Source of the DNA: Melioribacter roseus
GTDB taxonomy: Bacteria; Bacteroidota; Ignavibacteria; Ignavibacteriales; Melioribacteraceae
Direction: 5' to 3'
Assembly (NCBI GenBank): GCA_020724265.1
Contig: DYHH01000014.1
Location: 1 to 64,000 of the forward strand
Length of the DNA stretch: 64,000 nt
Shown here: positions 1 through 64,000 of the stretch, one piece after another
How positions within the stretch are numbered: position 1 is the stretch's first letter
Layout of the letters: every line of letters starts with the position of its first letter
Position numbers and translations under genes: made by a program
The notes under the pieces: generated by a model
The model's input: the letters and a program-made list of their open reading frames with translations, nothing else
What the model was told of the DNA's origin: nothing
Database searches by the model: none

Positions 1-18
1 CCTCGTAAATAAATCAAT

Positions 19-88
19 AACTAATTAATAGGAGTATGTTATGAAAAAACTGAAGTTAGATCTCAATGATCTAAAAGTGGAATCCTTT
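19..88 (+). repeat. Duplicated 5' leader and RiPP leader-peptide coding block, copy 1
   Basis: The stretch from AACTAATTAA through the ribosome binding site AGGAG (30-34) to codon 16 of the first precursor matches 2456-2525 in front of and inside the second precursor. The spacing to the ATG is 22 bases in both. The 16 encoded residues are identical although several codons differ at third positions, so the leader is under protein-level conservation. Confidence 0.85.
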
Positions 89-334
89 GAAACAAACCCG
101 CATTTTGTAAAAAGACAAGGCACTGTTCAGGGTTTTAAAACGGAAACCGCAAACACCTGCGATGAAGCTTGCCAGGCAACACTTGATTCATGTATTGTAA
201 CCAATTGTGGGAGTACTTGTGGAGCGACCTGTGATGCAACTTGTCCCGCAACATGCGGAGATACATGTGATAATATCACATGTGTCGGATGTCCAATTGA
301 TCCAACAAAAATTGGTGTGAATTGTGATGTTTAG
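41..334 (+). CDS. Lanthipeptide-type RiPP precursor 1, 97 aa
   Basis: A small precursor peptide. Residues 1-16 (MKKLKLDLNDLKVESF) are a leader of the type seen before class I lanthipeptides of Bacteroidota and related phyla (pinensin-like), followed by a GTVQ motif near residue 28. The core (about residues 33-97) has 12 cysteines and many Thr/Ser; residues 58-77 are five tandem four-residue units of the form xxTC (GSTC, GATC, DATC, PATC, GDTC), well suited to many small thioether rings. There is no double-glycine cleavage site. The start is fixed by AGGAG at 30-34. The gene is followed after 12 bases by a tRNA-like gene and then by the LanC gene. Precursor identity is strongly supported; the ring pattern and bioactivity are unknown. 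Confidence 0.9.
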   Translation: MKKLKLDLNDLKVESFETNPHFVKRQGTVQGFKTETANTCDEACQATLDSCIVTNCGSTCGATCDATCPATCGDTCDNITCVGCPIDPTKIGVNCDV

Positions 335-346
335 AAACTGAACTTA

Positions 347-423
347 AGCGCGTTCGTCTAACGGTTTAGGATACCGGCTCCTCAGGTCGGAGATGGGCGG
401 TTCAATTCCCCCACGCGCTACCA
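347..423 (+). tRNA. tRNA-Glu-like gene, anticodon CUC, copy 1 (unusual C33)
   Basis: Acceptor stem AGCGCGT (347-353) pairs perfectly with ACGCGCT (413-419), followed by A73 (420) and an encoded CCA (421-423). The D arm reads like tRNA-Glu (TTCGTCTAACGG...AGGA). The anticodon stem CCGGC/GTCGG encloses the loop TCCTCAG, giving anticodon CUC (Glu) but C instead of the nearly universal U at position 33. The T loop TTCAATT is canonical; the T stem GGCGG/CCCCC has a C-C mismatch at pair 51-63. The D loop has one extra T. It sits 12 bases after precursor 1 and 25 bases before the LanC gene. It could be a specialised tRNA for the RiPP pathway, or a decaying tRNA copy. Unlike tRNA-Pro and tRNA-Thr of this window it encodes CCA. 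Confidence 0.8.
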
Positions 424-448
424 GAGTAATTAATAAGGATTTAGAGTT

Positions 449-2425
449 GTGGAAAAGGAAATCTTTTTAGAAACTGCTCAAAGAATTGGCGATAGGTTGG
501 TTGATTCAGCAATTTGGTCAGATGGAAGTTGTACATGGAATGTAATGGCGCCTGACAGAGAAAATCCCGAGCTAAAAAAAGCAAAACGAGAGTTAGCCAG
601 GGGGTCTGTATATCAAGGTACAGCGGGGATAGCGTTATTCTTAAATGAACTTTCAAAGTATAGTGATAATAAAGCAGAGATTTTAAAGACTGCTGAAGGG
701 GCAGTTAAATATGCGATTGAAGAAGGAGAGAAATTACCAAATAACAGTTTCGGTTTTCACAGCGGGAGAATAGGAATTGCATACGCATCGGTTTTGTTTG
801 CTTTGGCTTCCGGTAAAGATGAATATTTAAAATCTGCTGAGGAATTATTACTACCGCTTAAAGGGAACGAAGATAAAGATTACGGATGGGATGTTATAGG
901 AGGAGCTGCCGGGGCTATCCCGGCTTTATTAGTAATTAATGAACATTTGGAAAATGATTTGACTTTTACAATTGCTGTAAGCCTTGGTGAAAATCTTATT
1001 AAAAAAGCAAACATGGAACCAACCGGCTGGTCATGGGGCGGTGGAAATACCAACATAAGAAATTTATGTGGTCTGGCCCACGGTGCTTCGGGAGTTGGGC
1101 ATGCATTTATTGAGTTATATAATTACACTGGGCTGTCAAAATATCTTTATGCCGCAGAGCAAGCATTCCTTTACGAAAGACAGTTCTTTAATGAAGAATC
1201 AAACAACTGGCCTGATTTCCGTTACTCGGAATTATCGGAATACATTTATGAAGAACGAATAGAGGAATTAAAAGAGGAGCTTAAAAAAGGAAATTTGCCA
1301 CCTTATAAAGACAAGTATATGTATGCATGGTGCCACGGCTCTCCCGGTATTGCTTTATCCCGGCTGCGTGCCTATGAAATAACTGGTTTAGATGTTTATA
1401 AAAAAGAAGCTGAACTAGCGGTTGAAGGGACAAAAAGATCACTTGCTAACGGAACAAATTATTCATTGTGCCATGGTATCGGCGGCAACTGTGAAGCTTT
1501 AATTTATGCCGGGGAGATACTAGAAGATCAGAATGCTTTAAGAATGACTGAAGAATTTGCGGAAAAAGGAATTGAGGAATATGAAGCACAAAATAAACCC
1601 TGGGCATGCGGAACTATGGGCGGTATTTCCGACCCGAGTTTAATGCTGGGTGAAGCCGGCATAGGGTATTTTTTGTTGCGTTTGTATTCAAAAGATGTTG
1701 ATTCGGTATTGGTTGTTCAACCCTCTAAAAAAGAAAGAATAGTTTCTTCAAAAGGAGGCTTAATAGAATTAAGAGAAAGTTATACTAATACTTACTTCAG
1801 TAGGACAAAAGAGTATCTCGAATTAACCGGCGGTGAATTGCTATTTAAAGGGCTACCAGATACTAATGAAATGATTTGTAAAAAAGAATCAGATGTTGAA
1901 CTTCTTTATAAAAATATCCAAAGATATATTGATAGTCTTTCAGAGGATGATAAAAATAAAATTGAAGATTTTTTCCAACTTGAAAAGGAGAAATATTTAC
2001 AGACATTGCATATCGAAGATTTCACTGAAGAATTTCGCAATAGCTTAGTCAAAAAAGAAGTAGAACAAATTGACTGGTCAAATAGTGTTTTGCAATTAAG
2101 CAAAACTTCAAAACTCATTGAACAGAAATGTAATTTGACCGATTGGTTGGAGAATGCAGGAAATGGAAAACCAAAAGGACCCTGTGAAGATGAGCAACAC
2201 TATTTATTATTTAAGCAAAACAATCATTATTATTTGAAAAAGCTTAATCCTTTTCTTGCTCTTTTATTTAATAACATACAACAACCGACAGAGTTTGAGA
2301 ACCTTGTTTCAAAAATAAAAAGTTCGCTTGAAAGTGAAATTTCTACTGATGAATTGAGAGAATTCATTAAGCAGCAATTAAAAGTTAGTTATGAAGCTGA
2401 TTTAATATTGGTTACTGAAAAATAA
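449..2425 (+). CDS. lanC: LanC-like lanthionine cyclase with C-terminal extension, 658 aa
   Basis: A zinc-dependent cyclase that adds Cys thiols to dehydrated Ser/Thr in the precursor. The alpha/alpha toroid spans about residues 50-415. Visible zinc ligands are Cys295 (in WCHGSPG), Cys341 and His342 (in LCHGIGG); His211 (in AHGASG) corresponds to the catalytic His of NisC. At 658 aa it is about 240 residues longer than standalone LanC. The extra part (about 420-658) has a helical linker and a final segment (about 582-655, starting HYLLFKQNNHYYLKKLNP) that resembles a PqqD-like peptide-recognition fold, which is an inference. It is not a LanM: no dehydratase domain is present and the cyclase is N-terminal. 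GTG start with AAGGA at 435-439, just after tRNA copy 1. Confidence 0.9.
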   Translation: MEKEIFLETAQRIGDRLVDSAIWSDGSCTWNVMAPDRENPELKKAKRELARGSVYQGTAGIALFLNELSKYSDNKAEILKTAEGAVKYAIEEGEKLPNNSFGFHSGRIGIAYASVLFALASGKDEYLKSAEELLLPLKGNEDKDYGWDVIGGAAGAIPALLVINEHLENDLTFTIAVSLGENLIKKANMEPTGWSWGGGNTNIRNLCGLAHGASGVGHAFIELYNYTGLSKYLYAAEQAFLYERQFFNEESNNWPDFRYSELSEYIYEERIEELKEELKKGNLPPYKDKYMYAWCHGSPGIALSRLRAYEITGLDVYKKEAELAVEGTKRSLANGTNYSLCHGIGGNCEALIYAGEILEDQNALRMTEEFAEKGIEEYEAQNKPWACGTMGGISDPSLMLGEAGIGYFLLRLYSKDVDSVLVVQPSKKERIVSSKGGLIELRESYTNTYFSRTKEYLELTGGELLFKGLPDTNEMICKKESDVELLYKNIQRYIDSLSEDDKNKIEDFFQLEKEKYLQTLHIEDFTEEFRNSLVKKEVEQIDWSNSVLQLSKTSKLIEQKCNLTDWLENAGNGKPKGPCEDEQHYLLFKQNNHYYLKKLNPFLALLFNNIQQPTEFENLVSKIKSSLESEISTDELREFIKQQLKVSYEADLILVTEK

Positions 2426-2455
2426 TTATTGGGTAGCGCCCCCCATAAAAATATA

Positions 2456-2525
2456 AACTAATTAAAAGGAGTTTGTTATGAAAAAGCTGAAATTGGATCT
2501 GAACGATCTGAAGGTTGAATCATTC
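2456..2525 (+). repeat. Duplicated 5' leader and RiPP leader-peptide coding block, copy 2
   Basis: Partner of the block at 19-88: AACTAATTAA, AGGAG (2467-2471), the same 22-base spacing to the ATG, and the same 16 encoded residues. Confidence 0.85.
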
Positions 2526-2696
2526 AAAATTTCCCCATCTATTAAAAAAGAAAGTGGAACAGTTCAGGCGTATGAAAAAGAATTATCAGCTTTGAACCCC
2601 GAGAGTGGATGCCCAGGCACTTGTATCCACACATGTGCAGTTACATGTTTTAATTCGTGTGATATTTCAATTTGTACTGGTGCAGCAATTTGTTAG
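2478..2696 (+). CDS. Lanthipeptide-type RiPP precursor 2, 72 aa
   Basis: Second precursor with the identical 16-residue leader start and a GTVQ motif near residue 27 (SGTVQAY). The core is shorter, with 7 cysteines, mostly in a four-residue rhythm (PGTC, IHTC, AVTC, FNSC) and a Cys C-terminus. The core sequence is different from precursor 1, so the two peptides would be different products made by the same enzymes. AGGAG at 2467-2471 fixes the ATG. It lies 52 bases after the LanC gene; that gap contains a G/C-rich stretch (2440-2454) that could form a small hairpin. Confidence 0.9.
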   Translation: MKKLKLDLNDLKVESFKISPSIKKESGTVQAYEKELSALNPESGCPGTCIHTCAVTCFNSCDISICTGAAIC

Positions 2697-2825
2697 TTTA
2701 ATAATGGGACTGAATCCAAAGTTATAAGGCAAATTTTGAAAAAAAATAAAGAAATTTTATCGATTGTCTTGGTATCGGTCCCTGTTTTATATTTGATTAG
2801 AAAACTTCACAGAGGAACTATAATC

Positions 2826-4721
2826 ATGAAAAGAAATAGTATTAAAGTTTATGCTATATTGTTTATTCTAATATGGCTGCAATTAGTTTCGTTTGCTCAG
2901 TCTGGCTCTGAGAGTTCAAAGGAATTATTTGTTGCCCAAATAAATAAAATTGAAGCCTTTGCAAAACTTTATGGATATATGAGATTTTTTTGTCCATCTG
3001 ATGTTGTAACAGATATTGACTGGAATAAGTTTGCAGTTTATGGAGTTATGAAGATATGGCAGTCAAGGGACAATAAAGAGTTAGAAACTACTTTAAAGGA
3101 ATTATTTCTTCCAATTACACCTGCTTTGCAAATTTATTCAAAAGAGGAAGACCCTCAAAATATATTTGCTTTTATTTCAAAAGATAATAGTCAAAAAAAA
3201 GCTGTTGCATGGCAGCATTATGGTGTTTGGTTATCAAAGAATTCAAATGTATACAAGAGTATGAGAGTTTTTTTAGAATCTAAACCACTTGAGAAGAACG
3301 AGATCCTATCTATGTTATCAAAAGTGGATAAGTCAGATTTGAAAAAGATATATTCTTATAAGTTGTTTGATAATGTACCTCAAGAATTTGAATATTATGA
3401 GACTAAAGTTGATTCTCAATTATTATGCAAAATCCCATTAACACTTAATTATGATAGCCTCGAAATTAATGGTCTGAATAACAACAACTATATTACTTTA
3501 TCAGAAGAATTAGATAGTTTTGATATAACAAAATTGACAATTAACAATCTTGATGTCAGATTAGCAAATGTTATCATTGTTTGGAACGTTATACAACATT
3601 TTTTCCCATATTTCGATGAAATAAAAATTGACTGGACTAAAGTACTTCCCGAGACATTAATAGAGGTTTTTGAAAACAATACTAGGGAAGAATTTTACGA
3701 TACTTTACGTAAAATGATGGCCAAACTTGGTGATGGACACAGCTATATTAATTTTACTCATGATTCTCCCGAAGGTGGATTACCTATTAGAGTAGATCAT
3801 ATTCAAAACCAATCTGTTGTAATAGCTACTGAAGATACACTATTTAAAAAAGGTGATATTATTAAAACCCTGGATGGGGAAAAAGCTGAAGATGTTATTA
3901 TAAGAATGCAAAAATATGAACGTGGTTCACCCCAGTTTAAGAAATTTTTGGCGTTACTTAATTTTGGAAATGGGCAGGTTGGTAGCAAAGCAAATATAGA
4001 GGTTATCAGAGAGAGTGAAACAATAAAACTAAGTACAAATCGAGTTTTAAAACCTGAAATCTTTTTCCAAACAAGATTGAGTGAATTTAATTATCCCTCA
4101 ATAAAAAAATTGGGAAAAGGAATTTATTATATAAATTGTTTGTCAATAGATCAGAATGAGTATAATGATAGTTTAACAGCCTTAGTTAACGCCAATGGAA
4201 TTATTTTTGATTTTAGATGGACAAGTATTAGGAGAGAAAATACATTACGTTTTAATCCAATTCGAGCATTAGTAAACTTAATTATCTCTCCAGTTGAGAC
4301 TCCTCCATCGAATATTCCCGCTATAGTATACCCGGATAGAAAAAAGTTGACCTTTATAGAAAATCAAACAACAATACCATCGAAAAGCCCATATATTAAT
4401 GCCTCCCTTGTTTTTTTGACTGATCCAAATGTAATAAGTTATATGGAAACCTTTTTGGATATTGCACAACATAATAATTTGGGCGTGCTAATTGGAGGAA
4501 TTACGGCCGGAACAAATGGTAATGTGAATCATATACCCTTACTGGATGGATACACGGTTATGTTCACAGGAGCTAAGATTTTAAAACTTGATGGTACGCA
4601 ACTTTACCAATTCGGAATAAAACCAGATTACCCTGTCAAAAGAACCATAAAAGCAGTAAAAGAAGGCAGAGATGAATACTTGGAAAAAGCAATAGAGGTA
4701 ATTAAAGCTAATGAAAAATAA
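2826..4721 (+). CDS. Secreted S41-family (C-terminal processing) peptidase, 631 aa
   Basis: A serine protease of the S41 family, here inside a RiPP locus. The ATG at 2826 is chosen because AGGA at 2813-2816 precedes it and it begins with a signal peptide ending near VSFAQ (residue 25); an upstream TTG at 2736 would bury the signal. Order: signal peptide, N-terminal helical region, S41 N-terminal domain (about 240-310, with GDGHSYI), a PDZ-like segment (about 320-390), and the catalytic core with the probable nucleophile Ser538 in ISYMETF and the typical C-terminal pattern GITAGTNG...GIKPDYPV. It ends 4 bases before tRNA copy 2. Its role in the cluster is unclear: processing or degradation of exported peptide, immunity, or unrelated cargo. 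Confidence 0.85.
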   Translation: MKRNSIKVYAILFILIWLQLVSFAQSGSESSKELFVAQINKIEAFAKLYGYMRFFCPSDVVTDIDWNKFAVYGVMKIWQSRDNKELETTLKELFLPITPALQIYSKEEDPQNIFAFISKDNSQKKAVAWQHYGVWLSKNSNVYKSMRVFLESKPLEKNEILSMLSKVDKSDLKKIYSYKLFDNVPQEFEYYETKVDSQLLCKIPLTLNYDSLEINGLNNNNYITLSEELDSFDITKLTINNLDVRLANVIIVWNVIQHFFPYFDEIKIDWTKVLPETLIEVFENNTREEFYDTLRKMMAKLGDGHSYINFTHDSPEGGLPIRVDHIQNQSVVIATEDTLFKKGDIIKTLDGEKAEDVIIRMQKYERGSPQFKKFLALLNFGNGQVGSKANIEVIRESETIKLSTNRVLKPEIFFQTRLSEFNYPSIKKLGKGIYYINCLSIDQNEYNDSLTALVNANGIIFDFRWTSIRRENTLRFNPIRALVNLIISPVETPPSNIPAIVYPDRKKLTFIENQTTIPSKSPYINASLVFLTDPNVISYMETFLDIAQHNNLGVLIGGITAGTNGNVNHIPLLDGYTVMFTGAKILKLDGTQLYQFGIKPDYPVKRTIKAVKEGRDEYLEKAIEVIKANEK

Positions 4722-4725
4722 AATC

Positions 4726-4801
4726 AGCGCGTTCGTCTAACGGTTTAGGACACCGGCTCCTCAGGTCGGAGATGGGGGTTCAACTCCACCACGCGCTACC
4801 A
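4726..4801 (+). tRNA. tRNA-Glu-like gene, anticodon CUC, copy 2 (unusual C33)
   Basis: Nearly identical to 347-423. Differences: C instead of T at the base of the D stem (restoring G10-C25), one base fewer before the T stem, one T-loop change (TTCAACT) and C to A in the 3' T-stem strand. Acceptor stem AGCGCGT/ACGCGCT, A73 and encoded CCA are kept, as is the anticodon loop TCCTCAG with C33. The T stem GGGGG/CCACC again fails only at pair 51-63 (G-A). It lies 4 bases after the S41 stop and 47 bases before the ABC exporter gene, in the same orientation, so it would be part of the same transcript. Confidence 0.8.
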
Positions 4802-4848
4802 TTTTAGAAAACTAGTTAATAAGTTATTTGTTAAATTAACGATTAGAA

Positions 4849-6639
4849 ATGGCTGAACAAATACCAAAATTAAAAGAATCACTAAAACTTTTTAGAAGAT
4901 TAATTCAGTTGATTAAGCCGTATTGGTCGAAACTCATCAAGGGAATGTCACTTGGTGTTGTTGTGGGAGTTTTAGGGATGGTAACACCATTTCTTACGAA
5001 ATTATTGATTGACGAGGTTTATCCTACCGAAGATGTTTCTTTAATGCATGTTCTTGTCGGCGGAGTTTTAGCAGTCAGTATTACATCCACTTTAATAAGA
5101 ACCGTTCAAAGTTATTTTAACTTATATGTTAATTCAAGATTATCAAATTCATTGAGTCTACTGTTTTTTAATCATTTACAGCACTTGCGTGTTCGTTTTT
5201 TTGACGAACATCGCGTTGGTGAAATAATGAGTAGGTTTAAGGATGTAAGTGCTGCATTAAAGACGGTTAATACAGTATTTCAAGCAATATTTGTTGATGG
5301 TATATACTTGTTATTAGTCCCGCCGTTTTTATTTTTTCTTCAATGGAAGCTTGCAATTGTGGCTTTAGTTAGTGTCCCTTTTACAATGATAATCATCACT
5401 CTTACAGGAAGAATAATAAGAAAATATTGGAAAAAATCTTCAGAGGCATACGCAGATTTGAACGCTTTTCAATTTGAAACTCTTACCCATATACGCGCAC
5501 TAAAAACAATGGCACTTGAAAAATATGTTTATAATGAAAATGAAAAACAAATGAAAAATGCCCTAGATCTACAACTTAAAGCCGGAGGCTTGGGGCAGCT
5601 TCTTGGAGTATCGAATGGAGTTCTTTATGCCTTAAGCACAGCACTTTTTACCTGGCTTGGATGGACTTATATTCTTACTAATCAAATGAGCCTTGGTGAT
5701 TTTATAGCTTTCAGCGCTTATATTGGCTATCTCTATAATCCTATTTCTAAGTTTGTTAACCTTTATTCCGAATTCCAGCAATCAGCTGTAAATCTAAACC
5801 GTATGTTCGAATACCTCGACAGCCCAACTGAGATAGATCCAAATTCTGTCCGCAGAAAATCTACTGCGCCGCTAAAAATTCTAAAGGGAACAATTGAATT
5901 AGAAGATGTTACATTTGGTTACTCGGAAAGAACCGAGGTGTTGCATAACATAAACTTAAAAATTGAACCAAAACAAATTACTTCGATTATTGGTCCTAGT
6001 GGTTCAGGTAAAACCACGTTGCTACGACTCATCGCAAAAATGGAAATTCCGGATAAAGGGAAAATTTATTATGACGGGATTCCTTCTACAGAATTCGGAT
6101 TACAGGAGGTAAGGCAACAGATATCCGTTGTTTGGCAAGAGTTTAGTATGTTGAGAGGGTCTATTTGGCAAAACCTTACGTTGGGAACAGAAAATGTAAA
6201 TAGTGATAAGGTTTTAGATGCAGTACGAGTTTGTAGAATGAATGATGTTATCAGTAAACTACCTGAAGGATATGACACACCAATTGCCGAATGGGGAGCA
6301 AGTTTATCCGGGGGGCAAAGACAAAGATTGGCTATTGCTCGCGCTCTTATTAGGAATACACCTATTTTAATTTTCGATGAAGCTACATCAAATATAGATA
6401 TAGAGACTGAGTCAGAGATGTTGAATGAAATATTTAATCAATATGGTGAAAAAACTACTATCTTTGTTACGCATAGAGTTCATTCTGCTAAATTAGCAGA
6501 TAAAATTTGTTTACTTATAGATGGAGTAATTGTTGATTCTGGGAACCATGATGAGCTGATGCAAAAAAGCGAGGATTATAGAAATATGATCAATACTAAT
6601 TCTAAACCATCCGATTATTCAATACATTCAATCAAGTAA
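4849..6639 (+). CDS. ABC transporter, fused membrane and ATPase domains (RiPP exporter), 596 aa
   Basis: An exporter half-transporter expected to pump the modified peptide out of the cytoplasm. Residues about 15-320 are a six-helix type-1 exporter membrane domain; the ATPase has Walker A GPSGSGKTT (about 381), signature LSGGQRQR (about 485) and Walker B ILIFDEATS (about 506). There is no N-terminal C39 peptidase domain, which fits precursors without a double-glycine site and a separate protease in the locus. It is followed 8 bases later by an HlyD-type adaptor, so a tripartite export path to the outer membrane is likely, although no TolC-like gene is in the window. Confidence 0.92.
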   Translation: MAEQIPKLKESLKLFRRLIQLIKPYWSKLIKGMSLGVVVGVLGMVTPFLTKLLIDEVYPTEDVSLMHVLVGGVLAVSITSTLIRTVQSYFNLYVNSRLSNSLSLLFFNHLQHLRVRFFDEHRVGEIMSRFKDVSAALKTVNTVFQAIFVDGIYLLLVPPFLFFLQWKLAIVALVSVPFTMIIITLTGRIIRKYWKKSSEAYADLNAFQFETLTHIRALKTMALEKYVYNENEKQMKNALDLQLKAGGLGQLLGVSNGVLYALSTALFTWLGWTYILTNQMSLGDFIAFSAYIGYLYNPISKFVNLYSEFQQSAVNLNRMFEYLDSPTEIDPNSVRRKSTAPLKILKGTIELEDVTFGYSERTEVLHNINLKIEPKQITSIIGPSGSGKTTLLRLIAKMEIPDKGKIYYDGIPSTEFGLQEVRQQISVVWQEFSMLRGSIWQNLTLGTENVNSDKVLDAVRVCRMNDVISKLPEGYDTPIAEWGASLSGGQRQRLAIARALIRNTPILIFDEATSNIDIETESEMLNEIFNQYGEKTTIFVTHRVHSAKLADKICLLIDGVIVDSGNHDELMQKSEDYRNMINTNSKPSDYSIHSIK

Positions 6640-6647
6640 ATATTAAA

Positions 6648-7826
6648 ATGAATAATAATATTCCAAACGAGAAAGAAAATTCCAAAGAATCGGAATTAAT
6701 GTTGCCGGAATTTGACGTTGACAAAAATCTACCTCTTAGAGTAGTGACAAAATCAGTCAGTGTAACTTTCATTATTCTTTTGATAGTGGTCTCACTTACC
6801 GGTATAATTATATTTACTGTTGAAATGGATGTTACTGTTAATGCAAACGGATTTTTAGAAGCTTCAAATGTATCGCGATTGCATAGTCCCGAATCCGGTG
6901 TGATAAATCGAGTATTTATTTTTAGCGGTGATACGGTTCAAGTAAATCAGAAAATTGCTGAATTAGATTCAACCGAGTTAAGAGAACGTCTCATCCAAAT
7001 TAATTCAGAACTGGCTCTTAAAAAGAATAGTTACAATAGACTCAAACAGAACATCAATTACTCAGTGCGAGAAAATGAAATTCAGTTAAGTAAAGCAAAG
7101 TCACAATTGATAAGAGCAAAAGCTTCGTTCAGAGATCGATTATTTGATTTTTTCCCCAATGATGATCCTGACTCTGTATTCGAGAACTATATTCCCGGTG
7201 AACATATTAATCTGGATTTTGCTATGGCTGAAGTTAATATAGCGTTATCGGAAATAGACAACCAAGTTTTAAAATCTGAGATGATAGCACTCAACGAATA
7301 TGAACTGAATGAATTGGAAATTTCTATAAACAAATTGTCAGAAGAAAAAAAGATAAATGAAGAAAAGCTCACAAACCTTGTAATAAGATCACCTGTTGAT
7401 GGAATAATCTTATCGGAAGGTGTTGATAGATTAGTAGGTGAATATTTTTCTAAAGGAACATTGCTCCTGGAGATTTCTATTGTTGATGATTGGAATGCAA
7501 CTCTTTTTGTACAAGAAAATGAAATTCATAAAATTAAATTAAGAGATCGGGTTAAAGTTGAAATAATTGCGTTAAAATCCAAAAGAGATATTGAACTTCT
7601 TAATGCAACGGTAAAGTCCGTTGCAGCTGAATCTATAAGTAATAAAGATGTTAAGTATGCAAACTTTGCTGGTTTTTATAGAGTATCGGTCAAGTTTGAT
7701 GAGAATAGTGAAAACAATTTATTCTTAGATTTATTCAAACACGGTTATTCTGTAAAAGCAAATATAATTACTCGCTCCGGGAAAATTGCTCAACTAATTT
7801 ATGATTATATCACAGAGAATTTATAA
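6648..7826 (+). CDS. HlyD-family membrane fusion protein, 392 aa
   Basis: Periplasmic adaptor for the ABC exporter upstream. A single N-terminal membrane helix lies at about residues 38-58; then a biotinyl-lipoyl-like half motif (about 72-112, with SPESGVINRVFIFSGDTV), a coiled coil (about 115-240) and the second lipoyl half and beta domain (about 245-300, VIRSPVDGIILSEG). It starts 8 bases after the exporter gene and ends 2 bases before the subtilase gene, so the three are clearly one operon. This architecture matches adaptors of bacteriocin and RiPP exporters. Confidence 0.9.
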   Translation: MNNNIPNEKENSKESELMLPEFDVDKNLPLRVVTKSVSVTFIILLIVVSLTGIIIFTVEMDVTVNANGFLEASNVSRLHSPESGVINRVFIFSGDTVQVNQKIAELDSTELRERLIQINSELALKKNSYNRLKQNINYSVRENEIQLSKAKSQLIRAKASFRDRLFDFFPNDDPDSVFENYIPGEHINLDFAMAEVNIALSEIDNQVLKSEMIALNEYELNELEISINKLSEEKKINEEKLTNLVIRSPVDGIILSEGVDRLVGEYFSKGTLLLEISIVDDWNATLFVQENEIHKIKLRDRVKVEIIALKSKRDIELLNATVKSVAAESISNKDVKYANFAGFYRVSVKFDENSENNLFLDLFKHGYSVKANIITRSGKIAQLIYDYITENL

Positions 7827-7828
7827 AA

Positions 7829-8644
7829 ATGAAACATGCTATAACCAATGGAAATCATTTTTTTGAAGGCTCTATTTGTTCGATTAGAGAAACTTGTTTA
7901 AGTGATTATTTTAAAAACTCCATTGGCAGCGGAGTTACAATCGCAGTTATTGATAGCGGTTGGAATTATTCACTAATCGATTCTCGAATTCAAAATGGTA
8001 CTGGTTTTGTTGATCGATTCGATGAACTTAGCTTAAAAGTAAATGAAAATTATTTTGATGAAAATGGACATGGGACAGCAGTAACCGACCTGATTCTTAG
8101 AATTGCGCCAGGAACAACTATTATTCCCTTAAAAGTTTTTGGAAAAAGATTGGAAACTTCTGTTAATATTTTAGTTGAAGCTATACTTTGGTGCATTAAA
8201 AACAAAGTAAAAATTATTAACCTTAGTTTGGGAACACTTCTTGATGAAGCTCTTAAACCTTTATATCAAGTGTGTGAATTAGCAAAACAAAATGGAATAA
8301 TAATTGTATCTGCCCAATCGAATTCAAATGAATATAGTTATCCTTCAATTTTTGAAAACTCTATAGGAGTAAAGAACGGTCAATTAAATAGCATTTTTGA
8401 AATAATATATTTGCATGATGAAGCTACTGAGTGTATAGCCAAAGGTTTTCACGAAGATTTACTTTATCTTAATGGTGAAAGAGTTAAATCAGCAGGTAAT
8501 AGTTTTGCCGCGCCTATCATAACCGGGTTGGTAGCTCTGTTTTCTCAAAATAATAATAAACTCGACCTAAATGAGGCAAGGAATAAGTTAGAAAATTATT
8601 TTCATTTTCTACAAGATAAAGCGTTAAACTCTTTTGTTAGTTGA
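7829..8644 (+). CDS. Subtilisin-like S8 peptidase without signal peptide (LanP-like), 271 aa
   Basis: Probable leader peptidase. The S8 catalytic triad is intact: Asp42 (VIDSG), His81 (NGHGTAV) and Ser225 (GNSFAAP); Asn165 sits where the oxyanion Asn is expected. There is no signal peptide, propeptide or membrane segment, so it should act in the cytoplasm, as known for some LanP enzymes. At 271 aa it is a minimal subtilase. It is the last gene of the exporter operon, and the exporter lacks its own C39 protease, so leader removal is its most likely job. Its 3' end overlaps the convergent NPP gene by 8 bases. Confidence 0.88.
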   Translation: MKHAITNGNHFFEGSICSIRETCLSDYFKNSIGSGVTIAVIDSGWNYSLIDSRIQNGTGFVDRFDELSLKVNENYFDENGHGTAVTDLILRIAPGTTIIPLKVFGKRLETSVNILVEAILWCIKNKVKIINLSLGTLLDEALKPLYQVCELAKQNGIIIVSAQSNSNEYSYPSIFENSIGVKNGQLNSIFEIIYLHDEATECIAKGFHEDLLYLNGERVKSAGNSFAAPIITGLVALFSQNNNKLDLNEARNKLENYFHFLQDKALNSFVS

Positions 8645-9833
8645 AGTCTAAGATAAATCCGATTCGTTCAAGTTTACCGTCAATATTTTGTGGTTGGGGT
8701 ATACCGAATATTTCACATAGCAGCGGATAAATATCTACATTCCATACTGTCCCGGTTTTATACCCTTTTTTGAATGCCGGACCTTTTGCGATAAAAATTC
8801 CGTGCATATCTAATTGGTTATGATCAAAACCATGAGTACCAACCGAAGCATAATTATCCCATTTTTCAAGATCATCGTTATGGATTAGCAACCAGCCTAA
8901 ATCCGCAATTAAAACAAAGTCTGAGATTAACCCGTTCTTTGAATAATGATAATATTCCGGGACGTTCTCCCGTTCATAAAATTTATAATGTCTTTGGTTA
9001 GCTTCCAATCTTGTTTTTATTTTTTCTCTATCTTTTTCAGAAGGTTGAATCATCATGAAAGGATCACCGCCGGTTGCAGTATATTCAAGTCCATCCAACA
9101 TTTGCTCAATGTTTATTGTTCGCTCTTTGGAAATCTCGGTCATGCCATGATCGGAAGTTAAAATTATATTTACACTGTCGATTAAACCGATTTTGTCCAA
9201 ACCAATAAACATATAGTTGACAAGCGAATCACATCTTTGAATTGAAAGATTAATCTCTTCAGAATTTGGTCCGAAACGGTGACCTTTTGTATCGGTCTCG
9301 TCAAAATAAATTGATAGAAAATGCGGTCGCTTCTCTTTAGGAAATTGAAGCCATTTTATTAATGAATCAATTCGTTCTTCGTAAGGTTTTTCGTGTTCGT
9401 AAACTTTCGAATATGTTGGTCTCCTTGTTTCATCATCCAAACGCGAGCCTGGCCAAAAATATGTTCCTGTAGTTATTCCGTTATATTCCGCTGTTTCCCA
9501 AAAAGCTCTGCCGACCCACCAGCTGTTTTTTGTGGTACGCATTCCAAACCATTCACCAGAATGAGGATCCCCAAATCTGTTTGAAATGATTCCATGATTC
9601 TGCGGATACAAACCGGTTATAATTGAATAATGATTTGGAAATGTTTTTGATGGAAATGCCGGTCTTAATGATAAAGCATGTACACCATTATCAATAATTT
9701 TTTGAATATTCGGGGTAATATTTCGATTCGCATAATCCCATCTAAAACCGTCGAATGATACTAATATAACATATGGTTTTGCTGCAAATATTTGTGCTGC
9801 TATAAATAAGAAAAGTATGAGAAATTTTTTCAT
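8637..9833 (-). CDS. Nucleotide pyrophosphatase/phosphodiesterase (NPP) family, alkaline phosphatase superfamily, 398 aa
   Basis: A secreted metal-dependent phosphodiesterase. Signal peptide at residues 1-18 (cleavage near IFAAKP). Metal ligand Asp28 (SFDGFR), nucleophile Thr64 (PSKTFPNH), further metal motifs YFDETDTKGH and TSDHGM, and GTHGFDH near the C-terminus match the NPP/type I phosphodiesterase family. The substrate (nucleotide, phospholipid or other diester) cannot be told from sequence. It is a single gene, convergent with the RiPP operon; the upstream side (9834-9984) carries two hairpins. Confidence 0.88.
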   Translation of the reverse strand: MKKFLILFLFIAAQIFAAKPYVILVSFDGFRWDYANRNITPNIQKIIDNGVHALSLRPAFPSKTFPNHYSIITGLYPQNHGIISNRFGDPHSGEWFGMRTTKNSWWVGRAFWETAEYNGITTGTYFWPGSRLDDETRRPTYSKVYEHEKPYEERIDSLIKWLQFPKEKRPHFLSIYFDETDTKGHRFGPNSEEINLSIQRCDSLVNYMFIGLDKIGLIDSVNIILTSDHGMTEISKERTINIEQMLDGLEYTATGGDPFMMIQPSEKDREKIKTRLEANQRHYKFYERENVPEYYHYSKNGLISDFVLIADLGWLLIHNDDLEKWDNYASVGTHGFDHNQLDMHGIFIAKGPAFKKGYKTGTVWNVDIYPLLCEIFGIPQPQNIDGKLERIGFILDFN

Positions 9834-9887
9834 CGTTTAATCCGTTTGTTGTAATATTTTTCAAATTCAGTTATAAATATAAGGAAA

Positions 9888-9920
9888 AGAGATTCCATCT
9901 TTTCAAAAGATAGAATCTCT
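9888..9920. terminator. Long near-perfect palindromic hairpin
   Basis: AGAGATTC-C-ATCTTTT-C-AAAAGAT-A-GAATCTCT: 15 pairs with one C-A mismatch and almost no loop. It is followed on the plus strand by AAAAAAG. It lies between the end of the TonB receptor gene and the start of the NPP gene (both minus), and may be a second terminator for the receptor gene or a regulatory palindrome. Confidence 0.5.
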
Positions 9921-9930
9921 AAAAAAGTAA

Positions 9931-9963
9931 AAAAAAAGCTGCCCATTTAGAGAGCAGCTTTTT
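9931..9963 (-). terminator. Intrinsic terminator of the TonB-dependent receptor gene
   Basis: On the minus strand AAAAAGCTGC, an 11-base loop and GCAGCTTTTT form a perfect 10-pair stem that runs into a tract of T, 22 bases after the receptor stop codon. Confidence 0.9.
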
Positions 9964-9984
9964 ATAAAACAAAATAACCAAGAA

Positions 9985-12744
9985 TTAGAATCTAATTGAG
10001 AAACCGGCTTTAAAGTTTCTTGGCAAACCTGGGAATATTTCAGCATCGTCAGCTGAGTGGTTCACGCCGTTACCTGTATAAGCATTAAATGAACTGTTGT
10101 CCGTAGCATCGGCAACGTAGAGTTCATCAAATAAGTTGAAAACGTGACCGAATACTGTAATATCAGCACCGCTGAGAGGCAGACGATATGACACATGTAA
10201 ATTGAATAAATGGAATGAAGGAATCTGCCATACTTGAGCTCTATCATCCGGATCATTTCTGCTGAAAGGATCATAAGCTGAATAGTAATCATCATTAAAT
10301 TGCCATACTAACTGTGCTTGAAAACCGTTGAACGGGAATAGAGATAGACCGGCAGATAATTGGAACTGAGGAGCGTCACCAACTTTCAAGCCGTCAATAT
10401 AATAGTTGTATTCAACAGCTGAAGTAGGATCACCGGCATCAGGAATATAGGTACCGCTTACATCTGAACCATATTCCCAAATAGCTTTGGAACCGGCAAA
10501 GTCTAAACGGAAATATTTAACAGGTTGGAAAGCTATTTCAGCTTCAATACCCATATGAGTTGATTCGATACCGTCTAAACGCACCAGACCTTCGCTGCCG
10601 TCTGCATTTTGAACACCGCGTGATTGAGCTCTGTCAGTCCAGTTGGTATAATAAACGTTTGATTTAATGTTGAGCATATTTTTCATCAACCTGAAGTTAG
10701 CTCCTAACTCTGCAGATAAGAATTTTTCGTTTTTAGGATCTTCAAGTTGAACACCGTTAACGTCGTCAATAACCTGGTCAAATATCGGCACTTTTGAAAC
10801 ATAACCGAAGTTAGCGTAAACATCGGTTTCTGCAGTTACACGGAAGCTTGCACCGCCTTTGAATTGATAACCGCCAATCCAATCTGTTTCAATAACTCTA
10901 ATTCCCGAACTTGGATCAGGATCACCGTTAGGTAATGTTGCTGCAGTTCTAAAGCGATCTTCGTAATCATATTTTATCATTGAATAACCTGCAGTTCCGT
11001 AAACAGTTAATCTATCTGCAGTATATTCACCTTGTAAGTATCCGCCAATCCAGTCAACAGTATTTGTATTATCGTAGTTAATCTTGTCACCAAGTCTTAC
11101 ATATAAATCCATTGGATTAGTAATGAATTGATTGTTGCCTGCAAATTCTTGGTAGATATCTCCACCTAGAAGATCACGAACTTCTCTCCAGTGACCGATT
11201 TCGGCATGTCTCCAATCCACACCAAAAGAAAGTGTAAGATCTTGATTTACTTTATAGTATGCTTTAGAGATAGCGCCGATTGTCCATTGTTGGTTAACAG
11301 AGTTTCTTAAAATACCGCGAGATACTCTGTAAGTGGTAGTGTCACCTGTACCATAAAGATCAAGATCTCTTGTATTACCCATATTTCTTGTTATTGTACC
11401 TGCCCAATCAGCAACTCTTTGTCTATTGGTATAATCCCAAACCATACTTCCGTATGTACCTGTACCACCGCCTTTACCGCCTGACCAATAAGCTGTGGTA
11501 TACAATGAGAATTTTTCACTAAACTGAGTATACCAGTTTAAGTTAACCAATGGTTTGTGATAGTAGTTTTCTCTTTCCCAAAGATAACTTGGGTCGTAAC
11601 GGTCGGTCATTTTAGTGTTCCAATACATTTCATAGTATTGTTTGCCGGCATATTCAGAAGGGGCACCATTCCAGTTAGGGTTGTAATTCAATCCTAATTC
11701 TTGGAATAGAGGATCTTGTAAAACTTCTTCTGAGAATCCTAAATTGCGAGCAAGTTCATGACTGAAAGAAGCTGCGTTTAATTTATAGCTTCTTTGTCCG
11801 TGACGCTGCGGAGCGCCCATTGCATAAAGTTCAACTCTATTTGTTTTGTTGATTTGGTAAGCGGCTCCTAAATAATATGACCAAGCATCGGTAAAAGTAC
11901 CCTGTGCAATACCGTCACCGGTTTTTTTAACAAGACCTAAACTGAGTGCAAATTTATCGTCTACAAGTCCGGTGTGTGCAAATACGGACTGCTTCGAAAA
12001 GTTTCCTGAACCGGTTTCAGTTTTTAAGAACCATGAAGCTCTTTGTTGTGTAGGATCTGAAATTACGTTCATTGTTCCACCGATAGATGGAGTAGCTAAG
12101 TTAACGGCACTCAACCCTCTTTGAACCTGAATAGATGAAGTAGCGTCGCTGAGACCATCCCAGTTTGACCAATAAACCCAACCGTTTTCCATATCGTTGA
12201 TAGGAACACCGTTGATCATGATAGCAATATTTCTTTGATCGAAACCGCGGAGGTTAACTCTTGAGTCACCGGCACCACCGCCTTGTTCTGTTGCATAAAC
12301 AGAAGGAGTAGTGTTCAATACCATAGGGATATCTCTTGAACCGAGAGTAAATTCCATTTGCTGTTTGTCAATATTCGAAAAAGCAACAGGAGTTTCTCTT
12401 TCTTTAGCACGGTCCGCAATAACTTCAAGAGAGAGAGAAAATTCAAAATCTTCGAGTTCAAAATCAACTTCCATATCATTTGATAAGTTGATATCGTACT
12501 CAACTGTTTTGTAACCTATGTAGCTGCAGACGAGTGTGTAGCTTCCTTTTGGAGCTGTAAACTCGAATGACCCTCCCTGAGTAGAAGCATCACCGAATGT
12601 TGTTCCCTTTAAATACACGTTTGCCCCGATAAGTGCTTCTCCGGTTCTGGAGTCAGTCACTTTACCTTTTACCGTATAGTTTTGGGCTACAACAACTGAG
12701 GTGATCAGGAGGAAAGCGAGAATTAAGTTGTAGATTTTAGACAT
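9985..12744 (-). CDS. TonB-dependent outer-membrane receptor with carboxypeptidase-regulatory-like N-terminus, 919 aa
   Basis: An outer-membrane active transporter driven by TonB. Signal peptide (residues 1-20, ending VVVAQ), then a CarboxypepD_reg-like domain (about 22-105, with SRTGEALIGANVYLKGT), a plug domain (about 115-235, LRGFDQRNIAIMINGVP) and a 22-strand barrel that ends in the aromatic-terminated strand GFSIRF, the usual Bam signal. There is no SusD-like partner next to it and no Fe uptake genes, so the substrate is unknown. The N-terminal domain is typical of Bacteroidota-like phyla. Monocistronic: terminator below, 396-base gap above. Confidence 0.93.
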   Translation of the reverse strand: MSKIYNLILAFLLITSVVVAQNYTVKGKVTDSRTGEALIGANVYLKGTTFGDASTQGGSFEFTAPKGSYTLVCSYIGYKTVEYDINLSNDMEVDFELEDFEFSLSLEVIADRAKERETPVAFSNIDKQQMEFTLGSRDIPMVLNTTPSVYATEQGGGAGDSRVNLRGFDQRNIAIMINGVPINDMENGWVYWSNWDGLSDATSSIQVQRGLSAVNLATPSIGGTMNVISDPTQQRASWFLKTETGSGNFSKQSVFAHTGLVDDKFALSLGLVKKTGDGIAQGTFTDAWSYYLGAAYQINKTNRVELYAMGAPQRHGQRSYKLNAASFSHELARNLGFSEEVLQDPLFQELGLNYNPNWNGAPSEYAGKQYYEMYWNTKMTDRYDPSYLWERENYYHKPLVNLNWYTQFSEKFSLYTTAYWSGGKGGGTGTYGSMVWDYTNRQRVADWAGTITRNMGNTRDLDLYGTGDTTTYRVSRGILRNSVNQQWTIGAISKAYYKVNQDLTLSFGVDWRHAEIGHWREVRDLLGGDIYQEFAGNNQFITNPMDLYVRLGDKINYDNTNTVDWIGGYLQGEYTADRLTVYGTAGYSMIKYDYEDRFRTAATLPNGDPDPSSGIRVIETDWIGGYQFKGGASFRVTAETDVYANFGYVSKVPIFDQVIDDVNGVQLEDPKNEKFLSAELGANFRLMKNMLNIKSNVYYTNWTDRAQSRGVQNADGSEGLVRLDGIESTHMGIEAEIAFQPVKYFRLDFAGSKAIWEYGSDVSGTYIPDAGDPTSAVEYNYYIDGLKVGDAPQFQLSAGLSLFPFNGFQAQLVWQFNDDYYSAYDPFSRNDPDDRAQVWQIPSFHLFNLHVSYRLPLSGADITVFGHVFNLFDELYVADATDNSSFNAYTGNGVNHSADDAEIFPGLPRNFKAGFSIRF

Positions 12745-13140
12745 GTGTTAACCCTTTTTTTGGTTAGTGAAAAACAATTAATTAGTTATGTAATAATAAG
12801 AAGTACATCCCTCTTTTTGTATGTTGTGGTTAATTCTTAATAATTTATTAATACTGGAATAATTTTGTTGTTTGGATAAAAAATTGAATATGGAGATACG
12901 AACCTGACACTTGTTCAATAATGAAAAAGTGAGTAAGGAAAAGTTAAAAAAATTAGTTGGTCCGAAGATGTCTATTGCTGTTTTCAACTGTCGCAAATAA
13001 TTTGTCCCAAATCACATTTTAGACATATAACAATATAATGAATGTCTACTAAATAATAAAAAGTGTTTTTTAACTTTTTTGAAAAAATGCTGATTACAGC
13101 ATAAAATCAAATTTAAGTTTTAACTTCATTTAGCAATTAG
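12745..13140. other. Intergenic region without a credible gene
   Basis: A 396-base AT-rich gap between two minus-strand genes; it should carry the promoter of the TonB receptor gene. Visible elements: the YD-repeat gene terminator at 13082-13102 and an inverted repeat AGACAT-N15-ATGTCT at 13021-13047 that could be an operator. A 72-codon minus-strand frame (12778-12996) has no family resemblance or clear ribosome binding site. Confidence 0.6.
13082..13102 (-). terminator. Intrinsic terminator of the YD-repeat protein gene
   Basis: On the minus strand ATGCTG-TAAT-CAGCAT is followed by TTTTTTC, 39 bases after the stop codon. Confidence 0.75.
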
Positions 13141-14196
13141 TTAATAACTATATTTCAGCATATACGCTTTGATTGGTTCACGTAATTTATCAAATTCGAT
13201 AACTTTTATCAGGTTACCGTTCTGATCATAGTTGTATCGAAGCTCTTGAAAGATTTCTTTCTCGCGATGATCAATTATTTCTTTTTCAATATTACCTTCA
13301 TTATTATAGTGGTATTCAAAACTATAAATCAAATTTGACTTTGAGTTAAACTCCTTTTCGCCGGTTAATAAACTATTGCTGTTATATTCATAATTTTTCG
13401 TATAAATTAAATCCCCATCGTCATCATAAAATGATTCCTCAATTAGATTATTGTTATCATCGTATTTTTTTAATTTCTTTGATTTCACATCTCCGTCGGC
13501 TTCATATATAATCTCGCTGATTTGATTTCCTTTATCATCGTAGTCAAATACATCTTTTTGAATAATCTCACCATCGGAATCATAAGTTATCATTTCTGTC
13601 ATGTTTCCGTTTTCATTATACTTATAGTCCAACTTAATTTCGGGGTTACCTTTTGAATCATAACCGATCATTTTATCGAGCATATTATTAGCATTATAGT
13701 AGTAGATTTCGCGCATAATAATATCACCATCGTCATCATACTCGGTCATTTTTGTTAAACGATTGTTTTCATACTCGTATTCTTTTTTGTGAATTAAGCT
13801 TTCATTTGCTTTATGTTCCGATTCTGTTATGAGATTATTTTTTGCATCATATCGATATCGAAAAATTTTCTCGATGTCATTGTCATCATCATATAAGATT
13901 TTTTTTACGACATTTCCTGCCCCATCATATTCCATTCTAATCTTTGACTGCAAGTCACCATCGCGATCAAAAATTGTGTATGAAATTTGATTTCCTTCAG
14001 CATCGAATTCAGAAGCAAACATTTTAATTCCCTCAGGAACTGGTTCACCGAAATGGTATTGGTGCAAAGTTTGCTCATAGCTTGCAATTTTTGTGGACTC
14101 AATTTTTTTGTAAAAATCTTTTTGTGCCATCACAACAGTAGTAAGCAAAATAAAAGAAAGAATTAGGTAAACTGATTTTTTAAAGAATGAATCCAT
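13141..14196 (-). CDS. Secreted YD/RHS-like repeat protein, 351 aa
   Basis: Function not recognised. After a signal peptide (residues 1-25, ending VVMAQ) almost the whole protein is a series of about ten degenerate repeats of some 22-26 residues of the form Y-D-D-D-G-D-x-x...Y-x-Y-x-x-N-x-x-L. They resemble YD (RHS-like) repeats or tandem beta-hairpin repeats; there is no toxin domain, core-cleavage motif or sorting domain, so it is not a classical RHS toxin. A clear GGAGG precedes the ATG. It is likely periplasmic or surface-exposed. Monocistronic, with its own terminator. Confidence 0.75.
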   Translation of the reverse strand: MDSFFKKSVYLILSFILLTTVVMAQKDFYKKIESTKIASYEQTLHQYHFGEPVPEGIKMFASEFDAEGNQISYTIFDRDGDLQSKIRMEYDGAGNVVKKILYDDDNDIEKIFRYRYDAKNNLITESEHKANESLIHKKEYEYENNRLTKMTEYDDDGDIIMREIYYYNANNMLDKMIGYDSKGNPEIKLDYKYNENGNMTEMITYDSDGEIIQKDVFDYDDKGNQISEIIYEADGDVKSKKLKKYDDNNNLIEESFYDDDGDLIYTKNYEYNSNSLLTGEKEFNSKSNLIYSFEYHYNNEGNIEKEIIDHREKEIFQELRYNYDQNGNLIKVIEFDKLREPIKAYMLKYSY

Positions 14197-14353
14197 ATGA
14201 ACCTCCGGCTCATTTAATGAATTACTTATTTTTATTGAAAGGCTTGTTTGAAATATAGAAAATACGAATGATATTGGAAATAATATTATTGTAAAGAAGA
14301 CATAACGTGGTTTAAAATGAGTTCTTGCGTACTATGCCGGTTGAAAAACATAT

Positions 14354-14851
14354 CTACTTATAATTAACAAACTGTACAGGGAAATTTAAATCCGCATCTC
14401 GAACAAGAGAAATTACTTCTTGTAGTTCATCTTTTTTTGATCCCTGAACTCTAATAATTTCATCCATAATTTGAGCTGTAACTTTAACCTTACTATCTTT
14501 TATCAGCTTTGTAATTATCTTTGAATTATCTTTAGAAATTCCGCTTTGCAAATCAATTTGTTGTTTGACTCTGCCGCCTCCTGAAGGTTCAGGTTCACCC
14601 AGCTTCATTGCTTTTAGTGATATACTTCTTTTTATAAATTTTGTCTGGAGTATGTCGATTGAAGACTTTAGTGAATAATCATCTTTTGTGTTTATTGTAA
14701 TTAACTTCTCTTTTTTATTTAGATTGATTTCTGTTTTGGAATCTTTCAAGTCATAACGCTGATTAATTTCTTTAATTGCTTGGTTAACAGCATTATCCAC
14801 TTCTTGAAAATCAATTTCGGAAACTATATCGAAAGAAAACTTTTGCGCCAT
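14354..14851 (-). CDS. yajQ: YajQ-family nucleotide-binding protein, 165 aa
   Basis: YajQ proteins have two ferredoxin-like domains and bind nucleotides; a Xanthomonas member is a cyclic-di-GMP effector. The N-terminus MAQKFSFDIVSEIDFQEVDN, the RYDLKDSKTEI motif and the C-terminal LRDAD/FPVQFVNYK-like end cover the full family length. The start at 14851 is preferred over 14899 because GAGGA lies 8 bases upstream and the protein then begins at the conserved MAQ. It follows tRNA-Pro on the same strand by 49 bases, so it may be cotranscribed with it. Confidence 0.93.
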   Translation of the reverse strand: MAQKFSFDIVSEIDFQEVDNAVNQAIKEINQRYDLKDSKTEINLNKKEKLITINTKDDYSLKSSIDILQTKFIKRSISLKAMKLGEPEPSGGGRVKQQIDLQSGISKDNSKIITKLIKDSKVKVTAQIMDEIIRVQGSKKDELQEVISLVRDADLNFPVQFVNYK

Positions 14852-14900
14852 ATTAATATCCTCTATTTCAATAAAAGTAATTAGGAACAGAAAAAACAAG

Positions 14901-14974
14901 TCGGGGTGATAGGATTTGAACCTACGGCCTCTTCGTCCCGAACGAAGCGCGCTACCGGGCTGCGCTACACCCCG
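14901..14974 (-). tRNA. tRNA-Pro (anticodon CGG)
   Basis: On the minus strand CGGGGTG...CACCCCG acceptor, D arm TAGCGCAGCCCGGTAGCGC, anticodon stem CTTCG/CGAAG with loop TTCGGGA (CGG, U33 present), and T arm with TTCAAAT. Discriminator A. CCA is not encoded (next bases CTT). Confidence 0.96.
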
Positions 14975-15176
14975 AATATTGTGATAAAAAACAAGACTTA
15001 AAAATAATTATTGATTTATGCTTTGGCAATAGATAACTTTTCGATTATTTTAACTATATATCTAATATAATCTAAAAAAATGTTTATTATTGTTGTATTA
15101 TTTATAATATTTTATTAAATAATACTTAACGAATTATAGAAATTATATAAATTCCAAATAACCGAAAGGGGTGACC

Positions 15177-16271
15177 ATGAAAAAACTCTTTACTTTAATG
15201 GCAGTAGTTTTATTCTTAGCTTTTTCTAGCAACACATTTGCTCAGCTTGCTAAAGATAGCTGGGGATTTGGATTTGGTTTTTCATATCCAAGATTCATTG
15301 AGCACAATACTACTCCTAAGGAAGATAATTTAGGTGGGTTCTTAGCTATTCAAAGAAATTTTACAGAGCATTTTAGTGCAAGGTTTGAAGGGCGTTTTAA
15401 TCATCTTTCCTATAATTGGTATGATCCTCGAGAAAGAGAGGGTAATACAAATATTATTTCTGGTAATTTTGATATGCTCTATTACTTTGTACCTTGCGAA
15501 GCAGTTTCTCCTTATCTAACAGCAGGTTTTGGCGGCATTTATTATATGCACGATAATCCTCCAAACGCAACTCTTGATGATGAATTAGACTGGCAATTTA
15601 ATTTTGGTTTGGGTATCGATTGGAAAATTGGTGAGAATTGGAGTTTAACAACAGAAGCAACTCATCATACTGCTCCGAATTCAAGATTAGACGGTCAATT
15701 CGGTACAAGTGGAGCCGGCGGTTTTGTTGGTGGTCCGTATGATGCTTACATGACCTTCAATCTTGGTCTAATGTATACTTTCTCTAAAGGTGAACCATCA
15801 AAATATTGTCAATTGTATGATGGTATAAGCGCAGATGTTCCTGAAATCGATTATGAAAGAATCGAAAACATAGTTAAGAAACACATTCCTAAAGAAGTAG
15901 TTAAGGAAGTTGTTGTTGAAAAACCTATGGATCAAAAGTGGATTTTAGTTGGTGTTAATTTTGATTTCAACAAAGCTACACTTAGAAGTGAATCATATCC
16001 GGTACTATTCCATGCTGTTCAAGTATTATTACAAAATCCTGATATGAGAGTAGAAATCCAAGGTCATACAGACAACATCGGTTCAGATGATTATAATATG
16101 AAACTTGGTGAACGCAGAGCTAAGACAGTTAAAGATTATTTAGTTGCTCGCGGTATTTCTGCCGACAGATTATCAGTAAGATCATTCGGTGAAAGCCAAC
16201 CGATTGCTGATAATAAAACTGCTGATGGCAGGGCAATTAACAGAAGAGTTGAGTTCAAAGTTCTCAACTAA
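15177..16271 (+). CDS. OmpA-family outer-membrane protein, 364 aa
   Basis: Links the outer membrane to peptidoglycan. Signal peptide (residues 1-23, ending NTFAQ), an eight-stranded OmpA-like barrel (about 25-205), a short linker with a helical segment VVKEVVVEKP, then a C-terminal OmpA peptidoglycan-binding domain (about 260-364) with the family motif GHTDNIGSDDYNMKLGERRA. The ATG at 15177 is chosen over the GTG at 15171 because AAGGGG lies at a good distance and the signal peptide then starts MKKLF. Monocistronic with a strong terminator at 16279. Highly AT-rich upstream region (15000-15150) probably holds a strong promoter. Confidence 0.93.
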   Translation: MKKLFTLMAVVLFLAFSSNTFAQLAKDSWGFGFGFSYPRFIEHNTTPKEDNLGGFLAIQRNFTEHFSARFEGRFNHLSYNWYDPREREGNTNIISGNFDMLYYFVPCEAVSPYLTAGFGGIYYMHDNPPNATLDDELDWQFNFGLGIDWKIGENWSLTTEATHHTAPNSRLDGQFGTSGAGGFVGGPYDAYMTFNLGLMYTFSKGEPSKYCQLYDGISADVPEIDYERIENIVKKHIPKEVVKEVVVEKPMDQKWILVGVNFDFNKATLRSESYPVLFHAVQVLLQNPDMRVEIQGHTDNIGSDDYNMKLGERRAKTVKDYLVARGISADRLSVRSFGESQPIADNKTADGRAINRRVEFKVLN

Positions 16272-16278
16272 TTTTTCT

Positions 16279-16310
16279 AAAAGGGGTCACATTGTTGACC
16301 CCTTTTTTTT
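16279..16310 (+). terminator. Intrinsic terminator of the OmpA-family gene
   Basis: AAAAGGGGTCA and TGACCCCTTTT form an 11-pair stem with a six-base loop, followed by T to 16310. Confidence 0.95.
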
Positions 16311-16367
16311 GATCTGTTTACATTGAATTAATTCTTACTTATTATTGCACAAGTTTTTCCTTTAATT

Positions 16368-16383
16368 TTATCCGGAGAGATAA
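16368..16383 (+). promoter_or_regulatory. Candidate PyrR-binding hairpin in the pyr leader
   Basis: TTATC-CGGAGA-GATAA forms a hairpin whose TCCGGAGAGA matches nine of ten positions of the PyrR-binding consensus UCCNGNGAGG known from Bacillus. It lies 45 bases before a terminator-like hairpin and 80 bases before pyrR. The match is seen in sequence; regulation is inferred. Confidence 0.55.
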
Positions 16384-16427
16384 GCAAGGAATGGAAATAA
16401 AAAATACATATAACACTAACATGGAGA

Positions 16428-16461
16428 CCTCAGCGACTTATAGTCAATGAGGATTTTTTTT
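16428..16461 (+). terminator. Candidate attenuator (terminator) directly before pyrR
   Basis: CCTCA-GC-GACT-TAT-AGTC-AA-TGAGG is followed by a run of eight T (16454-16461) that ends 2 bases before the pyrR ATG. The 3' stem TGAGG is also the only plausible Shine-Dalgarno for pyrR, so folding would both end transcription and hide the ribosome site. Confidence 0.6.
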
Positions 16462-16463
16462 AT

Positions 16464-17012
16464 ATGAATATTAAAGCAAAAATAATTGATGAAGATGGTC
16501 TTAAACGCACTATCACCAGACTAACTCACGAAATAATTGAACGTAATAAAGGTACACATAATATTGTACTTGTTGGAATGAGGACACGCGGTGAATTTAT
16601 TGCACAAAGAATTCATGAAAAAATTAAAGAGATTGACGGAAAAGACGTAGATCTTGGAGTTTTAGATATTACCTTGTACCGTGATGATTTTAGAATGAGA
16701 CTTAAACAGCCTGAAGTTTCTACGACAAATATAACTTTCGATGTTTCCGAAAAAGATATTGTTTTAATTGACGATGTTTTGTATACCGGGAGAACAGCAA
16801 GAGCAGCTCTTGATGCATTGATGGATTTGGGAAGACCGAATTCTATTCAATTCTGTGTATTAGTTGATCGCGGACATCGTGAGCTTCCAATAAGAGCGGA
16901 TTTTGTAGGTAAAAACATTCCTACTTCCATTAACGAAGAAGTAAAAGTAAAATTAAAAGAATCCGACGGTGAAGATGCCGTCTATTTAATAGATATTTCT
17001 AAAGAAGCTTAA
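16464..17012 (+). CDS. pyrR: PyrR, bifunctional pyr operon regulator / uracil phosphoribosyltransferase, 182 aa
   Basis: Senses UMP and, in known cases, binds pyr leader RNA to cause attenuation; also makes UMP from uracil and PRPP. The PRPP-binding motif VLIDDVLYTGRTARAA (about residues 96-111) and the LVDRGHRELPIRADFVGKNIPT segment are typical of PyrR. Full family length. It heads pyrR-pyrB-pyrC (13- and 22-base gaps) and its leader contains a PyrR-like RNA site and terminator, so autoregulation of the operon is likely. Confidence 0.95.
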   Translation: MNIKAKIIDEDGLKRTITRLTHEIIERNKGTHNIVLVGMRTRGEFIAQRIHEKIKEIDGKDVDLGVLDITLYRDDFRMRLKQPEVSTTNITFDVSEKDIVLIDDVLYTGRTARAALDALMDLGRPNSIQFCVLVDRGHRELPIRADFVGKNIPTSINEEVKVKLKESDGEDAVYLIDISKEA

Positions 17013-17025
17013 AGAGAGAATAACA

Positions 17026-17946
17026 ATGCCATTATCAAGCAGACATTTATTAGGATTACATGGTGTACCAAGAGAAGATATTCAGTTAATTCTTGACACC
17101 GCAACCACATTTCGTGAAGTATTAGAAAGACCAATCAAAAAAGTACCGACTTTACAAGGCAAAACAATCGTAAATCTATTTTATGAAAGCTCAACTCGAA
17201 CAAGGATCTCATTCGAGTTAGCACAAAAGAGACTTTCTGCCGATGCAATAAATTTTTCCAAATCCGGAAGCAGTACTAGTAAAGGGGAGACTTTTAAAGA
17301 TACTGTAAAAAATATCGAAGCAATGAAAGTTGATATGATTATAGTGAGACACGAGTCTGCAGGTGTGCCGCAATTTTTAACAAGGATATCAAACGCAAAT
17401 ATTATAAATGCAGGTGACGGCAGACATGAACATCCAACACAAGCATTATTGGATATGTATTCAATTAAGGAACGACTCGGTAAAATAGAAGGATTAAAAG
17501 TTTGTATAGTCGGAGATATAGCTCATAGCCGTGTTGCTCTGTCAAATATTCATGGATTAAAATCAATGGGTGCCGAAGTATCTTTATGCGGACCTAAAAC
17601 AATGATCCCTAAAGGAATAGAATCACTTGGAGTAAAAGTCACTCACAATATTAATGAAGCGATTGCAAACAATGATGTATTAAATGTATTAAGAATTCAA
17701 TTAGAACGAAAAGCAGGCAGCACAATCCCGAGTTTAAGGGAATATCATAATTACTTTGGTATAACTGCTGAGCGACTAGAAAAATTTAATAAAGATATTG
17801 TTATTCTTCATCCCGGTCCGATAAATCGCGGTGTTGAGATATCATCAGAAGTTGCCGATGGTCCATATCAAATAATTCTTGATCAAGTTACCAACGGTGT
17901 AGCTGTTAGAATGGCTGTACTTTATTTATTAGGAACAAAGAACTAA
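17026..17946 (+). CDS. pyrB: Aspartate carbamoyltransferase catalytic chain
   Basis: Catalyses carbamoyl phosphate + aspartate to N-carbamoyl-aspartate, the committed step of pyrimidine synthesis in the cytoplasm. The carbamoyl-phosphate loop SSTRTRISFE (about residues 54-63), GDGRHEHPTQALLD (about 130-143) and the aspartate-binding LHPGPINRG (about 262-270) are all present. At 306 aa it is a standard catalytic chain; no regulatory PyrI chain is adjacent, which fits the PyrR-type and class B/C organisation. AGAGAGAA upstream; second gene of the operon. Confidence 0.97.
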   Translation: MPLSSRHLLGLHGVPREDIQLILDTATTFREVLERPIKKVPTLQGKTIVNLFYESSTRTRISFELAQKRLSADAINFSKSGSSTSKGETFKDTVKNIEAMKVDMIIVRHESAGVPQFLTRISNANIINAGDGRHEHPTQALLDMYSIKERLGKIEGLKVCIVGDIAHSRVALSNIHGLKSMGAEVSLCGPKTMIPKGIESLGVKVTHNINEAIANNDVLNVLRIQLERKAGSTIPSLREYHNYFGITAERLEKFNKDIVILHPGPINRGVEISSEVADGPYQIILDQVTNGVAVRMAVLYLLGTKN

Positions 17947-17968
17947 TTCTAAATTCGGAAGGAAGGAA

Positions 17969-19258
17969 ATGAAAATTCTATTGAAAGATTTACAAGTAAT
18001 TGACCCATCGTTAAAATTAAATGAAAAGATGGATGTTCTTATTGAAGACGGAATAATTACAAGTTTAGGCAAAACTAATCCTAAAGAATTAAAAGATGCT
18101 AAAGTTATTGAACTTGATGGAAAAATTTGTACACCCGGATTTTATGATATGCATGTGCATTTTAGAGAACCGGGAAGAGAAGATGAAGAAACAGTAATTA
18201 CCGGAAGCAATAGTGCCGCTGCCGGAGGTTTTACCGGGGTAGCATGTATGCCGAATACCTCGCCGGATATCGATTCCGCCGAAGTTGTTAATCTTATAAA
18301 AGAAAGAGCAAAAAATCATTTAGTCAATGTGGATGTGATCGGTGCTGCTACATTAAAAAGATCGGGAGAAGCGCTATCTCCGATTGCGGAAATGGTTGAA
18401 GCCGGGATTGTTGCAGTTACAGATGACGGCGCTCCGATTAGAACTGCATCTATTCTAAGAAACGTACTTGAATATTGTCAAATGTATAACATTCCTGTTA
18501 TTGAACATTGTGAAGAACCCTCATTTACTGATGGTGCAATGAATGAAAGTGAAATTTCGACTCAATTGGGACTACCTTCCAAACCAACTATTTCAGAAGA
18601 CTTGATTGTAATGAGAGATATTATTATGGTTGAATATTGCGGTGGTAGAGTTCATATTTCTCACATCTCTTCCGAAAAATCCGTTGAACTTGTTAGGCAG
18701 GCTAAAAAGCGTGGACTTAACATTACCGCCGAAGCAACCCCGCATCATTTTACCTTAACGGAAGATTCTCTTAAAACATATGATACTAATTATAAAATGA
18801 ATCCTCCGCTTCGTTCACAAAAGGATGTTGAAGCTGTTATTGCCGGATTAAAGGACGGGACAATAGATTGTATAGCTAGTGACCACGCACCGCATTCTAT
18901 TGAAGAAAAAGAGATGGAATTTATTTATGCACCGGACGGTGTAATCGGATTGGAGACGGAAGTCGGGCTAGCATTAACTGAATTATATCATAAGAAACAC
19001 TTAACACTTGAGCAAATAATCGAAAAGTTTGCTATTAATCCTCGTAAAATACTTGGATTGGAAATTCCTTCAGTTGAGACTGGCAAAAAAGCTGATCTAA
19101 CTATTATTGATCCGAATTTAGTTTGGACTGTTGATGTTTCTAAGTTCAAATCAAAATCAAAAAATTCTCCGTTTGATAAAAAACTTCTCACCGGAAAATC
19201 AGTAGCAGTAATCAATAGAGGGCAAATGTATTACGATGGTGAGTTTGTTAAAATATAA
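17969..19258 (+). CDS. pyrC: Dihydroorotase, 429 aa
   Basis: Cyclises carbamoyl-aspartate to dihydroorotate. A metal-dependent amidohydrolase of the long class I type: metal motif HVHFREPG (about residues 59-66), conserved EHCEE (about 178), HISHISSEKS (about 228) and the catalytic region ASDHAPHS (about 303-310). Length of 429 aa is standard. GGAAGGAA before the ATG. Last gene of the pyr operon; a hairpin lies 8 bases after its stop. Confidence 0.97.
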   Translation: MKILLKDLQVIDPSLKLNEKMDVLIEDGIITSLGKTNPKELKDAKVIELDGKICTPGFYDMHVHFREPGREDEETVITGSNSAAAGGFTGVACMPNTSPDIDSAEVVNLIKERAKNHLVNVDVIGAATLKRSGEALSPIAEMVEAGIVAVTDDGAPIRTASILRNVLEYCQMYNIPVIEHCEEPSFTDGAMNESEISTQLGLPSKPTISEDLIVMRDIIMVEYCGGRVHISHISSEKSVELVRQAKKRGLNITAEATPHHFTLTEDSLKTYDTNYKMNPPLRSQKDVEAVIAGLKDGTIDCIASDHAPHSIEEKEMEFIYAPDGVIGLETEVGLALTELYHKKHLTLEQIIEKFAINPRKILGLEIPSVETGKKADLTIIDPNLVWTVDVSKFKSKSKNSPFDKKLLTGKSVAVINRGQMYYDGEFVKI

Positions 19259-19265
19259 ATTTACT

Positions 19266-19291
19266 GTCCACTCATCTATACATGGGTGGAC
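19266..19291 (+). terminator. Hairpin after pyrC, weak terminator
   Basis: GTCCACTCAT and ATGGGTGGAC pair over 10 positions (one G-T) around CTATAC. It is not followed by a T run, so termination may be inefficient or factor-dependent. Confidence 0.55.
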
Positions 19292-19406
19292 ATCTATTAT
19301 ACACTTCAAAGAACATTTCCAAAAAATTATTTAATAATCTTTTCGTTTTCTAAATGAATTCGTTTTGGCATTCTCTTTGCCTTAATTCAACTAAAAGGAG
19401 GAAGCC

Positions 19407-20240
19407 ATGAAAAAAATAATGATTAGACTGACAGCTTTTATGATAATTCCAATAAGTTTGTTTTTAACTTCTTGTGACGCGGAATATTTTTATGATAATA
19501 CTCCCCCCTCACCACCGACAAATGTTGTAACTATAACCGGTGATAATTGGGTTGAGATAAGATGGGATCATAACCGTGAAAGAGACATTGCCGGATATAA
19601 TGTCTATTATAATTATACTTATGAAGGTAGATATACTTTAATTGGAAGCACTACTAACAATTACTTTATAGATTATGAAGCAGTAAACGGAGTTACATAT
19701 TTTTATGCGGTTGCCGCTTATGATTATGACGGTAACGAAAGTGAGCTAAGTTATGATTATGTTAAAGACACTCCTCGCCCGGAAGGATTCAACAGATCAG
19801 TATTCGATTACTTAACTTCACCCAATAAAGCCGGTTATGATTTTTCAGCTTATAAAGTTCTTCCCTTTGATTCATGGGATACCGATTTCTTCTTTGAAAA
19901 CTATTATGGTACTTACTATGTGAATGTTTGGGAAGAAGCAGACATTCAAGATATGGGTGCAACTTATGATATCTACGATATTACCGAAGCTCCTATTTAT
20001 GGTTGGGTTCCTTTGTATGAAGGGGAAAATGTAAAATATGTTGAAGCAATTCCGGGACACACTTATGTAATTTGGACTGCCGACGACCATTATGCAAAAA
20101 TCAGAATAAAAAGTATTCAAGGAAATATGATGGTATTTGATTGGGCTTATCAAACTGTCCGAGGAGAAAGAGAACTGAAGCGAGGATCACGCGAAATAAT
20201 ACCTACGGGTGAAAGCAGAGAACTAAGAAAAAAGTATTAA
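19407..20240 (+). CDS. Lipoprotein with fibronectin type III-like domain, 277 aa
   Basis: Function not recognised beyond its build. A lipoprotein signal ends in LTSCD (Cys23). Residues about 33-125 look like a fibronectin type III domain (PPSPPTNVVTIT, then VEIRWDHN and NVYYNY, VTYFYAVAAYDYDGNES). The rest is rich in aromatic and acidic residues without recognisable motifs and ends in a basic tail. It should sit on the cell envelope. AAAGGAGG at 19395-19402 is a strong ribosome site. Single gene with its own terminator. Confidence 0.85.
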   Translation: MKKIMIRLTAFMIIPISLFLTSCDAEYFYDNTPPSPPTNVVTITGDNWVEIRWDHNRERDIAGYNVYYNYTYEGRYTLIGSTTNNYFIDYEAVNGVTYFYAVAAYDYDGNESELSYDYVKDTPRPEGFNRSVFDYLTSPNKAGYDFSAYKVLPFDSWDTDFFFENYYGTYYVNVWEEADIQDMGATYDIYDITEAPIYGWVPLYEGENVKYVEAIPGHTYVIWTADDHYAKIRIKSIQGNMMVFDWAYQTVRGERELKRGSREIIPTGESRELRKKY

Positions 20241-20265
20241 CGGATTTTTACTTATCCGATAATAG

Positions 20266-20296
20266 AAAGCATTCGTCATTTGACGGATGCTTTTTT
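20266..20296 (+). terminator. Intrinsic terminator after the lipoprotein gene
   Basis: AAAGCATTCGTCA and TGACGGATGCTTT form a 13-position stem (one T-G pair) with a two-base spacer, followed by TTT. Confidence 0.9.
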
Positions 20297-20341
20297 ATTT
20301 GCATTTGACTATTTTTTAATACCATCAAATTATTCAAAGAA

Positions 20342-20764
20342 ATGAACACTTATCGATACTACATCTTTTTGATTTTTCTGTTAATTACTGTAAATCATTC
20401 TATTGTGCAGGCACAAGATAACCCCGATGCTTTAAAAACTATAATCCGTATTGAAGATGCTTTTAATAACGGAAATGTTGAACAACTCTCGGAATACATA
20501 GACAACAAAACATATTTCAGTTTTACTTCTGATTTAACAGGGTACTTCAGTTATTCGCAGATTTACAATTTAATTAAAGATTATTTTGAAGCATATAAAG
20601 CCATCAAGTTTAGTTTTGCAAGTAAATCGATTAATGCCGATTCACCATTTGGCTGGGGTGAATACATTTATTTGAAAAATGGTTTAAGGGGCTCTCACAA
20701 GATTTTTATTTCATTGCAGTCTTCAGATTCTAAATTTTATATTTCACAAATATCGATTAACTAA
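20342..20764 (+). CDS. Small secreted DUF4783-like protein, 140 aa
   Basis: A short exported protein with an N-terminal signal segment (about residues 1-24, ending VQAQ). The body (NVEQLSEYIDNKTYFSF, then FSYSQIYNLIKDYFEAYKAIKF) resembles DUF4783, an NTF2-like family frequent in Bacteroidota-type genomes; the assignment is from memory of the pattern. The function is unknown. The following histidine kinase appears to start 10 bases after its stop, so the two are probably cotranscribed. Confidence 0.7.
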   Translation: MNTYRYYIFLIFLLITVNHSIVQAQDNPDALKTIIRIEDAFNNGNVEQLSEYIDNKTYFSFTSDLTGYFSYSQIYNLIKDYFEAYKAIKFSFASKSINADSPFGWGEYIYLKNGLRGSHKIFISLQSSDSKFYISQISIN

Positions 20765-20774
20765 TGAGGTAAGT

Positions 20775-23700
20775 ATCAACTTTTTTAACAGCAAAATAGT
20801 TTTTTATGCAATCGGATTAATTGTAATATCTATACTACTAATTGGTATAATTAATCCAATTATTCTTAAAGACAAAGAAGAAAAATGGGAAGAGATACTT
20901 AATGAGAAGCTTGAGACAATAGAAAATTTTATTAATAATGATATTGAGGAAAAGCAATCAGAAATAACAAAACAATTGAGTGATCTAAAGGGCAAATTAA
21001 AAGCACAAAACATTATTAACAACCAGGATATTTACTCAATATCATCGCGTTATATTTTTGCGGTATTAGATGAAGACAATACGATAATAGAATGGTCTTT
21101 CTCTCCGGTATTCAACCAAAATAAAATAATTGATAATTACTTCAGACCCGGTGAAACATATTTTATTTCAAACAGCTTAGTTGATTATTTATCTATTTAT
21201 GACACTGTAAAAATTTCGTCTTATACTTACAAAGTCGTTTTATTTGAACCCCTTGAAAAAAATTATCAAATCCAAAACAAATATTACTCTCTATTAAGTC
21301 TAACGGAGCACTACAACAGAAAATTTAATACAAATTTTGAAATCAACTACTTCAGAGAAGCCGTACTTTCAAGGGATGGAAGAAAACATTCTTTACCGAT
21401 ATTAAACAATAATAATAATAAAATCGGGGTGGTTACTTTCTTTAAACCAACTCGAGAAACAGAGCTGCAAAATATTTCCTATAATTTTGATTTTACCCAA
21501 TCGGTGCTGACAGTTGTTTTATTTTTTTTAATCGGTTTATTGATTCTTAAGAATTCTATTACGATTAAAAGTCGTTTTACAAAATTTATCATTTTTGCAT
21601 TTTACCTTCTTATTTTTCGTTACCTAATTCTATATTTGAACATCACGGCATTAACAACAAGCTGGGGGATATCTAATTCAAAATATTTTTCTTCATTATT
21701 CGGAAACGGAATTGCCGGCTCACCGGTTGAGCTTTTTATTTCGTTGATTGCTTTTTCTGTGATTGTTTTTTTGGCATTTAGTTATGCACTCGATTATTTT
21801 CATAATTATAATGACAGAGATTCTTCTTGGTTTACGTTTACGGCTACTTCATTAACTTTTACTCTTGTTTTCATCTTATCATTGCGTGGTTTGGGTGCCT
21901 CAGTAAAAAGTGTTGTTGTAGATTCATCGTTAAGATATTATAGAGAGAGTTCTCTTATTCCATCCGGGATTGAATCCTTTATGTTGTTTAATGTTTTACT
22001 CCTGGGATTAATTGCTTTTGTTGGGACTGTTGCTTTTTTGTTAATTATTTATACAAATGTTCCAAATAATAGAGGCAGACTGAATTATTTTGTTGGATTA
22101 TTCTTTTTTGTTCAACTCGCGGCATTGGTTTTTGATTTAATTCAGAGAGAACCACAGGGGACACCCTTTATAAGAGTATTGTTTATTCTTTTTACATTTA
22201 TTGCTCTTTTAATGATTGACAAAAAACAAAATTGGAGGTTTACAAATATTTTTGTCTATTCTGTGGCTTCATCGATTATTGTAATTCTTCTTTTAACACA
22301 ATATAATTCTCTAGCAGAAAGAACTTCTCTAAAAAATACCGCATACAATTTAACGAGACAAAATGAAGACTTATTAAAGTTTGCCGTACAAGAAACACTG
22401 GTTAGAGCAATCACTGATAGAGAAACAGTGCAATCATTTTATTTCGATAATAAAAATGCATCTTCGATGGCGTTTAAGTTGTGGAGCAATAGTATTTTAC
22501 AAAAAGAATCACTCGGCAGCTCTGTTTCTTTACTTGATTACAATCATAACAAAATCGGGTCCTTTGATTTCCGGTTTATCAAAGAATATGAAATTGATTG
22601 GGATAAATACTCTATTGAGCTCAGTGATTTGCATGAAATAAAAATCTTTGAAGAAAGTATTCTTTATTCCGACAACAAATTAATTAGAGGTATAGCCTCG
22701 GTAGAAGACGTTGAAGGAGTACTTGGCTACGTAACGGTAAGTGTAATTTATGATTTGAGTTCTCTCGGAGTGTTTGATGCCCCGGAGTTTATTGTTTCGG
22801 ATGCAAGCTATATTAATGATTCAATTGATTTTTCTAAACTGAAGATATTTGATTTTCATCAAGGGACTCTAATAAACTCTATATCGAATTATAACTTAGG
22901 TGAAAACGAAATTATTTCAATACTTGACGCACCGTTTAATCAGTACGGTGAAGCTTGGATAAAATTTGAAATTAATAATGAAGACCATCTTGTTTTTATT
23001 CTTAAACGCGAAAGGGAAGGAATCAGCAGGGTAATAGTCATTGCTCTTCAGGAAAAAGATTTAAGCTGGGGATTATTTGATTTCTTTAAAATATTTTTTG
23101 TTCATATACTTTTCATTCTTATAGCATTCACAATTTACTTTTCCGTATTTCTTTTTAAGTACAGAAAAATAAAATTATCATTTGCGGTAAAACTGCTGCT
23201 TTCCTTCATATTAATTTCTTTAATACCGCTAATTTTAGTGTCGTTTTTCTTTAGAAATATTACAAGTGAAAAAAATGAATACGCAATCGAATATAAATTA
23301 GAAAAACGAGCGGTTAGTATTTCAAACTATCTTGAAAATTATTCAGTAAAAAGTTCACTCAATCTAAACACTGCAGCTGACAAAGCAAAAAATGATTTGG
23401 GAGTTGATTTTACTCTTTTTAGAGGAAGCCGTTATATATTATCGACCCAAAATCAGTTCTATGATGTTGGATTAATTCCTAAAATCGTTAACCCGGTTGC
23501 ATACCAAAGATTATTCTCACATGGATTAACAGAAGCAATAGTCAAAGAAAAAATTGAGAATTACTCTTTCAACTCATTTTATTATAAAACTAGTTTGTTC
23601 GGTGAATATTATGTAATAAAAGTAACGGACGGTTTTAATAAAATAATGCTGCCACTTTCGGGGGAAGAAGTTGATGTTTATATTTTTATAAGTTATTCGG

Positions 23701-24563
23701 TAGCCATGGTCATTATTCTTATTTTAGGATTTGTTTTAACAAACCAATTTTCAAAACCAATAGAGAGTTTGAAAAACGCTACTCGTTCGGTTGCAAGCGG
23801 TGATTTGAATGTTGAAGTAAAAGCCACAAGCAAAGATGAAGTAGGTGAATTGGTTAAAGGATTCAATTACATGGTGAAAGAATTGAAAAGGAGTCAAGCT
23901 GAGATTGCCGAATTTGAAAGAGAGACTGCGTGGAAGGAAATGGCAAAGCAAGTAGCACATGAAATCAAAAACCCTTTGACCCCGATGAAATTATCGGTTC
24001 AACAGTTGATTGCATCTTACAACGACAAATCACCCAAATTTGATCAACTTTTTGGAAAGGTTACAAACACTATTATCAATCAAATAGAAACTTTAAAAAA
24101 CATTGCCTCTGAATTTTCATCGTTTGCGAGAATGCCGAATCCCAAACTAGAGTTTGTAAATATTAAAGAAATTATAAGTGATTCCATTAATCTTTTTGAC
24201 GATGAAAGAATCACTATTGACGTATCCGGGAATGATTATAATATTGAAGCAGATAGAGATCAGCTGAAAAGAGTATTCATAAACTTAATTAGAAATTCCA
24301 TCCAGGCTGATGCCGATAATATTAAAATAAAAATTGAACAAGAAAATGAGTTATTATATATAATTATAAAGGATAACGGAAAAGGAATTAAAACCGAAGA
24401 CGTTGATAAAATTTTTGAGGTTAATTTTAGTACAAAACAATATGGAATGGGTATCGGGTTAAGTATGGCTAAGAAAACTATAGAAAATATAGGGGGAGAA
24501 ATTACTCTTAAAGAAACCAATAACGAAGGAACAATATTTCAAATAAAACTTCCACTTGTTTAA
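20775..24563 (+). CDS. NtrY-like membrane histidine kinase, about 1262 aa, probable ATC start
   Basis: A large sensor kinase. From the N-terminus: membrane helix (VFYAIGLIVISILLIG), an extracytoplasmic region, a cluster of membrane helices (about 245-500), a second extracytoplasmic region, two further membrane helices around a third sensory segment, HAMP (about 985-1035), a HisKA dimerisation domain with the phospho-His in AHEIKNPLTPMKL (about 1062), and a HATPase with N box IRNSIQAD, G1 DNGKGI and G2 GMGIGLSM. The first ordinary start is a TTG at 20976, but that drops the first helix and has no ribosome site. The open frame continues upstream to ATC at 20775, 5 bases after GAGG. No response regulator is adjacent. 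Confidence 0.85.
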   Translation: MNFFNSKIVFYAIGLIVISILLIGIINPIILKDKEEKWEEILNEKLETIENFINNDIEEKQSEITKQLSDLKGKLKAQNIINNQDIYSISSRYIFAVLDEDNTIIEWSFSPVFNQNKIIDNYFRPGETYFISNSLVDYLSIYDTVKISSYTYKVVLFEPLEKNYQIQNKYYSLLSLTEHYNRKFNTNFEINYFREAVLSRDGRKHSLPILNNNNNKIGVVTFFKPTRETELQNISYNFDFTQSVLTVVLFFLIGLLILKNSITIKSRFTKFIIFAFYLLIFRYLILYLNITALTTSWGISNSKYFSSLFGNGIAGSPVELFISLIAFSVIVFLAFSYALDYFHNYNDRDSSWFTFTATSLTFTLVFILSLRGLGASVKSVVVDSSLRYYRESSLIPSGIESFMLFNVLLLGLIAFVGTVAFLLIIYTNVPNNRGRLNYFVGLFFFVQLAALVFDLIQREPQGTPFIRVLFILFTFIALLMIDKKQNWRFTNIFVYSVASSIIVILLLTQYNSLAERTSLKNTAYNLTRQNEDLLKFAVQETLVRAITDRETVQSFYFDNKNASSMAFKLWSNSILQKESLGSSVSLLDYNHNKIGSFDFRFIKEYEIDWDKYSIELSDLHEIKIFEESILYSDNKLIRGIASVEDVEGVLGYVTVSVIYDLSSLGVFDAPEFIVSDASYINDSIDFSKLKIFDFHQGTLINSISNYNLGENEIISILDAPFNQYGEAWIKFEINNEDHLVFILKREREGISRVIVIALQEKDLSWGLFDFFKIFFVHILFILIAFTIYFSVFLFKYRKIKLSFAVKLLLSFILISLIPLILVSFFFRNITSEKNEYAIEYKLEKRAVSISNYLENYSVKSSLNLNTAADKAKNDLGVDFTLFRGSRYILSTQNQFYDVGLIPKIVNPVAYQRLFSHGLTEAIVKEKIENYSFNSFYYKTSLFGEYYVIKVTDGFNKIMLPLSGEEVDVYIFISYSVAMVIILILGFVLTNQFSKPIESLKNATRSVASGDLNVEVKATSKDEVGELVKGFNYMVKELKRSQAEIAEFERETAWKEMAKQVAHEIKNPLTPMKLSVQQLIASYNDKSPKFDQLFGKVTNTIINQIETLKNIASEFSSFARMPNPKLEFVNIKEIISDSINLFDDERITIDVSGNDYNIEADRDQLKRVFINLIRNSIQADADNIKIKIEQENELLYIIIKDNGKGIKTEDVDKIFEVNFSTKQYGMGIGLSMAKKTIENIGGEITLKETNNEGTIFQIKLPLV

Positions 24564-24564
24564 T

Positions 24565-27500
24565 ATGCCGAAATTAACACCACATCAAGCTGCAGCACTA
24601 AATTATAAAAAACATATTTCCTTAACGGCAAATGCCGGTTCGGGAAAAACTTTTGTTTTGGCTAATCGTTATATAGAAATTGCACTTCAAGAAAATATTC
24701 CTTTGAATAAAATTGTTGCGATTACATTTACCGAAAAAGCAGCAGGTGAGTTGAATAAAAAAATTGCAAATGAAATTGATGATAGAATAATTAACGAAAA
24801 GAATTCGGAAAAATTAAACAGGCTACAGAGAATCCGACGACAATTAACCTCAGCAAACATTTCAACGATACATTCATTTTGTATTAATCTCTTAAAGGAG
24901 TATTCTCCTGAAATAGGTGTTGACGCAAACTTTTCTCCGATAAATCAACAGGATGCAGAAGAATTATTGGAGTTAACAATTGAAGATTTTATTTCAAGAA
25001 ATATTTCTAACAGTGAACTTTCAAAAGATATAAAAGATATTATACGTTTACTTGGCGGTAAGAGTACATTTGTTAATCAACTTAAGGCAATTGTAAGGTT
25101 CAGAAAACCTATTGAGAAACTCGGTCTATCGTTATATTTAAAAAGTAATGAAGAGATTTACAGGTTCTATACTGAGCAGATTACTAATATTTTAAATGAG
25201 ATAATCAATTTAGAGTTTGATCCCTTAATTAAATTAATATCACAGCTTAACAACCGTATTCTTGAATTCGATGAGCAAAATCAAACTGCTGTTGAAATTA
25301 GGTCTAATATTGAAAAATATTTAGGTGAAGAATTACCTCAAAATAAAATCCAACATGTAAAAACAATTTCGGAATCATTACTAACAAAAAGTAATAGAAC
25401 AATTAAAAAAAGAGGTTATAGAAAAGATTCGTACGAAATTGATGACGCAATAATTTCGGATATAGAAAATATTTTTAATGAAATAAAATCATTAATATCA
25501 ATTTCGTTTGATGAGAAATCACTTCACACACTTATAGGGTATTCAAAAAAGATATTTAAAATTGTCTCTCAAATACTTACCGGGTATGACGAACAGAAAA
25601 GGAAAAACGGTTACCTGGATTTTGAAGATATCCTGTTAGTTACTAAAGAACTTACATCCAAAGATAATTTTGCGGATCTGCTGAAAGATAGATATGAATA
25701 TATAATGATTGATGAATACCAGGATACAAATGAAATTCAATACGAAATATTTATGCCGATACTTAACAACTTGAAAAGAGGAAACCTATTTGTTGTCGGG
25801 GATGAAAAGCAAAGTATATATATGTTCCGTGAAGCCGAGCTTAAGGTATTTCACAAAACAAAAGATGAAATAACAAAAGTAAATGAAGACGGAAAATTGC
25901 TGCTGCCGCACAGTTTTCGTGTATCACCGCAAATTGCGCATTTTACAAATGAGTTATTTGCCAACCTATTTAAAAATGCAAATGCCTTATATAATGAAGT
26001 AGAGTATAACGAGCTAATTTGTTCACGACCACGGAATGATAACGGTAAAATAGAATTTTTAATAAATACCGACGAAGAATTAAGCGAAGCTGAATTTATT
26101 GCTGATAAAATAATTAACTCGATTAATAATGACAGCAATTTTAACTGGAGTGATTTTGCAATCTTATGCAGAAAAAGAAAAGATTTCTTTGAACTGGAAA
26201 AAACTTTTAACGATTTCAATATACCCTCTATAATAGCAGGTGGAAAAGGTTTTTATCAAAGGCAAACTGTATATGATGTTTACAACTATATTGCGTTTTT
26301 ATTAAACCCCGGCGACGATGCGGCTTTCGTTGGTATATTACGTTCTCCTTTTTATTCACTTAGCGATGAAACAATATTTGAAATATCTCTCCAGCCGGGA
26401 AAGAACTTCTTTGAAAGATTTCGATCTTATTGTCATAACTACGAACAGTATTACGAAATTCTATCATTATTAAAAAGACATATCACACTTGCTTCATCTA
26501 TACGGTTACCGGCTTTGTTAAGAGAGATATTCCGATCTTGTGAGTATTGGGGTGCGGCTGCTTCAATGCAAAATTATGAACAAGAAATCTCAAATCTTTT
26601 TAAGCTATTGGGATTGTCGAGAAAATTCTCTGTCCAAAGTTTTAAATCACTGTATGATTTCAAAGCATTCTTAAACGAAGCAATATCCTTTTATGAAGAT
26701 GAAGGACAAGCTCAAATAAGTAATGTAAGCAATACTGTTAAAATCATGACACTGCATCAGTCGAAAGGCCTGGAATTTAAAAATGTGTTTCTTTTTAATT
26801 GCAACGGAAAATTCAAAGACGATTCGGTACGCGCCAAGAAAATTGTGGTTGATAAAACATGGGGTATTCTAACCAAAGTGCCGATTAATGAAAATTATTT
26901 TTCGGATTATGTTTCACCCTCCGTAATTGACTTGAGCAATTTTATAGAATATAAAAAGCAAGTTGCCGAAGCCAAAAGATTGTTTTATGTGGGCGTAACT
27001 CGTGCCGTTGATAATCTTTTTCTGTCCGGAACAGTATTAGATAATAAAATCGAAAGAAATTCTTTTTTTGATTTTGTTATAACCGGGTTAAATATTGATT
27101 TTCAAAATGATGGATTTGAGCTGAACTCTCATTTACTTTTTATGGCGGACGAATCAAAAAATTTTATTGTAACTAATGAGATTTATTCTACGGAAGTAAA
27201 AATTGAAAAATCATTTTCACAATTTAAGAAAGCAGATGATAATTCAGATTCTTATCAACCGATTGAAGAATTTTTTGACAATAATATCACCGATCATGAA
27301 AAAAATGAAATTGTTTCGGCAACTAAGATTGCAATTTTCAATCAATGCCCGACTAAATATTATCTAACTTATGAATTAGGTTATACAGAGTTGTTCAAGC
27401 TGTCAAAAACTTTTATAATCGATTATGAATTCAAGTATAACGAAGATGAGAATCTTAGCATCTATGCTGATATAAGGGGACAAATAATTCATAAAGTTTT

Positions 27501-28083
27501 GGAAGAAGAAACAAAATTGTCTCAGCTTGAAGAAAAGGTAAATAAACTTATTAGCAAATATGATTACAGAATTGATTCAAATAAGGATAAACTGCTTGAT
27601 TCAATTTTGACTGAACTCCGAAATTATTATGAGAGTGATACGTATAAAAGATTAAAACAATTTCCCAATTTCAAAAATGAATATGAAATATATTCAAAGG
27701 AAAGTAACTATTATATATATGGTATCATTGATAAACTTATAATATCAGATAGTTCGGTTACAATTGTGGATTATAAAACCGATAACATAAGTTTAGAAAA
27801 ATTACTATCAAAATCAGAGCATTACATTCCGCAATTGAAATTTTATGCCTATGCAGTTTCAAAAAAGTTTAAAGAGGCAGAAAAAATTGATGTTGATTTG
27901 ATATTTGTCAAGCAACCGGAGAATCCAATAAAGTATTCTTTTAAAAAGGAAGAAATAATAGCTTATGGAGAAGAAATAAAACGAAAAGTTGATTTAATCA
28001 GAGCTAAGCAATTCGGAAAAAATTTAAGCCATTGTCATAGTTGTCATTTCTCGTTAAATGGTATATGTGTATTCCAGCCTTAG
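24565..28083 (+). CDS. AddA-like UvrD-family helicase fused to a Cys-cluster nuclease, 1172 aa
   Basis: A double-strand-break resection enzyme of the AddA/RecB type. Helicase motifs: Walker A ANAGSGKT (about 24-31), DEYQDTN (about 390), VGDEKQSIYMFR, MTLHQSKGLEF (about 730) and FYVGVTRA. The C-terminal PD-(D/E)XK nuclease has GIIDKL and VDYKTDN. Cysteines at FNQCPTKYYL and in the C-terminal CHSCHFSLNGIC arrange as C...CxxCx7C, the pattern of iron-sulfur nuclease domains in AddB and Cas4. The ATG at 24565 overlaps nothing important; it begins 1 base after the kinase stop. No AddB partner is next to it. Confidence 0.88.
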   Translation: MPKLTPHQAAALNYKKHISLTANAGSGKTFVLANRYIEIALQENIPLNKIVAITFTEKAAGELNKKIANEIDDRIINEKNSEKLNRLQRIRRQLTSANISTIHSFCINLLKEYSPEIGVDANFSPINQQDAEELLELTIEDFISRNISNSELSKDIKDIIRLLGGKSTFVNQLKAIVRFRKPIEKLGLSLYLKSNEEIYRFYTEQITNILNEIINLEFDPLIKLISQLNNRILEFDEQNQTAVEIRSNIEKYLGEELPQNKIQHVKTISESLLTKSNRTIKKRGYRKDSYEIDDAIISDIENIFNEIKSLISISFDEKSLHTLIGYSKKIFKIVSQILTGYDEQKRKNGYLDFEDILLVTKELTSKDNFADLLKDRYEYIMIDEYQDTNEIQYEIFMPILNNLKRGNLFVVGDEKQSIYMFREAELKVFHKTKDEITKVNEDGKLLLPHSFRVSPQIAHFTNELFANLFKNANALYNEVEYNELICSRPRNDNGKIEFLINTDEELSEAEFIADKIINSINNDSNFNWSDFAILCRKRKDFFELEKTFNDFNIPSIIAGGKGFYQRQTVYDVYNYIAFLLNPGDDAAFVGILRSPFYSLSDETIFEISLQPGKNFFERFRSYCHNYEQYYEILSLLKRHITLASSIRLPALLREIFRSCEYWGAAASMQNYEQEISNLFKLLGLSRKFSVQSFKSLYDFKAFLNEAISFYEDEGQAQISNVSNTVKIMTLHQSKGLEFKNVFLFNCNGKFKDDSVRAKKIVVDKTWGILTKVPINENYFSDYVSPSVIDLSNFIEYKKQVAEAKRLFYVGVTRAVDNLFLSGTVLDNKIERNSFFDFVITGLNIDFQNDGFELNSHLLFMADESKNFIVTNEIYSTEVKIEKSFSQFKKADDNSDSYQPIEEFFDNNITDHEKNEIVSATKIAIFNQCPTKYYLTYELGYTELFKLSKTFIIDYEFKYNEDENLSIYADIRGQIIHKVLEEETKLSQLEEKVNKLISKYDYRIDSNKDKLLDSILTELRNYYESDTYKRLKQFPNFKNEYEIYSKESNYYIYGIIDKLIISDSSVTIVDYKTDNISLEKLLSKSEHYIPQLKFYAYAVSKKFKEAEKIDVDLIFVKQPENPIKYSFKKEEIIAYGEEIKRKVDLIRAKQFGKNLSHCHSCHFSLNGICVFQP

Positions 28084-28142
28084 TTTTATCCTCTCGAAAC
28101 AAAATCATATATTTGCAAGTTGCATTTAACAAAGGAAGACAA

Positions 28143-29996
28143 ATGTTATTTAAAAATTATTTTTTATTTAACCAAAATGAAGCACAAGTAATTGAAGGGA
28201 AATATGAGTTTAATTCACGCGATGAAATTCCCGAAAAGTACAAATGGAAAGTTGAAGATATTTTTGAAAGTGAAATCGCTTGGGAAAACACTTTTAGCAA
28301 TATAAAAGCAAATTTAAAAGAGTATGAGCAATTTAAAGGTAAGCTTGCAGATTCCTCAAAGCAATTGATGGCTTGCGTAAAGTTCGATCAAGAGATAGGT
28401 ATTCAACTTGAAAAACTTTATCTCTATTCAATGTTGACCAAGGATATCGATCTTTCCAACTCGAAAAACAATTCACGTAACGATAGAGTCATGATTTTGT
28501 ATTCGGAAATTACTGCATCTAGTTCGTTTATCATTCCCGAAGTTCTCGCAATGGAAGAGAATAAATTGCAGAGTTATATTGAAGAGCAAGAATTCCTAAA
28601 AACTTACAAACATTATTTTGAAAATTTACTTCGGAAGAAAGAGCATATACTCTCTTCGAGTGAAGAAAAAATTCTTGCATTATCTCAGCCTGTTACACAA
28701 GTTCCGTATAATACATTCAGCATTTTTGATAACGCCGATTTACAATTCCCGACCGTAAAAAATGAAAAAGGTGAAGAAGTAAAGGTATCTCATGCTCGTT
28801 ATACTGCATCGCTCTATTCATTAGATAGAAGTTACAGAGAAAGAGTTTATAAAAATTATTACAAACCGTTTATCGAATACCGCAACACTTTATCGACATT
28901 ATTTAACGGGAATATAAATGCGGCAATATTCAACGCAAAAGCTCGAAATTATAAATCAACTTTAGAAGCATCGTTAAAACCAAATAACATTCCTGTTGAA
29001 GTTTACGATACATTGATCAATACTGTTGCAGAGAATCTTCAACCAATGAATAGATGGGGAAAACTTAAAAAGAGAATACTAAATCTTGATGAATTTCATC
29101 CTTACGATTCATACGTTACTTTGTTTCCGGGGATCGAGAAAGAATTTACTTATGAAGAATCTAAAGAAATATTGTTGGAATCGTTAAAGCCGCTCGGCGA
29201 AGATTATCTCACAAATTTGAAACGTGCATTTAACGAAAGATGGATTGATGTATTTGAAACAAAAGGTAAACGAAGCGGTGCCTATTCTTCCGGAACTACG
29301 TTTGGTGTTCATCCCTACGTTTTGATGAATTGGCAGAATCAATTGAATGATGTTTTCACGTTTACACACGAGATGGGGCATAATATGCACTCACATTATA
29401 CTGGTGAGAATCAGCCCTATCCTTATGCAAATTATTCTATCTTCTTAGCTGAAGTTGCTTCAACTATGAATGAAGCGTTACTATTAGATTACTTAATTGC
29501 TAATGCATCATCTCGTGATGAAAAATTATTTTTAATAGAAAAAAATCTTAACAACATCACAACAACCTTTTATAGACAAGCCCGGTTCGCTGATTTCGAA
29601 AAAATGACTCATTCATTAACCGAACAAGGCGAAGTTCTTACTCACGAAAAATTATGTGAACTTTATGGTAAAAATTATAGTGAACTTTGGGGCGATGTGA
29701 TGACAGTTGATGATGAAGAAACTTATACTTGGGCAAGAGTACCGCATTTCTATTATAATTTTTATGTATATCAATATGCAACAAGTTTTGCGGCATCCCA
29801 AGTATTAGCTGAAAAAGTAAAAAGCGAGGGGAAGTCTGCAATTGAAAAGTATTTGAATTTCTTGAAAGCAGGCAGTTCAAAGTATTCAATTGATGTTTTA
29901 AAAGATGCCGGAGTCGATATGACTTCCGAAGAACCGATTAAAGCTGTTGTAAATAAAATGAATTCTTTACTTGATGAAATGGAAAAATCAATTTAA
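28143..29996 (+). CDS. pepF: Oligoendopeptidase F (M3 family), 617 aa
   Basis: A cytoplasmic zinc metallopeptidase that cuts short peptides. The zinc site is HEMGHNMH (about residues 408-415), with the downstream Glu in the SIFLAEVASTMNEALL segment (about 430), both typical of PepF. N-terminal PepF domain (DEIPEKYKWKVEDIF...) is present. The ATG at 28143 is preferred because AAAGGAAG precedes it and earlier in-frame starts run through the helicase 3' end. It lies 59 bases after the helicase gene. Confidence 0.95.
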   Translation: MLFKNYFLFNQNEAQVIEGKYEFNSRDEIPEKYKWKVEDIFESEIAWENTFSNIKANLKEYEQFKGKLADSSKQLMACVKFDQEIGIQLEKLYLYSMLTKDIDLSNSKNNSRNDRVMILYSEITASSSFIIPEVLAMEENKLQSYIEEQEFLKTYKHYFENLLRKKEHILSSSEEKILALSQPVTQVPYNTFSIFDNADLQFPTVKNEKGEEVKVSHARYTASLYSLDRSYRERVYKNYYKPFIEYRNTLSTLFNGNINAAIFNAKARNYKSTLEASLKPNNIPVEVYDTLINTVAENLQPMNRWGKLKKRILNLDEFHPYDSYVTLFPGIEKEFTYEESKEILLESLKPLGEDYLTNLKRAFNERWIDVFETKGKRSGAYSSGTTFGVHPYVLMNWQNQLNDVFTFTHEMGHNMHSHYTGENQPYPYANYSIFLAEVASTMNEALLLDYLIANASSRDEKLFLIEKNLNNITTTFYRQARFADFEKMTHSLTEQGEVLTHEKLCELYGKNYSELWGDVMTVDDEETYTWARVPHFYYNFYVYQYATSFAASQVLAEKVKSEGKSAIEKYLNFLKAGSSKYSIDVLKDAGVDMTSEEPIKAVVNKMNSLLDEMEKSI

Positions 29997-29999
29997 AAA

Positions 30000-30035
30000 A
30001 ACCTCGAAGGTTACTTGTTTTTAACCTTCGAGGTT
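30000..30035. terminator. Perfect 14-pair hairpin between pepF and the IMPDH/GMPR gene
   Basis: AACCTCGAAGGTTA and TAACCTTCGAGGTT are exact inverse copies around an eight-base loop rich in T. A run of A precedes it and no T run follows, so on the plus strand it is not a standard terminator; it may act as a processing or mRNA-stabilising element. Confidence 0.6.
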
Positions 30036-30084
30036 ACTAACAAAGTTAATAACTTAATACAATGTTTTTGCAAGGAGATAAAAA

Positions 30085-31101
30085 ATGAAAGTTTACACAA
30101 AAGCTGAACTTAATGAATACTCATTATCGTTAACATATGATGACATAAGTTTAATCCCTCACGAAGTATCGGAAATAAAAAGTAGATCGGAAGTACGAAC
30201 GGATACAAAATTTTTAAATAGAAAAATGAACGTTCCGGTTGTATCAAGTCCGATGGATACTGTTACCGGGATTGATATGGCAAAAACATTAAAAGAAATG
30301 GGATGTATCGGAATACTAAATCGGTTCGATTCATCACTCGATACGTTTTTGAACTATCCGAAAACTGAAAACACGATTGATGCAGTTTCGGTTGGTTTAT
30401 ATACGGAAGAAGATATTTTAGAAAAGTTAGCCGAACTTGGTGTAATTGTTTGTATCGATACGGCAAATGCAAGCAACAGAGAAGTATTAAATATGTGTGA
30501 ATCGGTTAAGAAAAAATTTAATGTAAAAACAATAGTAGGTAATATTGCACACGGCGCTACGTTAAAAGATTTGGTAAACGCCGGAGCCGATGCGGTTCGT
30601 ATTGGTATTGGCGGCGGAAGTGTTTGTACTACATCGGTGCAAACCGGTATTGGTATCGGACAAGTATCAAGCGTGCTGGATGTTTTCTTAACACGTGAAA
30701 GAGAAAATCTAAAAATAGAATTAATTGCCGACGGCGGAATTAAAAGTCCCGGCGATGTTGCAAAAGCTCTTGCACTCGGTGCCGATGTAGTTATGCTCGG
30801 TAGAATGTTAGCCGGCACAAAAGAAACTCCCGGTGAAGTAATTAAATACAGCGATCAACTTTGGAAAAAGTACCGCGGCTCTGCATCATTCGGTGTTAAA
30901 ATGAAAAGTGAATTTATTGAAGGCGAAGAAACAATGGTGCCGTATAAAGGAACTGTTAGAAATGTTATCAATACAATATCCGATGGACTAAAGAGCGCAT
31001 TAAGCTATATGAATTGTAAAAATCTTCAGGATTTAAGAAAGATTGATGCCTTTACGATTTTAAGCAACAGCTCGTATATTGAAAGGTTACCGAAGAAATA
31101 A
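30085..31101 (+). CDS. IMP dehydrogenase / GMP reductase family enzyme without CBS domains, 338 aa
   Basis: A TIM-barrel purine nucleotide oxidoreductase. The catalytic Cys loop is GGGSVCTTSVQTG (Cys about residue 181); GADVVMLG and IADGGIKSPGDVAKAL form the phosphate site, and the flap region has GSASFG. At 338 aa without the CBS pair it is closer in size to GMP reductase, and the TG after the Cys loop also points to GMP reductase (GMP to IMP) more than to IMP dehydrogenase, but the sequence is divergent and I keep both. AGGAGAT at 30075-30081 fixes the start. Confidence 0.88.
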   Translation: MKVYTKAELNEYSLSLTYDDISLIPHEVSEIKSRSEVRTDTKFLNRKMNVPVVSSPMDTVTGIDMAKTLKEMGCIGILNRFDSSLDTFLNYPKTENTIDAVSVGLYTEEDILEKLAELGVIVCIDTANASNREVLNMCESVKKKFNVKTIVGNIAHGATLKDLVNAGADAVRIGIGGGSVCTTSVQTGIGIGQVSSVLDVFLTRERENLKIELIADGGIKSPGDVAKALALGADVVMLGRMLAGTKETPGEVIKYSDQLWKKYRGSASFGVKMKSEFIEGEETMVPYKGTVRNVINTISDGLKSALSYMNCKNLQDLRKIDAFTILSNSSYIERLPKK

Positions 31102-31103
31102 AC

Positions 31104-31139
31104 AAAAGTCCATCTCTTTAAATATGATGGACTTTTTTT
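31104..31139. terminator. Bidirectional intrinsic terminator
   Basis: AAAAGTCCATC and GATGGACTTTT form an 11-pair stem with T run on the plus side and A run on the other, so it can serve both the plus-strand gene ending at 31101 and the minus-strand copA ending at 31145. Confidence 0.92.
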
Positions 31140-31144
31140 ATTAT

Positions 31145-33373
31145 TTATATCTTCGCACGCTTTAACCTAAGTGAATTAGTGACAACCGAAATAGAACTGA
31201 ACGACATTGCTAATGCTGCAATCATAGGATTTAGTAAACCTATCGCAGCTAAAGGAATTCCCAAAGTATTATAAATAAATGCCCAAAATAAATTTTGCTT
31301 AACCGTTCTTATCGTACTTTTTGATAAATTAATTGCTCTAACTACATCGTTTAAATCACCTTTGACTAATGTCACATCACTCGTCTCAATTGCAATATCG
31401 GTTCCTTTTCCTATTGCAATTCCAACATCAGCTTGAGCGAGAGCCGGAGCATCGTTAATTCCGTCGCCAACCATTGCAATTCTGTTTCGGTTCGCCTGAA
31501 GTTCTTTAACTTTACCTGACTTATCTTCAGGTAAGACATTCGCAAAGTAATCATCGATTCCAATTTTAGCTGCTAAAGATTTTGCAACCAACTCATTATC
31601 ACCTGTCATCATGATAACCTTCAATCCACTTCTCTTCAATTTCTCAATTGCAGATTTTGAACTTTCTTTGACTGGATCTTCAATTGTAAGCAAACCAATA
31701 AGTTTATTGTTTTCAGCAGTGAAAATTACTGTCTTACCTTCATTTGAGTAATTGCTATACTTCAATTCAACTTGTGAAAGATTTACAGAATTTTCTTCCA
31801 TCATTTTTTTATTGCCGATTAAATATTGTTTGCCAATTAGTTCAGCCGACAAACCAAATCCACTTTTCGAATTAAATTTATCCGGTTCATCAAATTTTAA
31901 TTCGTATTCTTTTGCTTTTTCAACAATTGCTTTAGAAAGCGGGTGTTCGGATTTATTTTCAATCGAACCAATTATTTGAAGTAATTCACTTTCATTATAA
32001 TCGATTGAAAATATGTTGCTTACTTTTGGTTTGCCTTCAGTGATTGTCCCGGTCTTATCAAGAACAATGGTATTAATCTCACGCATTAATTCTAATATCT
32101 CACCGTTCTTAATAAGTATTCCTTTATTTGCGCCCAAGCCTGTTCCAACCATTATCGCAGTCGGAGTTGCTAAACCAAGCGCGCAAGGACAAGCAATAAT
32201 CAATACAGCTACAAAGTTAATCAGCGCTTTATCGAACTGTAGTGTTTCCGGAAAAATTAGCCAAGCGGCAAATGTTAAAATTGCGACAAAAATTACCGCA
32301 GGTACAAAGATCGATGCAATTTTATCAGCTAATTTTTGAATAGGTGCTTTTGAACCTTGGGCTTCCTCAACCATTTTGATGATTTTTCCTAGCACTGAGT
32401 TATCGCCAAGTTTCTCTACCTTAAAATTGAATGAGCCGCTTGTGTTAAAAGTACCTCCGATAACTTTTGCTCCTATAGATTTTTCAACCGGCATACTTTC
32501 ACCGGTGATCATTGATTCATCAATATTCGAACTTCCGGAAATTATTTCGCCATCAGCCGGTATATTTTCGCCAGGCTTTACAATAACAACATCTCCGATA
32601 ATTAAATCTGAGTATGAAACAATTTCTTCTTTATCATTTCTTTTTACCAAAGCTTTATCGGGACGAAGTTTTAACAGCTTTTTAACTGCGGAATTTGTTT
32701 TCTTCTTTGCTCTATCTTCAAGCCATCTTCCAAGCAAAATTAAAGTGATTATTACTGCAGCCGTTTCAAAATAAACATGAGGTGTAGTTCCTTCGTTAAC
32801 TATTAAGGAAGGGAATAGAGTTGTAAGCACACTGTAACCGTAAGCAGCTCCCGTTCCAATTGCAACAAGTGAATTCATTTCCGCAGAAAAATGTTTTAGG
32901 TTGTTCCAGAAGATTATAAAAAATCTTTTGCCGGAGATGAACATGACTGGTGTAGTTAAAATCAGCAAAATTTTATTTGTAGTATCACGATCCAACTGCC
33001 AGATTTCTCTGAAGAATTCAAAATCATAAAACATGCTTATAATGAAAATAGGAACTGTAAATATAAGCGAGATCAGAAAGTCGCGTTTCACTCCGGCATA
33101 ACTCTCTTCATCATGCTGATGACCGGAAGTACTTTCCATTGTATGTGAATTATGATCTTCTTTGGGTAATTCTAATTCATACCCATATTCTTTAACTTTA
33201 CCGGCAATTTCATGTAGGTCAACTTTATCATGTTCAGATTCAAATGTTAATTTTTCATTAGCAAAATTAACGGCAACATTTTGAAGATGATCAAATTTCC
33301 CGACAACTTTTTCCACTCGCGCAACACAGCTTGCACAAGTCATTCCTTTTACGGGTATTGTATACTTTTTCAT
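31145..33373 (-). CDS. copA: Copper-translocating P1B-type ATPase, 742 aa
   Basis: Exports Cu(I) from the cytoplasm. One N-terminal heavy-metal-associated domain with GMTCASC (residues 9-15), then a His-rich linker (NHTM..., about 75-95), eight membrane helices, the metal channel motif CPC in IACPCALGLATP, phosphorylation site DKTGTITEG and hinge GDGINDAPAL. These are hallmarks of CopA. It starts 3 bases after copZ and is transcribed with it. An HMA-AraC regulator lies upstream, so copper control of this set is likely. Confidence 0.95.
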   Translation of the reverse strand: MKKYTIPVKGMTCASCVARVEKVVGKFDHLQNVAVNFANEKLTFESEHDKVDLHEIAGKVKEYGYELELPKEDHNSHTMESTSGHQHDEESYAGVKRDFLISLIFTVPIFIISMFYDFEFFREIWQLDRDTTNKILLILTTPVMFISGKRFFIIFWNNLKHFSAEMNSLVAIGTGAAYGYSVLTTLFPSLIVNEGTTPHVYFETAAVIITLILLGRWLEDRAKKKTNSAVKKLLKLRPDKALVKRNDKEEIVSYSDLIIGDVVIVKPGENIPADGEIISGSSNIDESMITGESMPVEKSIGAKVIGGTFNTSGSFNFKVEKLGDNSVLGKIIKMVEEAQGSKAPIQKLADKIASIFVPAVIFVAILTFAAWLIFPETLQFDKALINFVAVLIIACPCALGLATPTAIMVGTGLGANKGILIKNGEILELMREINTIVLDKTGTITEGKPKVSNIFSIDYNESELLQIIGSIENKSEHPLSKAIVEKAKEYELKFDEPDKFNSKSGFGLSAELIGKQYLIGNKKMMEENSVNLSQVELKYSNYSNEGKTVIFTAENNKLIGLLTIEDPVKESSKSAIEKLKRSGLKVIMMTGDNELVAKSLAAKIGIDDYFANVLPEDKSGKVKELQANRNRIAMVGDGINDAPALAQADVGIAIGKGTDIAIETSDVTLVKGDLNDVVRAINLSKSTIRTVKQNLFWAFIYNTLGIPLAAIGLLNPMIAALAMSFSSISVVTNSLRLKRAKI

Positions 33374-33376
33374 AAC

Positions 33377-33574
33377 TTAATTCACCACCTTATAACCTGC
33401 TTCTTCGATTGCTGATTTGATTTGTTCTTCAGTTACTTTTTCTTCGTCAAAATCAACATGAACTTTACCAATATCGACTTGATGAGAATTAATTTCCAAT
33501 TTATTTAATTCCATCACAATTGCTCTAACGCAATGATGGCAGGACATTCCTTCCACTTTATATTCTTTGTTCAT
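33377..33574 (-). CDS. copZ: Copper chaperone, HMA-domain protein, 65 aa
   Basis: A single heavy-metal-associated domain of full length with the metal loop GMSCHHC (CxxC, residues 9-15). It should hand Cu(I) to CopA. Both inner residues are His (CHHC), while CopA and the regulator have CASC and CNRC. AGGAGAT on the minus strand precedes the ATG. Three bases separate it from copA. Confidence 0.92.
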   Translation of the reverse strand: MNKEYKVEGMSCHHCVRAIVMELNKLEINSHQVDIGKVHVDFDEEKVTEEQIKSAIEEAGYKVVN

Positions 33575-33673
33575 TGTGTATCTCCTTTTTGTTTAAGTTA
33601 CGCTACAAATATATATATGAAAGAAAGAGGAGGCGTTACAGAATTTTGGAAAAGTTTTATGAAATTTTGTCGA

Positions 33674-34237
33674 CTAAGAAATTTGATCAAGAGGCTTTCT
33701 TTTATGCTGGGTAGCTTCTTTAAATTGTGTGGCTGTAAGTCCGGTATATTGCTTGAATTGATTTGATAAATGGTTTACACTTTTATAACCGAGTAAGTAA
33801 GCAATTTCGCTTAAAGTCATTTCACCGTATCGTAAATATTCTTTTACTTTTTCAATTTTTTGAAGAATGATAAAATGCTCTATGGTTATCTGTTCAATGG
33901 ATGAAAATATTTTACTAAGCTGCGAATAATCTTTCCCGAGTTCTTTTTCAATCACTTTTGAAAAAATAATGTCTTGTTCGGAATCGGAGTAATGTATTTT
34001 AGTAATTATAATATTCTTAATTTGTTCAACAATTTTCTTTTTGGAATCTTCGATTAATTCAAAACCGTTGGCTTCCAGAATATTAGCAATATTTTTTAGT
34101 TCTTCTTTAGATGGGTTTTCCTTTATTTCAACACTGCCGAGTTCAATATCTACAATTGAATAACCGAGATTAGTTAATTCATCTCTAACAACTTTTATAC
34201 ATCTGTTGCAGACCATATTCTTAATAAATAATTTCAT
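33674..34237 (-). CDS. AraC-family regulator with N-terminal HMA-like metal domain, 187 aa
   Basis: A probable copper-sensing transcription factor. Residues 1-65 look like a heavy-metal-associated fold with VCNRC (CxxC at about 9-13); residues about 105-187 are an AraC-type double helix-turn-helix (MTLSEIAYLLGYKSVNHLSNQFKQYTGL). Such fusions occur next to copper ATPases in Bacteroidota-like genomes. It lies directly upstream of copZ-copA on the same strand with a 99-base gap that can hold a regulated promoter. That it binds copper and controls copZA is inferred from context. Confidence 0.85.
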   Translation of the reverse strand: MKLFIKNMVCNRCIKVVRDELTNLGYSIVDIELGSVEIKENPSKEELKNIANILEANGFELIEDSKKKIVEQIKNIIITKIHYSDSEQDIIFSKVIEKELGKDYSQLSKIFSSIEQITIEHFIILQKIEKVKEYLRYGEMTLSEIAYLLGYKSVNHLSNQFKQYTGLTATQFKEATQHKRKPLDQIS

Positions 34238-34251
34238 AATAAAAAGAAAAG

Positions 34252-34773
34252 TTATTCGTCGGTTTTTAACGGATGCAAATCATCATCGGCAGAATCGGTA
34301 TATTTTTTCAAAGGATCATCATCGTCAATACTTTTAAGATTTTTCTTTTTCTTACTATCTTCAACTGTACTTTTAGGTTTGGGATGTTCTTTCTTCAAAG
34401 GAGGAGGTGTTTTTTCAGGGGGTAGTAATTCGGTAACTCTTTCTAACCTTGAAGGCAATTCTTTGTTTTGTTTTGGCTTAGTTTGAAGTTTTTCTTTCGG
34501 TTTTTCAACTTGTTTTTCTTTTTTCTCAACTCTTTTTTCTCGGTGTTGCGGTAGAACCGGTTTTGAAGGTTTTAATCTACTGTGTGGTTTTAATTCTTCT
34601 TCAATTCTTTTTTTGTCGCGGAATATCGTCGGATATTCTTCGCGGGTACGTTCATTGTTTAGTTTACCGCTTTTCTGCTTTACTTTATAACTTACAAATG
34701 AAATTGCAACTGTCACAACAAATAAACCTGCTGCGATTATAAGACTGTTGTATATTATAGGTAGTAGTTCCAT
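34252..34773 (-). CDS. Small membrane-anchored Lys/Pro-rich protein, 173 aa
   Basis: Function not recognised. One N-terminal membrane helix (about residues 7-28, following MELLPIIYNS), then a cytoplasmic-looking low-complexity region rich in Lys, Pro and Glu (about 60-150) and an acidic end with DDDD and DDD. The first 35 residues resemble those of the next gene upstream (34848-35396), so the two are paralogues or share an anchor. It ends 14 bases before the AraC-type regulator and may be cotranscribed with it. Confidence 0.65.
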   Translation of the reverse strand: MELLPIIYNSLIIAAGLFVVTVAISFVSYKVKQKSGKLNNERTREEYPTIFRDKKRIEEELKPHSRLKPSKPVLPQHREKRVEKKEKQVEKPKEKLQTKPKQNKELPSRLERVTELLPPEKTPPPLKKEHPKPKSTVEDSKKKKNLKSIDDDDPLKKYTDSADDDLHPLKTDE

Positions 34774-34847
34774 TCAATATAATTGTATTATGGATAAACA
34801 ATTATATAAAGTTACATACCCTTTTTCAACTTTGAAGTAATTGTTTT

Positions 34848-35396
34848 TTAACGATAATATTGTGAAGGTTTGTACAGGTACTCATCATCGTCATCTGAAT
34901 AATATTGAATGGCTTTGAAATTTTCGTAATACTTTGGAAGAGCAATTGAACCCGAGCCGTTTACGGAAAATTTCTCTTTTGGTGATTCTGATGGTTGAAG
35001 ATTATTAAGTACTTCAATTCTGTTTCTGTAAGAACCGCCGTTTGTTCGGGTAAAATTGCTTTGTCTTTCTTCACCATATCTTGTTTCATTTTGATGTTCC
35101 GAGAAGTCTGTACTGTTTAATACGGTTGTTCTTCTTGTTTGCGAAAGAGATACCTGCGTCTTTCTTAGTTCCGGTTGTTTTATAGAAGGAACAACTCTAA
35201 CCACAGTCGGTTGATATTCTCTCCTAATCGGCAATTCTTGCGATGATGGCATATATCTATATGAACTAATTTTCGTTTCCCTATTCTGATTATCTCTGTT
35301 CCTAACTTTATATGCTATATAAGAGATTGAAATAATCACAATCATCAGAATTGAGAATAAGATTATGCTGGTATATAAAATAGGTACAAGTGACAT
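34848..35396 (-). CDS. Small membrane-anchored protein, paralogue of the neighbour, 182 aa
   Basis: Function not recognised. N-terminal membrane helix (about residues 7-29) with the same layout as 34252-34773: M-x-L-x-P-I-x-Y-x-S at the start and YKV followed by a basic residue after the helix. The rest is Arg/Ser/Tyr-rich and probably disordered, ending in the acidic-aromatic tail DDDDEYLYKPSQYYR. Head of the minus-strand set toward copA; faces the HU gene across a 261-base gap. Confidence 0.65.
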   Translation of the reverse strand: MSLVPILYTSIILFSILMIVIISISYIAYKVRNRDNQNRETKISSYRYMPSSQELPIRREYQPTVVRVVPSIKQPELRKTQVSLSQTRRTTVLNSTDFSEHQNETRYGEERQSNFTRTNGGSYRNRIEVLNNLQPSESPKEKFSVNGSGSIALPKYYENFKAIQYYSDDDDEYLYKPSQYYR

Positions 35397-35657
35397 TCTA
35401 AACCTTGTCTTAAATTAACTAACTTAATTAGACAAGATGTATACCAAAAAATTGTTGGCTTAATAATCCAAAATCAGCATTTGCTCAGTTTAAGATTGAG
35501 ACTCTGTGTCATAATGAGAATTAACTACTCTATGAAATAAATCTAAGTAAGTTGTTATAATTCAATAAATTATAGCGATTTGTAGTTTGATTTTATTCGA
35601 GTTTTTGATATTTTTCTAAGCTCTAATTATAAAAAATGGCAAAAATTTGGGGTAAAC

Positions 35658-35957
35658 ATGACAAAAGCCGACATCGTAGAGAAAGTAGCTTCCGGAACCG
35701 GGTTAACTAAATTGGAAACTGAAGCTATAATTGAAGGATTTCTTAACACAGTAATCAATTCCTTAAAGGAAGGTAATGGAATTGAAATCCGTGGATTCGG
35801 TAGTTATAAAGTCAAAAAGAAAAATTCGAGGTATGCCAGGAATCCTCGAACAGGCGAAAAAGTTTTTGTTGAAGAACATTTTGTTCCCGTATTTAAATTT
35901 TCTAAAGATTTTAAGTCCGCTGTCGATAAAGGTATGAAAGAAATTGAAAAGAAATAG
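35658..35957 (+). CDS. HU/IHF-family DNA-binding protein, 99 aa
   Basis: A histone-like DNA-bending protein. The full domain is present: N-terminal helices (MTKADIVEKVASGTGLTKLE), GFGSYKV and the beta-arm RNPRTGEKVFV with its Pro tip. A short Lys-rich C-terminal end follows. Whether it is a homodimeric HU or an IHF-like subunit cannot be decided. The next gene follows within 20 bases. Confidence 0.96.
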   Translation: MTKADIVEKVASGTGLTKLETEAIIEGFLNTVINSLKEGNGIEIRGFGSYKVKKKNSRYARNPRTGEKVFVEEHFVPVFKFSKDFKSAVDKGMKEIEKK

Positions 35958-35975
35958 TTGTTAGGAGAAAAAGTT

Positions 35976-36746
35976 ATCAGTGCTGAATTAAAAAATATAG
36001 AGCATAAGCGTTGCGATGTTTGCGGTACAGAAAACGACATAAATGCAAAATTTTGTAATGAATGTGGCGCAAAATTTCAAATTGAAAATTTGAGCAAAGA
36101 AAAATCGCAATCAACAAAAAAAGTATTCGAAAAAAAAGGTAATCAAAAAAATCAATCCGATAAGAAAAAAGAAAAGAGTCTTAATGTAAATCCTACTCTT
36201 ATTGCTTATACAGTGTTAGGTCTAATTATTTTGGGCGGTGCAATGCTTTATATGTCGGGCGTATTTGATTATCCTAAAACAAGTTCATTCCCTCAACAAT
36301 CAATGGAAGATTTTCATCGCGGTGCGGATTTAAGTAAACTTCAGGAAATTAATGCATTACGTGAAAGAGTCACAAATAATCCGGCAGATCACCAATCAAT
36401 ACTCCATCTTGCACATTTACTGGGAGATTCAGGATTTAAAGAAGAAGCAATAAAATGGTATAAACAATATCTTAACGATCACGGTGATGAAGCCGATGTT
36501 TGGGTTGATATGGGTGTTTGTTATTTCGATATGAACGATTTTGATAATGCAATTTCAGCAATGACTAAAGGAATTGAACTTAACCCTGTTCATCAAATTG
36601 CACACTTCAATCTTGGTATAGTAAATTATACTTTAAATAATTTAGAAAAAGCTGTTGAATGGTGGAATAAAGCGATTCAATTGAATCCATCATCCGATAT
36701 AGCAAATAAAGCAAAAGAATTAATTAATAATCATTCGAATATGTAG
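35976..36746 (+). CDS. Zinc-ribbon, membrane-helix and TPR protein, about 256 aa, possible ATC start
   Basis: Starts with a zinc ribbon (CDVCG...CNECG), a Lys-rich linker, one membrane helix (about residues 73-93, LIAYTVLGLIILGGAMLY) and a C-terminal TPR region (about 115-256, with AIKWYKQYL, AISAMTKGIELNP and AVEWWNKAIQLNP). A scaffold or interaction protein; no known pathway. The only strong ribosome site, AGGAG at 35963-35967, is followed 8 bases later by ATC in frame; a TTG at 35958 is in frame but lies before that site. Both starts keep all domains. It precedes the COX24-like mini-gene. Confidence 0.82.
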   Translation: MSAELKNIEHKRCDVCGTENDINAKFCNECGAKFQIENLSKEKSQSTKKVFEKKGNQKNQSDKKKEKSLNVNPTLIAYTVLGLIILGGAMLYMSGVFDYPKTSSFPQQSMEDFHRGADLSKLQEINALRERVTNNPADHQSILHLAHLLGDSGFKEEAIKWYKQYLNDHGDEADVWVDMGVCYFDMNDFDNAISAMTKGIELNPVHQIAHFNLGIVNYTLNNLEKAVEWWNKAIQLNPSSDIANKAKELINNHSNM

Positions 36747-36757
36747 GAGGTATTTTA

Positions 36758-36850
36758 ATGCCAAGCGGTAAGAAAAGAAAACGTCATAAAATGGCAACTC
36801 ACAAGCGTAAAAAACGTCTCAGAAAAAACAGGCACAAAAAGAAAAAATAA
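36758..36850 (+). CDS. COX24/AURKAIP1-like small basic ribosomal protein, 30 aa
   Basis: A 30-codon gene with a perfect AGGAGG at 36745-36750. The product MPSGKKRKRHKMATHKRKKR... is almost only Lys, Arg and His, matching the short AURKAIP1/COX24-domain proteins of Bacteroidota and the mycobacterial bS22 / mitochondrial mS38 type. These sit in the small ribosomal subunit. It lies 11 bases after the TPR gene and is likely cotranscribed. Too short for many gene callers. Confidence 0.85.
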   Translation: MPSGKKRKRHKMATHKRKKRLRKNRHKKKK

Positions 36851-37005
36851 TTATTTAAAATTGCTTTAGTTCTTTGAAAAGGAATTATGGAACGGTGGAA
36901 TGATGAAACATAGCTACAACTATGTGGGAAAATTTTTCAATTATTCCTTATTTCCAAAACTCCAGTTTCCTGCATTCATTAACTATTAGTAAAGAATTTC
37001 AAAAA

Positions 37006-37078
37006 GCCGACTTAGCTCAGCTGGTAGAGCAATTCATTCGTAATGAATAGGTCATCGGTTCAATTCCGATAGTCGGCT
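37006..37078 (+). tRNA. tRNA-Thr (anticodon CGU)
   Basis: Acceptor GCCGACT/AGTCGGC, D arm TAGCTCAGCTGGTAGAGC, anticodon stem ATTCA/TGAAT with loop TTCGTAA (CGU, U33 present), T arm TCGG-TTCAATT-CCGA. Discriminator T. CCA is not encoded (next bases CGA). Confidence 0.96.
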
Positions 37079-37166
37079 CGAGAGATTTTTAGCACTTCAA
37101 ATGAAACATATTTCTATTTAATATAAAATTTTCATCTTCACTTATATCTATTATATTTCCATATCG

Positions 37167-38597
37167 ATGAAATCTTTTCCCAAAACTTCATATATAATTT
37201 TTCTTACGACACTACTTCTTTTTTCTTGCACTACGGAAGTCTTAAAACCGCAACAGGATTTTCCATCCGAAATAAATGTCTACTTCAACAAAGATGCCGA
37301 CACTAGTTATGCGTTCCCAAATAATAAAGCAAATTTCAATGTTAATTTTGAGGATAAGCTAATTCAAAGAATCAACAATGCTTCATCAACAATTGATATG
37401 ATGGCATATGAAATTAACCTGCCCCGATTAATAAATTCACTAATATTCCGTGCAGGTGAAGGTATACAAATTCGATTTATTATTGATGCAAAAAGTTATG
37501 AAGAAGAATTTGATGATGATACCACTAGTGTTGAACGTTATACACTTATGCGTTTATACTTGGAACAGATGAGCAGAGGAATGGATAATATTCCCGGTAC
37601 TGATGACGATATTATGTTGTTATCGGATTCTCCAATACTTGCAGTGGCTGATTCTACTCTTAGAAAGAAATTTAATCTTCCTTCATTACCCGTTGATTAT
37701 AAAGAAGTAAGCCTAAAAATTGGCAACAAAGAAACTCAGGGTTATTTACTTGTAGATGCAGAATTAAAAGACCCCCGCAGTTGCAGTAATTGTTATTATT
37801 CACCCGGGTATCAGATGCATAATAAGTTTGCGATTATTGATTCGCAATGGGTCTTCACCGGTTCTTGGAATTTTACAGTCACCGGGTTATACGGTTCTGT
37901 AGAGGAAATGGAAAGCGGAGAGTTAAACGGTAATCAAAACCACATTATTGAAATAAGAAATAGAGATTTAGCTCACATTTATTTAAAAGAATTTAATGAA
38001 ATGTGGGGTGGTAGTCAGTTTCAACCAAATCCAAGATCTGCAAAATTCAATACACGCAAAAAAGATAATACACAACATCTTCTTTATATCGATGGAAGAA
38101 AGATTGAAGTTTATTTTGCTCCATCAGATAACGTGCTTGAAAAAATTGTAAATGTTGTTGAACGCGAAGCTGACCGATCTGTTTACTTTACTATTTTTGC
38201 ATTTTCTTATCAACCTCTTGTTGATGTATTAAAAGTTAAATGGGAAGGAAGCACGGAAGATCTTGTCGGAGAAAGAACAAATTTTGATATAAAAGGAATC
38301 TTCGATGCTTCATTTTGGAACCAATGGTGGTCGGCATCAATCAACATGACCGGAAGAACACCTTCGAGAACCTCTGCATTACATCCAATGAGAAGATGGA
38401 AACACCCTGCAACGGTTTATCGTGATAGAGAAAAGCGAAAACTTCATGCAAAAACTATGATTATTGATGAGGAGATTGTTATTGTCGGTTCCGCTAATTG
38501 GAGTGAAAACGCTGATAAGAAAAACGATGAAAATACATTAATTATTTACGATAGAATGATAGCCAACCAATTTATGCAGGAGTTTAGAAGACGGTAA
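37167..38597 (+). CDS. Phospholipase D-like lipoprotein with two HKD motifs, 476 aa
   Basis: An envelope lipoprotein (signal ending LLFSC, Cys21) of the PLD superfamily. Two catalytic HxK(x)4D motifs are visible: HNKFAIID (about residue 218) and HAKTMIID (about 427), each followed by a GSxNW motif (TGSWNF and GSANWS). The family includes phosphodiesterases acting on lipids or DNA; the lipoprotein signal argues for an envelope role. Between the domains there is a C-rich loop SCSNCYYSPG. Single gene between tRNA-Thr and the dcw cluster. Confidence 0.88.
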   Translation: MKSFPKTSYIIFLTTLLLFSCTTEVLKPQQDFPSEINVYFNKDADTSYAFPNNKANFNVNFEDKLIQRINNASSTIDMMAYEINLPRLINSLIFRAGEGIQIRFIIDAKSYEEEFDDDTTSVERYTLMRLYLEQMSRGMDNIPGTDDDIMLLSDSPILAVADSTLRKKFNLPSLPVDYKEVSLKIGNKETQGYLLVDAELKDPRSCSNCYYSPGYQMHNKFAIIDSQWVFTGSWNFTVTGLYGSVEEMESGELNGNQNHIIEIRNRDLAHIYLKEFNEMWGGSQFQPNPRSAKFNTRKKDNTQHLLYIDGRKIEVYFAPSDNVLEKIVNVVEREADRSVYFTIFAFSYQPLVDVLKVKWEGSTEDLVGERTNFDIKGIFDASFWNQWWSASINMTGRTPSRTSALHPMRRWKHPATVYRDREKRKLHAKTMIIDEEIVIVGSANWSENADKKNDENTLIIYDRMIANQFMQEFRRR

Positions 38598-38752
38598 AAG
38601 ACACGAACAAGAACTTCAGTAAAACAACCATATGCTTTCAAATCGGAATTATTACCGATTATATTAAATAAACTCTTTTGTCCTTTTCCACAATTCCTTA
38701 TTTCACAAAAAGTTAGCTGAATCAAAAACTCGAATTTTTGTTGAAAAAGTTC

Positions 38753-38796
38753 TTGACTTTACAACATGAAAAGCATTATTTTGGGGATGGGTGGGG
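38753..38796 (+). promoter_or_regulatory. Candidate dcw promoter with TGGG repeats (possible MraZ operator)
   Basis: TTGACT (38753-38758), a 17-base spacer and TTATTT (38776-38781) form a sigma-70-like promoter; the same -10 can be read as TATTTTG, close to the Bacteroidota form. Immediately after it TGGG occurs at 38782, 38788 and 38792. MraZ is known to bind repeated TGGG-type boxes in front of its own operon; here the spacing is uneven. Confidence 0.5.
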
Positions 38797-38835
38797 AAAA
38801 ATGTTGAATTATCCCAAACATCAAACTTAAAATTT

Positions 38836-39282
38836 ATGTTCGTAGGCAGCTTTAAATATTCGATGGACGCAAAAGGCAGAATTGCTTTACCGGCAAAATT
38901 GCGTAAATATGTTAACCCTGAAGCTAACAACAGTTTTATACTTACTCGAAGCGTCGCAAAATGTATTGAAATTTACCCGATGGACCGCTGGAAAGAATTG
39001 GTTGCAGAAAAGTTAGATATTATCAACCAATTCGACCCGAAAGAAGCAATGTTTATTAGAATGTTTTTGCAAGAAGCGGCAGAAGATTCTCTCGACTCTC
39101 AGTCAAGATTGTTAATACCCAAGAACTTAATAGAATACGCAGAAATTAAAAATGAAGTTCTCATATTAGGTTTAAATAAGAGAATTGAAGTATGGAATCC
39201 CGATGTTTATGAAAGTTACATCAAAGAGAATTTGCAGTCCTATGAGGAAATTGCAAAAGATGTAATGAAACGAAATGGATAA
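38836..39282 (+). CDS. mraZ: MraZ transcriptional regulator, 148 aa
   Basis: First gene of the dcw cluster, a double AbrB-like DNA-binding protein that represses its own operon in E. coli. The start at 38836 gives the family N-terminus MFVGSFKYSMDAKGRIALPA; an in-frame GTG at 38791 would lie inside the promoter/TGGG region. Two SpoVT/AbrB-type repeats (about 5-55 and 80-125, the second with DSQSRLLIPKNL) are visible. It overlaps rsmH by 8 bases. Confidence 0.95.
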   Translation: MFVGSFKYSMDAKGRIALPAKLRKYVNPEANNSFILTRSVAKCIEIYPMDRWKELVAEKLDIINQFDPKEAMFIRMFLQEAAEDSLDSQSRLLIPKNLIEYAEIKNEVLILGLNKRIEVWNPDVYESYIKENLQSYEEIAKDVMKRNG

Positions 39283-40201
39283 ACTTGTTCATCAACCGGT
39301 TCTATTAAACGAAAGTATTGATTATCTGATCACCGATCAAAATGGAATTTATCTCGATGCGACAATCGGTTTCGGTGGTCATTCAAAAAAGTTCTTGGAA
39401 AAATTGAATGAATCTGCAAAACTTATCGGTATTGACAAAGATGATAATGCTTTTCAATACTGTAAAAAAGAATTTCAAAATGATAAGCGGGTTGTTCTTT
39501 ATAAAACCGGCTTTAAAAATATTGATATAATTTCTAAGATTGAGTTCATTGATAAATTTGACGGCATCTTTGCTGACTTGGGAGTTTCCTCATTTCAGCT
39601 TGATGAATCTGATTCGGGATTCACATACAGAGAAGAAGCAACTCTTGATCTTCGAATGAATAAAGAAGATGGCATTCCGGCTTATAAAATTCTCAACGAG
39701 TTCGAGGAAAAAGAAATTGCAGATATTCTGTTTCATTACGGTGAAGAAAAAAACTCGAGAAAACTTGCTCGGTTAATTAAAGATGAGCGAAGTAAAAAAA
39801 AGATCACCACAACAACTCATCTTAAAAATTTAATCGAAAGTTTTACTCCGCAGCCTTATGTATTTAAAACATTATCGAGAGTATTTCAGGCACTGCGGAT
39901 TTATGTGAATAACGAATTAGACGAATTAAAAGAGTTTCTTGAAAAGTCTATTAATCTGTTAAACCCGGGAGGAAGAATAGTAATAATCAGTTACCATTCT
40001 TTAGAAGACAGGATTGTAAAAGAGCAATTCAAGTATGAAAACTTAGACTGCATATGCCCGCCGAAAACTCCGGTCTGCATTTGCGGTAAAGAAAAAAGAA
40101 TTGAGATAATAACAAAAAAACCTGTCACTCCTTCCGAAAAAGAAATAAAAGAAAATAGACGATCGCGAAGCGCAAAATTAAGAGTGGCAGAAAGGGTATG
40201 A
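39275..40201 (+). CDS. rsmH: 16S rRNA m4C1402 methyltransferase RsmH (MraW), 308 aa
   Basis: Methylates N4 of C1402 in 16S rRNA. The SAM motif DATIGFGGHS (about residues 28-37), GIFADLGVSSFQLD (about 103) and the C-terminal ISYHSLEDRIVK are all typical. A Cys-rich loop (CICPPKTPVCICG) is present as in many relatives. Full length. Overlaps mraZ by 8 and ftsL by 4 bases. Confidence 0.97.
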   Translation: MDKLVHQPVLLNESIDYLITDQNGIYLDATIGFGGHSKKFLEKLNESAKLIGIDKDDNAFQYCKKEFQNDKRVVLYKTGFKNIDIISKIEFIDKFDGIFADLGVSSFQLDESDSGFTYREEATLDLRMNKEDGIPAYKILNEFEEKEIADILFHYGEEKNSRKLARLIKDERSKKKITTTTHLKNLIESFTPQPYVFKTLSRVFQALRIYVNNELDELKEFLEKSINLLNPGGRIVIISYHSLEDRIVKEQFKYENLDCICPPKTPVCICGKEKRIEIITKKPVTPSEKEIKENRRSRSAKLRVAERV

Positions 40202-40524
40202 GCAAAAGCAATTTTTTAAAGAATTTAATTTTTCTTTCCGCATTAGTTTGCTTATGGATTTTTCCGCATCTCTTTCTCAGCTCGGAAATAAGGTTGCTTA
40301 AAAGAGAAGAACAAAATCTCCAATCGAAATTAAAAGTCATTAACGATAAAATTGAACGGATCGTTGCTCAAGATTTAAGATCATTACAAAGTGAAGAAAG
40401 AATTGTTCGATTAGGTATTGATTCACTAGGGCTTATAAGATCATTAAAACCGTTTGACGAAGTTGTAATTGATGCAAACCGTATCAAGCAAATTGAAAAA
40501 ATAGTAAACAGAAACTATGATTAA
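40198..40524 (+). CDS. ftsL: FtsL-like division protein, 108 aa
   Basis: A short bitopic protein: cytoplasmic start, one membrane helix (about residues 8-28) and a periplasmic coiled coil (about 30-65) followed by a short tail. Size, topology and place between rsmH and ftsI identify it as FtsL, which with FtsB/FtsQ activates septal wall synthesis; FtsL sequences are too variable for motif proof. Overlaps both neighbours (4 and 8 bases). Confidence 0.85.
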   Translation: MSKSNFLKNLIFLSALVCLWIFPHLFLSSEIRLLKREEQNLQSKLKVINDKIERIVAQDLRSLQSEERIVRLGIDSLGLIRSLKPFDEVVIDANRIKQIEKIVNRNYD

Positions 40525-42529
40525 TTCACGAGCGCTTCTTATAACATTTTTACTTGTTGTAGGCTTTATGGCAATAGCCGTAAAGCTTTTCAATATACAA
40601 GTGCTCGAACATGATCGTTATGCAAAGATTGCAAAAAACCAGCAGGACAAAGCTCTTGTTATAAAAGCCGAACGCGGGATGATTAAAGATCGCAATGGAG
40701 ATATCCTTTCTTATACTCTTAATGATGTTTCTTTTTTTGTTGATACACGGATGCTGTCACAAACATCCAAAGGGAGAATAGCAGCCAAATTTTCCCAAGT
40801 ATTTGCAAAAAGTGAAAAGCATTACTTGAATTTGATGGAATCAGCAAAAGGAAATGTTTTCTTAGAAAGAAAAGTACCGCGCGAAAAACTTCTCGAATTC
40901 CAAAATTTTATTGTCGATGGTTTCGTTTCGGTTGACGATCCGACCCGTAATTACAGCTATGGAAATCTAGCATCACATTTACTCGGATATGTTAACAATG
41001 ATCTAATTGGTCTTGATGGAGTCGAAAGAACATTCGATGACTATCTAACCGGAATTGACGGACTTCTTTATGTTGAACGGGATGTTCAAGGAAGAATTGT
41101 TACCGTAAAAGACGAACTTTCACGAAAACCAAAAAGCGGCAACAATGTTTATTTAACAATTGATACTAAGTATCAAAAAATTCTCGAACAAGAATTAAAA
41201 AAAGGTGTTGATGATTGCGGAGCAGTATCCGGAATCGGAATATTAATGAATCCGAATACCGGTGAAATTCTTGCATTGGCGAATTATCCTTCTTTCAATC
41301 CTTCCGAATATTACAAAGTTAACGACAAAGTAAGACGCAACAGGGCATTAACGGATACTTATGAGCCCGGCTCTACAATGAAAGCCCTAACAATGGCGGT
41401 CTTACTTGATAACGGGTTAGTTAACGAAGATGAAATAATCAACACAGAAAACGGACGTTACAAAATTGCTAATGCAAATATTATTGATGTAAACAAATAT
41501 GAAAAACTTTCCGTGCGCGAAGTTCTTGAACACTCAAGTAATGTTGGAATTACAAAACTGAGTGAAAGAATTGATGAACGAACTTTTTATAAATATCTAC
41601 GCGACTTCGGGTTCGGTAATTCAACTTCAATTTCGCTGCCGAGTGAATCCGCCGGATTTTTAAAGAAGCCTGATTATTATTCAACTTTAAGCAAGCCATT
41701 TATCTCTTTTGGATATGAAATTTCCGTTACGCCAATTCAAATGATTGCAGCATTTTCGTCACTCATTAATGGAGGAACTCTTTATCAACCAAGAATAATA
41801 GATAAAGTTGTTGATGAAGACGATCAAGTTATTGAACAATTTGATAGCAAAAGAATTCGTAATGTAATTTCTCAAACAACATCAGAGCGCATAAAAAATT
41901 TAATGTTCGGTGTTGTCGAACACGGAACCGGTAAACTTGCTAGATGCAGCAATATGCTTGTCGGTGGTAAAACCGGAACCTCACAAAAATTTATTGACGG
42001 ACAATATGTTAAAGATTATAACGCTTCATTTATAGGTTTTTTCCCGGCAGATAAACCTGAAGTAGTAGGATTAATTTTAATTAATTCACCAGCAACAGGA
42101 AAATACGGCGGTATTGTAGCAGCACCGGTTTATAAACGAATTGTAAGTAGAATTGTTGAGGAAGATATTAAAGTAATTCCACAAAGAATCTCTTTCTCAC
42201 GCGAGGAACATCCGCTTGATCAATTGCTCGAATCAAGTTTTTCAAATGACGAACCGGTATTCTTACAGACTGCAAATATTGGTGAAGTTGTTCCGAAAAT
42301 TGAAACTGCTAATCAATATTCAAGCAGATTAACGATGCCTAACTTGGTTAACAGATCATTACGTGATGCACTTGCAATCTTGAATGAAATGGGGTTGAGA
42401 TACGATATAAAAGGCAGCGGTAAGGTTGTTGAACAAAGCATTAAACCCGGCACTCAAATTAACAGTGGTGCGGTTTGTACAATTAAGTGTGAAGACAATA
42501 ACATGTTGCAAACTTTAGGGGTGTTTTAG
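40517..42529 (+). CDS. ftsI: Penicillin-binding protein (FtsI-type transpeptidase) with PASTA domain, 670 aa
   Basis: Septal peptidoglycan D,D-transpeptidase. N-terminal membrane helix (about residues 5-25), PBP dimer domain (about 50-210), transpeptidase with SxxK in EPGSTMK (Ser about 286), SSN in HSSNVG (about 340) and KTGT in GGKTGTSQ (about 484). A single C-terminal PASTA domain (about 605-665, MPNLVNRSLRDALAILNEMGL) ends the protein, as in Spo VD/PBP2x-like division PBPs of FCB bacteria. Its stop shares one base with the murE GTG. Confidence 0.95.
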   Translation: MINSRALLITFLLVVGFMAIAVKLFNIQVLEHDRYAKIAKNQQDKALVIKAERGMIKDRNGDILSYTLNDVSFFVDTRMLSQTSKGRIAAKFSQVFAKSEKHYLNLMESAKGNVFLERKVPREKLLEFQNFIVDGFVSVDDPTRNYSYGNLASHLLGYVNNDLIGLDGVERTFDDYLTGIDGLLYVERDVQGRIVTVKDELSRKPKSGNNVYLTIDTKYQKILEQELKKGVDDCGAVSGIGILMNPNTGEILALANYPSFNPSEYYKVNDKVRRNRALTDTYEPGSTMKALTMAVLLDNGLVNEDEIINTENGRYKIANANIIDVNKYEKLSVREVLEHSSNVGITKLSERIDERTFYKYLRDFGFGNSTSISLPSESAGFLKKPDYYSTLSKPFISFGYEISVTPIQMIAAFSSLINGGTLYQPRIIDKVVDEDDQVIEQFDSKRIRNVISQTTSERIKNLMFGVVEHGTGKLARCSNMLVGGKTGTSQKFIDGQYVKDYNASFIGFFPADKPEVVGLILINSPATGKYGGIVAAPVYKRIVSRIVEEDIKVIPQRISFSREEHPLDQLLESSFSNDEPVFLQTANIGEVVPKIETANQYSSRLTMPNLVNRSLRDALAILNEMGLRYDIKGSGKVVEQSIKPGTQINSGAVCTIKCEDNNMLQTLGVF

Positions 42530-44016
42530 TGAAACTTTCTGAACTCTTAAATAATGTGAAAACAATTCATGTAACAGGTAATGCTGAAGTTGTTGAAATT
42601 AACAGCATAACGAGTGATTCGAGAAATGTGAAAAGTAATTCACTGTTTATCGCTGTAATTGGGTTTAAAACAGACGGGCATCGCTTTATTCTTGATGCAA
42701 TTAATAAAGGTGCATCTGCTATTGTGTTGGAAGATAATTTTGCAGTACCCGAACAAATTTTTAATAAAGCCGGTTTAGTAAAAATTCTTGTTAAAGATAG
42801 TAGAAAAGCATTGTCCGAATTTTCAAACGAGTTTTATAAAAAACCTTCCGAAAAATTAACTGTAATTGGTGTAACCGGCACTAAAGGTAAAACTACTACT
42901 GCATATTATCTTAAATCAATACTTGAGCAAAGCGGCGACAGATGCGGAATGATTGGCACAATAGCCAATTATGCCGGAAATATAGAATTAAAATCTAGAT
43001 TAACCACGCCGGAAGCCAATGAAATTAACGAGATGATGATTCAAATGATTGATGCGAAATCAAAGTATTGTGTAATGGAGGTATCATCTCACTCACTTTA
43101 CTTAAAAAGAGTTGCCGACATAAATTTTAATTCTGCAATATTTACAAACATTGCATCAGATCATCTTGATTTTCACAAGACTTTTGAAAACTACCGTGAT
43201 GCTAAAAAACTTTTATTTGCTCAATTGAATTCTGATGCAACAGCAGTTTATAACATTGATGATCCCAATGCAGCCGCGATTATTAATAATACAAAAGCCA
43301 AAACATTTTCCTTCGGCAAAAATTTAAATGCTTATTACAAACTGCAGAATATTCATTATGATTTCAGCGGAACAAAATTTGAAATTTTATATAAACAAAG
43401 AGTTTACAATCTCGAAACAAAACTTATCGGTTTGTTTAATGCATATAATGCTGCAGCAGCATTTGCTTCGGCAACTTCGCTTGGTATTGACCTTCAACAG
43501 GTAATTGAAGGAATAAAAAGTACTCCGCAAGTACCGGGTCGCTTTGAGCTGATCAAAAAAGGGGAGAAGAAAGTAATAATTGATTATGCACACAACGCAA
43601 GCAGTTTGGAGCAAGTATTAAAATCAATTCATCACATAAATAAAGAAGGTAGATCTATACACACTGTTTTCGGATGCGGTGGTGATCGTGATAAAACCAA
43701 AAGACCGGTTATGGGAAAAATTGCAGATGACCTCAGCGATGTAATATATGTTACTTCCGATAATCCTCGGACAGAAGACCCAAATGTTATTATTGATGAT
43801 ATTGTTAAGGGAATAAATAGAAAGAATTATCATAGAATTGAAAACAGAGAACTTGCAATTAAATCGGCAATTGAAAACTCCGAAGATAATGCAGTTATTC
43901 TTATTGCAGGAAAAGGTCACGAAAACTACCAGGAAATAAACGGCGTAAGAAATTATTTCTCAGATAAAGAAATTGCTTTAAAATATTTATCTCTCGCAGC
44001 CAAGGAGAATCAATGA
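42529..44016 (+). CDS. murE: UDP-MurNAc-L-Ala-D-Glu:meso-diaminopimelate ligase
   Basis: Adds the third residue of the peptidoglycan stem in the cytoplasm. ATP loop GVTGTKGKTTTAYYL (about residues 112-126), Mur ligase central and C-terminal domains, and the substrate motif DNPR in TSDNPRTEDP (about 409), which marks meso-diaminopimelate rather than lysine as the added residue. GTG start overlapping the ftsI stop by one base. 495 aa, standard length. Confidence 0.97.
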   Translation: MKLSELLNNVKTIHVTGNAEVVEINSITSDSRNVKSNSLFIAVIGFKTDGHRFILDAINKGASAIVLEDNFAVPEQIFNKAGLVKILVKDSRKALSEFSNEFYKKPSEKLTVIGVTGTKGKTTTAYYLKSILEQSGDRCGMIGTIANYAGNIELKSRLTTPEANEINEMMIQMIDAKSKYCVMEVSSHSLYLKRVADINFNSAIFTNIASDHLDFHKTFENYRDAKKLLFAQLNSDATAVYNIDDPNAAAIINNTKAKTFSFGKNLNAYYKLQNIHYDFSGTKFEILYKQRVYNLETKLIGLFNAYNAAAAFASATSLGIDLQQVIEGIKSTPQVPGRFELIKKGEKKVIIDYAHNASSLEQVLKSIHHINKEGRSIHTVFGCGGDRDKTKRPVMGKIADDLSDVIYVTSDNPRTEDPNVIIDDIVKGINRKNYHRIENRELAIKSAIENSEDNAVILIAGKGHENYQEINGVRNYFSDKEIALKYLSLAAKENQ

Positions 44017-45401
44017 AAACGATAAAAATTACCTTGGAAGATATTTTCAATTTACCATCTGCTGTAATTTATAATCCTGATAATTTCAAACCGGTTAAAT
44101 ATGTTTCGATCGATTCACGCACAATAAAAAAGGGTTCTCTCTTTGTTGCAATTAAAGGAGATAAAACAGACGGGCATAATTATGTCAAAGAAGCTGTAAA
44201 TAAAGGAGCTTCGGCAGTTATTATTTCAAAAAAGAGAGAGAAAGATTTTAAGAAAATAAATATTCCGGTAATAACTGTTAATAATACTACCAAAGCATAC
44301 GGACAGCTTGCAAATGCCTGGCGAAAAAAACTTAATGCAAATGTAATTGGGTTAACGGGTAGCAACGGTAAGACTACAACTAAGGAAATGCTTGCGACAC
44401 TTTTATCAGCCAAATATACAGTAACGAAATCAGTTGCAAACAATAATAATCATATCGGTGTCCCGTTAACCGTTTTTTCCGCAAATGAAAAAACAGATGT
44501 ACTTATTCTTGAAGAAGGCACAAATCATTTCGGTGAAATTGAATATATAGCAAAGATCTCCGAGCCGGATATTGCACTGATTACAAACATTGGCGATACT
44601 CATTTAGAATTCTTGCAGGATAGAGACGGTGTATATAAAGAAAAGTCCGCTTTATTAAATGTTGCAAATGAAATCGGTGGAAAAATATTAATCAACAATG
44701 ACGATCCGTATCAAAGAAAGAATAAAAGAAAATTTAAAAATGTTACTACTTACGGTTTCAAAGGGCAAGTAGATATAAAAGGGAAAGTAAAAAGTTATTC
44801 TCCGCTTGGGTATCCGGAAATTGAAATAGTGGGTAAGGGAAAGAAAATTATTACAAAACTTCCGTTGCTTGGTGAAGCAAACGTAAAAAATTATTTAACC
44901 GCTGTTTCGGTTGTAATAACTCTTGGTTTAACTAAGAAAGAGATTACTAATGCAACAAAAAACATTCAACCTGTAACGGGAAGACTAAATCCTATTACCT
45001 CCGATTCAACAATGTTAATTGATGATTCATACAACTCGAATCCGGACTCTGTAAAAGCTGCAGTAGAAGTACTTAATAATGTGAATAAGTATAAACGAAG
45101 GATTATGATCTTAGGAGATATGCTTGAACTTGGTAAAGCAAAATCAAAATTGCATGCAGATCTGAAAGATTCAATTATGAAAGGAAGAATTGACGAAGTG
45201 TATATGCACGGTAAGCTAATGAATAATTTGTACAATGCATTACCATCGACAAAAATTGCAACACTTCATTTTACTCTGCGCGAAAGTTTAAAACGCTTTG
45301 TTTCGCTTATGGACATTAACGATGCAGTAATTCTTGTAAAAGGCTCCCGGGGAATGAAAATGGAAGAGTTTGTAGAAATAATTAAAAAGAGAATAAAATA
45401 A
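44013..45401 (+). CDS. murF: UDP-MurNAc-tripeptide D-alanyl-D-alanine ligase
   Basis: Adds D-Ala-D-Ala to the muropeptide precursor. ATP loop GLTGSNGKTTTKEML (about residues 113-127), IDDSYNSNPDSVKAA (about 335) and GDMLELG (about 368) are family motifs. 462 aa. Overlaps murE by 4 bases and mraY by 1. No ddl gene is in the cluster, so D-Ala-D-Ala ligase is encoded elsewhere. Confidence 0.97.
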   Translation: MKTIKITLEDIFNLPSAVIYNPDNFKPVKYVSIDSRTIKKGSLFVAIKGDKTDGHNYVKEAVNKGASAVIISKKREKDFKKINIPVITVNNTTKAYGQLANAWRKKLNANVIGLTGSNGKTTTKEMLATLLSAKYTVTKSVANNNNHIGVPLTVFSANEKTDVLILEEGTNHFGEIEYIAKISEPDIALITNIGDTHLEFLQDRDGVYKEKSALLNVANEIGGKILINNDDPYQRKNKRKFKNVTTYGFKGQVDIKGKVKSYSPLGYPEIEIVGKGKKIITKLPLLGEANVKNYLTAVSVVITLGLTKKEITNATKNIQPVTGRLNPITSDSTMLIDDSYNSNPDSVKAAVEVLNNVNKYKRRIMILGDMLELGKAKSKLHADLKDSIMKGRIDEVYMHGKLMNNLYNALPSTKIATLHFTLRESLKRFVSLMDINDAVILVKGSRGMKMEEFVEIIKKRIK

Positions 45402-46510
45402 TGTTCTATTACTTATTCGATTATATTAACGAAGTTTTTAATCCCCCGGGGTTCGATCTATTCCGGTATTTAACTTTTCGTTCTGCTTTGGCGGCTATAA
45501 CCGCGCTGTTTTTGGCGTTTTATGTCGGGCCTAAATTGATTAGCTATCTTCACAGAAAACAAATCGGTGAAACAATTAGAATTGACGGTCCCGAAACTCA
45601 TAAAGCAAAAGCCGGTACACCAACTATGGGCGGTATAATTATTATGATTTCTATTACTGTTCCGATTTTGTTGTGGAGCGACTTAAAAAGTACTTACATA
45701 ATTTTAACAACACTCGGTATGCTTTTCTTAAGTCTTGTTGGCTTTGTCGATGACTATCTTAAAGTAGTAAAAAAATATCCCAAAGGATTGATTGCTAAGT
45801 ACAAGTTAATGGGACAAATATTTGTCGGGTTAATTGTTGGTGGTGTAATATACTTTTTACCCGAGTTTTCTTTATACAATACACAAACAACACTTCCGTT
45901 TTTTAAGAACCTGAATTTCGATTTTTCATATCTATATATACCTGTTGTGATTTTTATAATAACCGCAATTTCAAACGGTGTTAATCTAACCGACGGGTTA
46001 GACGGTTTAGCAATGGGTACGATGATAATCGTAATGTTAACACTTGCAATAATTGCATACATGTCCGGCAATGTTATTTATTCAGACTACTTGAACATTA
46101 TGTACTTGCCCGGAGCCGGTGAACTGACAGTATTTATAGCCGCTTTTATTGGTGCGGGTTTGGGATTCTTGTGGTTTAATTTTTATCCCGCTCAAGTATT
46201 CATGGGCGATACGGGTTCGCTTGCCTTGGGGGGTGCGTTTGGTATAATAGCAATTCTTATAAAGAAAGAATTACTTATCCCTATTCTCGGCGGTATTTTC
46301 TTTCTTGAAACTGTTTCGGTAATTATTCAAAGATTGTATTTCAAGTACACGAAGAAAAAGTACGGTGAAGGAAGAAGAGTTTTTTTAATGGCCCCTATCC
46401 ATCATCATTTTGAGATGAAAGGTTGGTCTGAACCGAAAATTGTAATTAGGTTTTATATCATAACTATAATATTGGCAATAGTAAGCTTGGCGTCATTCAA
46501 GATTCGCTAA
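45401..46510 (+). CDS. mraY: Phospho-MurNAc-pentapeptide transferase (lipid I synthase)
   Basis: Integral membrane enzyme that joins phospho-MurNAc-pentapeptide to undecaprenyl phosphate. Ten membrane helices; active-site acids in VDDYLK (about residue 117) and NLTDGLDGLA (about 198), FMGDTGSLALGG (about 268) and the HHHFE motif in PIHHHFEMKG (about 332). 369 aa, standard. Adjacent genes overlap by one base. Confidence 0.98.
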   Translation: MFYYLFDYINEVFNPPGFDLFRYLTFRSALAAITALFLAFYVGPKLISYLHRKQIGETIRIDGPETHKAKAGTPTMGGIIIMISITVPILLWSDLKSTYIILTTLGMLFLSLVGFVDDYLKVVKKYPKGLIAKYKLMGQIFVGLIVGGVIYFLPEFSLYNTQTTLPFFKNLNFDFSYLYIPVVIFIITAISNGVNLTDGLDGLAMGTMIIVMLTLAIIAYMSGNVIYSDYLNIMYLPGAGELTVFIAAFIGAGLGFLWFNFYPAQVFMGDTGSLALGGAFGIIAILIKKELLIPILGGIFFLETVSVIIQRLYFKYTKKKYGEGRRVFLMAPIHHHFEMKGWSEPKIVIRFYIITIILAIVSLASFKIR

Positions 46511-47859
46511 TGAATATAAAAGATAAAAAAATATCGATAATCGGTGCGGAATTAAGCGGTAAAGCGGCAGCTAAACTTGCATTAAGTCAGAATGCTGTTC
46601 CGTTTGTTTCCGATTCAAGGTCGGATATTGAATTAGTCGAAGCAAAAGCAGTATTTGATAAACTGCAAATAGAATATGAGTTCGGTTCGCATTCAGAAAA
46701 AGTATTCGATTGTGATTTCATAGTTACAAGTCCGGGAGTCCCGACTAATTCAGTTGTGTTGAAAAAAGCAAAAGAAAAAGGAATTGAAATATTCAGTGAA
46801 ATTGAATTTGCTTCTTGGTTTTGTAAAGCAAAAATTATTTCAATTACCGGTTCAAACGGTAAGACAACAACAACTGCTTTGCTTAACCATGTATTAAATG
46901 AATCCGGATTAAAATGTTTTGCCGGCGGTAATATAGGTGATCCTTTTTCCGACCTGGTGTATACAGCAAATGAAGATGATTTTATCTCACTGGAAACATC
47001 AAGCTTTCAGCTGGATTACATAAAATATTTTAAACCGAGCATTGCAATGATATTGAATATAACTCCGGATCATTTAGATAGATACGATAATTCTGTTGAA
47101 AATTATAAATCGGCAAAGTTGAGAATTTTTAAAAATCAAGACAGCAGCGATAATCTTATACTTAATGCCGATGATACTAACTTACATAACGTGACTGGAG
47201 ATTCATTTGTACAGAAGTATTATTTTTCAACGAAGAATAATGTCGATAAAGGAGCATATTTTTCAAACGGTAACTTTTTTTACATCTGTAATGATCAATC
47301 CGAAAAAGTTTGTACTTCCTCTGATTTATTTATCAAGGGCGAACATAATTATGCAAATGCTCTCGCCGTGTTAATTGCTGCTAAGTTGATAGGCATATCA
47401 AATGAAAGTATTGCTGAAGCTTTTTTATCATTCAAAGGCGTTGAACATAGATTGGAGTTTGTAAGAGAAATTGACGGAATAAAATTTATCAATGATTCAA
47501 AAGCTACAAATGTTGATTCTGTATGGTATGCATTAAATAGTTTTGATGAAAAGATATTGTTGATCCTCGGCGGAAAAGATAAAGGGAACGATTATAACCA
47601 CATGAAAGATCTGGTTATTTCGAAAGTACGTAAGATTTATGCAATCGGTACTTCGAAGGAAGTTATTTATAATTTTTTTAATCAATACGTAGAGGTAGAT
47701 AAAAAAGAAACACTTGAAGATTGTGTTAATTCCGGAAGAAAAGAAGCAAACAAAAATGAAATTGTACTTCTTTCACCCGCATGTGCAAGTTTTGATATGT
47801 TTAAAAATTATCAGCACCGCGGGAAAGTATTTAAAGATGCAGTAATGAGTTTAAGCTAA
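46510..47859 (+). CDS. murD: UDP-MurNAc-L-alanine:D-glutamate ligase
   Basis: Adds D-Glu to UDP-MurNAc-L-Ala. N-terminal Rossmann-like UDP domain (IIGAELSGKAAAKLA), ATP loop ITGSNGKTTTTALL (about residues 114-127), NDSKATNVDSV (about 325) and LGGKDKGNDY (about 355). The UDP loop reads GAELSG where GxGxSG is common. 449 aa. One-base overlaps with both neighbours. Confidence 0.97.
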   Translation: MNIKDKKISIIGAELSGKAAAKLALSQNAVPFVSDSRSDIELVEAKAVFDKLQIEYEFGSHSEKVFDCDFIVTSPGVPTNSVVLKKAKEKGIEIFSEIEFASWFCKAKIISITGSNGKTTTTALLNHVLNESGLKCFAGGNIGDPFSDLVYTANEDDFISLETSSFQLDYIKYFKPSIAMILNITPDHLDRYDNSVENYKSAKLRIFKNQDSSDNLILNADDTNLHNVTGDSFVQKYYFSTKNNVDKGAYFSNGNFFYICNDQSEKVCTSSDLFIKGEHNYANALAVLIAAKLIGISNESIAEAFLSFKGVEHRLEFVREIDGIKFINDSKATNVDSVWYALNSFDEKILLILGGKDKGNDYNHMKDLVISKVRKIYAIGTSKEVIYNFFNQYVEVDKKETLEDCVNSGRKEANKNEIVLLSPACASFDMFKNYQHRGKVFKDAVMSLS

Positions 47860-48968
47860 TGAAACTACTTACAAGAACAATTATAGTGTGTGTTATCGCT
47901 TTGATGCTTTTAGGCGGTGTACTTGTTTTCTCCGCAAGCGGTACTTACAGCCAAATGAAGTTTAATAATTTTTATCATTTGTTCAACTCACACTTTTGGA
48001 AAGTAATTATTGCAATTGCAGCTATGATAATCTTTGCATCAATACCTTATGAATATTACAAACGTTATAGTAAATATTCTGTGCTTGGTGTTGTATTGCT
48101 GTTGATCTTTACATTTTTGTTTGCCGATAAAGTTAAAGGTGCCGCTAGATGGATTGATCTCGGCTTCATTCAATTTCAACCTTCGGATTTGGCAAAAATT
48201 GTTTTGATCATGCACCTATCATTCTTACTTGAAAAGAAAAGCGAAATTGTTCAAGATTTTAAAAACGGTTTGGTCTATTTGCTGTTCTGGGTTGTTGTTG
48301 TAGGAGGTTTAGTACTTATTCAGCCGAACTTTAGTACAAGTATGATAATCATTTTAACAAGCTTTACTTTATTGTATGTAGGAGGGGCAAGACTTAAACA
48401 TATAATACTAACATTAGGAGGAACGGCAGGTGTTGGTTTCGGGCTAATGATGCTTTTTGCTCATTCGCGCGACAGAATACTTGCTTTTTTCAACAGTCTT
48501 TCAAAAGGTGATAGTATAAATGTACAAGTCTACCAAGCACAAGTTGCTTTAGGAAGCGGAGGTGTGTTCGGCAAAGGTATGGGAAACAGCAGGCAAAGTG
48601 ATTTATTTCTTCCCGAATCTTACGGTGATTTTATTTTTTCGATCCTGGGTGAAGAATATGGTCTTGCCGGTACTCTTATAACACTTTTAATTTATCTCGC
48701 AATATTCTTAGCCGGATTAGTAATTGCAAAGAAAGCAACCGATAAATTCGGTCAGCTTTTAGCTTTTGGTTTATCGTTCAATATAATTATCAGTGCTTTT
48801 ATTAATGCCGGTGTTGTATCGGGACTTTTACCTACAACCGGTATTACACTTCCCTTTATAAGTTTTGGTGGAACATCAATTATCATGTTCGCAATTTCCA
48901 TCGGAATAATATTGAATATAGCTAATGAAACTATTCGTAAAAAAGAATTGAGTATGGCTCAAGTATGA
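47859..48968 (+). CDS. ftsW: FtsW, septal peptidoglycan polymerase (SEDS family)
   Basis: Polymerises lipid II at the septum together with FtsI. About ten membrane helices; SEDS motifs GAARWIDLGFIQFQPSDLAK (about 99-118) and the C-terminal LPTTGITLPFISFGGTS (about 327-343). 369 aa. It lies between murD and murG as usual, overlapping them by 1 and 4 bases. Confidence 0.97.
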   Translation: MKLLTRTIIVCVIALMLLGGVLVFSASGTYSQMKFNNFYHLFNSHFWKVIIAIAAMIIFASIPYEYYKRYSKYSVLGVVLLLIFTFLFADKVKGAARWIDLGFIQFQPSDLAKIVLIMHLSFLLEKKSEIVQDFKNGLVYLLFWVVVVGGLVLIQPNFSTSMIIILTSFTLLYVGGARLKHIILTLGGTAGVGFGLMMLFAHSRDRILAFFNSLSKGDSINVQVYQAQVALGSGGVFGKGMGNSRQSDLFLPESYGDFIFSILGEEYGLAGTLITLLIYLAIFLAGLVIAKKATDKFGQLLAFGLSFNIIISAFINAGVVSGLLPTTGITLPFISFGGTSIIMFAISIGIILNIANETIRKKELSMAQV

Positions 48969-50065
48969 AAGGCTCTCCGATATATCGTTTCGTTTTTGCC
49001 GGAGGAGGTACGGGGGGACACCTTTACCCGGCTATTGCCGTCGCTGAAAAAATTCGTGAACTAAAACCGGAATCTGAATTTTTGTTTATTGGTACTAAAA
49101 ATAAAATTGAAGCTTCAGTTGTTCCTGCTAATGGATTTAATTTTAAACACGTTTGGATTAGCGGGTTTTCAAGAAAGATGAATCTAAGTAATATTCTTTT
49201 TCCTTTGAAAGTGTTTGTTTCTTATTTCCAAAGTTTGGTTGCACTAATAAGTTTTAAACCACGAGTTGCAGTTGGAACAGGTGCATACGTTGCAGGTCCA
49301 GTAATCTCGGCTGCTTCTACTTTGGGTGTTAAAATAATTTTACTTGAACAAAATAGTTATCCGGGAATAACTAACAGGCTCCTTGAAAAGAAAGCAAACC
49401 AAATTCATATCAGTTATGAAGACTCGAAAAAATATTTTAGGGTGACTGATAAGTTAAACGTTACAGGTAATCCGATTAGACCGGCACTTAACTTGATAGA
49501 TAGAAATGAAGCTTGTATTAAAATGAATTTAGATCCTAATAAGAAAGTTGTATTGATTATAGGTGGAAGCGGCGGTGCTAAATCAATAAATAATGCAATT
49601 GCCGGTGAAATAAAAAGCTTGACGGAAAATAATATTCAACTCATTTGGCAAACCGGCAAATTCTATTACGATCAATACAAAAAATATAATTCAGAAATGA
49701 CAATAGTTGCGGCATATATTGATGATATGTCTGCTGCTTATTCATGTTCGGATTTAGTAATTGCAAGAGCCGGTGCAACTACAATTGCCGAGGTAAGTTA
49801 TTTGGGACTACCTGTAATTTTAATTCCTTCACCGAACGTTGCTGCTAATCATCAATTTAAAAATGCAGAATCGTTAAAAAAATCCGATGCCGCAGAATTA
49901 GTAGAAGACAAAAATTTGAATTCGGAATTGCGAAACAAAATAATCTCGCTTCTTAATAATGAAGTTAGATTAAGTGAATTAAAAAAAAACATAAAAAATT
50001 TTTCAAAACCGGACGCAGCAAAAATTGTTGCTGAAAGTGCAATAAAATTAGCGGAGCAGATTTAA
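48965..50065 (+). CDS. murG: MurG, lipid II synthase (GlcNAc transferase)
   Basis: Transfers GlcNAc from UDP-GlcNAc to lipid I at the inner membrane face; a GT-B, family 28 glycosyltransferase. Motifs: GGGTGGHLYPA (about residues 13-23), LLEQNSYPG (about 122), GGSGGAKSIN (about 199) and ARAGATTIAEVSYLGLPVILIP (about 262). 366 aa. Overlaps ftsW by 4 bases; murC follows after 2. Confidence 0.98.
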   Translation: MKGSPIYRFVFAGGGTGGHLYPAIAVAEKIRELKPESEFLFIGTKNKIEASVVPANGFNFKHVWISGFSRKMNLSNILFPLKVFVSYFQSLVALISFKPRVAVGTGAYVAGPVISAASTLGVKIILLEQNSYPGITNRLLEKKANQIHISYEDSKKYFRVTDKLNVTGNPIRPALNLIDRNEACIKMNLDPNKKVVLIIGGSGGAKSINNAIAGEIKSLTENNIQLIWQTGKFYYDQYKKYNSEMTIVAAYIDDMSAAYSCSDLVIARAGATTIAEVSYLGLPVILIPSPNVAANHQFKNAESLKKSDAAELVEDKNLNSELRNKIISLLNNEVRLSELKKNIKNFSKPDAAKIVAESAIKLAEQI

Positions 50066-50067
50066 TT

Positions 50068-51453
50068 ATGGCTATGATGATGAACACGGTTAAAAATATA
50101 CACATGGTAGGTATCGGTGGTATCGGGATGAGCGGTATTGCGGAAATTCTTTTAAATCAAGGATTCAATGTTTCCGGTTCTGATTTATCAAAAAGCGAAG
50201 TAACCGACAGGTTGGAATCATTAGGAATAAAAATTTACGAAGGACATAAAACGGAAAATTTACTCGAAGCTGATGTATTGGTTTATTCTTCCGCGGTAAC
50301 AGTAGAAAACCCCGAAGTAAAAGAAGCCATCGCTCGAAAAATTCCTGTAATCAAACGTTCCGAAATGTTAGCTGAATGTATGAGAATGAAGTACGGAATT
50401 AGCATTGCCGGAACGCATGGGAAAACCACAACTACTTCTATGGTTGGTCTTGTTTTAACCGAAGGCGGTATTGACCCGACTATTATTGTTGGCGGTAAAC
50501 TCAGCGGACTTGGCGGAACAAATGCAAGATTGGGAAACAGCGAATATATTGTTGTTGAAGCCGATGAATTCGACAGAACATTTTTAAAATTAACTCCGAG
50601 TATTGCCGCTATTACAACTCTTGAAAAGGAACATCTTGACACATACAAAGATTTGGATGATATAAAATCCGCATTTGTTCAATTTGCTAATAAAGTTCCG
50701 TTCTTCGGGTTTGTTGTGCTTTGTATGGATGAACCCGCTTTGCAGGATATCATTCCTCTTATTAATAAAAAAATATTTACGTACGGACTTACTTCACAAG
50801 CAGATATTCGTGCGGTTGATTTAAAGCATGATGAATACACAAGCAGTTATACAGTTATTTATCAAGGTGAAGAATTAGGAAGAATAACTTTACAAATGCC
50901 CGGTGTTCATTTTGTTAAGAATTCTTTAGTAGCGGTTTGTATCGGTAAGGAAATGGGAATCGGTTTCGATGTAATTAAAAAATCTCTTGAATCGTTCAAA
51001 GGTGTTTATAGAAGATTTGAAACTAAGTACAATAAGGAAATTTTGGTTATCGATGATTATGCTCATCATCCGACTGAGACGAATGCAACATTAGCGGGAA
51101 TTAGAGCAGGGTGGAAAAGAAGATTAGTCGCTGTATTTCAACCTCATCTTTACTCGCGTACAAATGATTTTTATGCTGAGTTCGGAAGATCATTTTTAAA
51201 TACGGATGTTTTTATTTGTACTGATGTGTATCCGGCAAGAGAAAAACCGGTTGAAGGAATTACAGGCGAGTTGATCGCAAAAGCTGCAAAAGATTTCGGT
51301 CATAAAAATGTGATTTATGAACCGGATAAAAATAAAGTACCCGAACTTTTAATGAAAATTCATAAGAAGAACGACATAATAGTAACAATGGGTGCCGGTG
51401 ATATTTGGAAATACGGCGAAAAATTTGTCGAGTTGATTAAAAATAAAAAATGA
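50068..51453 (+). CDS. murC: UDP-MurNAc:L-alanine ligase
   Basis: First peptide-adding step of muropeptide synthesis. N-terminal GIGGIGMSGIAEILL (about residues 16-30), ATP loop GTHGKTTTTSMVG (about 114-126), DEFDRTFL (about 169) and DDYAHHPTE (about 329). 461 aa. Two in-frame starts lie close together (MAMMMNT); the first is taken. No murB or ddl follows, unlike E. coli. Overlaps ftsQ by 4 bases. Confidence 0.97.
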   Translation: MAMMMNTVKNIHMVGIGGIGMSGIAEILLNQGFNVSGSDLSKSEVTDRLESLGIKIYEGHKTENLLEADVLVYSSAVTVENPEVKEAIARKIPVIKRSEMLAECMRMKYGISIAGTHGKTTTTSMVGLVLTEGGIDPTIIVGGKLSGLGGTNARLGNSEYIVVEADEFDRTFLKLTPSIAAITTLEKEHLDTYKDLDDIKSAFVQFANKVPFFGFVVLCMDEPALQDIIPLINKKIFTYGLTSQADIRAVDLKHDEYTSSYTVIYQGEELGRITLQMPGVHFVKNSLVAVCIGKEMGIGFDVIKKSLESFKGVYRRFETKYNKEILVIDDYAHHPTETNATLAGIRAGWKRRLVAVFQPHLYSRTNDFYAEFGRSFLNTDVFICTDVYPAREKPVEGITGELIAKAAKDFGHKNVIYEPDKNKVPELLMKIHKKNDIIVTMGAGDIWKYGEKFVELIKNKK

Positions 51454-52223
51454 AAAATCTCAGCGGAAAAATAGCGTTGGTAATTTTTGTAATTCTTACT
51501 GCGGGTGTAATTTATTTATCGCTTAGTATTGAAAGCAAAAATGAAATAGAAATCACGATGATTGATATCAACGGGAACGTACATCTACCTAAAAATTCTT
51601 ACTTCGAATATGCTAATCTTCAAGACAAACATAATTATGATTTGCTTTCGCTTTCGGTTATAAGAGATCGACTTCAAAAGCATCCTTATATAAAACAAGT
51701 AACAGTTGGATATGCCGGCAACGGAAAAGTAATTGTAAACTTAGTCGAAAAAGAATTTAAAGCAATACTTCTAGCCAACGGTGATAGATTTTTAATGTCA
51801 TCAAAAATTGAAGCATTACCGGTATTGGAAAATTCACAGAATATTAATTACCCGGTAATTCAAATTAATTCCAATAATAAAATAAAGCCGTTCCAGCTTG
51901 CTGGTAATATAAGCGAGATAAAAACATCATTCAAAATGTTAACTGCGGCTAAATTACTTAACCCAAGTTTATATGATAACCTTTCGGAAATTGATTTTCG
52001 AAATAGTAGGAATGCCATTATTTATTTCTCTTCGGTTGATTACCCGGTGATACTTGGTAGAGAGAATGAAATTAAAAAATTAGTTGTCTTTGAAAGGTTG
52101 TGGGAAAGTATTAGTACGGTTCAAGCAAATAGGTTACTCGAATATGTCGATCTCCGGTTTACCGATAAAGTCTATCTCGGAATTGCCGGGGAAAATTTAC
52201 AAGTAGAGGAAACTCGATCATGA
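51450..52223 (+). CDS. ftsQ: FtsQ/DivIB-like division protein, 257 aa
   Basis: Bitopic division protein: short cytoplasmic start, membrane helix (about residues 7-27), a POTRA-like domain (about 33-105, ITMIDINGNVHLPKNSY and HPYIKQVTVGYAGNGKVIVNLVEKE interrupted) and a beta domain (about 110-245). The order murC-ftsQ-ftsA and the topology identify it. Overlaps of 4 bases with both neighbours. Confidence 0.92.
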   Translation: MKNLSGKIALVIFVILTAGVIYLSLSIESKNEIEITMIDINGNVHLPKNSYFEYANLQDKHNYDLLSLSVIRDRLQKHPYIKQVTVGYAGNGKVIVNLVEKEFKAILLANGDRFLMSSKIEALPVLENSQNINYPVIQINSNNKIKPFQLAGNISEIKTSFKMLTAAKLLNPSLYDNLSEIDFRNSRNAIIYFSSVDYPVILGRENEIKKLVVFERLWESISTVQANRLLEYVDLRFTDKVYLGIAGENLQVEETRS

Positions 52224-53464
52224 AAAAAAATATTATAGCAGGATTAGATTTAGGTACTACGAAAGTTTGTGCGGTTATTGCCGAGCAATTTGAAGGGAAG
52301 CTCGATATCCTTGGATTCGGTGTTGCTCCATCTGACGGATTAAATAGGGGATTAGTTGCCAATATTGCTAAAACAGCTGAAGCTATTAAAGAAGCAATGA
52401 GTATTGCCTCCAACAGAGCAGGATTTGAAGTGAAAAGTTTGAATGTTGGTGTTGCCGGAGAACATATTACAAGCCTTCGGCACAGGAATTACGTTACAAT
52501 TAGTAATCCCGATAAAGAAATTACCCAAGGAGATCTTGATAGATTACGGGCTGATGTTAAGACAATAAGAATTCCATCGGATAGGCAAATACTTCACATT
52601 ATACCAGAAGAATTCTTTGTTGATTATCAAGGAGGCATCGAAGACCCGATTGGTATGTCGGGATCAAGATTGGAAGCAGTTAATCATGTAGTTCTGGCAT
52701 CAATACCGGCAATTCAAAATATTAAAAAATCTGTTGAACGAGCCGGTTTTCAAGTTGCTAATTATATACTTCAGCCCATTGCGTCAAGCGTTTCGGTCCT
52801 GGATGAAAACGAAATGGATCTTGGTGTTGCTTTGATTGATATCGGCGGCGGAACAACAGATATTGCAATTTTCCATGATAAAAGTATCAAGCATACAAAA
52901 GTAATAGGTGTTGCTGGCAATCAGGTTACTAATGATATACGTGAATCACTTGGAATTGTAACAGGTGAAGCGGAAAAATTAAAAAAAGAATTCGGATATG
53001 CTACCGAAGAAGCAATAATAAAAGAAGAAGATATTTATATAAAAGGTGTAGGTGCTAGAGGTAACGTAAAAATTCCGGTTACATTGCTTACACAAATCAT
53101 TCACGTTAGAATGAGAGAACTCTTCTCTATAATAGATAACGAATTAAGACAAGCCGGATTTAAAAATAAAATTAAAGCCGGAATTGTGCTTACCGGCGGC
53201 GGATCTTTGCTTAAAGGATCAAAAGAATTAGCGGAAGAAGTTTTCGGATTACCCGCAAGAATAGGAATTCCGCTTGAACTTGGCTCGGGATTATCAACAG
53301 AAATTGAAAGCCCCGAGTTTGCAACTGTTGGTGGTTTGATTAAAGGAGTTCCGGGTTCGCCATCAGAGGAAACGGCAAAAACATTCAAATTGAAGAAAGA
53401 TAAAAGAAGTTTAAACGTGGGCAATTTCTTTAAAAGAATTCAAGAGTTTTTTGATGAACTATAG
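52220..53464 (+). CDS. ftsA: FtsA, actin-like Z-ring membrane anchor
   Basis: Anchors FtsZ to the membrane. Actin-type ATPase motifs: GLDLGTTKVCAVIAE (about residues 8-22), DIGGGTTDIAIF (about 209-220) and GIVLTGGGSLLKG (about 313-325); the 1C domain lies at about 85-165. The C-terminus LNVGNFFKRIQEFFDEL is an amphipathic helix, the membrane-targeting sequence. 414 aa. Overlaps ftsQ by 4 bases; a 45-base gap with a good ribosome site precedes ftsZ. Confidence 0.97.
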   Translation: MKKNIIAGLDLGTTKVCAVIAEQFEGKLDILGFGVAPSDGLNRGLVANIAKTAEAIKEAMSIASNRAGFEVKSLNVGVAGEHITSLRHRNYVTISNPDKEITQGDLDRLRADVKTIRIPSDRQILHIIPEEFFVDYQGGIEDPIGMSGSRLEAVNHVVLASIPAIQNIKKSVERAGFQVANYILQPIASSVSVLDENEMDLGVALIDIGGGTTDIAIFHDKSIKHTKVIGVAGNQVTNDIRESLGIVTGEAEKLKKEFGYATEEAIIKEEDIYIKGVGARGNVKIPVTLLTQIIHVRMRELFSIIDNELRQAGFKNKIKAGIVLTGGGSLLKGSKELAEEVFGLPARIGIPLELGSGLSTEIESPEFATVGGLIKGVPGSPSEETAKTFKLKKDKRSLNVGNFFKRIQEFFDEL

Positions 53465-53509
53465 AATAATAAATAATAAAAATAAATATACCACAACAAG
53501 GAGGAAACA

Positions 53510-54799
53510 ATGACAAGATTTGCCACTTTAGAACGCGATCATGATCTCTCTGCACGTCTGAAAGTTGTAGGCGTTGGTGGCGGTGGTTGTAATGCCATCG
53601 AAAGTATGATCAAAAGAGGGCTAACCGGTGTTGAATATGTTGCTATCAATACCGATGCACAAGTTCTGCAAAAGAATAGTGCGGATCATAAAATTCAAAT
53701 AGGAGTAGGCTTAACCAAAGGACTTGGCGCCGGCGCTGACCCGGAAGTCGGTAGAAAAGCAACCGAAGAAGACCGGGATAAAATAAAAAGTGTTCTAAAC
53801 AACAGCGACATGGTATTTGTAACAGCAGGAATGGGCGGTGGTACCGGGACAGGTGGTGCACCAATAATTGCTTCGATTGCTAAAAGTGTAGGTGCTCTTG
53901 TTATCGGTATAGTAACAAAACCTTTTCGCTGGGAAGGTAAAAAAAGAATGATGAACGCCGAATCCGGTATTCAAGAACTACGTCAATTTGTCGACAGCTT
54001 AATTGTTATACCGAACGAAAGAATATTGAATATTCTTGATAGTTCGGTGGGTGCTTTAACTGCATTCGATAAACCAAATGAAGTTTTATACGAAGCAACC
54101 AGAGGCATTGCAGATATTATTACAGTTCCGGGAATCATTAATGTTGATTTTGCAGATGTTCGTTCTGTTATGAATCAGAGCGGCGAAGCATTGATGGGAT
54201 GCGGAATTTCTTCCGGTGAAAACAGATCGGTTGAAGCTGCTCAAAAAGCAATTTCATCCCCCTTGCTTGAAGGTATTTCTATTAAAGGTGCTAAAAATAT
54301 TCTTCTTAATGTAACCGGTTCTACAAATATGACAATGCAGGAAATTGAAGAAGGAAACCGTGTTATTTATGAAGCTGCCGGTGAAGAAGCAAATGTGATT
54401 TTTGGATTAGTTAATAAAGATGAAATGAACGAATATATATCTTATACCGTAATAGCAACAGGCTTCTCATCAAAAAGTGATTTTTCAGGTGTAAGTAAAT
54501 TAAAATCGGAGAAAAAGGAAAAACCGAAAGAACAAAAAGAGGAATTCAAATTCGGTGGTTTCGATAAGAGCAAATTCGAAATAAATGAAGATGACGATCT
54601 TGACGTTCCAACAATTTTCAGAGTGAAAGGTTCAAAAAATAGAATATACGAATCTTCCGAGAACGAGGTCAAAGGCGGTTTCAATATCGAACAAATTGAT
54701 GCCTTTGAAAATGAAAAGGAAGATGAAAAAAAGAAAAAGAAAGAATTGGAAATTAGAGAACAAGACAGTTCCTCTTTTCTTCGTATGATGATGGATTAG
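53510..54799 (+). CDS. ftsZ: FtsZ, tubulin-like division GTPase, 429 aa
   Basis: Forms the Z ring. GTPase domain about residues 15-320 with VVGVGGGGCNAIE (about 20), the tubulin signature GGGTGTGGAP (about 107-116) and NVDFADVRSVM (about 208). The usual C-terminal FtsA-binding peptide appears as DLDVPTIFRVKG at about 363-374, but it is not at the end: about 55 charged residues (KKKKKELEIREQ...) follow. GGAGG at 53500-53504 gives strong translation. Last gene of the dcw cluster. Confidence 0.97.
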   Translation: MTRFATLERDHDLSARLKVVGVGGGGCNAIESMIKRGLTGVEYVAINTDAQVLQKNSADHKIQIGVGLTKGLGAGADPEVGRKATEEDRDKIKSVLNNSDMVFVTAGMGGGTGTGGAPIIASIAKSVGALVIGIVTKPFRWEGKKRMMNAESGIQELRQFVDSLIVIPNERILNILDSSVGALTAFDKPNEVLYEATRGIADIITVPGIINVDFADVRSVMNQSGEALMGCGISSGENRSVEAAQKAISSPLLEGISIKGAKNILLNVTGSTNMTMQEIEEGNRVIYEAAGEEANVIFGLVNKDEMNEYISYTVIATGFSSKSDFSGVSKLKSEKKEKPKEQKEEFKFGGFDKSKFEINEDDDLDVPTIFRVKGSKNRIYESSENEVKGGFNIEQIDAFENEKEDEKKKKKELEIREQDSSSFLRMMMD

Positions 54800-54822
54800 C
54801 GTTAACCCTTATTCCTTTCTGC

Positions 54823-54894
54823 CAAAAGGCTGTTATTGAATCTTAGCCTTGTTGTGGTGACTTGGTTATAAATTAAGATCAGTACAGCCTTTTG
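54823..54894 (+). terminator. Possible terminator of the dcw cluster, long-loop inverted repeat
   Basis: CAAAAGGCTGT (54823-54833) and ACAGCCTTTTG (54884-54894) are exact inverse copies 50 bases apart, the second followed by TTTTG. The long loop makes it an unusual terminator. Confidence 0.45.
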
Positions 54895-54974
54895 TTTTGA
54901 CCCTTTATTTACTTTTTATTTTTACTTTTTATTAATAACTTTGCTTTCCTTAAAGGTAAAGTAAAATATTCATA

Positions 54975-55700
54975 ATGATAAAAAAAGTTTCAATTTTATT
55001 TCTTTTCCTTTCCATCTCTTTACATGCACAAGACGGGCAGAATGTAGGGTGGATAACTAAATTTGGGCTTGCCGGTGGCTTTAATCCAACATATGTATTC
55101 CCGAATGTAGACCCCGTTAACCAAATGCTTCCTGACTTCGGTGTTGATAAACTTTCAACCTCCGGTATGATGGCTTACGGAGGTTCCGGGTATATTTATA
55201 TATTATTGATAGACAACCTTCGTTTAGGTGGTATGGGAATGGGTCTTTCACAAACTCGTGACGGAGTAGTTGATGGCATAAACAGACAAGTTGATTATTC
55301 TATGGGCTTCGGTGGTTTTACGGTTGAATATACATTTCCATTCATAAAGACTCCGGCTGTTTCTATCGGGGCTATTATAGGTGCCGGAAGTTTAGAGATC
55401 GATATTTATCAAAATAAGAATTCCGGTAATTGGGATGATGTTTGGGATAAGTTTGAAGATGATGCAGACACAAAAATGTTATCGATGCACAATTCATTTT
55501 TTACTTTTACTCCTACATTAAATATTGATTATCCGGTAACAAGATATCTTGCATTTAGAATCGGGGCTGGATATGTACTTACTTTAGCAGGTGACTGGAA
55601 ACTAAATAACGATATAGCTATTTCAAATGTTCCCTCGGATTTAAAAGCAGATTCGTTCTTTATACAAACAGGAATTTATTTAGGTTTTTTTGCTTTTTGA
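54975..55700 (+). CDS. Exported beta-barrel-like protein, 241 aa
   Basis: Function not recognised. Signal peptide (residues 1-19, ending SLHAQ), then a Gly/aromatic-rich sequence of alternating hydrophobicity (GLAGGFNPTYVF, MGFGGFTVEYTFPF, FRIGAGYVLTLAG) ending in the strand IYLGFFAF with a terminal Phe, typical of an outer-membrane barrel. Located between ftsZ and the polysaccharide locus; it may belong to either or neither. Confidence 0.7.
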   Translation: MIKKVSILFLFLSISLHAQDGQNVGWITKFGLAGGFNPTYVFPNVDPVNQMLPDFGVDKLSTSGMMAYGGSGYIYILLIDNLRLGGMGMGLSQTRDGVVDGINRQVDYSMGFGGFTVEYTFPFIKTPAVSIGAIIGAGSLEIDIYQNKNSGNWDDVWDKFEDDADTKMLSMHNSFFTFTPTLNIDYPVTRYLAFRIGAGYVLTLAGDWKLNNDIAISNVPSDLKADSFFIQTGIYLGFFAF

Positions 55701-55797
55701 TAATTTATCACATTAAACAAACAATAGATCGTGATGATAATAATGAATTTTCTTATAAATATTTAAATATACAATTCAAAATCAAATTTAGAATAAT

Positions 55798-57216
55798 ATG
55801 AAAAGAACAGTTTTTACAGCATCACTAATGATTTTAATCTTGTTTCTAATTTTACCGGCACAAGTCTCAAGTCAAAAACAAAATTTAATGGATGTAATGA
55901 GTTCAACCCCACCAATTAGTGTAACTATTGGTGGTGAATTTATTATAAATGGAACTGTACCTGCATATTCGGGCGAGCGTGTCGATAATCTCATTAGCCG
56001 TATTTTTAATGAATATAAAATTGCTCTCTATAGTACAGCACAGGACAGATACTCTTTGGACCTAATAGAAAGGAGAGTCAACAGTTTTGCATTACGAGGA
56101 ATTAAGTTAGTTAGGAGAAATGGTGAATCGCTCTTATTAGATCTACAGAAATTTAGATTAACAGGAAACTTTATTGATAATCCTTATTTAATGAATGACG
56201 ATGTATTAATTTTTCCGGCTCTTGATTTAGATCGAAATTTTGTTGAAGTCTCCGGAGCCGTAAATGGGATTGATAAAACGAATATTTTAAATCCCCAGCC
56301 AATAAAGTTCCAATATATTGAAGGTGATAAATTATCTGATGCAATATTGTTTGCCGGAGGTATAAATCCTGCCTACGAATCGGTAAAAAATGTAGAGATT
56401 TCAAGATTAAGTTACGATGGCAATGAGGAATTTCAGTTAATTATAGGAATTGACGAAGATTTTTCACTTCAACCTGGCGATCGAATTAAAGTGCTTGCTG
56501 ATGAGACTCAGAAAAGAGATTTCAAAGTTTATGTACAGGGGGAAGTGAACAGACCCGGATTTCACTATATTACTAAAAACAATACTACCTTAAGAGATGT
56601 AATTCTTAAAGCAGGAGGTTTTACAAATAGAGCTGATTTAAATAGGTCAGAAGTAATTCGGGGCGAGAACGTACTTAACCAACCGTTTTTTTCCCGAGAA
56701 TATGATCTTATGATGATGCAAAGAATGGCTAATATCAGTTTGGAAGATTCTTCGGTTTTCTTAATTGATAATACTCTTAGATTTACACGTGCATCTGGTA
56801 TTCTTAATTTTAACGAAGTTTTAGACACGGCATCTCCTACTGCAAAGTTTACAATTAAAGATGGCGATTATATTTATATCCCCGAAAGGCATGAATTATT
56901 ATATGTATTCGGACAAGTACTTAAACCTGGTTACATCGAATTTAGAACCGGTGAAGATTATCAATATTATGTAGACCAAGCCGGTGGTTTAGGAAAAACT
57001 GCTAGAGGTGATTTATACCTGATAAAAGGAAAAACAAGAGCATGGATTCAGCTTGAGGAAGATTCCAATTATATTATTGAACCCGGGGATTTTATTTGGG
57101 CAGCTAAAGAACCTTACAGGGACTTTGATTACTATCTACTTAGAATTGGATCAGTTGCAACTATAATTGGTTCTGTGGCTACAGTCTTGCTGCTGTTTTT
57201 ACAGGCGTTTAAATAA
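55798..57216 (+). CDS. SLBB-domain polysaccharide export protein (Wza-like), 472 aa
   Basis: Probable export channel component for a surface polysaccharide. Signal peptide (residues 1-25), an N-terminal region with a poorly conserved export domain (FIINGTVPAYSGERVDNLI), then several SLBB-type beta-grasp repeats (VEVSGAVNG, VYVQGEVNRPGFHYI, LYVFGQVLKPGYIEF) and a C-terminal membrane helix (about 452-470). It heads a run of plus-strand Wzz/Wzy/Wzx/glycosyltransferase genes, which supports this role. Confidence 0.85.
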   Translation: MKRTVFTASLMILILFLILPAQVSSQKQNLMDVMSSTPPISVTIGGEFIINGTVPAYSGERVDNLISRIFNEYKIALYSTAQDRYSLDLIERRVNSFALRGIKLVRRNGESLLLDLQKFRLTGNFIDNPYLMNDDVLIFPALDLDRNFVEVSGAVNGIDKTNILNPQPIKFQYIEGDKLSDAILFAGGINPAYESVKNVEISRLSYDGNEEFQLIIGIDEDFSLQPGDRIKVLADETQKRDFKVYVQGEVNRPGFHYITKNNTTLRDVILKAGGFTNRADLNRSEVIRGENVLNQPFFSREYDLMMMQRMANISLEDSSVFLIDNTLRFTRASGILNFNEVLDTASPTAKFTIKDGDYIYIPERHELLYVFGQVLKPGYIEFRTGEDYQYYVDQAGGLGKTARGDLYLIKGKTRAWIQLEEDSNYIIEPGDFIWAAKEPYRDFDYYLLRIGSVATIIGSVATVLLLFLQAFK

Positions 57217-57363
57217 GATTTTAAATTGGATGTAACTTTTTTGCAAAACTCTATCAATTCTTCAAAATATCCATATCGAATTTTATTATTCCTATGGAAA
57301 ATATTGGTGAGTAAGTTCTATAGATCATAAATAACTAATAATTTCACAAAAATAATTTTGAAA

Positions 57364-58611
57364 ATGGAAAACACAACTTTGCCAAATAGTAACCGAAGCG
57401 AAAATAAGCCAAGCATTTCTGATTATTTATATGTTTTATTCAAATGGAAAAAATTTATCATTATAAATCTATTCATAGTAATTCTAATTACTGTTGTAGT
57501 TGTTTTAATTGTTCCCAAATCCTATAAGGCAACTGCAACAATAATGATACCTCCCGATAGCCAATCTGGATTATCAGGATTGGGAGGTTTGTCTAGTTTC
57601 CTTGGCGGTAAATCGTCCTTTGCAGCACTTGGTTCTAAGATATTTGGTATGGGAGGAGCTTCCGAAGATGTAATAATGGGGATAGTAAACAGTCGGTCTA
57701 CTTTAACAAAAATTATTGAGAAATTTAATTTGATAGATTATTATGAAATTGATGATAATAATATAGATAAAGCAATAAAAGCGTTTAGTAATGATTTTTC
57801 TGCCGATGTAAATGAGTTTGAAATGATAGAAATAAGCATTATTAATAAGGATCCAGAAGTTAGTGCCGATATTGCGAATTATATTGTAAAACTTGTAGAC
57901 AGCCTTAATGTAGATATAAATATTGAGAGAGCAAAAAACAGCAGAATTTTTATTGAGAAAAGATATAAACAGAACGTGGAAGATTTAAAAATCGCTGAAG
58001 ATTCTTTGTATAATTTTCAAAGAAAATTCGGAATAGTTGTAGTTCCGGAACAACTTGAAGTAACAGTTAAAGCTGCTGCAGAAATTGAAGCTGAACTTAT
58101 TAAGAAAGAAATGGCATCCTATTTCGCAAAAGAAATTTATGGTGATAATTCACCCCAATATTTGGGAATTTTAGCTGAAATAAATTTATTAAAAAAGAAA
58201 GTCAATGAACTAAAGAATTCTACTAATCTTGGTGAATCTTCAAACATTCTATATCCTTTTAAGGAAATGCCGGATATTGCTTTAGGATATTTACGAGCTT
58301 ATAGAGAAGTAGAAATTCAGCAATCGATTCTTGAAATTGTTCTGCCTATGTATGAACAGGCAAAAGTTGAAGAGCAAAAAAGTATGCCAACATTAATAAC
58401 AATAGATAAAGCTGTCCCTCCTCAATTAAAACATGGACCAAAAAGAGTTGTAATCGTTATTGGTGTATTCTTCCTCACATCGTTCTTTCTGATCCCATTT
58501 GTATTTTTTGGTGAGAAAGCTTTCAACCGAGAAAAATTTGGCAATCCTTTGCAGGCTATGCATAACACCTTCATGCAAAGGATTGTTAAATTTTATAGAA
58601 TTAAATTTTAG
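57364..58611 (+). CDS. Polysaccharide chain-length regulator (Wzz/GNVR family), 415 aa
   Basis: An inner-membrane co-polymerase controlling chain length. Two membrane helices, at about residues 31-53 and 360-385, enclose a large periplasmic region with a Gly/Ser-rich insert (about 67-100, GLSGLGGLSSFLGG) and coiled coils. The KSYKATATIMIPP start of the periplasmic part and the VPPQLKHGPKR segment before the second helix are typical. No Tyr kinase domain follows, so it is not a BY-kinase fusion. ATG at 57364 preferred over TTG at 57358. Confidence 0.88.
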   Translation: MENTTLPNSNRSENKPSISDYLYVLFKWKKFIIINLFIVILITVVVVLIVPKSYKATATIMIPPDSQSGLSGLGGLSSFLGGKSSFAALGSKIFGMGGASEDVIMGIVNSRSTLTKIIEKFNLIDYYEIDDNNIDKAIKAFSNDFSADVNEFEMIEISIINKDPEVSADIANYIVKLVDSLNVDINIERAKNSRIFIEKRYKQNVEDLKIAEDSLYNFQRKFGIVVVPEQLEVTVKAAAEIEAELIKKEMASYFAKEIYGDNSPQYLGILAEINLLKKKVNELKNSTNLGESSNILYPFKEMPDIALGYLRAYREVEIQQSILEIVLPMYEQAKVEEQKSMPTLITIDKAVPPQLKHGPKRVVIVIGVFFLTSFFLIPFVFFGEKAFNREKFGNPLQAMHNTFMQRIVKFYRIKF

Positions 58612-58622
58612 TTGTAGAGATA

Positions 58623-59951
58623 ATGTCTATTCTATTAACTTTTGTTGTATCATTACTTGGAATTCTTGGAGGAAAATCTTTATTCAAGAAGTGGATGAAC
58701 CATTTAACATTGTACTCTGCTATTTGGGGAATCTTGATTGTATTGTATGAATTAAAGTTACTACCTTATTATGACCTAATGCCATTAACCTGGTTTTATA
58801 TAATTTCCGCATTTTTATCCTTTGTCTTCGGCATATTAACTTTAATCAGTTTAAGAAATATATTCCAAACAAGCCCCAAAGAAATCATCCATACAAGATT
58901 GGATTTGCCAATTTTAAAAGATGGCGGTGTAACTCTAAAGTATGCATTATTGATTACAAGTATGATTGGAATATTTGCCGCTGTCCAACATTGGTTGGTT
59001 TTAATTAATCTTTTCGGTAGTATTCCGGCAGCTTTAATTAATGCTGCTCTTGTTTACAAATTAAATCTAAGTGGTGGTGCAAAAGGGGTAATCCCATATA
59101 TTTCAAATTTCGGATTTGTTGCTGTTTTTCTTTCCGGGTTATATACCGCATATAAGGGTAGGTTCTCTTTTCTAACTTTTTTACCCTTTATCGGAATCAT
59201 CATTAAAAGTATGGCAACGCTTGGCAGAGTTAGTATGCTTTTTGCACTGATGGAATTTTTTATAACCTTCCTTTTATTTAGATACCTTCTTAAAACAGAC
59301 ACTGAGAAAAGATTTAAATTTTCCACAAAAAATGCAGTGTTTGCATTCAGCATTCTTTTATTGTTCGTTGTTTTTAGTGCATCATTAGTTAGGGCTACTA
59401 GGGTTAGTAATGAATATTATAAAGGCACAAGTAAAGAACTAAAACAACTCGAAGATAATTTTATTATTACGCCATCAATATATTTTTACCTTAGTTGTGA
59501 TGTTGGAGTTTTGAATCAGTATTTAAAATCAGATGGAGAGAAAACAAAATTTGGGGAAAATAGCTTCATACTTTTTCATTATATCCTATCAAATTTTGAT
59601 GTGATTAAACGACCCAAAGATTTGCAAAAAGGCTATAGGTTTCCAATGTGGGCTAATACCGGTACTTACATTAGAGAATTGCATGCTGATTTTGGCATTG
59701 TAGGTGTATATTTAGTCCCATATATACTAGGTTTTTTAATTACTTGGCTTTGGTTCAGATTTTTTGAACGACACGGTATGATTACGTTAGTATTATTAGC
59801 TTTCTTGACCTTAATAATAGGATTTTCGTTCTTAATGATGATTACAAGGTTAGATATTTGGACATTCAGTCTCATACTGCTTCTTTTTATTGTACCTGTA
59901 ATTGAAAAGGTAGCAGTTTTCTTCGGTGAAAGAAATCAACACTCTAACTAA
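58623..59951 (+). CDS. O-antigen/capsule polymerase-like membrane protein (Wzy type), 442 aa
   Basis: About ten to twelve membrane helices with a large external loop (about 285-360) carrying DFGIVGVYLVPYILGF. These proteins have little sequence conservation; the call rests on topology and on the place between a Wzz-like and a Wzx-like gene. Expected to link repeat units on the periplasmic side. It starts 11 bases after the chain-length gene. Confidence 0.75.
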   Translation: MSILLTFVVSLLGILGGKSLFKKWMNHLTLYSAIWGILIVLYELKLLPYYDLMPLTWFYIISAFLSFVFGILTLISLRNIFQTSPKEIIHTRLDLPILKDGGVTLKYALLITSMIGIFAAVQHWLVLINLFGSIPAALINAALVYKLNLSGGAKGVIPYISNFGFVAVFLSGLYTAYKGRFSFLTFLPFIGIIIKSMATLGRVSMLFALMEFFITFLLFRYLLKTDTEKRFKFSTKNAVFAFSILLLFVVFSASLVRATRVSNEYYKGTSKELKQLEDNFIITPSIYFYLSCDVGVLNQYLKSDGEKTKFGENSFILFHYILSNFDVIKRPKDLQKGYRFPMWANTGTYIRELHADFGIVGVYLVPYILGFLITWLWFRFFERHGMITLVLLAFLTLIIGFSFLMMITRLDIWTFSLILLLFIVPVIEKVAVFFGERNQHSN

Positions 59952-59957
59952 TATAAG

Positions 59958-61469
59958 TTGTTGAAAGTGGAAGATTCTCAGAACCAAACTTTAGATTATA
60001 GCGGGACATCAATTACAAAGAACACTATTTATAATCTTTTAGGTTATGGTGTTCCGATACTGGTTGCTGTTGTTGTTATTCCATTCTTAATTAATGGATT
60101 GGGAATCGAAAGATTTGGAATTCTTAATTTGGCTTGGATAGTAATCGGCTATTTTAGTTTTTTTGATTTTGGAATAGGAAAAAGCCTTACTAAAATTATT
60201 GCTGAAAAAGTAAGCGAAAATAAACATAACCAGATTCCGGGATTATTCTGGACTTCCTTCTATTTAATGTTGGGTATTAGTTTATTATTGTCGATGATTT
60301 TAATTTTTTTTGTTCCCGTAATTGTTGGTCTTATTAACATTTCCAAAGATCTACAATCTGAAACATTAAATACTTTCTACCTGCTTGTTTTGTCAATACC
60401 TCTTGTAGCTACTACTGCGGGACTTAGAGGGGTATTGGAAGCTTACCAAAAATTCGGACATATAAATGTTATAAGAATTTTTCTTGGGACTTTTACCTTT
60501 CTTATTCCTTTACTATGCCTAATGTTTACAAAAAATTTATTTTGGATTATCCTGTTTTTGATTTTAATAAGGATTGTTGTTTGGATTATCTATCTGAAAT
60601 TATGTTTTAATGTTAGTAAAGGAATTAAAAAGCAAAGAAAATTTGAATTGACGTTGATTTCACCGGTTCTAAGATTCAGTGGTTGGATAACAGTTGCAAA
60701 TATTATAGGTCCATTTATTACTAATGTCGATAGGTTTTTAATTGGAATATTAATTTCAGCAGAAGCCGTTGCTTATTATGCAACTCCTTATGAAGTTGTG
60801 ACTAAATTGCTCTTAATACCCACTGCACTCGCAGCAGTTCTATTTCCTGTTTTTTCAGCAAGTTTCGTTAACAATCAAGAAATGTCAAAAAAAATATTTT
60901 ACACCGGTATCAAGTTTATATTTATAATCTTATATCCGGTCATTTTTATAATTGTGACTTTTTCTTACCAGGGGATTGATTTATGGCTTGGAAGCGAGTT
61001 TGCCCGGGAAAGTGCTGTCATTTTACAAATATTGGCAATGGGAGTATTATTTAATTCTATTGCTTATGTTCCCTTTAACTTCTTCCAGGGTGTTGGAAAA
61101 CCAAGTATTCCGGCAATACTAAACCTTATCGAGTTGCCAATCTATCTTTTTCTTATGTGGATATTTATACAAAATTGGGGTATTAAGGGCGCAGCTGTTG
61201 TTTGGTTATTAAGAATTGTTGTCGATACCTTAATCTTGTTTTTGTTCGCTTATAGAAAATTTGATATAAAATTAAGTTCAGGATTAGGGATAGTCTCATT
61301 AATACTTTCATTCATTTTTCTAATTATTCCTTCCTTATTTAATGAATTGTTTCATAAAATGCTTTACTCATTAATATTTCTAAGTGGGTTTTTAATTATT
61401 GTATGGAAATACTTTGTTACACTTGAGGAAAGGAATTTTCTTATAACAAAATTAAGACAACTTCGTTGA
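59958..61469 (+). CDS. Polysaccharide flippase (Wzx family), 503 aa
   Basis: Moves lipid-linked repeat units across the inner membrane. About 12-14 membrane helices; N-terminal TIYNLLGYGVPILVAVVVIPFLINGLG and FGILNLAWIVIGYFSFFDFGIG are typical of the family when read as separate segments. TTG start at 59958 taken, with other TTG/GTG codons at 59961 and 59967. It follows the polymerase gene by 6 bases. Confidence 0.88.
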   Translation: MLKVEDSQNQTLDYSGTSITKNTIYNLLGYGVPILVAVVVIPFLINGLGIERFGILNLAWIVIGYFSFFDFGIGKSLTKIIAEKVSENKHNQIPGLFWTSFYLMLGISLLLSMILIFFVPVIVGLINISKDLQSETLNTFYLLVLSIPLVATTAGLRGVLEAYQKFGHINVIRIFLGTFTFLIPLLCLMFTKNLFWIILFLILIRIVVWIIYLKLCFNVSKGIKKQRKFELTLISPVLRFSGWITVANIIGPFITNVDRFLIGILISAEAVAYYATPYEVVTKLLLIPTALAAVLFPVFSASFVNNQEMSKKIFYTGIKFIFIILYPVIFIIVTFSYQGIDLWLGSEFARESAVILQILAMGVLFNSIAYVPFNFFQGVGKPSIPAILNLIELPIYLFLMWIFIQNWGIKGAAVVWLLRIVVDTLILFLFAYRKFDIKLSSGLGIVSLILSFIFLIIPSLFNELFHKMLYSLIFLSGFLIIVWKYFVTLEERNFLITKLRQLR

Positions 61470-61510
61470 TAATATTTTAACAAATAATAGCGCAGCCAAT
61501 AATTAATATT

Positions 61511-62386
61511 ATGCAGAATATGAATAAAGATTATATTGATAAAAATAAGGTGGCTGGAATTGTCGTCTTATATAATCCATCTGAAATTGTTATTGAAAGC
61601 ATCAATTCGTATTTAAATCAAATAGGGCATTTATTCATAATCGATAATTCAGAGAAAGAGAATCTTTTTATTAAAAATGAATTAAAAGAAAAGGTTAGTT
61701 ATCTATTCAATAATTCGAATATAGGTGTTGCAGCAGCATTAAATTTGGGTGCCAAAAAAGCTATTGAACATGGTTTCTCTTTTATTTTAACAATGGATCA
61801 GGATAGTAAAGCGCCGGAAAATATGGTTGATATGCTATTGAGTGTAATGGTAGAAAAAAAAAATGTCGGTATAGTTTCGCCGCTACATTCAAACAAGTAT
61901 GATACACATTTAAGGTTTACTGAAGATTTGGAAAAAATAGATGTAGTGATGACCTCCGGCAATTTGGTCTCTCTCGAAGCTTATGAAAAGATAGGTGAAT
62001 TTAATGAAGATTTTTTTATTGATTATGTTGATATTGAGTATTGTTTCAAAATGAATGTAAATAACTATTCGATTTATAGATTAAATAAGACAATTCTACA
62101 ACATGATGAAGCAAATTTATCGGCAAAAATATTATTTAATAGAAGATATTTCCCTCATAATCATAAACCGTTTAGACTTTATTACAAAACCCGCAATTTA
62201 CTTTTCTTAAGAAAATTATATAAAGACAAATTACCCGACCTTTTGAAAATTGAGTATGATTCTTACTTAAGAACCGTAGCGAAAATATTACTCTTTGAAA
62301 AGCAAAAATTTCTGAAAATTAAAATGATCCTAATTGGGATACTTGATTTTCTAAAAGGGAAAAAGGGTCAAAGGAATTTTTCTTAA
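61511..62386 (+). CDS. Family 2 glycosyltransferase (rhamnosyltransferase-like), 291 aa
   Basis: A GT-A enzyme adding a sugar to the polysaccharide repeat unit. N-terminal VAGIVVLYNPSEIVIESI, NNSNIGVAAALNLGAKKA (about 75-92), the metal motif in TMDQDSKAPE (about 98) and MTSGNLVSLEAYEKIGEFNEDFFIDYVDIEYC split over about 160-190 match the rhamnosyltransferase group of GT2. The donor sugar is inferred from family resemblance only. Confidence 0.88.
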   Translation: MQNMNKDYIDKNKVAGIVVLYNPSEIVIESINSYLNQIGHLFIIDNSEKENLFIKNELKEKVSYLFNNSNIGVAAALNLGAKKAIEHGFSFILTMDQDSKAPENMVDMLLSVMVEKKNVGIVSPLHSNKYDTHLRFTEDLEKIDVVMTSGNLVSLEAYEKIGEFNEDFFIDYVDIEYCFKMNVNNYSIYRLNKTILQHDEANLSAKILFNRRYFPHNHKPFRLYYKTRNLLFLRKLYKDKLPDLLKIEYDSYLRTVAKILLFEKQKFLKIKMILIGILDFLKGKKGQRNFS

Positions 62387-62420
62387 ATAGAATATTCTAA
62401 ATATTAAACTTGGAGCTATT

Positions 62421-63258
62421 GTGATAAAATTTGTTAGGCAAATTAAAACACTTGTAAAACCTGTTTATAAAATTTTGAAGTTGGTTTATTATAAAATGCT
62501 GGACTTTTTCGATTTTGTAAAAGGGAAAAATCCTTTAATTCCGCCAAGAAGCATGATATTTATAGGTGATGGTGATTATGAAAAAACCGGCACTGAATTT
62601 CTGGAATATTTTAAGGATTTAGGAAAATTAAAGCCTACAGATAAAGTTCTTGATGTTGGTTGCGGTATCGGTAGAATGTCTGTACCTCTTACAAAATATT
62701 TGTCGTCGGGGGGGGGAGTATTACGGTTTTGATATTGTAAGCATGGGGATAGATTGGTGCAAGAATAATATATCAAGTGAGTTTCCGAATTTTCATTACG
62801 AACATGCAGATATTTACAATAAAATGTATAATGCCGGCGGGAAAGAAAAATCTTCAGAATATAGATTTAAATATGATGATAATATGTTTGACTTTGTGTT
62901 TTTAACATCAGTTTTTACTCATATGTACACTAGTGACGTAGAAAATTATTTAAAAGAAATATCAAGAGTATTAAAGGTGGGCGGAAGATGTTTGATAACA
63001 TTTTTCTTGCTTAATGAAGAATCTGAAAAACTAATTTATAGGCGTCAATCATCCCAAAACCTAATATATAAAATGGATAATTATTCTTTTACCAAATCAA
63101 ATGAAGTACCGGAAAATGCTATAGGTTTTTCTGAAGATTTCATTAGAGAGATATTTGGTAAAAATTCTTTAAGAATTATTGAACCGATATACTATGGCTC
63201 TTGGTGCGGAAGAGAAAATTATATGAGTTACCAAGACATTATAATTGCTCAAAAATGA
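62421..63258 (+). pseudogene. SAM-dependent methyltransferase, frame broken at a G9 run (possible phase-variable OFF state)
   Basis: Two frames make one class I methyltransferase. The first (62421-62732, GTG start) has SAM motif I VLDVGCGIGRMS and runs to KYLSSGG before a premature stop; the second continues with GEYYGFDIVSMGIDWC, FDFVFLTSVFTHM and the C-terminal part to 63258. The junction is a tract of nine G at 62708-62716. With eight G the reading would be S-G-G-E-Y-Y-G-F, the usual motif, and one protein of about 278 aa would result. So the copy shown is off by one base. It may be a contingency switch, a fixed mutation or an assembly error. Confidence 0.85.
62708..62716 (+). repeat. Homopolymeric G9 tract inside the methyltransferase gene
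   Basis: Nine consecutive G in an otherwise AT-rich coding region, exactly at the frameshift. Loss of one G restores the frame. Confidence 0.95.
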
Positions 63259-63311
63259 ATAACTATATTTAAACTTAATGATTCTCAGCCATTAAATTTA
63301 ATTGATAATTA

Positions 63312-64000
63312 ATGACTCCTAAAATCTACATAATACTATTAAACTGGAACGGATACTCCGATACTCTTGAATGCTTGGAATCGTTAAAGAAAATTAATTA
63401 TCCCAATTTTGAAGTTGTTGTTGTGGACAATAATTCTTCCGGTGATGATGTAAAAATAATCCAAGAAAAATTCGGTGATTTTGTTAAAGAGATCATTGTT
63501 ACTGAAAACAATTTGGGATTCTCCGGCGGTAATAATTTGGGAATTGATTTCGCATTACAAGATGGTGCTGATTTCATATTATTATTGAATAATGACACAA
63601 TTGTTGAACCGGATTTTCTAGGCAAGTTATTAGACAGCTTTAACAAAAATGAAAATGTGGGTATTACAGCACCACAGATTAATTATTTTGATAATCCTAA
63701 AATTGTTTGGACAGTTGGAGGTAAGATAAGTAAACTGCGCGGATCCGGATTTGCTTATTGCGATAAAAGTGAAAAAGAAATTGACAAAAACGAAAAGGTT
63801 GTAACTTTTGCTTCCGGATGTAGTCTTTTAATTAAGCGAGAAGTTTTTGAAAAAGTAGGTTTATTTGACGAGGAATTTTTCTTGTATGTAGAGGACACTG
63901 ATTTTTGTTACCGTTCTCTTAAAGCCGGTTATAAAATTATTGTTTCACCGACTTCCAAGATTTACCATAAAGTTGGTAGTTCAACTTCCGAAGACCTGAA
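63312..64000 (+). CDS. Family 2 glycosyltransferase, truncated by the window end
   Basis: A GT2 enzyme starting at ATG 63312 and open to the last base (229 codons seen). N-terminal IYIILLNWNGYSDTLECLESL, VVVDNNSSGDD (about 37), ENNLGFSGGNNLGIDFAL, the metal motif LLLNNDTIVEPDF (about 90), ASGCSLLIKREVF and EEFFLYVEDTDFCYR (about 188-202) are typical of the rhamnosyltransferase-like GT2 group, different from the neighbour at 61511. No stop codon is reached, so the C-terminal end lies to the right of the window. Confidence 0.9.
   Translation, partial: MTPKIYIILLNWNGYSDTLECLESLKKINYPNFEVVVVDNNSSGDDVKIIQEKFGDFVKEIIVTENNLGFSGGNNLGIDFALQDGADFILLLNNDTIVEPDFLGKLLDSFNKNENVGITAPQINYFDNPKIVWTVGGKISKLRGSGFAYCDKSEKEIDKNEKVVTFASGCSLLIKREVFEKVGLFDEEFFLYVEDTDFCYRSLKAGYKIIVSPTSKIYHKVGSSTSEDL

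Follow-up and report, generated by a model that had tools for sequence, protein, structure and literature searches.

A diverged tRNA-Glu lineage embedded in a lanthipeptide locus of Melioribacter roseus, a candidate dedicated glutamyl donor

Two tRNA-Glu(CUC) genes lie inside a pinensin-type lanthipeptide locus at the start of the window (the whole 64 000-nucleotide stretch of DNA that was analysed). Judging from sequence comparisons, they probably belong to a tRNA-Glu lineage that resides in the locus and acts as glutamyl donor there, a reading to which we assign a probability of roughly two in three. On this reading the tRNAs, encoded in the operon and partly withdrawn from translation, would be the dedicated donor of the dehydratase LanB. 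The presence of the two genes had been proposed by a sequence-only reading and was confirmed by ARAGORN and Rfam (347–423 and 4726–4801), as was their placement, copy 1 between precursor 1 and the LanC gene and copy 2 between the S41 gene and the ABC exporter. The features of the locus are the following.

41–334, + strand: lanthipeptide precursor 1, 97 aa, pinensin-type leader; NCBIfam NF038180, 25.4 bits (cut-off 24)
347–423, + strand: embedded tRNA-Glu(CUC) copy 1; ARAGORN, Rfam (45.6 bits) and structural parse
449–2425, + strand: LanC-type cyclase, 658 aa, with a C-terminal extension; Pfam LANC_like, 204.5 bits
2478–2696, + strand: lanthipeptide precursor 2, 72 aa, leader of the same type as in precursor 1, with which it aligns
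2826–4721, + strand: S41-family protease-like protein, ATG at 2826; Pfam Peptidase_S41, 36.4 bits
4726–4801, + strand: embedded tRNA-Glu(CUC) copy 2; ARAGORN, Rfam (46.2 bits) and structural parse
4849–6639, + strand: ABC exporter, 596 aa; Pfam ABC_membrane and ABC_tran
6648–7826, + strand: HlyD-type membrane-fusion protein; Pfam HlyD_D23 and HlyD_3
7829–8644, + strand: subtilase (S8), candidate leader peptidase; Pfam Peptidase_S8, 72.7 bits

The genes are closely packed: copy 1 starts 12 nt past the stop of precursor 1, LanC starts 25 nt past copy 1, and copy 2 starts 4 nt past the stop of the S41 gene (the S41 open reading frame itself reaches further upstream, to a TTG at 2736). Both a class I-type precursor leader with a Cys/Thr-rich core and a LanC cyclase are present. 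Precursor 1, which has 14 Thr, 3 Ser and 12 Cys over its whole length, can be aligned with five related precursors; precursor 2 has no NCBIfam match of its own and was recovered by the precursor profile. In the cyclase, residues H211, C295-H296 and C341-H342 are invariant across three homologues, and NisC is among its PDB matches. Homologues of the subtilase occupy the equivalent place in the related loci L043 and L306, where the ABC exporter homologues are also preceded by a tRNA, so that the exporter gene directly follows a tRNA in 3/3 loci. None of the genes read in these loci encodes an aminoacyl-tRNA synthetase. Promoter scans yielded site numbers near the shuffled level (26 sites versus a mean of 20.4 in the window, 43 versus 45.9 in L306).

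ARAGORN and Rfam alike assign both copies a cloverleaf with the Glu anticodon CUC. Their Rfam scores (gathering cut-off for tRNA, 29 bits) are lower than those of the three ordinary tRNA-Glu genes of the host (61.1 bits for each of the two UUC copies, 65.7 for the CUC copy), and they rank 41 and 42 among the 45 tRNA rows of the genome. The stretch containing copy 1 matches copy 2 with 95% identity over the tRNA, and its 11 other matches in the genome span only 14–22 bases. Chance matches are excluded, since the C33 tRNA-Glu pattern occurs exactly twice in the window, at these two genes, and 0 times in 100 shuffles. Each copy has A1-U72, A73, U32-C33 and an encoded CCA. The T stem is irregular at pair 51-63 in both, copy 1 having C.C there, or else a bulged C, and copy 2 G.A. 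If a C is bulged, copy 1 possibly retains G51-C63; otherwise its variable loop has five bases, which affects the 'no base 47' criterion for GluRS recognition considered below. When folded in isolation the window copies are no stabler than shuffles (z = −1.1 and −1.6), and the best predicted fold of copy 1 is not a cloverleaf.

Embedded tRNA-Glu genes were found in related loci, which the sequence-only reading had proposed as a check: three genera carry the lineage at this locus, with two tRNAs in the window genome, one in G218 and three in G361, G218 and G361 each representing a further genus of the family. The four tRNAs of the relatives have the anticodon UUC in three cases and UUU in one, the third G361 copy, whose body is otherwise of the same kind. 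In both relatives the two halves of a split LanB lie beside LanC: LanB-N (PF04738; 6.3e-32 in G218, 2.8e-39 in G361) and LanB-C (PF14028; 4.4e-36 and 1.9e-42, respectively). The gene after the first tRNA is LanC in the window locus and, at the equivalent place in G361, LanB. Four of the six precursors of the three loci have a pinensin-family leader scoring above the NCBIfam cut-off. A nucleotidyltransferase-domain gene adjoins a precursor and a tRNA in both G218 and G361; no convincing solved relative of its product was found (best E = 0.21). Several L306 proteins (three precursors, both LanB, LanC, the nucleotidyltransferase and others) were aligned and family-searched minus their last residue.

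Each of the six embedded copies was compared with whichever of 10 chosen canonical CUC tRNAs is nearest to it. Changes are rare in the acceptor stem (5/84 positions), the D stem (1/48) and the discriminator (0/6), and abundant in the anticodon stem (26/60), the anticodon loop (22/42) and the T stem (30/60), a region in which canonical–canonical pairs differ at 0/450 positions. The diverged anticodon arm and T stem are the parts read by the ribosome and EF-Tu; in particular, T-stem pairs 49-65, 50-64 and 51-63 are described as determining EF-Tu affinity (PMC11231383). Base pairing is nevertheless kept in 98.4% of 126 cells across the six copies, and 15 cells are altered on both sides in a compensated manner versus 4.0 in shuffles. 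In a tree of 16 rows, a branch supported at 100/100 places the six copies together on one side; all of them look derived from the tRNA-Glu(CUC) of the family. U32-C33 is present in 6/6 embedded copies and in 0/119 canonical copies matched in the family, all of which have C32-U33. Similarly, G51-C63 is found in 36/36 canonical tRNA-Glu read and is lacking outright in 5/6 embedded copies, position 51-63 being U-A four times, G.A once and C.C or a bulge once (copy 1). The features of the family's ordinary translational tRNA-Glu, U33 and G51-C63, are thus absent or, for the pair in copy 1, at best ambiguous. The determinants of GluRS are reported to include U11-A24, U13-G22:A46, no base 47, U35-C36 and A37 (PMC9976931); of these, U11-A24, U13-G22, A46 and A37 are kept in the embedded copies, and U35-C36 in 5/6. 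What sets the embedded copies apart is U32-C33 together with a T stem that has been rebuilt while the acceptor stem was conserved.

The sequence-only reading had argued for a private glutamyl-tRNA supply from A1-U72 and A73. Structural parsing bore out both features in both copies. As a mark of a LanB substrate, however, U72/A73 had to be dropped, because 18/18 canonical tRNA-Glu(CUC) genes read in the family, the host's own included, carry both. The inference of a private supply is instead well supported by the comparison: the tRNA lineage lies beside a split class I LanB in two other genera, and the C33 pattern is confined to the three genomes concerned among 391 of the class.

Under the favoured reading, that of a dedicated donor, the locus would be transcribed as an mRNA with the tRNAs lying between genes, from which the normal tRNA-processing enzymes would excise them. 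Host GluRS would load them with glutamate, as the conserved identity elements suggest, and the split class I LanB, reading the acceptor stem, would transfer this glutamate to Ser and Thr residues of the precursors and so activate them; LanB genes for the proposed transfer step are seen in the two relatives. An altered anticodon arm and T stem would make the tRNAs less usable for the ribosome and EF-Tu and thereby leave a charged pool for LanB. As most of the tRNA genes closely follow a precursor gene, donor supply may be coupled to demand; this coupling is proposed because each precursor holds about 13–20 Ser and Thr in all. On the far-reaching version, in which a tRNA family of an age to be shared by three genera has been withdrawn from translation and is retained solely as supplier of a peptide-modifying enzyme, its acceptor stem held for GluRS and LanB, its EF-Tu and ribosome contacts given up and its supply scaling with precursor output, our judgement is evenly balanced.

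Several observations count against a donor role: LanB was not found in the assembled window genome, LanC occupies the place behind copy 1 at which G361 has LanB, one G361 copy has the anticodon UUU, C33 tRNA-Glu genes exist elsewhere in bacteria, copy 1 may retain G51-C63, other LanB loci examined lack embedded tRNA-Glu, and two precursors (the second one of the window and a stray one in G361) have no tRNA directly behind them. The first corresponds, taken literally, to a result that the sequence-only reading had counted against itself, the search of the assembled genome (which did not include PF14028) having yielded no LanB. However, the window begins at a contig end, 40 bases ahead of precursor 1, and since the contig breaks just left of that gene the absence is not decisive. 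A class II locus was also considered, the LanC matching the LanM model with 268 bits (under the cut-off of 304). It was set aside because the relatives have a split LanB and because LanM-like LanCs are reported from Bacteroidetes class I loci with pinensin-family precursors (PMC7268733); PF13575 (DUF4135, the class II LanM dehydratase) had no match in the genome, nor did any control genome match it.

Within the class, C33 tRNA-Glu is specific to these loci: among 391 class genomes the pattern matched in 3, namely the three with embedded loci. Elsewhere it occurs in at least 117 stretches of genome contigs, many of which look like ordinary tRNA-Glu genes, from Campylobacterota and other phyla. 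Viral contigs were scanned as well, and C33 tRNA-Glu genes are many among the genome and viral contig matches listed; C33 was therefore dropped as proof of inability to decode and does not by itself exclude decoding. Among the matches listed, 237 C33 stretches gave no tblastn match to the LanB, LanC or nucleotidyltransferase queries, and 11 of them matched the ABC query. Conversely, embedded tRNA-Glu is not general among LanB loci: it was seen in 0/45 other LanB loci (33 genomes sampled from the phylum) and in none of 10 LanB or LanC stretches from 6 other class genomes (several on short contigs), both sets being taken irrespective of pinensin type. In G361 a further LanC-like stretch, and in G073 a weak one, lack a tRNA within their 3.2–3.6 kb, and a LanC search of the genome contig collection found nothing.

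An alternative that we consider unlikely is that the tRNAs are processing marks, at which RNase P and 3′ processing would cut the mRNA behind the precursors and set both the end and the abundance of the precursor message, aminoacylation being incidental. In its favour, 5/6 tRNAs start 9–22 nt behind a precursor stop codon, a scan of window positions 1–5200 found no terminator-like site separating a precursor from its tRNA or following a tRNA, and loss of the anticodon seems to be tolerated, to judge from the UUU copy of G361. However, the sixth tRNA, copy 2, sits 4 nt behind the S41 gene and not behind a precursor, all six are of Glu descent, and mere cutting gives no reason why the acceptor stem, discriminator and GluRS determinants of a single isoacceptor should persist while the T and anticodon stems turn over by compensation. 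A processing role would be compatible with a donor role.

That the genes are extra translational tRNA-Glu genes aiding translation of the locus is improbable. The Glu anticodon in 5/6 copies, the mostly intact cloverleaf and the occurrence of C33 tRNA-Glu genes in many other bacteria fit such a role, and GAG is somewhat commoner in the locus (53/219 Glu codons) than in other window ORFs of ≥300 aa (169/944). Yet precursor 1 has 0 GAG codons and precursor 2 has one, the host retains its own CUC and UUC genes, the copies of G218 and G361 are UUC or UUU, and the regions that changed are those recognised by EF-Tu and the ribosome.

Still less probable are functionless, decaying duplicates or attachment-site relics of a mobile element. 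The low Rfam scores, the irregular T stems, window copies that fold no better than shuffles and the UUU copy would be expected of these, but nearly all pair cells are intact and changes are compensated over three genera, and the positions in the locus are conserved. Integration leaves 3′ tRNA fragments at attachment sites, whereas the embedded copies are full-length. A phosphodiesterase gene neighbouring the window locus is also present beside the G361 locus, which fits a resident locus. The least probable alternative is a real donor acting in another tRNA-dependent step (a LanB-like ligase or the nucleotidyltransferase of G218 and G361), for although the nucleotidyltransferase gene beside precursor and tRNA and a UUU copy that could mean lysine as well as glutamate leave room for it, the split LanB pairs of the two relatives are complete and, by family match, of the dehydrating type, and the Thr/Cys-rich cores fit dehydration and cyclisation.

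A dedicated glutamyl donor would be of interest because class I lanthipeptide enzymes are described as competing with the ribosome for Glu-tRNA, and production in E. coli as limited by tRNA-Glu specificity (PMC9993889, PMC9576775). From a locus equipped with an altered tRNA one could learn how bacteria keep the two Glu-tRNA pools apart. If the reading is true, these natural sequences would tell which tRNA parts LanB needs and would provide a ready donor for heterologous lanthipeptide production, and embedded tRNAs could be sought as a marker in other tRNA-dependent clusters.

LanBs depend on glutamyl-tRNA and read its acceptor stem (PMC9993889, PMC7296275, PMC10877564). Like the class I systems of NisB, MibB and the Chryseobacterium and Runella LanBs, the two related loci hold the LanB glutamylation and elimination proteins and LanC; unlike those systems, which the relevant parts of these sources describe with ordinary genomic tRNA-Glu, the present locus itself carries an altered tRNA-Glu lineage. 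Bacteroidota pinensin-type loci share the pinensin-family leader, the split LanB (here in the relatives) and a LanC resembling LanM cyclase domains (PMC7268733); the embedded tRNAs set the present loci apart. In the valanimycin locus, which brings its own seryl-tRNA synthetase VlmL (PMC4052509), a natural-product locus likewise supplies its own part of the aminoacyl-tRNA supply, the synthetase there and the tRNA here. A further parallel is the non-proteinogenic tRNA-Gly of Staphylococcus aureus, diverted to cell-wall synthesis with its strong EF-Tu pair G51-C63 replaced (PMC4052509, PMC9976931). The same pair is lost outright in 5/6 embedded copies, which may likewise escape EF-Tu, although amino acid, pathway and ancestry differ and the present genes lie inside a biosynthetic locus, mostly behind precursors.

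The sequence-only reading had placed two tRNA-Glu(CUC) genes within a lanthipeptide locus, and both were found there. The readable part of this pinensin-type locus is organized as follows:

41-334: precursor 1, with a pinensin-family leader
347-423, + strand: tRNA 1 (copy 1), tRNA-Glu(CUC), between precursor 1 and LanC
449-2425: LanC, directly after tRNA 1
2478-2696: precursor 2, after LanC
2826-4721: S41 protease-like gene, between precursor 2 and tRNA 2
4726-4801, + strand: tRNA 2 (copy 2), tRNA-Glu(CUC), between the S41 gene and the ABC exporter
4849-6639: ABC exporter, after tRNA 2
6648-7826: HlyD, after the exporter
7829-8644: S8 protease, after HlyD

Base 1 of the window is base 1 of contig C12, and the sequence to its left is therefore unreadable. 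In L307 and L308 of the class, too, S41-like ORFs (similarity judged by eye) lie close to LanB or the precursor. A phosphodiesterase-like gene (8637-9833, minus strand) adjoins the locus and has a homologue in G361, a relative from another genus of the family (49% identity over 235 residues); this shared neighbour suggests a conserved chromosomal place.

Relatives were sought in 79 family genomes using the G361 LanC as query. A full match was found in three genomes, each of another genus: that of the window, G218 and G361. Two further matches (another LanC-like stretch of G361, and in G073 a weak one containing stops) had no tRNA within the 3.2-3.6 kb examined. Embedded tRNAs of the Glu type were present in both related loci, L043 (G218) and L306 (G361). 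The gene order in L043 is LanB-N, LanB-C (the two halves of a split class I dehydratase), LanC, nucleotidyltransferase, precursor, tRNA-Glu(UUC), ABC exporter, HlyD and S8; that in L306 is precursor, tRNA-Glu(UUC), LanB-N, LanB-C, LanC, nucleotidyltransferase, precursor, tRNA-Glu(UUC), methyltransferase, precursor, UUU-anticodon tRNA, ABC exporter, HlyD and S8. LanB-N matches PF04738 and LanB-C PF14028 in both loci, and a profile built from the two LanB-N proteins matched a solved lantibiotic dehydratase and a goadsporin protein in the PDB. The distance from a precursor stop to the start of the tRNA behind it is 9-22 nt for five of the six embedded tRNAs; the remaining one starts 4 nt past the stop of the S41 gene. 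Each of the three loci has a tRNA immediately before the exporter gene. No tRNA directly follows window precursor 2, nor the extra G361 precursor on a separate contig (L445:610-900, minus strand). The tRNA behind the third G361 precursor (L306:15276-15349) has a Glu-type body with a UUU anticodon and is called tRNA-Lys by ARAGORN. CCA is encoded in both window tRNAs (420-423 and 4798-4801) and in 0 of 31 other tRNA genes read from that genome (30 by script, one initiator tRNA by eye); the readable part of the window locus has no nucleotidyltransferase gene. The tRNAs of L043 and L306 do not encode CCA, and both loci carry a nucleotidyltransferase-domain gene between LanC and a precursor (L043:7768-8487; L306:12940-13644).

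For each embedded tRNA, the reference was the closest among ten selected canonical CUC sequences. Differences were few in the acceptor stem (5/84), D stem (1/48) and discriminator (0/6) and many in the anticodon stem (26/60), anticodon loop (22/42) and T stem (30/60); T-stem differences among the ten canonical sequences numbered 0/450. Fisher's test of acceptor versus other stems gave 3.4e-7, which is only a rough guide because the copies are related. G51-C63 and C32-U33 occur in 36/36 canonical tRNA-Glu genes that were read completely. All six embedded copies have U32-C33, with U32 possibly able to pair with G38 or A38, and their pair 51-63 is U-A four times, G.A once and C.C once (the Rfam alignment of window copy 1 shows a bulged C instead of C.C). 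Pairing is maintained through compensated changes: 98.4% of 126 pair cells hold standard pairs, and 15 cells are changed on both sides as against 4.0 in shuffles (0/500 as high). Two other measures were weaker (both-side-changed pairs, 38/500 shuffles as high; further pair types, 75/500). Lone-fold stability of the window copies is no better than that of shuffles (z = -1.1 and -1.6), as for the host CUC tRNA (-1.2). A tree built from 16 selected rows separates the six copies from the remaining rows by a branch supported at 100/100.

U72 and A73 of tRNA-Glu are reportedly important for the dehydratase MibB, and their presence had been taken to point to substrates of the locus dehydratase. The bases are indeed there (A1-U72 in the window copies), but they fail to single these copies out, since canonical CUC genes have both: of the three ordinary tRNA-Glu genes of the window genome (two UUC, one CUC), the CUC gene has G1.U72 and A73, as does every canonical CUC gene examined in the family (18/18), and 18 canonical UUC genes have G1-C72 and A73.

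A tRNA-Glu pattern gave 130 matches in 73 of the 79 family genomes. C32-U33 is present in 119 of these matches and U32-C33 in the six embedded copies; the other five were judged by eye not to be tRNAs. Across 391 class genomes, a C33 pattern, which the UUU-anticodon copy of G361 is unable to match, gave five matches in 3 genomes, exactly those with the locus. Outside the class there were at least 117 C33 stretches in genome_contigs and at least 120 in viral_contigs; many of those listed are ordinary-looking tRNA-Glu genes, and on the bacterial side relatives of Sulfurimonas stand out. C33 therefore marks the embedded lineage but is no proof of inability to decode. The arrangement is not general to LanB loci: tRNA-Glu was found in 0/45 such loci from 33 other genomes of a phylum draw (some other tRNA in 6). 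Another 6 genomes of the class supplied 10 LanB or LanC stretches, several being short contigs, and tRNA-Glu was found in 0/10. The open PMC library, searched in full text, yielded no lanthipeptide cluster carrying tRNA genes of its own; this result covers that library and does not prove absence beyond it.

The embedded tRNAs probably serve as a dedicated glutamyl donor for LanB. Against this, searches of the window genome with proteins and with family models other than PF14028 gave no LanB; such searches were able to see a gene of this kind, because that of G218 was detected. In G361, LanB lies between tRNA 1 and LanC; in the window LanC follows tRNA 1 directly, so a window LanB would have to be located beyond the left contig end or in a part missing from the assembly. 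GAG codons are also slightly in excess in the locus (24% versus 18% in other window ORFs), which could be explained by a translational role of the tRNAs.

The lineage, locus positions and sequence pattern of the embedded tRNAs are direct observations; as dedicated donors, the tRNAs would in addition be co-transcribed with locus genes, processed out of the transcript, charged and, once charged, used by LanB. Class I dehydratases are reported to draw glutamate from Glu-tRNA and to read its acceptor stem, and Bacteroidota dehydratases performed better in E. coli when supplied with a Bacteroidota producer's tRNA-Glu and GluRS (PMC9993889, PMC10877564, PMC7296275). The GluRS requirements described in PMC9976931 (U35, C36, A37, U11-A24, U13-G22:A46 and absence of base 47) are kept in the embedded tRNAs, except that one G361 copy has U36 and the variable loop of window copy 1 is ambiguous. 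Affinity for EF-Tu is governed by pairs 49-65, 50-64 and 51-63 of the T stem (PMC11231383). A conserved acceptor end with altered translation contacts is consistent with a tRNA retained for GluRS and LanB. There is a likeness in Staphylococcus aureus, where a tRNA-Gly diverted to cell-wall synthesis has lost G51-C63 (PMC4052509).
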